Shown here: piece by piece, positions 1 through 20,835 of the stretch
Numbering within the stretch: the first letter of the stretch is position 1
Layout: the number at the start of each line of letters is the position of its first letter
Virus record (IMG/VR): IMGVR_UViG_3300010354_000844
Coordinates: 1 to 20,835 of that record
Direction: 5' to 3' (one strand)
From: a virus
DNA: 20,835 nt
Program-made: the position numbers and the translations under genes
The notes under the pieces: generated by a model
What the model was told of the DNA's origin: nothing
The model's database searches: none
Seen by the model: only the letters and a program-made list of their open reading frames with translations

Positions 1-458
1 CGAGAATGGATAGGTTCAATAATACGGTTCTTATAGTTGCACGTCAGGATAAACCTGCACGTCTGAGCAAACTCTTCAATAGCTCCACGAAGGGCTGGCT
101 GAATGCTTTGGGCGTTAGAGTAGTCAAACTCGTCCAAAATAACAATTTTCTGCTTGGCTCCTTCTGACAGAGACACTGTGCTGGCAAACTGCCGGATCTT
201 GGTTCGTAGAGTATCAATATTACCGTCTTCAGAACAGTTGATCAGAATGTAGTCTGCACCCAGTTGAGTACACAGAGCCTTGGCCACTGTGGTTTTGCCC
301 ATACCCGGCTTACCTGCTAGAAGCAAATTAGGGCACTCTCCAGACTCAACAATGGCTTCAAAGGTGGCTTTAAGATCCTTGGGAAGCACACAGTTCTGAA
401 TGATAGCTGGTCGATACTTCTCTACAAGAAGTCCGATACTGTCGTTTGCTGTTAACAT
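1..458 (-). CDS. gp44: Sliding-clamp loader ATPase large subunit (T4 gp44-like), 3' end cut off by the window
   Basis: This gene encodes the AAA+ ATPase subunit of the clamp loader, which with gp62 opens the gp45 ring and places it on primer-template DNA. I translated it by hand because it has no stop inside the window; 152 codons are present. The start is ATG at 458-456, one base after the gp45 stop, with AAGG in the end of gp45 as a likely ribosome site. The Walker A motif GKPGMGKT is at residues 49-56, the Walker B box VILDEFDY at about 106-113 (DEFD, as I recall for T4 gp44), and a sensor-1 like TCNY at 139-142. The N-terminal EKYRP stretch (13-17) is typical of RFC/gp44 loaders. Position next to gp45 fits T4. 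The C-terminal lid and collar lie outside the window. Confidence 0.95.
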   Translation of the reverse strand, partial: MLTANDSIGLLVEKYRPAIIQNCVLPKDLKATFEAIVESGECPNLLLAGKPGMGKTTVAKALCTQLGADYILINCSEDGNIDTLRTKIRQFASTVSLSEGAKQKIVILDEFDYSNAQSIQPALRGAIEEFAQTCRFILTCNYKNRIIEPIHS

Positions 459-459
459 A

Positions 460-1146
460 TTATGCCTTATAGGTGCTGCTAGCATCCATAGCTACCCAAT
501 AGGTAAGAGGACGACTAGCATGGGTAAACTGTCCAATAACACTCTTGGACAGGGCTACATGGTAGTCACCGTCCAGCATTTTCATGTTTTCCATCTTGAA
601 GTTAAATGAAAAGTCTGCACCTTCGGGATTTTCACCAACCTCTAAAGAAAACACGTTACACGTAGGATCCTTGAGATCACGAACAATAGCCAGAACGGTA
701 TCGTTCATGGAAACAAACGAAAGATCTGGATTGCCAAGGACTGCGGCTGCTCGCTGTAGTTCTTTGAAGTCGTCTGCGGTGAGATCAAACTCTACCACAG
801 CATCAACCTTCTTGATGCTCTTTGTGGGATACGATAGAAGCTTAGGATCAGAGTAGTAATACTTTACTGTGGATCCACGAGCACCGGTAATGGTCATGTG
901 CTTGTCTCCAAATGCCATTTCTGGATCTTGGAACAGCGAAATTACACCCAGCAGCTTGTTAAGATCCCAGATACCAAATTCAGTATCAAACGTCTCGTCT
1001 ACTTCCACCTCTGCCATAATGTTCTTAGTGGGAGACATGGTTACCAGCTTAGATCCGGGCTTTACGTACAGATTAGAGTTAATACCACTGAAGTTCTTAA
1101 GAATATTCAGGGTGTCCTTAGAAATTGTTGTTGTCGCTTTAGTCAT
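460..1146 (-). CDS. gp45: DNA polymerase sliding clamp (T4 gp45-like)
   Basis: The 228-residue product has the same length as T4 gp45, the trimeric ring that tethers the replicative polymerase to DNA and also acts as the mobile activator of late transcription with gp55. Resemblance to T4 runs along the chain: SKDTLNILKNFSGINS near the N-terminus, IWDLNKLLGVISLF around residue 60, the FNFKMENMKML segment near 190, and a C-terminal YWVAMDASST. Clamps have no catalytic residues. An AAAGGA ribosome site lies about nine bases before the ATG. The stop is one base from the start of gp44, so the two are translationally linked. G+C content looks higher than in the genes upstream, as expected for an abundant protein. 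Confidence 0.96.
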   Translation of the reverse strand: MTKATTTISKDTLNILKNFSGINSNLYVKPGSKLVTMSPTKNIMAEVEVDETFDTEFGIWDLNKLLGVISLFQDPEMAFGDKHMTITGARGSTVKYYYSDPKLLSYPTKSIKKVDAVVEFDLTADDFKELQRAAAVLGNPDLSFVSMNDTVLAIVRDLKDPTCNVFSLEVGENPEGADFSFNFKMENMKMLDGDYHVALSKSVIGQFTHASRPLTYWVAMDASSTYKA

Positions 1147-1160
1147 AATATAAAAATCCT

Positions 1161-1346
1161 TTATTTGTTAAATCGTTCAAAGTTTTCAAAGTCTTCGCCA
1201 TCAGATGTATAACCATGCCGTAAATCATTCAGCCAACCTTGTTGATTTGGTTTTCGGCCACGCTTTTTCTTTCGTCGTGCAGCGGCTTCTTTTTGTTCTC
1301 TTTTCCAACGCTCGTATTCCGATTCAGGTTCTGGAGTATACATCAA
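1161..1346 (-). CDS. Small charged protein of unknown function (61 aa)
   Basis: I do not recognise this protein. It is 61 residues with three parts: an acidic start, a very basic middle (KKKKRGRKP around residues 26-33, preceded by a KREQKEAAARR helix), and an acidic, aromatic C-terminus ending DFENFERFNK. Its ATG overlaps the rnh stop by four bases (ATGA type), and its stop lies 14 bases before gp45, so it sits tightly inside an operon and is very likely translated. In T4 the region after rnh holds dsbA and the late co-activator gene 33. A gp33-like or DNA-binding role is possible by position, but I see no sequence match that supports it. Confidence 0.7.
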   Translation of the reverse strand: MMYTPEPESEYERWKREQKEAAARRKKKRGRKPNQQGWLNDLRHGYTSDGEDFENFERFNK

Positions 1347-2179
1347 AATTCCTCTAAATGTGGCATAAGGCTCTTCAATTTATGATCAATAAAATATTGA
1401 AGCAGCTTATCTCTGCCCTTTCCTTTCTGCGATTCGTAGATTTCTAAAATATGATCTTGTAAATCTTGTGGTACATTACTCATATCAATCAGTGTGCTAT
1501 TTCTAATATATTTAGGATTTTGATAAAACAAAGACGATTCTGCATCAGTTTTAATTTGAGCAATACGTTTTTGTGTCATTGGCGTTTGTCGCTTACCATC
1601 TTGTACAAAAGTGTCATCATCACTAAGAATATTAGGAATTCCGTCACTAGAATCACCACCTATAATGTGTTCAAAAAGAACTTCACGAGGATTAGAACAC
1701 ACAAGGTATTTATCTGTAGTAGGACTGTATTGTTCTACATTTGAAAAAATTTGAAGTTGTTGAAAATCCTTATCGTTAGAAACAATAAGAATTTTTTCAT
1801 TTTGATGATATGTTTTACAGAGTGTGTAAATAACATCATCAGCCTCTGCGCCCTGTAAGCGAATACTGGGATATGGAAATACTGTCTTAATTTCTTCTCT
1901 TATTAGATCTAAAACTTCAAATACAGCTCTCCACTCGTCTTTTTTTGCTTCTTGTTGCTTTTTACGATTAGCTTTATAATATGGAAAATATTGTTTACGC
2001 CAATAATTATTGCCATCATTACAAAGAATCATATCTCCATACTGTCTAAACTTTGTGCGGTATTTACGATATGTGTTTAAAACCGTATGGCGAATATAAT
2101 CCTCGTTTAGAGGTTCGCCATCATTTGCTGCTTGAAATATGTTTGCCAGAATAATCTGGTTGTTGTCAATAAGTAACAT
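1343..2179 (-). CDS. rnh: RNase H / 5'-3' exonuclease (T4 Rnh-like, FEN family)
   Basis: This enzyme removes RNA primers and adjacent DNA from lagging-strand fragments. The 278-residue product (T4 Rnh is about 305) has the metal-binding acidic residues of the FEN/5'-nuclease family: D5 in LLIDNN, D55 in ILCNDG, the E112-A-D114-D115 cluster in GAEADDV, D136 and D138 in SNDKDF, and D176/D179 in GGDSSDG. The YWRKQYFPYYKANRKK stretch (59-74) matches the arch-region motif of T4 Rnh (WRRDFAYYYKKNR). The ATG at 2179 has no Shine-Dalgarno sequence, and a sigma70-like promoter ends six bases upstream, suggesting a leaderless transcript. The gene heads the clamp and clamp-loader operon. Confidence 0.93.
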   Translation of the reverse strand: MLLIDNNQIILANIFQAANDGEPLNEDYIRHTVLNTYRKYRTKFRQYGDMILCNDGNNYWRKQYFPYYKANRKKQQEAKKDEWRAVFEVLDLIREEIKTVFPYPSIRLQGAEADDVIYTLCKTYHQNEKILIVSNDKDFQQLQIFSNVEQYSPTTDKYLVCSNPREVLFEHIIGGDSSDGIPNILSDDDTFVQDGKRQTPMTQKRIAQIKTDAESSLFYQNPKYIRNSTLIDMSNVPQDLQDHILEIYESQKGKGRDKLLQYFIDHKLKSLMPHLEEF

Positions 2180-2185
2180 ATGTTA

Positions 2186-2213
2186 ATTATATCATACAAA
2201 GAAGAAAAGTCAA
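2186..2213 (-). promoter_or_regulatory. Sigma70-type promoter upstream of rnh
   Basis: On the minus strand there is a -35 box TTGACT (2213-2208), a 16-base spacer, and a perfect -10 box TATAAT (2191-2186). The -10 is extended by TG one base upstream (2194-2193). The -35 overlaps the stop codon of the gene before it. Six bases separate TATAAT from the rnh ATG, so the expected transcription start is at or next to the A of the ATG. Promoter calling is by consensus match only. Confidence 0.7.
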
Positions 2214-2530
2214 AATAATTCTACCCATTGTTCAGAATTTGTATCTTTAATGTATTTGTATAATTTTCCAGTATTAGGATTAAACCATTCGTCGCCCTGT
2301 AATACACGAGATGGTGGAACAGTAGAACTAAAAAATGACACAGTAGAAGAGGTTCTGTCACCTATAAGTGGTTTCCAACCAGAATTTGTATGTTCTGGAG
2401 ACAAACACAGTGCTGGATCTCTATCAGCGTAATATGCTTCTCCGTTTTTATAAACAATATCTCCTTTAAGATATTGAATACATTTTCCTGTTTCATCGGT
2501 TACTTTAAATATTCTCGGACCATTAGCCAT
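2210..2530 (-). CDS. Small protein with a tail-fibre-like GD.W-N..TG.LY motif, function unknown (106 aa)
   Basis: I cannot name this gene. The 106-residue product has no signal peptide or membrane segment. Its C-terminal third (about 79-104) carries the pattern GDEWFNPNTGKLYKY...SEQWVEL. From memory, this pattern recurs in phage virion structural and tail-fibre proteins and in small phage hypotheticals as a short beta-rich module. A less clear GD-V-Y-NG repeat of the same kind lies near residues 23-35. The ATG follows AAGGAT by eight bases and overlaps the end of the preceding 246-codon gene by eight bases. A virion-like module inside the recombination gene cluster is unexpected. A structural role is an inference. 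Confidence 0.75.
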   Translation of the reverse strand: MANGPRIFKVTDETGKCIQYLKGDIVYKNGEAYYADRDPALCLSPEHTNSGWKPLIGDRTSSTVSFFSSTVPPSRVLQGDEWFNPNTGKLYKYIKDTNSEQWVELF

Positions 2531-3263
2531 TTAAAATATCCTTAAATTCTTCTAAAGTAGTTATCATTTGTTTAATCTTGCGTTTTCCAAGAAAAGAAAA
2601 TCCTTCTTTAAGGTCTACGTCTTGTCCTTTATATGCAGTTTTTAGTTCTTTAATATGGGGATCTAACACTTTTGCTAGACGTTTGTAGTGAACAGGTTTA
2701 ATACCTTCACCACGAAGCCACTCTGTGTGATCTACATTTTTTAATCCATCACGAATAGCAAGATGGTAAAAATGGTCAACACGACCTTCAATTACTGCCA
2801 TATATTCTATACTTTTCTTTAGAATGCGTTCTTGGACATTAACTTTTTCTTTGTTAGGATCTTCAACTTTAGCCGGACGAACCAAACCCTGATGAATAAT
2901 CTGATCTATATTTTTCTTGATCATATCCAAAGTTTCTGGGCGAAGTTTTCCTCCAAGATTCATAATTCTGCAGCGACTACCAATATACATAAACTCCATA
3001 CAATTAATATCACATGCTGCAGCAGCTTTAATATCTTTCTTGGAATATTCATTTTTCATCATCCAGTCAATAACCCAAGGCTTACACATATTATTATCAC
3101 ACGAATAACTGTACCAATTAATCGCCTTTAAAATCTTAGTATCGTATTCTTCTGGAGTTAGTACGTCTGTATCTTTCCATACAGGCTCGCTGCCCATAAT
3201 TAAAGAATCTACAGAATCTCCTCTTCCAATTCGTCGTGATACTTTTTTCTTTTTCTTTTTCAT
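2523..3263 (-). CDS. Conserved T4-like marine phage protein of unknown function (246 aa)
   Basis: The product is 246 residues. It starts with a run of lysines (MKKKKKKVSRRIGRG) and continues with a mostly helical soluble domain. It has several cysteines (CDNNMCKPW near 54-62, CDINCMEF near 84-91), but they do not form an obvious zinc-binding set. The C-terminal part, around HIKELKTAYKGQDVDLKEGFSFL, resembles from memory an uncharacterised protein found near gp46 in cyanophage genomes; I could not check this. The ATG overlaps the gp46 stop by four bases, with AGGATT as the ribosome site, so it is co-translated with gp46. A role in recombination or replication is plausible from context only. 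Confidence 0.8.
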   Translation of the reverse strand: MKKKKKKVSRRIGRGDSVDSLIMGSEPVWKDTDVLTPEEYDTKILKAINWYSYSCDNNMCKPWVIDWMMKNEYSKKDIKAAAACDINCMEFMYIGSRCRIMNLGGKLRPETLDMIKKNIDQIIHQGLVRPAKVEDPNKEKVNVQERILKKSIEYMAVIEGRVDHFYHLAIRDGLKNVDHTEWLRGEGIKPVHYKRLAKVLDPHIKELKTAYKGQDVDLKEGFSFLGKRKIKQMITTLEEFKDILNG

Positions 3264-4984
3264 ACAATCCTACTAAAGTTCTTTTTCTTATCTAGTTGTA
3301 TAACGTGATTAAATCTATCTAGTAATTGATCAGTTTTGTGGCTGATCACAAACACATTGGCTCGGGTGCCAAAACTAGATAGAAGCTTCATCAGCTCATC
3401 CACTCCACCACTGTCCAAACTGGAGTCAAATACTTCGTCCAGAATAAGCAGATTAGTATTGACACTGTTCTTCAACTTTGCGATTTCTCGCCATGTCAGA
3501 AGCAGTGCCAGATCGATTCTCATCTTTTCGCCTTCGCTAAATGATTCGTAGCAGAACTCATCACGATGACGACTTTTAATTACTTCATTAAACTCCTCAT
3601 CTAGATGAAAATTTGCATAGAAGTCCATACTATTAAGATACTTGTTTACGTACTTGTTAATAAGTGGAATATAATATTTTATAATCTTGGCTTTAATACC
3701 ATTGTCTTTAAACAAGAATACCAGTTTATCATATGAACGAAGTGTGTCTAAGATCTTTTGTTTCTTTTCTAAGAGTTTTCCTTGTTTGCTCAATAGGTCT
3801 GAAAGCCGGTCTTGTGCTTCTTGAATTTTTGATTGTGAGTCTGTGGTTTCAACTACTGCTAATACTTCTTTGTCTAGTTTTTCGTTTAGTTTAACCAGAG
3901 ATTCTACCGTTTGTTGTTTAGCAGAAACTTTGATAATCAAATCGTTAAGTTTATTCTGAACAGACGTAATTTTGTTCAGATTATTTTTAGACATATTTAT
4001 TGCTTCTTTTATGCGCTCCAACGAGCGATTGTGTTCTTTGGCCTTCTCAGACTTCTCGGTAATGACTGTCTCTTTGTGTTCTTTACTGATGGTTTGCTTA
4101 CAAGTTGGACAACTGTGGTTTTTTTGGAAGAACTGGATATCTTCTTGTACGCTTTCAATGGTGCTTTCGAGCTTGAAAAGGACAATTTGCTGTTTCTTAA
4201 GTTCCGCATTAATCTGGTCTCCTGGTTCTATTTCTATTTCCAGTTCTTTCATTGCTTTCTGGAGTGTTTTAATTTCTTTGGAAATATTTTTGATTGTGTC
4301 TGTATTTTCTTCTAGAGTACGTTTACGATCTGCCATACGATCCGACGTATTTTGCTGGTACGATTCTAATACCTCTTTGGTTGCACTAATCTTTTCATTT
4401 ACTAAAATTAGATCAGAATCTACTGCTTGTAGATTGCCTTTACTAGCACCAATCTTAGTTTTTAATATGCTATTCATCTCAGAAAAAATACCAATATCTA
4501 AGATATTTTCAATTACAGTACGACGATCTGCTGGTGTTAGCTGCATGAACGGAATAAAAGAAGATGAACCTAGTACGACAACCTGTGAAAATGTTTTATG
4601 ATTCATTCCCACAATCTGCTCTTCTAAAATATTTTGGTAGTCTTTGCTTTTAGCGTCTTCATTTAAAAGTTCGCCATCTTTGTATATCTTAAATACTTTG
4701 GGAGCTAAACCACGAACAACTTTATATTCGGTTTTTCCTATAGTAAATTCTAGTTCTACTACGCAGTTCTTTTTATTGATGCTATTTACTAGTTGTGGAA
4801 TATTCATATTCCGAAACGGCTTTCCAAATAACGCAAAGCTAATAGAATCAAGAAACGCAAACGATTTACCGTTTCCATTAGAACCACAAACTAATGTGGT
4901 TGCATTCTTTCCTAGTTGGATTTCGGTAAATGTATTACCAAAAGATCCAAAGTTTTTAAATCGTACAACTTTAAATGTTATCAA
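3260..4984 (-). CDS. gp46: Recombination exonuclease ATPase subunit (T4 gp46-like, Rad50/SbcC family)
   Basis: gp46 is the SMC-like ATPase that works with gp47 to resect DNA ends for recombination-dependent replication. The 574-residue product (T4 gp46 is about 560) has Walker A GSNGNGKS at 34-41, a long coiled coil from about 185 to 415 interrupted by a zinc hook C292-P-T-C295, the ABC signature FSEGEKMR at 482-489, Walker B LLILDEVFDSSLD at about 512-524, and the H-loop SHK at 548-550. The likely start is TTG at 4984, which overlaps the gp47 TGA as TTGA, with GGAG upstream; no in-frame ATG lies near. This is a rare start codon and suggests translational coupling with gp47. Confidence 0.96.
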   Translation of the reverse strand: MITFKVVRFKNFGSFGNTFTEIQLGKNATTLVCGSNGNGKSFAFLDSISFALFGKPFRNMNIPQLVNSINKKNCVVELEFTIGKTEYKVVRGLAPKVFKIYKDGELLNEDAKSKDYQNILEEQIVGMNHKTFSQVVVLGSSSFIPFMQLTPADRRTVIENILDIGIFSEMNSILKTKIGASKGNLQAVDSDLILVNEKISATKEVLESYQQNTSDRMADRKRTLEENTDTIKNISKEIKTLQKAMKELEIEIEPGDQINAELKKQQIVLFKLESTIESVQEDIQFFQKNHSCPTCKQTISKEHKETVITEKSEKAKEHNRSLERIKEAINMSKNNLNKITSVQNKLNDLIIKVSAKQQTVESLVKLNEKLDKEVLAVVETTDSQSKIQEAQDRLSDLLSKQGKLLEKKQKILDTLRSYDKLVFLFKDNGIKAKIIKYYIPLINKYVNKYLNSMDFYANFHLDEEFNEVIKSRHRDEFCYESFSEGEKMRIDLALLLTWREIAKLKNSVNTNLLILDEVFDSSLDSGGVDELMKLLSSFGTRANVFVISHKTDQLLDRFNHVIQLDKKKNFSRIV

Positions 4985-6018
4985 TCTAAACTCTCCATAT
5001 AGATTTCACGAACAATATTTTTTAACTCTTCTGCATTGTCCGCTTCCATACCATCTATTTCTTTATTAATAATACTAAGAGTGTCTTCAGATACGTCTAT
5101 ATCTGTTTCTTCTTTAGTTTTATCACTAAGATCTTCAATGATACTTACACTTGCTGGTTCTACAGCATACAGTGAATCTATGAATTGGTCAAATTTTATT
5201 TCACTATTTTTTTCGTAAACTATTACCTTTACGTAAGTTCCTTTATATTTTGACGGATCAAAGTCTTGTATAAGAGTACCGTTTCTCCATTCCACATTAT
5301 AAAACATTTTATTATGGTTGGGAATAAACTGTAGTTCTCGTGTTTCGGTATCTAATACATGAAATCCTTTTATTTCATGGGTATCAATACTAGTCATCTG
5401 ATACTGTGTGCCCAGATAGTGTACATTTCCTTTAGAACTTTTCTTATGGAAATGGCCGGAAAGAACCAGATCAAATTTTTCTAAGAACTTATCGTCCATA
5501 CCTTCGGCAAATTTAACCCCGGGCATAACTTCGTATCCCGACAGTTCTAAATGTCCTGCTAGTATGGTTGCTTTGGTGTCTTGGATCTTTTGCATAAACT
5601 GTTGTTTGTTTTCTTCGTTGATCCACGGAACCATCAGAATAGTTGCACCATTAAAACATACTTCTTGTACATCTTCGTATAGATGAAATGACTGGTGGCA
5701 TTCTGCTAGAACTTCTTTGGGAGAGTTTAGTCTGTTTGTATTCTTATAGAACACATCGTGGTTTCCTAGAATACAGTGTAGCTCTACACCATTAGCATCA
5801 AACCAATCAATAAATCGTTTTTTAGTGTGGTGAAGTGTATTAAAATTAATAAACTTACGACGATCAAACAGATCGCCCAGATGAAGAACTTTAGTAATTC
5901 CGTGTTCTTTAAGATACGGAAAAAACTGTTCTTCAAAAAACTTAAGAAAATGATTTAAGAATAGGGGAGAGTCGCCTCGTGCCCCAAAGTGGGTATCACC
6001 AATAATTGCAATTTTCAT
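4981..6018 (-). CDS. gp47: Recombination endonuclease/exonuclease subunit (T4 gp47-like, Mre11/SbcD family)
   Basis: gp47 is the metallophosphoesterase nuclease partner of gp46. The 345-residue product (T4 gp47 about 339) shows all the usual metal-site motifs in order: GDTHFG (D8, H10), GDLFDRR (D49, with D52), GNHD (N86, H87), GHLELSG (H156) and SGHFHKKS (H189, H191). The C-terminal part is acidic and is probably the region that binds gp46. The ATG overlaps the gp55 stop by four bases, and the stop overlaps the TTG start of gp46 by four bases. The pair is therefore almost certainly made together in a fixed ratio. Confidence 0.96.
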   Translation of the reverse strand: MKIAIIGDTHFGARGDSPLFLNHFLKFFEEQFFPYLKEHGITKVLHLGDLFDRRKFINFNTLHHTKKRFIDWFDANGVELHCILGNHDVFYKNTNRLNSPKEVLAECHQSFHLYEDVQEVCFNGATILMVPWINEENKQQFMQKIQDTKATILAGHLELSGYEVMPGVKFAEGMDDKFLEKFDLVLSGHFHKKSSKGNVHYLGTQYQMTSIDTHEIKGFHVLDTETRELQFIPNHNKMFYNVEWRNGTLIQDFDPSKYKGTYVKVIVYEKNSEIKFDQFIDSLYAVEPASVSIIEDLSDKTKEETDIDVSEDTLSIINKEIDGMEADNAEELKNIVREIYMESLD

Positions 6019-6596
6019 GATTTCTTTTTAGTACGCTTTTTACGTTTCTTTGGTTCATATTTTTCAATATCACGTTCAGAAATTTGAAACAATTCGCTAA
6101 GTGCTTGTCGTGGTGTGTCTTTTTCAAAATAATTTTCTCTAAACCATTTATGTATTGTTCCATCATCCATGTTTTCAGTCATCTTTAATTTTACAAACGC
6201 CTGTTTCTTTTCTCGTTCTATTCGGCGTAAGAATGCATAGTATATTATCTGTGTAAAATAAGAAAAAGGATTTTTAGATTTTCGTGGATTAAAATTGTGA
6301 GCATACATCAAACAATTTTCTATACCATCACCAATCATTTCTTCTTTATACGGATAATTAACAAAGTTAGATTTAGAAGAAAGACGTTCTGCTATTTTAA
6401 GAAAACATGTTCCTATATAATCTGAAACTGGTGGTGGATCATCTCCACTATCTTCGGCTTCACGTATTGCTTTTTTCCATTTGATCATTTCTGCAAGAAA
6501 TTCTTTATTATTAATATAATGATCTTCTTGTAATATTGGTTTTAAATTGTCTTCACTTTTTATCTTTTTAGATTTTTTAGACTTTCCACTTGACAT
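6015..6596 (-). CDS. gp55: Late-transcription sigma factor (T4 gp55-like)
   Basis: gp55 is the small sigma-like protein that lets host RNA polymerase recognise TATAAATA late promoters. The 193-residue product (T4 gp55 is 185) matches T4 over the sigma region-2 like core: YINNKEFLAEMIKWKK (27-42), the EEMIGDGIENC stretch near 85-95, HNFNPRKSKNPFSYFTQIIYYAFLRRI near 100-126, and EREKKQAFVKL just after. Its C-terminus is a lysine/arginine tail (YEPKKRKKRTKKKS). T4 gp55 instead ends with a short hydrophobic motif that binds the gp45 clamp. The N-terminus is also lysine-rich. A ribosome site AGGAAT lies nine bases before the ATG. Late promoters of the expected sequence are present in this window. 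Confidence 0.93.
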   Translation of the reverse strand: MSSGKSKKSKKIKSEDNLKPILQEDHYINNKEFLAEMIKWKKAIREAEDSGDDPPPVSDYIGTCFLKIAERLSSKSNFVNYPYKEEMIGDGIENCLMYAHNFNPRKSKNPFSYFTQIIYYAFLRRIEREKKQAFVKLKMTENMDDGTIHKWFRENYFEKDTPRQALSELFQISERDIEKYEPKKRKKRTKKKS

Positions 6597-6646
6597 GATG
6601 TAAAATTCCTGCTATAATATATTGTCTGGAATAAAGAAGAATTAAG

Positions 6647-7345
6647 TTATTTGTAATCTTCTGAGTTAGGATCTGATGGCCAATCAGTCCAACTGTTTCC
6701 AAGATCCTTTTTATCTTTATCATTACCAGTGTACTTGTCGGGGCTCATGCCTTCGCCATTTTCATTAGTAATTTCATTGATCATCTCACCTAATTCTTTT
6801 CGGTCAAGTAGGCCAGACTTTAGAAGTTGTACGATTACTTCAGGTGAGAATACAAGGTTCATAAACACCATTTTATCACCTTTTTGAGGTTTTGCAAGAT
6901 CTTTTAAGTTAGAATCCATTTCATCGTTTTTCATAGACGAATCGATCATATCCTCAACATGTTTCTTAAAATCGTTGATTAGATCTTCATCCGACATACC
7001 TTCTGATAACGGAGGAAATCCAAAAGGAAATCCAGATTGTTTTTTTGGTTTTTCTGGTTTTGTATCTAATTTTCTTTTTTCTGCCTCGTATAATTTTGAT
7101 GCATTACTAGATGCTGGAATTATAGTATTAATTGATTCTTTTGATAACGCAGCTATTTTAGTGTCTGACAACATTAACCAATCTTTAAGCATAAACACTT
7201 CACGCATACCACCAAACAAATCTTGAGTTACCATAGATTTAAACACCATAGGTCTGTGAATTTTAATTGAACCATCTTTTGATAAACGAACAGCACCTAT
7301 TAAATCTTCACCAGACTTTAATTTAATTATTTTGTAATGTTTCAT
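6647..7345 (-). CDS. Sm/LSm-like N-terminal domain protein, function unknown (232 aa)
   Basis: The first 40 or so residues (YKIIKLKSGEDLIGAV...IHRPM) resemble the Sm1 strand pattern of Sm/Hfq-like beta barrels, where a lysine-x-glycine-glutamate turn is followed by an aliphatic strand. A DWL..S segment (about 55-60) and a hydrophobic strand ending IIPAS (about 75-79) may complete the barrel. The middle is a lysine/proline/glycine/phenylalanine linker (KPEKPKKQSGFPFGFPPL, about 97-114). A mostly helical acidic part follows, with a short hydrophobic segment MVFMNLVFSPEVIVQLL (about 159-175). The start overlaps the uvsW end by 23 bases. From memory, cyanophages carry a comparable gene between uvsW and gp55. 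RNA binding is an inference from the fold guess only. Confidence 0.8.
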   Translation of the reverse strand: MKHYKIIKLKSGEDLIGAVRLSKDGSIKIHRPMVFKSMVTQDLFGGMREVFMLKDWLMLSDTKIAALSKESINTIIPASSNASKLYEAEKRKLDTKPEKPKKQSGFPFGFPPLSEGMSDEDLINDFKKHVEDMIDSSMKNDEMDSNLKDLAKPQKGDKMVFMNLVFSPEVIVQLLKSGLLDRKELGEMINEITNENGEGMSPDKYTGNDKDKKDLGNSWTDWPSDPNSEDYK

Positions 7346-8834
7346 TGGACTCCTTTGGTAGTTGCACCGACACTAATTTAAACGGAAACCCTTCATTAGT
7401 ATATATTTTTAATCGTTCATACAGATGATTCATTCCGTGATTGATTTGTTTCTTGTATCGCAGATCGTCTGCTATATCAATCAATTTCATCTGAATTTTT
7501 GTTTCACTCTTTCGTAATCCTCTCCCTATAGATTGTAATATTCGTATAACCGATTTAGAAGGTGAGGCAAAAACAATATTATGAATGTTTCTTATATTTA
7601 TACCTGTAGAACATGTACCATACGAAGCAATAAGAGTTGCATTTGATCCAGAATCCATAATTTTTCGTATTTGTTCTCTTTCATCTACTTCTGTAGCTCC
7701 ATGAATAAAATAAACAGGTTTTGAAGAACTTGATTTAATTAATTCATAAAGCGGTTTTCCTTGCAATTCAACAAAATTAAAAAGAACTAGAGTATTTCCA
7801 TTTAATTTGTTACATAAATTTTTTATAAATGTGTTTCGTCTGGTATTACTCACAACCCAACGAATTTCGTCCACATACAACATTTTTTTAGTTGTTTCAA
7901 TATCTTCTGGACTGTATTGTAGCTGTAGACAGTCAATGTTAATATTAGACAATAGATCTTGATCTATAAGTTTTTTAGTGGTAGTGGTATGATACGTAGG
8001 ACCAAATAAACCTTCAATAACTAGTTTATGAGTTTGTGTGCCATCAAGTGTTCCTGTTGTACCTATACGATATTTGGTTTTTTTGGCTTTACTCATGATA
8101 GATGAAAGGGATTTAGCTTTAAACAAATGACATTCATCACCAAATACACCAATAAAATCTTCAAAATAATCGTATGGCTGATTGTAAATGCTCTGCCAAG
8201 TAGAAATAATTATACGTTTGGTAGAAGTTTTATCTTTACCAGACATTACTGTATGAATATTTCGATCTGCTCTCCACGAATCGTGTTTAGAATATTCACG
8301 AAAATCTGCTAACATCTGTGCTACCAAACTGGTGGTTGGAACTATTATTAATAATTTTCCTGTTGGATTCTGATCTAACATCCAACGACATAATAGATAT
8401 ATCATCAAAGACTTACCAGAACCTGTAGGAGACACTAGAAGGGCTCTAGAATGCTCCAAGGCATGTTGCACGGCCTGTATCTGGTAATCGTATGGTCGAA
8501 TCTCTTTACCTCCAGCAGATATACTTAAACCGTCTATAAATGTTTTAACATCTTTAGGATCCGGTTTATCGTATGAAATAGTAGATAACTCCCAAGTGTA
8601 TCCACGATCTTTTGCAAATTTTATTACTTGATCGGTTAAACCGGCAAATATAGTCTGTGTATACAAATTAAACAGACGAATTTTGCCGTCCCAAAGTTTC
8701 TTTTTAAATGCAGGAGTATATTGAAAGTTGGGAACACTAAACGTAAAATAACTGTTGAGTTCCTTGGCCAAGGAACGATCACAATCAACTTTAATCATTA
8801 CAGAATCTGGTTGTGTGATCGTCAGGTCGGCCAT
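7323..8834 (-). CDS. uvsW: Recombination and replication-fork helicase (T4 UvsW-like, SF2)
   Basis: UvsW is an SF2 helicase that unwinds R-loops and branched recombination intermediates, promotes fork regression, and helps switch T4 from origin to recombination-dependent replication. The 503-residue product is somewhat shorter than my memory of T4 UvsW, mostly outside the helicase motifs. It shows Walker A SPTGSGKS (135-142), motif Ia IVPTTSL (164-170), the DECH box (233-236), motif III TTGTLDG (259-265), an ASYGTCSTGINI segment (403-414) and motif VI QSIGRGLRKS (434-443). The small N-terminal DNA-binding domain (about 1-100) includes FKKKLWDGKIRLF (43-55), which is typical of the family. Its ATG shares one base with the uvsY stop (TAATG). 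Confidence 0.95.
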   Translation of the reverse strand: MADLTITQPDSVMIKVDCDRSLAKELNSYFTFSVPNFQYTPAFKKKLWDGKIRLFNLYTQTIFAGLTDQVIKFAKDRGYTWELSTISYDKPDPKDVKTFIDGLSISAGGKEIRPYDYQIQAVQHALEHSRALLVSPTGSGKSLMIYLLCRWMLDQNPTGKLLIIVPTTSLVAQMLADFREYSKHDSWRADRNIHTVMSGKDKTSTKRIIISTWQSIYNQPYDYFEDFIGVFGDECHLFKAKSLSSIMSKAKKTKYRIGTTGTLDGTQTHKLVIEGLFGPTYHTTTTKKLIDQDLLSNINIDCLQLQYSPEDIETTKKMLYVDEIRWVVSNTRRNTFIKNLCNKLNGNTLVLFNFVELQGKPLYELIKSSSSKPVYFIHGATEVDEREQIRKIMDSGSNATLIASYGTCSTGINIRNIHNIVFASPSKSVIRILQSIGRGLRKSETKIQMKLIDIADDLRYKKQINHGMNHLYERLKIYTNEGFPFKLVSVQLPKESNETLQNN

Positions 8835-9268
8835 TAAACTCCTTGGGTAAATTTATACCAATCTATCATAGCACGAATTTGCCATTGTCGATTATTGATA
8901 ATTTTTACTATATTTTCTAGATAATTAACTTTTTCAGACTGAAACGCAACTCGTTCGTCCAGTTTAATCCAATCAGAATCAGATGTAATTAAATCGTCTG
9001 CTTCTGTTTTGAGTACATTAAGCTCAAAAGGTTCCCAACCTAAATTAGTCAGTTCTTCTTGACTCATACGACCAGTATAATACAGCCATTTATTACGACG
9101 AAGAACTGCTTGTTCGTTTTCTAATTTCTTTAAACGAAGTTTTTCGTCCATAAAAAATGTAAGATATTTATTATGAAGCTGTGGTGTATTTGCAGATTCA
9201 CGATCTAAAGCAGTTTCGTCAATCTTTAGATCTTCTTTAATCATTGTTTTAAGTTCGTCAAAAGTCAT
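8834..9268 (-). CDS. uvsY: Recombination mediator (T4 UvsY-like)
   Basis: UvsY loads the UvsX recombinase onto gp32-coated single-stranded DNA. The 144-residue product is close to the T4 length (137) and is highly charged and helical. It has the start TFDELKTMIKEDLKID, the central LRRNKWLYYTGRM (56-69) and the C-terminal NRQWQIRAMIDWYKF, all of which resemble T4 UvsY. I chose the ATG at 9268. A six-codon extension to a TTG at 9286 would run through the -10 box of the promoter. There is no Shine-Dalgarno sequence, and TATAAT ends six bases upstream, so a leaderless message is likely. The stop is fused to the uvsW start. Confidence 0.93.
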   Translation of the reverse strand: MTFDELKTMIKEDLKIDETALDRESANTPQLHNKYLTFFMDEKLRLKKLENEQAVLRRNKWLYYTGRMSQEELTNLGWEPFELNVLKTEADDLITSDSDWIKLDERVAFQSEKVNYLENIVKIINNRQWQIRAMIDWYKFTQGV

Positions 9269-9274
9269 AATTAT

Positions 9275-9302
9275 ATTATACAACAAAATTTAAAATATTC
9301 AA
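9275..9302 (-). promoter_or_regulatory. Sigma70-type promoter upstream of uvsY
   Basis: On the minus strand, TTGAAT (9302-9297) is followed by a 16-base spacer and TATAAT (9280-9275). Six bases then lead to the uvsY ATG. This is the same spacing as the rnh promoter, and it places the predicted first base at the A of the ATG. A second overlapping TATAAT starts at 9275. The promoter lies directly after the stop of the tube-fold gene (9304). It would allow the recombination operon to be expressed independently of the late genes. Confidence 0.62.
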
Positions 9303-9303
9303 G

Positions 9304-9792
9304 TTATAAGTATTCTATTTTGTAATCCGTAAATGTAAAAGTAGCTGTGGCTATAGCTTCCATAGCATCTGATGTTATTGTATTGAATTGAATCTGAGAA
9401 AGCTCTATAGGGAATAATCGTCTAAAAGACACTTTTATTTTTGGTTTATATGAACTGTTTGTTATTAAAAGATTTGCATCAGATGCTTGATTTTCGTATG
9501 AATTTTTCATATCGGTTTCAAAATAATTACTATTATCTTTCATCCAATTATGAATTTCTAACCAATTTTTTAAATTTTCATCAACTTTAAATCCTATAAC
9601 AAGAGGATCAAATCTAACAGCACCAACAGGAACTTTTATAGGATGACTAAAAATTGTTGGTTGTTCTACTTCTCCAAATTTCATTCCTGGAAGATTTGCT
9701 GCCTGACAAAAATAAACTATATTTGGAATCCTATTTAAACTAAATTCAAAATAATTTATTAATAATGGATTGTTTGTTTCTGGAGTAGGCAT
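9304..9792 (-). CDS. Tail-tube-fold structural protein (possible gp3/gp54-type tail completion or tube initiator)
   Basis: The 162-residue product has the strand pattern seen in myovirus tail tube-like proteins: FEFSLNRIPNIVYFCQAANLPGM (15-37), a V-G or VPVG turn near 55-58, FDPLVIGFKVDENLKNWLEIHNWM (61-84), and a C-terminal ATATFTFTDYKIEYL. The ATG at 9792 is preferred. The open frame runs 18 codons further to 9846, but that stretch is translated terminator hairpin. It lies between gp23 and uvsY, where from memory cyanophages carry a tail completion gene annotated as gp3. It could instead be a tube initiator or another inner-tail protein. It is more distant from the two gp19 copies at 15928-17057 than they are from each other. 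Confidence 0.82.
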   Translation of the reverse strand: MPTPETNNPLLINYFEFSLNRIPNIVYFCQAANLPGMKFGEVEQPTIFSHPIKVPVGAVRFDPLVIGFKVDENLKNWLEIHNWMKDNSNYFETDMKNSYENQASDANLLITNSSYKPKIKVSFRRLFPIELSQIQFNTITSDAMEAIATATFTFTDYKIEYL

Positions 9793-9797
9793 ATTAA

Positions 9798-9805
9798 TAT
9801 TTATG
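9798..9805 (-). promoter_or_regulatory. Late-promoter-like box CATAAATA before the tube-fold gene
   Basis: The minus strand reads CATAAATA at 9805-9798, a one-base variant of the T4 late consensus TATAAATA. It follows the gp23 terminator, as needed to restart transcription. Five bases separate it from the ATG. By T4 numbering (box at -13 to -6) the first transcribed base would be the A of the ATG. The region is AT-rich, so a chance match is possible. Confidence 0.45.
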
Positions 9806-9813
9806 TAAACGAA

Positions 9814-9843
9814 AAGGGGGGTCCTTTTTACGGGACCCCCCTT
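9814..9843 (-). terminator. Strong intrinsic terminator after gp23
   Basis: The minus strand contains AAGGGGGGTCC, an eight-base loop, and GGACCCCCCTT, followed by TTCGTTT. The 11 base pairs are perfect and include six consecutive G:C pairs. The hairpin lies 22 bases past the gp23 stop. It is the only obvious intrinsic terminator in the window and isolates the highly expressed capsid gene from the recombination genes downstream. Confidence 0.9.
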
Positions 9844-9865
9844 CATCGTTAGTTTTACTCACTTA

Positions 9866-11338
9866 TCAAGTGTTACCGTGAATATTGGTAATTCTCATGA
9901 TACGGTAGTATTGGTTTCCACCGAGAGCATTGATGTCAGTGTTCTCAGCGAATGGATTGCTAACCATGCCGTAACGAGTCTTGAATCCAATCTTGGGTTG
10001 GAAAGTGTTTTGATCAACTGCACGTACCATTTGTAGCGGAACGTATGGGCAGTAGAATACACCAGCGTCGTATGGGCTAGCTCCACGATAACCAACTAGA
10101 GCAAAGTCTACACCTAGAGCGGCATATGGATCAATGTAAACCTTGAACTTGCCGTTTAGAATACCAGCAAAGGTGTTGCCAGTATCATCAACTTCTAGTT
10201 GAGTTTGAACAGCAGGAGTGAGGTTTAAGAATCCACCCATAACTAGAGCTGAAGCTACGTCGCTGCTGCAGATAACAAAGTTACCTTTACCACGACGAGT
10301 TTCCTTGGCAATTACGTTGGCTTCGCGTTCAATTTGATACATTAAGCCACGGAAGCGTTCTGCACTCCAACGACCGTCTGAGTCAGCATTTAGATCGTAT
10401 ACACCAGCAGTGGTTAGATCGCTTTGTGAAGCACCTTGTTTAGCGGTACGATATAGAGTGTAAATTAGCTCACGATTAATTTCGTTGAGAATTTCAGTGC
10501 TAAGAATATTAGCAAGTTCACTCTCAGCGTCAAGACCGTGTACAGCACGGAGATCTTGAGCTAGTTCAGTGGTGTATTCGGCCTTTAGAGCACGGGTCTT
10601 AGCTTCTACAGCAAGACGTTCAATGCTAAATGCCATCTCACCAAAAGTTTTTCCTGCTCCACCTTCACCTAGTTGTTCTGCTCTGCTGGTAATCATACCA
10701 CGGAAATCGTTAAGATCAAAGTTAGCATTGCTATCACGAAGACCAACTAGACCGGTTGAAGCACCAAAAGTGCCACCGCTAAATCCGTGCATACCATTAG
10801 CGGCTGAAACACCTACAGGGTTTACACCACCGGTTGCTGAGAATGCAGCACCAGCAGCAGTACCACCGCTACCACCAAACTTAGCAAAAGCTTCTTGGAA
10901 TAGAGCTTCTTGACCGTTACCGACTGTTCTAGCACCACCACCGCTGTCTTGCTTGCCGTAACGGCTACGCATAGCAAAGATAAGACCGGTTGGTGCACTC
11001 ATGGGTTGCACACCAGCAATATCGTAAGCCATTAGGTTAGGCATGCTACGACGAACTAAGCTGATTAGAATAGGATCGTAACCTGCCATATTGCTGTTAG
11101 CACCACCAACACCAGAAACTTGGCTTTGGGTGCTGAGGAAAGCTCCGCCCATTGCATTGGCTGGAGTTTCTATTAGCATTTGCTCACGAAGAGCTTTTTC
11201 TTGATTTTCTAAAAGTTGTGCAGTAACGCGCTTTTTGTAGCTATCTTTAATTTCTGGGAGAGCACCGTGATTAAGTAGTGGTTCCCATTTCTCGGTTAAT
11301 ACGTCGAGAGGTGTAGTATTTGCAAAATCCATTGACAT
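9866..11338 (-). CDS. gp23: Major capsid protein precursor (T4 gp23-like)
   Basis: The 490-residue product (T4 gp23 is 521) forms the hexamers of the head shell. The N-terminal propeptide is helical and ends LIE-T at residues 55-58. This fits the T4 prohead protease rule (I/L-x-E) and predicts cleavage after E57, near the T4 site after E65. The body has the gp23/HK97-like pattern: YDPILISLVRRSMPNLMAYDIAGVQPMSAPTGLIFAMRSRY, then a glycine/alanine-rich insertion (about 130-195), then LAQDLRAVHGLDAESELANILSTEI and a C-terminal VQMVRAVDQNTFQPKIGFKTRYGM-like region. A strong ribosome site AAGGAG precedes the ATG, with a late promoter just upstream and a terminator after the stop. G+C looks higher than in its neighbours, consistent with high expression. 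Confidence 0.98.
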   Translation of the reverse strand: MSMDFANTTPLDVLTEKWEPLLNHGALPEIKDSYKKRVTAQLLENQEKALREQMLIETPANAMGGAFLSTQSQVSGVGGANSNMAGYDPILISLVRRSMPNLMAYDIAGVQPMSAPTGLIFAMRSRYGKQDSGGGARTVGNGQEALFQEAFAKFGGSGGTAAGAAFSATGGVNPVGVSAANGMHGFSGGTFGASTGLVGLRDSNANFDLNDFRGMITSRAEQLGEGGAGKTFGEMAFSIERLAVEAKTRALKAEYTTELAQDLRAVHGLDAESELANILSTEILNEINRELIYTLYRTAKQGASQSDLTTAGVYDLNADSDGRWSAERFRGLMYQIEREANVIAKETRRGKGNFVICSSDVASALVMGGFLNLTPAVQTQLEVDDTGNTFAGILNGKFKVYIDPYAALGVDFALVGYRGASPYDAGVFYCPYVPLQMVRAVDQNTFQPKIGFKTRYGMVSNPFAENTDINALGGNQYYRIMRITNIHGNT

Positions 11339-11363
11339 TTTAAGTTTCTCCTTGGTTTAAATT

Positions 11364-11371
11364 TATTTATA
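11364..11371 (-). promoter_or_regulatory. Late promoter TATAAATA for gp23
   Basis: An exact T4 late consensus TATAAATA lies on the minus strand (11371-11364), 25 bases before the gp23 ATG. The predicted start leaves a leader of about 20 bases that contains AAGGAG. It sits immediately after the gp22 stop. Confidence 0.88.
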
Positions 11372-11373
11372 AA

Positions 11374-12330
11374 TTATAGATTTTTAACTTGACGAGCTAG
11401 TGTGTTAACATATACAGACATGGGTCCGTCAACGTTAACGGGCTCTTTTTGTTCTGTAAGTGTATCTGGTTCTTTAGCAGCTACAGGAGCAGCTTTAAGA
11501 TAATTTTCTTTGATAATATCAAGTTTGCTCTTGAATTCTTCAGCAGAGTTAAACTCAATATTTTCAGATAGTGTGGCTAATCTTTCAGCATCTACTTGAG
11601 TTAGATCTGAAATTGACTCTAGGAATACACCACGAGCAGCAACAAGTGTTAACTTGTTGTTTAATTCCATATTATTTTTAATTTGTTCGTTTAGTGTTTC
11701 TTCTAGTTTTTGATTTTCAACAAACAGATCTTCGACCATATCGTGTTTGGCTTCGGGAACTTCAACGTAATGGCTTTCGAATAGACTCTTCAAACCATTC
11801 ATAAAACTTTCAGCTACTTCGGTTCTGATTCCAGATTCTACTGCAAGCTTGTTTTCTTGCATCCATTCTTCAACAACATACTCTAGATATTCGTCTAAAC
11901 GAGTTGCCATTTCTTGAACTGTTTTGTTTACTTCTTCTTCTACAAGTTTTGAAGCGTCTTGAAGAAGTTGTTCTTTAATTTGTGAAACTTTTTCGTTAAG
12001 AGCAGTTTCAAAAATTACTTGAGTTTTGTTTTTAAAGTCTTCTGATAAATCTTGGCCACTAAAAAGATTTTCAAAAGCCTCGTAAACACTGCTACCACCA
12101 ACAGGAGCAACAGGTCCACCTTGACCGCCAGCAGCTACTGGAGTGGATCCAGAACCAACTGGAGTTATCACTGCACCACCACCTGGTCTTAGTGATTGCA
12201 TATTTGCTGCAGGATTAGCAGCAGGATTATCTAAAGTACCAAGCATACTTCCACGACCAGAAGTATCCATATCTCCTTTACCAGTAGCATCCATAACGAC
12301 AGGTTTGTTTGTTTTCTTTGTTTTTTCCAT
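11374..12330 (-). CDS. gp22: Prohead scaffolding core protein (T4 gp22-like)
   Basis: This is the main scaffold around which gp23 assembles, degraded later by gp21. The 318-residue product (T4 gp22 is 269) has an unusual N-terminal low-complexity region rich in glycine, proline, alanine and serine (about 10-82). It is followed by the expected acidic helical/coiled-coil body, for example YEAFENLFSGQDLSEDF (84-100), VIFETALNEKVSQIKEQL (104-121) and KLEETLNEQIKNNMELNNKLTLVAARGVFLESISDLT (about 211-247). Many L/I/V-x-E tripeptides are available for cleavage. It lies just upstream of gp23, as in T4, and has its own late promoter and a ribosome site AGGGG. Confidence 0.93.
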   Translation of the reverse strand: MEKTKKTNKPVVMDATGKGDMDTSGRGSMLGTLDNPAANPAANMQSLRPGGGAVITPVGSGSTPVAAGGQGGPVAPVGGSSVYEAFENLFSGQDLSEDFKNKTQVIFETALNEKVSQIKEQLLQDASKLVEEEVNKTVQEMATRLDEYLEYVVEEWMQENKLAVESGIRTEVAESFMNGLKSLFESHYVEVPEAKHDMVEDLFVENQKLEETLNEQIKNNMELNNKLTLVAARGVFLESISDLTQVDAERLATLSENIEFNSAEEFKSKLDIIKENYLKAAPVAAKEPDTLTEQKEPVNVDGPMSVYVNTLARQVKNL

Positions 12331-12351
12331 TGTTATCCCCTAATACTATTA

Positions 12352-12359
12352 TATTTATA
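12352..12359 (-). promoter_or_regulatory. Late promoter TATAAATA for gp22
   Basis: An exact TATAAATA lies on the minus strand (12359-12352), 21 bases before the gp22 ATG. The predicted leader of about 16 bases holds AGGGG as ribosome site. Confidence 0.85.
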
Positions 12360-12378
12360 ATATTATTTTTTTTACTTT

Positions 12379-12906
12379 TTAACTTGCCCCACCAGTACCC
12401 CAACCGGTAGTATGGCCTCCAAGACCAGCCCTAACTCCAACTTTAGCTGCTGTGTCTAAAATAGATGTAAATCCTGGTGCAAAAAATTTAGTTACAGGAT
12501 TATTAATAAGAGCACCAGTAAATTTAGCCATTTTTCCACCCAAGGAACTACTTAATGCTCTTCCAACTAAATTTTGTTTAGTAGGTGGTAGTGTTGTAGC
12601 ACCAAGTCCAGTCATTAACCCTGCTATTCTTGGTGCTAGTCTTGTTTTTAACTGTTTTTCGGCTTCTACAGAAGCTGCTCTTCTGTTTCCATCTATGCCA
12701 AAAAGTGCAGGTCCTATACTTTGCGGAGAAAGAGCAGGAACTGCATATGCTGCTCCTGTAGCTAGTCCTTTAAACCCACCGGTAATTACATCGTAACCAG
12801 AAGTATTTGGAACAAGTGTACCACTTTGTCCTGCTCTTCCACCACTAAGAGAACCACCTCCACTTGGTCCTGCTTCTACAAGTTGTTTTAAACCAGACAA
12901 CTTCAT
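12379..12906 (-). CDS. Probable packaged internal head protein with capsid-targeting peptide (175 aa)
   Basis: I do not recognise a family. The product is 175 residues, rich in glycine, alanine and leucine, with net basic patches (EAEKQLKTRLAPR, GGKMAKFTG). The N-terminus MKLSGLKQLVE-AGPSGGG has the form of the capsid-targeting sequences of T4 internal proteins (MKTYQEFIAE-A): a short amphipathic helix ending in a prohead protease site, here L9-V10-E11 followed by A12. Its ATG overlaps the gp21 stop by four bases, so it is made with the protease. Alanine/glycine-rich stretches near 45-65 and 88-105 could be loosely membrane-active, but there is no clear transmembrane segment. An internal protein released into the head is my inference; another core component is the alternative. 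Confidence 0.75.
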   Translation of the reverse strand: MKLSGLKQLVEAGPSGGGSLSGGRAGQSGTLVPNTSGYDVITGGFKGLATGAAYAVPALSPQSIGPALFGIDGNRRAASVEAEKQLKTRLAPRIAGLMTGLGATTLPPTKQNLVGRALSSSLGGKMAKFTGALINNPVTKFFAPGFTSILDTAAKVGVRAGLGGHTTGWGTGGAS

Positions 12907-13550
12907 CCCAACTTCCTTAAAAAGTCTTCAAATAAACTTATAGCCTTTTGTTCTAGTTCTCGTTTCGATGCAGCAGAAATTTCTCGTTTATATTCTTCTA
13001 TTTGTCTTTCTATAAGAATACCGTTATCCCAAATCCATTCTTTACCTTCCATTATACCATTTACAAATGCACCAGGAGCAGAAGGATCTGCGACAACATC
13101 TACAGCAGAAAGCATAAAATCTGGTTGAACTTCATTATATCCATTTTTAGCTTTTAATGAGCCCATACCACGAGTAGACACACCTAAACGAGCGCCTTCG
13201 GCAATGAGATTTTTTACAATCTCTCCCATAGGAGTACTCATTACTTTAGCTTTACCACGAACATCTGTTCCGTTGCAATTTAATTCTTTAATTATGATAC
13301 AACAACGATCTAAATTTACTGTTGGTCCTGATGGATGATTTAGTTCACCAAAAGCACGATTTTGATTTACAAAATCTTTGGTGTAACGAGCAACTTCATT
13401 TAATAAAATATTTGATGGATATACTCTTTTATTTCTATTAAGAGTATCTGCTTGCATAAAAGTGCCTTCAATAAAAAAGTTTTTTCCACCTTCTGCAGTG
13501 GCTTCGGTCAAAAAATCAACCTGTTCAACCATCTCTGTTATCAGTTTCAT
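12903..13550 (-). CDS. gp21: Prohead core protease (T4 gp21-like)
   Basis: This serine protease of the herpesvirus-assemblin fold matures the prohead. The 215-residue product (T4 gp21 about 212) matches T4 at FMQADTLNRNKRVYP (31-45), FGELNHPSGPTVN (67-79, with the probable catalytic H72), GVSTRGMGSLK (123-133, with the probable nucleophile S125) and VDVVADPSAPGAF (150-162). The N-terminal LTE-A (14-17) and several C-terminal sites could serve in self-cleavage. It starts five bases after the gp67-like stop with only a weak ribosome site (GAGAAAG). Its stop overlaps the internal-protein gene. Confidence 0.96.
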   Translation of the reverse strand: MKLITEMVEQVDFLTEATAEGGKNFFIEGTFMQADTLNRNKRVYPSNILLNEVARYTKDFVNQNRAFGELNHPSGPTVNLDRCCIIIKELNCNGTDVRGKAKVMSTPMGEIVKNLIAEGARLGVSTRGMGSLKAKNGYNEVQPDFMLSAVDVVADPSAPGAFVNGIMEGKEWIWDNGILIERQIEEYKREISAASKRELEQKAISLFEDFLRKLG

Positions 13551-13555
13551 TTAAA

Positions 13556-13966
13556 TTAGTCTTTCTCTTCTTCTTTATCTTTTTTTCCGCCTTTGTCTTC
13601 GGCCCCTTCTTCTTCTTCCGAACCAGATGATTCCTTACCCTCGGTTTCCTCATCTTCATCCTCCATATCTTCGCATTCTCCATCTTCACAATATTTTTCT
13701 TCGTTGACAGATTTTTTTACATCATCGCCTTCTTCATACCACTTACCATCACCATCGCTGTCTTGCCAACGAGTTTTACCCTTTTCTGATTTTTTTGATT
13801 TTTTATGTGACGATTCAAAAATAGTTGGAGCATATTCTTCAAATTTTTCGGCCATAATTTCAGATAATTTTTCATTAAGTATTTCTTGCAGTTTAAATTT
13901 TGCCTGAACTAAATCTTCATTTAAAACTGAATTTATTACTGATGTTATTTCTTTGTTAGTATTCAT
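13556..13966 (-). CDS. gp67: Acidic prohead core protein (T4 gp67-like)
   Basis: The 136-residue product has a helical N-terminus (about 1-52: VLNEDLVQAKFKLQEILNEK and following) and a very acidic, low-complexity tail. This is the same plan as T4 gp67 (N-terminal NDLVAARKLFAEAM, then a D/E-rich tail). The junction APTIFE-S contains a prohead protease site (I49-F50-E51), so the acidic tail should be released as an internal peptide. A DSDGDGKWYEEGDD segment (69-82) resembles a calcium-loop DxDxDG but lacks the canonical glutamate at loop position 12. AAGGAT precedes the ATG; the gene lies three bases after the 123-codon gene. In T4, gp67 directly follows gp20, whereas here another core gene sits between. 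Confidence 0.82.
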   Translation of the reverse strand: MNTNKEITSVINSVLNEDLVQAKFKLQEILNEKLSEIMAEKFEEYAPTIFESSHKKSKKSEKGKTRWQDSDGDGKWYEEGDDVKKSVNEEKYCEDGECEDMEDEDEETEGKESSGSEEEEGAEDKGGKKDKEEEKD

Positions 13967-13969
13967 TGT

Positions 13970-14341
13970 TTATCCTTTGTCGTTTAATCTTGCAAGATTT
14001 AATACTCTATTAACCGATTCTTGCGATTCTGTCAATAATTTTAGCATTCTTTCCTTGTTATCATTATTTAGACTTTCATATAATTTAGTAATTTGATTTA
14101 TTTCTGTTTTTGTTAAATTTACAACAGTATTATTTTCTAGTTTTAATTGTAGTGTATCGTGTTTAACTTGTTCATTTAATTCAGAAATTATCTTAGAAAA
14201 TAAAGCATTTTTTGCTTCATTCTTATAAGCAATTTCTAATAAAATAGATACACGTTCTTTTAATTCTTCTTGTAAAACAGTATTAAACTGGTCTTTTTTT
14301 CCCCTTAATACCATAGTTAATAATCTATTGAGAGTGTTCAT
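13970..14341 (-). CDS. Probable prohead core protein (gp68-like by position, 123 aa)
   Basis: The 123-residue product is almost entirely helical and charged, with no tail-like low-complexity part. Its first 50 residues can be aligned by eye with the gp67-like protein that follows: both start MNT, then VL...(K/F)...LQE.L.E..S and an alanine/lysine/glutamate stretch ending in phenylalanine. It overlaps the gp20 stop by four bases (ATGA). Its place in the 20-to-21 interval is that of T4 67/68, so a core role is likely. L-x-E sites, for example in LLTESQES near 103-110, could be cleaved by gp21. The gp68 name is positional, so no symbol is given. Confidence 0.8.
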   Translation of the reverse strand: MNTLNRLLTMVLRGKKDQFNTVLQEELKERVSILLEIAYKNEAKNALFSKIISELNEQVKHDTLQLKLENNTVVNLTKTEINQITKLYESLNNDNKERMLKLLTESQESVNRVLNLARLNDKG

Positions 14342-15906
14342 TGTGGTGGTGGTTGTTGTTGTTGTTGTTGTTCTATGGGAACCTGACCTGTCAGCATTTG
14401 TTGATACATTTGCTGTTCTTGGGCTTCTAATTGACGCTGTGCTTCTCTATTTATTTGAGCATCTATTTCCATAATTTCTTCTTCTGATTGTTTTAAGAAA
14501 TTCTTTCTGATGTATTCTTCAGAGAAAAATCGTCCAATATATGGAGTTACAGCAGCTATAATGTCTAAACGCTCTCTTAAAATATCATTATTTTTTAGTT
14601 CTGTAAAATATGAGTCTTGATTAAATCTAAATGTAATGTCTTGATTTATTCTGTTCCAATCTTCTTCTGTCATTATACCTTTTAGTATTATTTGTGTTTT
14701 TAAAAGGTCTAATAAAACAGAACTAAAACGTTGTCGCAAACGATCTATAAATTTATTAAATTTAACTTCATCTCTGGTAATTTCTGCAGAACGACCCATA
14801 TTAAAACCGCTATCAGGAAGCATTCTAGAGAGAGGTACGCCTAAAGCTCTATACAATTTTTGTAATAGATATTGAACATCCTCCATCTGTCCTAGATTTT
14901 GCCCACCATCCAGTGTACTAATTTCGGTTCCACGACCACCTTCACGACGAGGCATCCAAAAATCCTCAAGCATGCTCATGTGATTTCGTTCGTCTTTAAT
15001 CTGACCAGTAGTTGGATCGTAAATAACTTTGTTACGATACCTATTCATAATCTCTCGTAAGTATTGTTCTGCTTTTTGTTTTGGTAAATTACCAACGTCT
15101 ACATAAAACACTCTACGCTCTGGAGCACGAGATATACGATAAATTGCTACGGCATCTTCTATTTGTCGAAGAAGATTTAGTGGACGTACTGCTTTTTGCA
15201 AATAACCAACTACACGTTTTGTTGCAGAATCAATAATACCAGAATGAGAGTATGCAACAGTGTCAGGAGCAATTTTCCAACCAGTAGTAGATGTTGGAAA
15301 AGCAGATTCTTTGTCTGTGTCCGTATAAACAAAATATTCTTCTATTTTTTTAGTAGTAGCAAATGGACCAATACCAGACATTACGTTTTTATCTTTTTCG
15401 ATCTTTCTAATCTTTTTAATTTTAACAGGATCTACTGGAATAAGTTCTATAATGCCTTTTCTTGGATCGTTTTTGTCTACTTTTTTATAGTAAAAAAGTT
15501 TAGAATCGATATACCATCTTCTAAAAATATCTGGAGCTTTATTAGAAAAATCTAATAATTTTAATAGAGTGTTGTATTCAGAATAAATTTTTGTTTTAAT
15601 AGTCTCTGATAAATTAACATAATCTAAATTTAATTTTATAGGCTTTCGATCAATATCCATAACTATAGATTCATTTGTTATATCTTCTATAGCAGCATCT
15701 ACTTCTGGATACAGAGCCATTGCACGATAATGCTGAATCATTTGATTTTCATCGCGGACTGCTCCGGAGAAATCAACAAATGTTCCAAACACACCACCAG
15801 TTTCTAATACATAAGAGCCATCATAAGAATCCGGGGTAATAGGCTCACGTACAACCGGTTCTGTTTTTTTACGACCTAATTTAAAACCAAATAAATCTAA
15901 TTCCAT
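14338..15906 (-). CDS. gp20: Portal vertex protein (T4 gp20-like)
   Basis: gp20 forms the dodecameric portal through which DNA enters and to which the tail joins. The 522-residue product is the same size as T4 gp20 (524). Recognisable features include AVRDENQMIQHYRAMALYPEVDAAIEDITNE (about 50-80), YRISRAPERRVFYVDVGNLPKQKAEQYLREIMNRYRNK (about 255-292), and the EDFWMPRREGGRGTEISTLDGGQNLGQMEDV crown/wing region (about 313-343) shared by T4-type portals. The C-terminus ends in a short glutamine/proline tract (Q6-P3-Q) encoded by a trinucleotide repeat. No Shine-Dalgarno sequence precedes the ATG. The stop overlaps the next gene by four bases. Confidence 0.97.
   Translation of the reverse strand: MELDLFGFKLGRKKTEPVVREPITPDSYDGSYVLETGGVFGTFVDFSGAVRDENQMIQHYRAMALYPEVDAAIEDITNESIVMDIDRKPIKLNLDYVNLSETIKTKIYSEYNTLLKLLDFSNKAPDIFRRWYIDSKLFYYKKVDKNDPRKGIIELIPVDPVKIKKIRKIEKDKNVMSGIGPFATTKKIEEYFVYTDTDKESAFPTSTTGWKIAPDTVAYSHSGIIDSATKRVVGYLQKAVRPLNLLRQIEDAVAIYRISRAPERRVFYVDVGNLPKQKAEQYLREIMNRYRNKVIYDPTTGQIKDERNHMSMLEDFWMPRREGGRGTEISTLDGGQNLGQMEDVQYLLQKLYRALGVPLSRMLPDSGFNMGRSAEITRDEVKFNKFIDRLRQRFSSVLLDLLKTQIILKGIMTEEDWNRINQDITFRFNQDSYFTELKNNDILRERLDIIAAVTPYIGRFFSEEYIRKNFLKQSEEEIMEIDAQINREAQRQLEAQEQQMYQQMLTGQVPIEQQQQQQPPPQ
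14341..14370. repeat. Trinucleotide repeat at the 3' end of gp20
   Basis: The plus strand reads TTG, three TGG units and six TTG units. On the coding strand these are CAA x6, CCA x3, CAA, giving the glutamine/proline tail of the portal protein. Such tracts can change length by slippage; the exact number may vary between relatives. Confidence 0.85.
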
Positions 15907-15913
15907 AATATAA

Positions 15914-15921
15914 TATTTAGG
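15914..15921 (-). promoter_or_regulatory. Weak late-promoter-like box before gp20
   Basis: CCTAAATA on the minus strand (15921-15914) matches six of eight bases of TATAAATA and ends seven bases before the gp20 ATG. It is suggestive only because gp20 lacks a ribosome site; the match is imperfect and the region AT-rich. Confidence 0.25.
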
Positions 15922-15927
15922 TTAATT

Positions 15928-16512
15928 TTATGAGTCTTCTATGTGACTATACGCTAAAGTCACGTTAAACATAGAAATTCTAGCATTTTCATTCATATCT
16001 AATTGTATTGGTCCCACCTGAATAGGCCAACAATTATACATCTTAAAGGTCTTTAGTGCAGTTTCTGTCGGAAGATGATCTAAATGAGTAATAGTCCATA
16101 TATTTCCATTACCAGAAAATGCAGCATCATCACCTTGCCCCACTTTTATTGCAGAACCTAATCGTCTAACACCATAAGTCTCTCCAGTATCTACTATGCT
16201 ATCACTCCAATCCATAAATTTTTTGTGTAAATTTTCTTCTGGATTAGAAGAAGCATCACCAGCACCAACTCTAACATCATCCATAACAGTAACGATCCAA
16301 GGAACAAAGTTTCTAACAGCTGGAATGTTTATTGTTTTTCCTTTGTAATTTACCGGAAAAGGTAAAATATCCATTTCTGGAAATGAAGTTGCTCTAATGT
16401 GAATCTCTATGTCTCCGGTTCCCAAATAAGGACAGTTTTGAGCATTAATCTTGAATCGATTAACTCTAGTACCGCCTCTAAAACCGCCTAAGAAATCTGT
16501 TATTGATGCCAT
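15928..16512 (-). CDS. gp19: Tail tube protein, second copy (T4 gp19-like)
   Basis: The 194-residue product is a paralog of the gene immediately upstream. Both share SIT.FL.GF.GGTRVNRF near the N-terminus, (I/V)NY.G.TINIP in the middle, WTITHL, KTF and WP..(I/V)GP(L/I).LDM towards the C-terminus. These also match T4 gp19 (RKINVAGDRTFDDWTVTVMND, LWPTNVGELQLDW). This copy has extra residues after VTVMDD (VRVGAGDASSNPEEN, about 77-92) and around 108-132, which probably form longer loops on the tube. It begins 11 bases after the first copy's stop with an AGAGGAT ribosome site. Which copy makes the bulk of the tube cannot be told from sequence. Confidence 0.9.
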   Translation of the reverse strand: MASITDFLGGFRGGTRVNRFKINAQNCPYLGTGDIEIHIRATSFPEMDILPFPVNYKGKTINIPAVRNFVPWIVTVMDDVRVGAGDASSNPEENLHKKFMDWSDSIVDTGETYGVRRLGSAIKVGQGDDAAFSGNGNIWTITHLDHLPTETALKTFKMYNCWPIQVGPIQLDMNENARISMFNVTLAYSHIEDS

Positions 16513-16523
16513 CTAATCCTCTT

Positions 16524-17057
16524 TTAGGTGTGTGTGTAGTTAAAATGGGTGTAGAGTATTTTTACTTCAAACGATGCTAATACGTTGTCTTGACTCATAT
16601 CTAAAATAAGTGGACCAATAGTTGCAGGCCATGCTTGAGACAGTGTAAATGTTTTGTGAGCAGTTTCATCTGCATTTTTTAAATGCGTAATAGTCCAGGT
16701 ACAATCAGCAATGCCTGTAGTATCGATACTGATATCTGTTCCATAACTAGTTACTCGTTTATGCCAAGCTTTAAATTTATTGTATAGTTGTTTATCGCCT
16801 CTGTCGTCTAGCACAGTTATTGACCACGGTTCGTATACACGTTCTCCTGGAATGTTTATTGTTCTTCCAAAATAATTTATTCCGATAGGAACAATGTTTG
16901 AACCGGGAATAGTTGCAGCTCTTATGTGAAATTGAGTATCTGTATTAGTTAAAAAGTTTCCAGCAGCACCACAACCAGCGGTGGTTACTTGAAAACGATT
17001 TACTCTGGTTCCGCCACCAAATCCGGCCAAAAACTGAGTTATAGAAGAAACTGCCAT
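16524..17057 (-). CDS. gp19: Tail tube protein, first copy (T4 gp19-like)
   Basis: The 177-residue product (T4 gp19 is 163) is the better positional match to gp19 because it directly follows the sheath gene. It has FLAGFGGGTRVNRFQV (9-24), GINYFGRTINIPGERVYEPWSITVLDD (58-84; compare T4 NRKINVAGDRTFDDWTVTVMND), WTITHLKNADETAHKTF (119-135) and WPATIGPLILDM (142-153). It should stack as hexameric rings that form the inner channel of the contractile tail. AAGGAT precedes the ATG, 21 bases after the sheath stop. No promoter is visible in the gap, so it is read from the gp18 promoter. Confidence 0.92.
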   Translation of the reverse strand: MAVSSITQFLAGFGGGTRVNRFQVTTAGCGAAGNFLTNTDTQFHIRAATIPGSNIVPIGINYFGRTINIPGERVYEPWSITVLDDRGDKQLYNKFKAWHKRVTSYGTDISIDTTGIADCTWTITHLKNADETAHKTFTLSQAWPATIGPLILDMSQDNVLASFEVKILYTHFNYTHT

Positions 17058-17078
17058 ACCGTATTATCCTTGGTTTAA

Positions 17079-18230
17079 TTAGAGATTAAATATTTCTGAT
17101 GTTGTGCTGTTTATAACTCTTAGAGTTATAGTTTCTGCAACATTTGTTGGTGTTAAACGAATTTCAGCAGTAAATGTTATACCAGTATTATCTGCTGGTG
17201 GGCATATAACACTGTAATTACTAATACTTCCACTACTCTTTACGCCATCTAAAATAGAATTGGCTCTAGTAACGAATTGACTTCTATTGCTTTCAGTGTT
17301 TGGCTCAAAGAGATACTCGTTAGCTAATCCCTTTACTTCTGCTCTCACATAGTTTAAAACAGAAGCTACGTTCAACATTCCTCTTGAACTGGTACTTCCA
17401 GCAGCAGCAGCACCGGTGCTGTTTCCCATAAAGAAACTGCCCTTTCCTGTGAAAGATACAACAGGATTTACTCCGCTGTCTTGCAATAACGTAGATTCAC
17501 TATTAGTGAAGTTTTGTTCTAAGCTTATTACCCCATTGATTCCTCCTCGTCTAAATCCTGAAGGAACCGACCAAGCATTTGCATTTAAATTTGTTTTAGC
17601 TATATTTGCAGCAACATCCGATGCGGTATCTATTTTGTCTACCTCGGTTCTTCCAGAACCATCATAATCTAAGAACATGTTTTTTCTACCACCAACGTAA
17701 ATTACGTTTGTACCGGTCAGACCAGTAAATCCGTCTAAACCGAATGTACTTGGAAAATGAGTGAATCCACTAGCGCTTACAGGTTGAGTAATTCCTTGTA
17801 GGGCATTTCCCACGACAGCAAAACAGTCGCCTCGTTTAGTGGCAATATCAGCTGCAGCTGCTGCACTAAAAGTAGTTCCACCAGCAAAAAATACCGATAT
17901 ATTTTCAGTAGAAGCGTGTAAAGGTGTGTAAGTTACGCCTATTGTTTGCCAAGAATTGTCACCAGTTCCTCCTACAACAACACCACCCACATTATATTGC
18001 AGATAATTCCAAACCGACCACCATTCTTTTGCTAAAGAACCAGTTATACCATCAGAGGGCTTAACCGGTCTACCGGTTGATCCCCAAACGCCTGCCGGTG
18101 CATAACTTAGTCTGGCTAGCCAGTCATTGCTAGTAGCAACAGGCATTACACCTACACTTTTTTCTGCCGTTGTGGCAAAATTTCTAACTAAACCGTAATT
18201 TGAAATTAATCCTGCTGTGAATCCTGCCAT
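17079..18230 (-). CDS. gp18: Contractile tail sheath protein, short form (T4 gp18-like)
   Basis: The product is only 383 residues; T4 gp18 is 659. Position between gp17 and gp19 and the C-terminal core identify it. WSVPSGFRRGGINGV (220-234) resembles the T4 SPAGFNRGRI region, GKGSFFMGNSTG (262-273) the T4 GQGIVLFGDKT region, and the final part (YLFEPNTESNRSQF at 306-319, then a GSISNY.VICPPADNT strand) the conserved sheath C-terminal domain that binds the tube and links neighbours. WNYLQYNVGGVVV (74-86) resembles the T4 N-terminal MNFLQYGNDLRVV. The large outer domains of T4 gp18 appear to be missing or much reduced. A late promoter and AAGGAC precede the ATG. Confidence 0.92.
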   Translation of the reverse strand: MAGFTAGLISNYGLVRNFATTAEKSVGVMPVATSNDWLARLSYAPAGVWGSTGRPVKPSDGITGSLAKEWWSVWNYLQYNVGGVVVGGTGDNSWQTIGVTYTPLHASTENISVFFAGGTTFSAAAAADIATKRGDCFAVVGNALQGITQPVSASGFTHFPSTFGLDGFTGLTGTNVIYVGGRKNMFLDYDGSGRTEVDKIDTASDVAANIAKTNLNANAWSVPSGFRRGGINGVISLEQNFTNSESTLLQDSGVNPVVSFTGKGSFFMGNSTGAAAAGSTSSRGMLNVASVLNYVRAEVKGLANEYLFEPNTESNRSQFVTRANSILDGVKSSGSISNYSVICPPADNTGITFTAEIRLTPTNVAETITLRVINSTTSEIFNL

Positions 18231-18261
18231 TGTTTAGTCCTTTTTATAATTTAACTACATT

Positions 18262-18269
18262 TATTTATA
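18262..18269 (-). promoter_or_regulatory. Late promoter TATAAATA for the gp18 operon
   Basis: An exact TATAAATA lies on the minus strand (18269-18262), 31 bases before the gp18 ATG and just after the gp17 stop. The leader would be about 26 bases and carries AAGGAC. It probably drives everything from gp18 to the internal-protein gene. Confidence 0.87.
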
Positions 18270-18274
18270 AAAAT

Positions 18275-19924
18275 TCATAATTTTGCATCTCCCTCATCCA
18301 TGTCGTATGAACTTATAAATCCAAAACTAAACCAATCATCATCTTCAATTTTCTTTATTTCTCCGTCAAATAACTCTTTTCGTATGTCTATATTTGTTAA
18401 TTCTTTAAAATAACTTTGTTTTGTTAACCAAGAAAAAAGAACCAAGCACATTACTAGATCATCTGTATGGCCTTCATCCGCAGAAAAGGTGTTATATTTT
18501 GCCACAAATGAAAGGAGTTCATTTATTGTTTCTTCGTCTTCAATAATCAGTTTATCTTGTTCTATTAAACTTTTTAAAATGGAACAACCTAGTTTTTTAA
18601 CGGTTACGGTTGTTCGAACACCAAAGAGAGATTCTCCTTTTCCAAATCCTCCATTTAATACCATACCAGAACGGCCCTTATTCATACTCATTAATATATT
18701 ATCGTATTCTAGATCGTAGTGTAAAATATCTGCAACCTGACCACCAATATCGTTTACTTCCACTAAAACATAAGCATTGTTATATTTTTTTCCAAATGTA
18801 GAAATTATAGTTGGCAATAACATAGGCGATACTATATTGTTTCGATATTTTGCTACTATACGATATGGGGCTTCTGTGATATCAAACATCACAGCGGCAC
18901 TATAATCGTTTCCTTGCCCTCTGGACGTGTCTACAGTCATAACATATATTCTGCCTTCTTTGGGCTCCTCATAAACCGTAAGCCCCTCCTTGGTCCTATA
19001 TTGGGGTGCTTTAGCAGACAGAACATGGAGTTTGGCCGATGATATTAAAGTATTAGAAGAGCCTATAAAGTCACAGTCGTATTCGCTTTGAAATTTGTGT
19101 TCACCACCAGCTCCTCCACCAAGCTGTTTGATTGTTCGCATCTTCCATTTATGATCACGTAATGGACCACCAGGATACAGAGGAACCTGACTCCAATGAA
19201 CCTCTATGGGCACATATTCGTTTTTACCTTCTTGACCAGGATTTTTGGTGGCTCCTTGCCAAAGATTATAGAACATATTAAGACCGTTGGGTGTAGACAC
19301 TATAAGGACTTTGGTAGTTTGACCGGAAGTAATTGTAGGATACACAGACGTAAAGAATTCGTCTGCTACATTAGGCGGAACGTGAGCAAACTCGTCTAGG
19401 AATATAACATTGTACGAACCACCACGAACAGCAGATGCAGAAGTAGCAGAAGCCATAACACGAGAACCGTTTTCTAAAGCTATGGAAGTTTTGTTCCATT
19501 CTACCACACCTTGCTGTAACCATTTAGGAAGATATTCGTACGCTTCCTTAAGACGCTTCATAATTTCTGTAGCGGTCTTTAATTTGTTTGCCAGAATAGC
19601 AACATTTACGTTTTGATTAAACAACACATAATGTACTAGCCAAGCGACAATAGTCGTGGTTTTACCCGTCTGTCGCGGTAGTTTGGCAATCACATAACGA
19701 TTGTTCTGTATTTTTTCTACTATATCTTCTTGATAATCATATAGCTGAAAAGGTTCAAGACCTTTATCCAGAGTAACAATTTTTACATATCGTTTAATAA
19801 AATACACAGGATCCTGAGAACATTTGATGTACTCTTCGACCTGTTCTTTTGTAAATTCTATGGGTGTTGCAATCTCTTTAAGATTGGGATTTCCCAGATA
19901 TCCGCTTTTCTTTTTATAGCCCAT
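18275..19924 (-). CDS. gp17: Terminase large subunit, packaging ATPase-nuclease (T4 gp17-like)
   Basis: gp17 is the motor that pumps DNA into the prohead and cuts concatemers. The 549-residue product (T4 gp17 is 610) has the Walker A variant RQTGKTT (84-90), Walker B VIFLDEFA (173-180, D177 and the catalytic E178), the coupling motif STPNG (210-214), and a C-terminal RNase H-type nuclease domain with acidic residues D332 (VDTSRG), E389 (VEVND) and the D488-D489 pair (HTDDLVM), which correspond to the T4 triad. The N-terminal extension of T4 is shorter here. It overlaps gp16 by 11 bases and has only a weak ribosome site, so coupled translation is likely. Confidence 0.98.
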   Translation of the reverse strand: MGYKKKSGYLGNPNLKEIATPIEFTKEQVEEYIKCSQDPVYFIKRYVKIVTLDKGLEPFQLYDYQEDIVEKIQNNRYVIAKLPRQTGKTTTIVAWLVHYVLFNQNVNVAILANKLKTATEIMKRLKEAYEYLPKWLQQGVVEWNKTSIALENGSRVMASATSASAVRGGSYNVIFLDEFAHVPPNVADEFFTSVYPTITSGQTTKVLIVSTPNGLNMFYNLWQGATKNPGQEGKNEYVPIEVHWSQVPLYPGGPLRDHKWKMRTIKQLGGGAGGEHKFQSEYDCDFIGSSNTLISSAKLHVLSAKAPQYRTKEGLTVYEEPKEGRIYVMTVDTSRGQGNDYSAAVMFDITEAPYRIVAKYRNNIVSPMLLPTIISTFGKKYNNAYVLVEVNDIGGQVADILHYDLEYDNILMSMNKGRSGMVLNGGFGKGESLFGVRTTVTVKKLGCSILKSLIEQDKLIIEDEETINELLSFVAKYNTFSADEGHTDDLVMCLVLFSWLTKQSYFKELTNIDIRKELFDGEIKKIEDDDWFSFGFISSYDMDEGDAKL

Positions 19925-20351
19925 TGGTATTATCTAAAAATGTCTGACTGTCTAAAGCCTTAGAACGACTACGGTCTTTATTAATCAGATCTTGTAGGTC
20001 ACTAGTAGAACCAACGTATATGGAATTGTTGGTGGTATTTTTTACGTTTACTGTTTCTTTTTTAACATTTTTGGCACGCTGGTGTAGCTCTAACAGATCT
20101 TTATTCATGTCTGCTACAGTTTTTAATAATTGAGAAACCACTTCGTATGCACGTGGCGAATCGCCTGCTTTAGCAACTTTAAGAATTTCTTCTATAGCGT
20201 CTGTTCCGTTTTGAATCAAAAGCTTAATATTATCTTTTGCATAATCAAAATCTTTATCTAAATTTTTTTCCTTTTCCGTAGAAGTTGTAACGGCAGGAAC
20301 TATATCCGATTTATATTCAATGCCTAGAGATTTAGAAATAATATCATCCAT
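19914..20351 (-). CDS. gp16: Terminase small subunit (T4 gp16-like)
   Basis: The 145-residue product (T4 gp16 is 164) is helical and charged, with a central helical/coiled-coil region (about 33-100: DYAKDNIKLLIQNGTDAIEEILKVA and following, then LLKTVADMNKDLLELHQRAKNVKK) flanked by less ordered ends. This matches the ring-forming small terminase plan of T4 gp16, which recognises concatemer DNA and stimulates gp17. A GGAG ribosome site inside the end of gp15 precedes the ATG, which lies two bases after the gp15 stop. Identification rests mainly on position and architecture. Confidence 0.92.
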   Translation of the reverse strand: MDDIISKSLGIEYKSDIVPAVTTSTEKEKNLDKDFDYAKDNIKLLIQNGTDAIEEILKVAKAGDSPRAYEVVSQLLKTVADMNKDLLELHQRAKNVKKETVNVKNTTNNSIYVGSTSDLQDLINKDRSRSKALDSQTFLDNTNGL

Positions 20352-20353
20352 AA

Positions 20354-20835
20354 TTACTCCACATCAATATCATAAGTTATTCCACCAAGAGTTTCAAACA
20401 ACGATAAATCAAATTCTTTAGTAATGTTTGTAGCAGCTTTAACACGATTGAATATATAAGACTTGGCGGTAAATTGATACGTACTAAGTATCATTCTTCT
20501 AGAACTAAAATCTCCTTCATATTCTTGTGTTAAAATTGTTTTATTTAAAACTATAGGAACATCTACTTTTTTATGAATATCTGTGATGTTTAAAGATACT
20601 ACAAATTCTGGACTAAAATACGGGAGTATTTGTTCCATTATTTCTAAATTTTCGTCTATGTTTCTTGTATAAGCGTATAGAGAAAATACAAAATTATAAG
20701 GAACTTCCATTTTTGACGAATAACTAACACCACCAGTAGAACCATACTTGTCAAACATCTTGTTTAATTTTCTGGTAGGATCGTATACAACATCAGTTAA
20801 TTCAAATGCCATTTGTGGCACATCAATTTGAATAC
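20354..20835 (-). CDS. gp15: Tail sheath stabiliser / tail completion protein (T4 gp15-like), 5' end cut off by the window
   Basis: gp15 caps the contractile tail and joins it to the head. The frame is open to the window edge: before the GTG at 20821 it reads I-Q-I-D, and IQIDVPQM aligns with the T4 FIRVPITY strand, so the gene starts outside the window and GTG is not the start. MEQILPYFSPEFVV (about 62-75 from that GTG) matches T4 VEQILPYFQPHFNT, and SSRRMILSTYQFTAKSYIF matches T4 LSRRRIEWSLTFEVNGWMY. The C-terminus is shorter than in T4, lacking the proline-rich tail. It precedes gp16, as in T4. Confidence 0.9.
   Translation of the reverse strand, partial: IQIDVPQMAFELTDVVYDPTRKLNKMFDKYGSTGGVSYSSKMEVPYNFVFSLYAYTRNIDENLEIMEQILPYFSPEFVVSLNITDIHKKVDVPIVLNKTILTQEYEGDFSSRRMILSTYQFTAKSYIFNRVKAATNITKEFDLSLFETLGGITYDIDVE

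Follow-up and report, generated by a model that had tools for sequence, protein, structure and literature searches.

Candidate leaderless promoter modules at uvsY and rnh in a fragment of a T4-like phage and in related phages

The locus and its two promoter modules

The window, i.e., the whole stretch of DNA analysed, is a record of 20,835 nt and a fragment of a T4-like phage. The genes recognised on its minus strand are gp45, rnh, gp46, gp47, gp55, uvsW, uvsY, a tail-tube gene, gp23, gp22, gp21, gp20, gp18 and gp17; some of these names are given by analogy with T4. UvsY and RNase H are confirmed by Pfam and the tail tube by PHROGs; Gp23 is confirmed as well. No DNA-level match to 9.4 kb of the window was found among the phage records searched, and the UvsY relatives in named phage records have a protein identity below 60%.

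The uvsY CDS (8834..9268, minus strand; 144 aa; Pfam PF11056, E=1.4e-28) starts at ATG 9268-9266. It is adjoined upstream by the tail-tube gene (9304..9792, minus strand; 162 aa from the ATG at 9792; PHROG 45, tail tube, E=1.3e-30). The rnh CDS (1343..2179, minus strand; 278 aa; Pfam PF02739 and PF09293, T4 RNase H) starts at ATG 2179-2177. A Shine-Dalgarno (SD) site was looked for before both ATGs and none was found.

The uvsY module (minus strand, 9302-9266) consists of TTGAAT (-35 box, 9297..9302), 16 nt, TATAAT (-10 box, 9275..9280), 6 nt and the ATG. The rnh module (minus strand, 2213-2177) consists of TTGACT (-35 box, 2208..2213), 16 nt, TATAAT (-10 box, 2186..2191), 6 nt and the ATG. 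The -35 box of uvsY starts one base past the tail-tube TAA (9306-9304) and is conserved in relatives; that of rnh overlaps the TGA stop of the preceding gene. Thus an earlier, sequence-only reading was right in describing two promoters identical in spacer and in distance to the ATG, placed at the preceding stop and followed by no ribosome site. The boxes are spaced as in sigma70-type promoters (16-18 nt apart), the -35 box of uvsY (TTGAAT) being weak, and the first T of each -10 box is 12 nt before the ATG, as in the TANNNT-type -10 of leaderless genes.

These ATGs are likely to be the true starts of uvsY and rnh, since: (i) both proteins have Pfam matches; (ii) T4 UvsY begins at the equivalent residue (compared by eye); (iii) the relatives in which uvsY is SD-led use the same start codon as the window.

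The two matching arrangements could be meaningless, i.e., due to chance in AT-rich intergenic DNA. The exact motif TTGAnn-N16-TATAAT-N6-ATG is found twice in the window (uvsY and rnh only) and in none of 100 dinucleotide shuffles. When just the 45 nt before each of the 23 gene starts are shuffled, which preserves the local AT-richness, 0.0003 matches are expected vs. 2 observed; a looser definition of the motif gives 0.026 expected vs. 2 observed (Poisson P ~3e-4). Two other results are in favour of chance. With up to two mismatches, the window contains 4 matches vs. a shuffle mean of 1.69, and this is not significant (12 of the 100 shuffles reach 4). Moreover TATAAT alone, before 894 candidate ATGs of eight records, has no peak at 6 nt, which suggests that the leaderless arrangement is confined to a subset of genes. 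The plain TATAAT histogram was replaced by paired boxes with their spacing.

The uvsY and rnh upstream regions in relatives

The uvsY family provides a natural comparison: with gene and start codon unchanged, some phages have an SD-led start and others an apparently leaderless one. The best 80 of 145 confirmed candidates were used. Exact TATAAT-N6-ATG is found in 26 of the 78 that have enough upstream sequence. Both boxes were scored on 54 distinct upstreams (window included), after removal of two loci without upstream, three matches not beginning at ATG, and identical upstreams. Among these 54, drawn from the best 80 of 145: (i) 38 are of the leaderless class, with the box 5-8 nt from the ATG and no SD; (ii) 9 have the promoter 19-24 nt from the ATG, all 9 with SD; (iii) 5 have no promoter, all 5 with SD; (iv) 2 are exceptions. 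None has a promoter at 10-18 nt. The exceptions are L040 (TATAAT-N6-ATG, with TCGAAT as -35) and L081 (its start is SD-led, and the -10 scored there is due to chance). The distance of 6 nt put forward earlier thus holds for uvsY and rnh in the window, but it is not fixed, since it varies from 5 to 8 nt at uvsY in relatives.

The -35 box of uvsY is variable in relatives (TTGTAA, TTGTTT and others). In some of them it falls inside the preceding CDS, and part of its conservation may thus be protein-driven. The leaderless labels were set by hand from the box scoring, with L040 and L081 corrected, on a UvsY tree of 76 rows. They need 3 changes, and well-supported branches force no fewer than 2 of these. 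The leaderless and SD-led modes have therefore replaced each other more than once.

For rnh, 56 loci were found and the upstreams of 51 were examined. The module (TTGAC, 16-nt spacer, 6 nt to the ATG) is kept in 19 of 19 close relatives (L083-L101, 85-100% identity). In the 15 distinct upstreams of close relatives, bases 1, 2, 4 and 6 of the -10 box are invariant while bases 3 and 5 vary. L102 (70% identity) has the boxes as in the window, but its match begins at residue 2. The module is absent in relatives at 41-44% identity (L103-L133).

These data also bear on the reading in which the promoter is real and the transcripts start elsewhere (upstream or downstream), uvsY and rnh being translated from another start codon or by another SD-independent initiation on a longer mRNA, e.g., one due to read-through from the preceding gene. 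Both genes are close behind their upstream neighbours and could be co-carried, and a second in-frame ATG is located 24 nt into uvsY. However, the start codon of uvsY is shared with SD-led relatives, and the leadered promoters of this type carry SD.

Paired boxes and T4-type late boxes in whole records

The window record being just a fragment, the longer records of relatives were used for the test of motif enrichment, which had been set beforehand. The enrichment is strong. In a spacer-by-distance grid, seven records without G001 (a 146-kb relative) give a peak of 15 at (16, 6), in which rnh recurs across records and one site is antisense, and G001 gives a peak of 20 at (17, 6). Most other cells contain 0-2 matches; at (16, 7), 5 of the 6 matches are one site inside gp46. 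The pattern TTGAC-N17/18-TANNNT-N6/7-ATG has 65 matches vs. 4 for the reversed-pattern control in the 14 related records G000-G013, homologous genes being repeated across records. The match/reversed values are 27/0 for G001, 11/0 for G003, 7/0 for G002 and 6/0 for G004. In cultured phages they are 5/0 for Mosig, 3/0 for HTVC008M, 6/0 for Melnitz, 2/0 for T4, 1/2 for Syn9, 4/0 for S-PM2, 2/1 for phiM12 and 2/3 for P-SSM2. T4 and several cyanophages (Syn9, S-PM2, P-SSM2) have little excess of leaderless spacings.

From 133 kb to the contig end, G001 contains 23 TTGAC-N17-TAnnnT promoters, one every few hundred bases. Nineteen have an ATG at 6-7 nt that opens a frame of 46-143 codons; two are 20 and 23 nt from the ATG, with leaders containing AAGGA or AAAGGA; one has a GTG with 20 codons only and one has nothing close. 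This early region has 50-60% GC vs. 39.5% for the whole contig. It is unlikely to be an assembly chimera since (i) a similar array (17 sense-strand sites) is found in the T4-like contig L205/G016, whose record encodes Gp23 (E=1.2e-134), and (ii) the start of a 772-aa protein of G003 resembles (by eye) that of a 768-aa protein of G001, both being leaderless. AT-richness cannot explain the arrays of G001 and L205, because they lie in DNA of about 55% GC. Chance is in fact refuted by the conservation at uvsY and rnh and by the whole-record counts, and we consider it very improbable. The earlier objection to AT-richness as a sufficient explanation is thus well founded.

The small genes of the G001 region (133000-146037, L145-L146) escaped a gene caller that had been trained on the remainder of the contig. 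L237, L200 and L269 have arrays of 6-11 leaderless-type promoters and no Gp23 was found in their records; the arrangement may therefore extend beyond T4-like phages. Outside arrays, leaderless-type genes include those of a dUTPase, an IMPDH-like protein and the 768-aa protein of phrog_459 (called peptidase). A promoter of this type is also found before gp32, there with a leader; in G001 and G002 gp32 has an SD. Replication-type genes mostly have a 16-nt spacer (often TTGACT), and the early arrays of G001 and L205 a 17-nt spacer (TTGACA). These spacers could mark two classes of timing, but both are found together in G003. TTGACA-N17-TACAAT-N6-ATG precedes a 327-aa protein in L211, L213, L231, L241, L246, L263, L266, L268 and L273, as well as in L209, which is cut. 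This protein starts MSYLIVDAANLFFRARHV and may belong to another 5'-3' exonuclease or RNase H family.

The codons located 5-8 nt after 181 box pairs were counted in seven records, the expected values being taken from positions 12-39. ATG is found 84 times vs. 4.7 expected, GTG 4 vs. 1.4 and TTG 3 vs. 3.6; none of the four other codons counted is enriched. Since L205, L200 and L237 were found through the motif itself, these three of the seven records are biased; G001-G004, found through uvsY, give 47 ATG, 3 GTG and 3 TTG. An enrichment specific to ATG is expected if a leaderless start requires a 5' AUG: in mycobacterial reporters ATG and GTG worked at the leaderless position whereas CTG and TTG were ineffective (PMC4633059). 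With this preference for ATG at 5-8 nt, a start elsewhere or a longer mRNA appears rather improbable for uvsY and rnh.

Another conceivable reason for the maintenance of the uvsY promoter is the priming of a replication origin by its transcript, as at oriF (ori uvsY) of T4. In the T4 record, oriF is indeed placed at uvsY and the uvsY transcript is given as its primer. However, an origin does not explain why rnh, the dUTPase gene, the IMPDH-like gene and a large number of early genes have the same geometry, or why it alternates with SD. As the reason for the module it is hardly credible; an origin role could exist in addition to a leaderless promoter.

T4-type late promoters have a similar distribution. 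In the window, the tail-tube gene has a late-type box CATAAATA (9798..9805, minus strand) 5 nt before its ATG, apparently a leaderless late promoter. Between gp23 and this box there is a terminator-like hairpin with a T run (9808..9850, minus strand; fold -28.5 kcal/mol), similar in relatives. The gp20 box CCTAAATA (15914..15921, minus strand), 7 nt before the ATG, is a candidate for a leaderless late promoter, although gp20 does not have one in general; in G012 and G013, TATAAATA is found 7 nt before the gp20 ATG. SD-led counterparts are the TATAAATA boxes of gp23 (11364..11371, minus strand; 25 nt before the ATG, AAGGAG) and gp18 (18262..18269, minus strand; 31 nt, AAGGA). That of gp22 (12352..12359, minus strand; 21 nt) is followed only by a weak purine run, GGGG.

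In 12 records, the TATAAATA matches before an ATG fall into two groups: 20 are at 4-7 nt and all of these lack an SD, whereas those from about 14 nt upwards mostly have one. In the same records CATAAATA has a peak at 5 nt (9 matches, no SD), and the control words TATAAAAA, TATATATA, TATTAATA and TAATAATA have no short-distance peak; the control word ATAAATAT does peak, but it overlaps the real late box. The leaderless arrangement of the tail-tube gene is found in 36 of 36 distinct upstreams, with the box at 4, 5 or 8 nt. gp20 is leaderless-like in 5 of 29 upstreams, one being doubtful (G003, 2 nt, with SD), and gp23 is SD-led in 35 of 35. The order terminator-like sequence, late box, tail-tube ATG (9793-9850 in the window) recurs in 36 of 36 distinct upstreams.

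In 15 related records, ATAAATA-N5-ATG is found 37 times and its reversed pattern 4 times. The match/reversed values are 9/1 for HTVC008M, 8/0 for Mosig, 4/0 for Melnitz, 2/0 for T4, 1/1 for Syn9, 2/1 for S-PM2, 0/0 for phiM12 and 3/3 for P-SSM2. In the cultured Pelagibacter phage HTVC008M, 8 of the 9 matches are exactly on annotated CDS starts (6280, 7562, 19456, 31132, 49760 and 75559 on the plus strand, 16007 and 18916 on the minus strand), the ninth (142,360) being outside the stretches compared with the annotation. At two of these eight starts (49760 and 16007) an SD-like run is also present. The sole Melnitz site inspected (129,067) has no annotated start and opens 8 codons only; the matches are thus not all gene starts. 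The earlier reading considered two genes, and both are real cases, but the scope is far wider, since early-gene arrays are included and so are late promoters of the T4 type.

In T4, uvsY belongs to the middle genes, and late boxes are present elsewhere in the window. The uvsY promoter could thus be a T4-style middle (MotA/AsiA) or late promoter. A T4-type middle system is unlikely because 14 related records were searched for MotA and AsiA without a match, while the T4 control matches (the window record itself is a fragment); no TGCTT is found in the uvsY upstream sequence either. As for a late promoter, neither TATAAATA nor NATAAATA was found before uvsY, and TATAATATA differs from the late box TATAAATA. 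Moreover a -35 box is conserved at uvsY. A middle or late promoter at uvsY is therefore given scarcely any weight.

Proposed mechanism and known systems

A distance of 6 nt between the -10 box and the ATG puts the A of the ATG at the usual sigma70 start site; in the same manner, about 5 nt between the late box and the ATG puts it at the start site of late transcription. It is highly probable that the uvsY feature is a real sigma70-type promoter giving a leaderless mRNA, that rnh has the same module, and that both belong to a wider habit with two arrangements. In this lineage the promoter would be either about 5-8 nt before the ATG without SD, or about 18 nt or more before it with SD, and this would apply to sigma70-type promoters (early and replication genes) as well as to T4-type late promoters. 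The earlier view that the leaderless arrangement recurs for a reason is thus supported by the enrichment, by the conservation at both genes and by the alternation with SD at uvsY.

The RNA polymerase would start at the A of the uvsY ATG or 1-2 nt from it, and ribosomes would recognise the 5'-terminal AUG in place of an SD. The start signals of transcription and translation would be united in a single short module. With distances of 5, 7 and 8 nt, the start is not exactly at the A unless the start site shifts. For uvsY and rnh, the simplest reading is direct recognition by the host sigma70 polymerase followed by leaderless translation; over the whole phage, leaderless transcripts would be made by host sigma70 and by a gp55-type polymerase. 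We infer the exact transcript start, the leaderless translation in vivo and the form of polymerase from these features of the DNA. The conservation and enrichment point to a selected geometry, with which a leader of one or two bases, or a poor translation, would also be compatible. Only the first gene of a unit needs a leaderless start, since uvsW, downstream of uvsY, has an SD. A likely benefit is that the expression of a gene would not depend on the neighbour upstream of it, at the cost of hardly any additional DNA.

A more ambitious proposal is a phage-wide two-mode system in T4-like phages of aquatic bacteria, in which (i) the distance between box and ATG decides the mode; (ii) early regions are made of leaderless units of one promoter and one gene; (iii) ribosomes are shifted to 5'-AUG initiation during infection, so that leaderless phage mRNAs compete well with host mRNAs. 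We regard it as speculative and, in this full form, rather unlikely.

The Thermus phage phiYS40 is a myovirus but is not T4-like. It makes leaderless middle and late mRNAs, and its infection is accompanied by a shift of IF2 and IF3 (review PMC3594737). It is thus alike in making many leaderless mRNAs, which in our case are leaderless as judged from the DNA; its leaderless transcripts are middle and late, while here early-type sigma70 promoters with a -35 box are also concerned. In bacteria, leaderless genes are known with TANNNT, a TA-like signal, some 12 bp upstream of the start codon (Zheng et al. 2011, PMC3160421). The likeness concerns the first T of the -10 box at 12 nt, the absence of SD and the start codon as initiation signal. 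Those genes belong to cellular genomes, chiefly of Actinobacteria and Deinococcus-Thermus, whereas T4-like phages with a clear -35 box, early arrays and T4-type late boxes are concerned here. In E. coli, mobile elements have leaderless genes, among them lambda cI (PMC3160421, PMC4633059). These are also phage-borne, but they are single genes and not a module repeated genome-wide.

The T4 uvsY promoter also has TATAAT as -10, but 50 nt before the ATG (counted by hand), and T4 encodes MotA and AsiA; here the distance is 6 nt, a -35 box is present and neither protein was found in 14 related records. Cyanophages have the late promoter NATAAATA and no motA or asi homologues (PMC2984593), i.e., the same late box and the same absence as here; the account of NATAAATA, at least in its passages on this promoter, does not mention leaderless starts (PMC2984593). 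For Melnitz, no middle promoters are reported (PMC9004378). Leaderless mRNAs are already known, and their use in T4-like phages is apparently new: in the open-access literature, with few subscription papers covered, neither leaderless early arrays nor leaderless late promoters were found described for these phages.

Textbooks take T4 as the model for the timing of phage genes and for translation led by an SD. Should its relatives in natural waters use leaderless mRNAs for early genes, replication genes and some structural genes, the prediction of gene starts, the models of expression and the ideas on ribosome takeover need to be revised. The idea is directly testable, since HTVC008M, cultured on Pelagibacter, has the late-promoter form at eight annotated starts.

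Genes of ribosomal protein bS21 are found in HTVC008M (KC465899, 91237), Melnitz (MZ577098, 35461) and G015 (37954), and are absent in G000-G014 and G016. This pattern of presence and absence does not fit a simple link between bS21 and altered initiation. As to the host, 14 related records contain neither of the markers psbA and WhiB. A search of bacterial and archaeal genomes for the strict motif gives 23 stretches, 7 with a frame of at least 30 aa, mostly from gut or rumen MAGs, and no aquatic group stands out as host. Two relatives (L144:12878-18681 and L147:4367-9817) each have seven tRNA genes, with one and the same set of seven anticodons. Most of these read codons ending in A or T, as would suit a host whose GC content exceeds that of the phage body.

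Follow-up and report, generated by a model that had tools for sequence, protein, structure and literature searches.

The window analysed here is a fragment of 20.8 kb (20,835 nucleotides, an IMG/VR record) from an uncultured T4-like virus. Its 175-codon open reading frame (ORF175) between the prohead protease gene gp21 and the scaffold gene gp22 probably encodes the precursor of an internal head protein that is packaged, processed by gp21 and comparable in the way it works to the T4 internal proteins. We give this reading, which rests on comparisons of sequences, a probability of about 0.7. Across an uncultured clade of T4-like phages, the gp21-gp22 position looks like a hypervariable slot dedicated to head-packed proteins. 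An internal head protein had already been proposed in the initial annotation; the conserved cleavable leader, the place in the operon and the cargo-like body sustain this proposal, whereas the targeting residues known from T4 are missing.

The slot gene and the head genes of the window

On the minus strand of the window, gp17 and gp18 are followed by a pair of gp19-like genes, gp20, two small genes for core proteins of 123 and 136 aa, gp21, the 175-aa slot ORF, gp22 and gp23 (Table 1); the labels gp17, gp18 and gp19 are based on sequence and order, not on a family search. The N-terminus of gp21 itself, MKLITEMVEQVDFLTE/A (slashes mark predicted cuts), is also compatible with a gp21 site. The slot ORF is a real gene, as judged from its GC content at codon positions 1, 2 and 3 (0.55, 0.59 and 0.12) and from its synonymous-codon score, which is close to those of the neighbouring genes and drops sharply in both alternative frames. 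The four-base overlap with gp21 within the head-assembly operon, as annotated initially, was found again and suggests translational coupling of the two genes.

The description of the Gly/Ala-rich body as belonging to no recognised family also held, as PHROGs, Pfam, NCBIfam, PADLOC and PDB sequences gave no match. In particular, no homology of the body to IPI, IPII, IPIII or Alt was detected in PHROG, Pfam, NCBIfam or PDB sequences, and no match in phage records covered the 175-aa protein at a meaningful E-value. The PADLOC result says little about counter-defence, because PADLOC models defence proteins. Structure predictions were all-helical and uninformative (pLDDT 38 and 42).

Table 1. Positions of the slot gene, its parts and other features in the window and in related loci (L numbers)
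Feature	Locus	Position	Strand	Remarks
Slot gene, putative internal head protein precursor	window	12379-12906	-	175 aa, ATG start
ATGA overlap (4 nt), gp21 stop/slot-gene start	window	12903-12906	-	
AAGGAAG, Shine-Dalgarno-like stretch ahead of slot ATG	window	12912-12918	-	within gp21 coding end
MKLSGLKQLVE, putative capsid-targeting propeptide	window	12874-12906	-	residues 1-11; predicted gp21 cut after E11
Gly/Ser-rich stretch past predicted cut	window	12802-12873	-	residues 12-35; no regular structure in low-confidence model
Basic Gly/Ala-rich body, probably helical	window	12382-12801	-	residues 36-175; no internal [LI]xE; helices from low-confidence model only
TATAAATA, T4-type late-promoter motif	window	12352-12359	-	between slot gene and gp22
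gp21 prohead protease	window	12903-13550	-	PHROG head maturation protease, E 5e-76; Pfam Peptidase_S77, E 2e-37
gp22 scaffold	window	11374-12330	-	PF25623 T4_CASP, E 1.5e-60; phrog_237
gp23 major capsid protein	window	9866-11338	-	phrog_138, E 5e-151
Acidic 136-aa core protein, gp67-like by position and composition	window	13556-13966	-	no significant known-function family
Tandem pair, tail-tube-like (gp19) by sequence/position	window	15928-16512; 16524-17057		upstream of gp20
Protein matching tail tube family phrog_45	window	9304-9846		downstream of gp23
Basic leader-bearing gene upstream of gp21	L064	3065-3313		
Basic leader-bearing gene upstream of gp21	L069	922-1305		
Basic leader-bearing gene upstream of gp21	L081	3-371		
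Basic leader-bearing gene upstream of gp21	L082			
Basic leader-bearing gene upstream of gp21	L255			
T4-like-leader gene	L239	8626-8994	-	MKHFVKFIVE/Q
T4-like-leader gene	L239	9719-10435	+	MKHFSLYLQE/E
T4-like-leader gene	L239	10425-10811	-	MKSFIQYLNE/A
T4-type leader outside the slot	L346	4305-4793		162 aa; MKRFIEFLQE/S

The leader peptide

The leader of the window protein, MKLSGLKQ-LVE/A, was set against MKTYQEF-IAE/A of IPII and IPIII, with the T4 record as control. Its start, MKLSGLKQLVE/AG, obeys the gp21 cleavage rule of a short leader ending in [LI]xE before Ala, Gly or Ser. The likeness to the T4 leader that had been claimed extends to the processing positions (LVE/A versus IAE/A) but not to residues 4 and 7, to which the targeting determinants of T4 IPIII were mapped (PMC9026906). 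The Tyr/Phe found there in IPIII are absent from the window leader, which has Ser4, Lys7 and not a single aromatic residue.

Slot proteins were grouped at 50% identity into 48 clusters, and the loci that supplied them also provided 191 clusters of control genes for comparison. A site [LI]xE[AGS] by residue 16 is present in 24 slot clusters versus 10 control clusters (Fisher p 2e-12), several of the latter being scaffold or other head genes themselves; the slot clusters share descent and the counts are thus not independent. After shuffling, on average 1.9 and at most 7 slot clusters had such an early site. The stricter leader M[KR]x(5-9)[LI]xE[AGS] occurs in 13/48 slot clusters and in 0/191 controls. 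The strict site by residue 16 is missing in half of the slot clusters, and since about 5% of the controls (10/191) carry one, its occurrence in a single gene is only weakly above chance.

The leaders of the window and of the relative L103 (MKLSGLKYLVE/A) are identical at 12 of 13 residues, and their first 13 codons differ by seven synonymous changes and one nonsynonymous change. That of L271 reads MKITGLKFLVEA (MKITGLKFLVE/A), and further examples are MKLQFKQLLNE/A (L004), MKIKFSHLTE/A (L013), MKVDLKFLVE/A (L118) and MLSFKQYLRE/A (L178). The enrichment over controls and shuffles, together with the synonymous changes between relatives, shows that the leader is genuine and kept under selection.

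Occupancy of the gp21-gp22 gap

About 300 related loci were gathered with gp21, gp22 and gp23 as baits. The gap was filled in 51 of the 51 retrieved loci with a gp21 at least 70% identical, a set that includes some contigs fetched twice, and 32 distinct slot proteins were obtained. At 50-70% gp21 identity, about a third of the loci were filled (48 filled, 106 empty). No separate gene lies between gp21 and gp22 in T4, HTVC008M, Sf-FR1 or those phages of Rhizobium, Agrobacterium, Stenotrophomonas and Vibrio that were checked, and tblastn searches with six slot proteins returned no homologue from a cultured phage.

HTVC008M was considered as a cultured member and rejected, as its gp21-gp22 ORF resembles an out-of-frame N-terminal portion of gp22. 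This hypothetical protein (AGE60423.1; L162, 4712-5062) suggests by its likeness a frameshift or a misannotated gp22 start. In S-CREM2, for which virion proteomics have been published, the gap of about 80 nt is too small for a slot gene, and the literature yielded no virion proteomics for the window clade. The gp21 relatives on GTDB contigs are distant only and located in mixed MAGs, and do not indicate a host.

A divergent body depleted in gp21 sites

Among pairs of loci whose gp21 proteins are 93-97% identical, median identity is 78% for gp22 and 29% for the slot body, and the leader is conserved between relatives whose bodies cannot be aligned. Slot proteins reach 759 aa; they are net positive in 44/48 clusters versus 41/191 controls and have a G+A fraction of 0.21 versus 0.10, although neither charge nor Gly/Ala content is exclusive to internal proteins. 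Two larger slot families have a common C-terminal domain, whose profile is matched by L103 at E 2.5e-13 although this protein is outside the profile, making it a clear family member. The window body, despite a leader almost identical to that of L103, shows no detectable relationship to the slot families (L009, L012, L103 and others), its profile scores lying within those of shuffles; it may have been exchanged or have diverged past recognition.

In T4, gp21 fragments the core proteins and takes only the leader off the internal proteins (PMC9026906; PMC5694885). Slot bodies contain 48 internal [LI]xE sites versus 74 expected, and that of the window contains none, so that it would escape gp21; the many sites of a core or scaffold protein are not found. 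By comparison, gp22 of the same loci is enriched 2.5-fold (243 versus 96 expected), and control genes are neutral to enriched (580 versus 413 expected). Per 100 residues, this corresponds to 0.35 sites in slot bodies versus 4.24 in same-locus gp22, and in the T4 control IPI, IPII and IPIII have 0 and gp22 has 14. The site depletion, the basic charge and the Gly/Ala richness favour cargo over scaffold, a comparison to be read with charge, shared descent and helix periodicity in mind.

Long slot proteins with a second leader

The window clade includes 13 clusters longer than 300 aa, all with an internal leader-like cassette directly ahead of the C-terminal part, such as AVAE/TYRFGHKELSSLLE/SATG (L118) and RLAE/RYTFEKTELRNLLE/GIYT (L016). 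The cassette motif, which was found almost only in slot proteins, also opens short forms (MNQYNLKFKPGALKSLLE/Q in L009). L012 and L090 have both leaders head to tail, and a methionine persists in the L005 cassette (MNEQYNFRFKTGALKALMQE/G), as expected if two genes had been fused. In the long forms, 11 of the 21 internal [LI]xE sites lie inside the cassettes, which represent 4% of the sequence (p 2e-10); this count omits the cassettes of L004 and L104, missed by the regular expression and seen by eye. Three cassettes have no second Glu because they end in LLND.

The natural reading is that the long forms would be leader-cargo-leader-cargo polyproteins cut by gp21, and no description of such a tandem arrangement was found in the literature searched. 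We tentatively propose, at rather less than even odds, that the gap is a permanent cargo-exchange slot in this clade and that the long alleles are tandem polyproteins from which gp21 excises the internal cassette, freeing two distinct cargos from a single gene.

Expression of the slot gene

The sequence TATAAATA is the T4 late-promoter motif. Of 32 slot loci, 31 have it in the interval between the slot stop and the gp22 start, and none has it in the 140 nt ahead of the slot gene. The evidence lies in this conserved place, because the number of motifs in the window alone is not above chance (4 versus 2.85 expected). As the motif follows the slot gene and does not precede it, the gene is probably expressed together with gp21 and not with the abundant scaffold and capsid proteins.

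Leaders elsewhere and charge of the neighbouring core protein

Directly upstream of gp21, some relatives with an empty slot encode a protein of strongly positive charge (net about +24 to +28) that carries a leader, for example MKTYSEFIAE or MKAFKEFMTE (Table 1). Strict complementarity between these genes and the slot gene was considered and is not supported as a rule. The gp67-like neighbour has a charge of about -40 in most filled-slot loci of the window clade, and in many loci with an empty slot it carries almost no net charge (median -4); a charge pairing of this acidic protein with the basic slot protein is possible.

A DNA pattern for T4-type leaders gave one match across nine contigs. 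In L239, the 88.5-kb contig of L115, three genes with T4-like leaders lie close together, two of them with weak, below-cut-off Pfam matches to peptidase M78/IrrE-like and nucleotidyltransferase domains; they could possibly be enzyme cargo. The genome of L346 (the contig of L095), with its off-slot leader gene, also has a filled slot.

Comparison with known systems

The slot protein resembles T4 IPI, IPII and IPIII by its leader of about 10 residues with an MK start and a hydrophobic-x-Glu before Ala, its net positive charge, its lack of internal gp21 sites and the variability of the bodies. It differs from them by a body without sequence homology and by residues 4 and 7, and since these two properties were tested and not found, it cannot be classified as a T4 internal-protein homologue. 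Moreover, the T4 ip genes are outside the head operon whereas the slot gene is inside, and slot proteins are Gly/Ala-rich, much longer in some cases and, in the long forms, two-leadered. The T-even ip1 locus similarly is a single locus with exchangeable, diverse and encapsidated internal proteins (PMC4437046), but the slot sits between gp21 and gp22, in another phage clade, and is filled in every member seen.

T4 Alt is likewise packaged in the head and processed by gp21, as predicted for the slot protein, but is an ADP-ribosyltransferase, a domain that the slot protein lacks. The ejection proteins of phiKZ and SPN3US and DarB of P1 are also packaged in the head by means of a propeptide or signal at the N-terminus (PMC5694885; PMC9024508). 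However, SPN3US propeptides mostly exceed 100 residues, and the phiKZ/SPN3US and P1 DarB proteins are unrelated and without a gp21-gp22 slot.

Proposed function and alternatives

In the mechanism that we propose, the 11-residue leader would dock ORF175 in the prohead core and gp21, encoded just upstream and translationally coupled, would cut it off after Glu11. The basic Gly/Ala-rich remainder would be retained in the head with the DNA and probably ejected along with it, as precedented in T4, where internal-protein leaders are removed and the proteins ejected (PMC9026906; PMC9391042). The gp21-gp22 gap would be a cargo slot of constant position and leader, with a body that is swapped or diverges fast, a turnover that would fit something meeting the host. 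The long forms would be two joined cargos, each behind its own leader, that gp21 would separate by excising the internal one. Action on the host might consist of membrane-associated help at entry or of neutralisation of host defences, anti-defence being one of two plausible uses.

The first of these uses has a modest chance of being the right one: as an ejection protein, the slot product would insert glycine-zipper-like helices in the host envelope, or bridge it, at DNA entry. [GA]xxx[GA]xxx[GA] repeats occur at 1.75 per 100 residues in slot proteins versus 0 in controls, in L047 and L121 the leader is directly followed by a hydrophobic Gly/Ala helix, and it is in such stretches that L007 and L175 weakly match NCBIfam models, with scores far under the curated cut-offs. 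However, the most hydrophobic 19-residue stretch of the window protein reaches only 0.99 on the Kyte-Doolittle scale, under the usual transmembrane cut-off, and contractile-tailed phages are not known to require such a conduit. The second use, an injected counter-defence protein like the anti-GmrSD protein IPI of T4, is unlikely. The constant leader with body turnover recalls the diverse proteins of the T-even ip1 locus (PMC4437046), and IPIII is required on one E. coli strain (PMC9391042), but no domain, target or host is recognisable, and all members of the clade keep the gene, with a composition common to them, whereas genes for counter-defence are usually gained and lost.

Outside the internal-protein reading, and less probable still, the product could be a structural core or scaffold-accessory protein of the gp67/gp68 type that assists in building or sizing the prohead and plays no further part once ejected. 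T4 internal proteins are dispensable, and a slot that is always filled in the clade could therefore point to a structural role. The location of the gene within the gp20-gp23 operon throughout the clade would fit, T4 gp68 is likewise basic (net +12), and the acidic neighbour (-22 in the window itself) could pair with a basic partner. On the other hand, gp21 sites abound in T4-like core proteins, which are fragmented, but are depleted in slot bodies; a gp67-like gene and a second core gene already lie upstream; and a hypervariable body would be unusual in a scaffold partner. That the leader is a chance match on an unrelated late gene is very improbable despite the 5% of control genes with such a site, given its conservation through synonymous change and the enrichment and site-depletion tests.

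If the internal-protein reading is true, leader-targeted head cargo occurs not only in T4 and phages close to it but also in an uncultured clade, and a gene between gp21 and gp22 would be a homology-free genomic rule for finding such proteins in metagenomes. The T4 system could then be compared with natural leaders and two-cargo designs. The bodies, many and seemingly unrelated, are candidates for proteins acting in the first minutes of infection.
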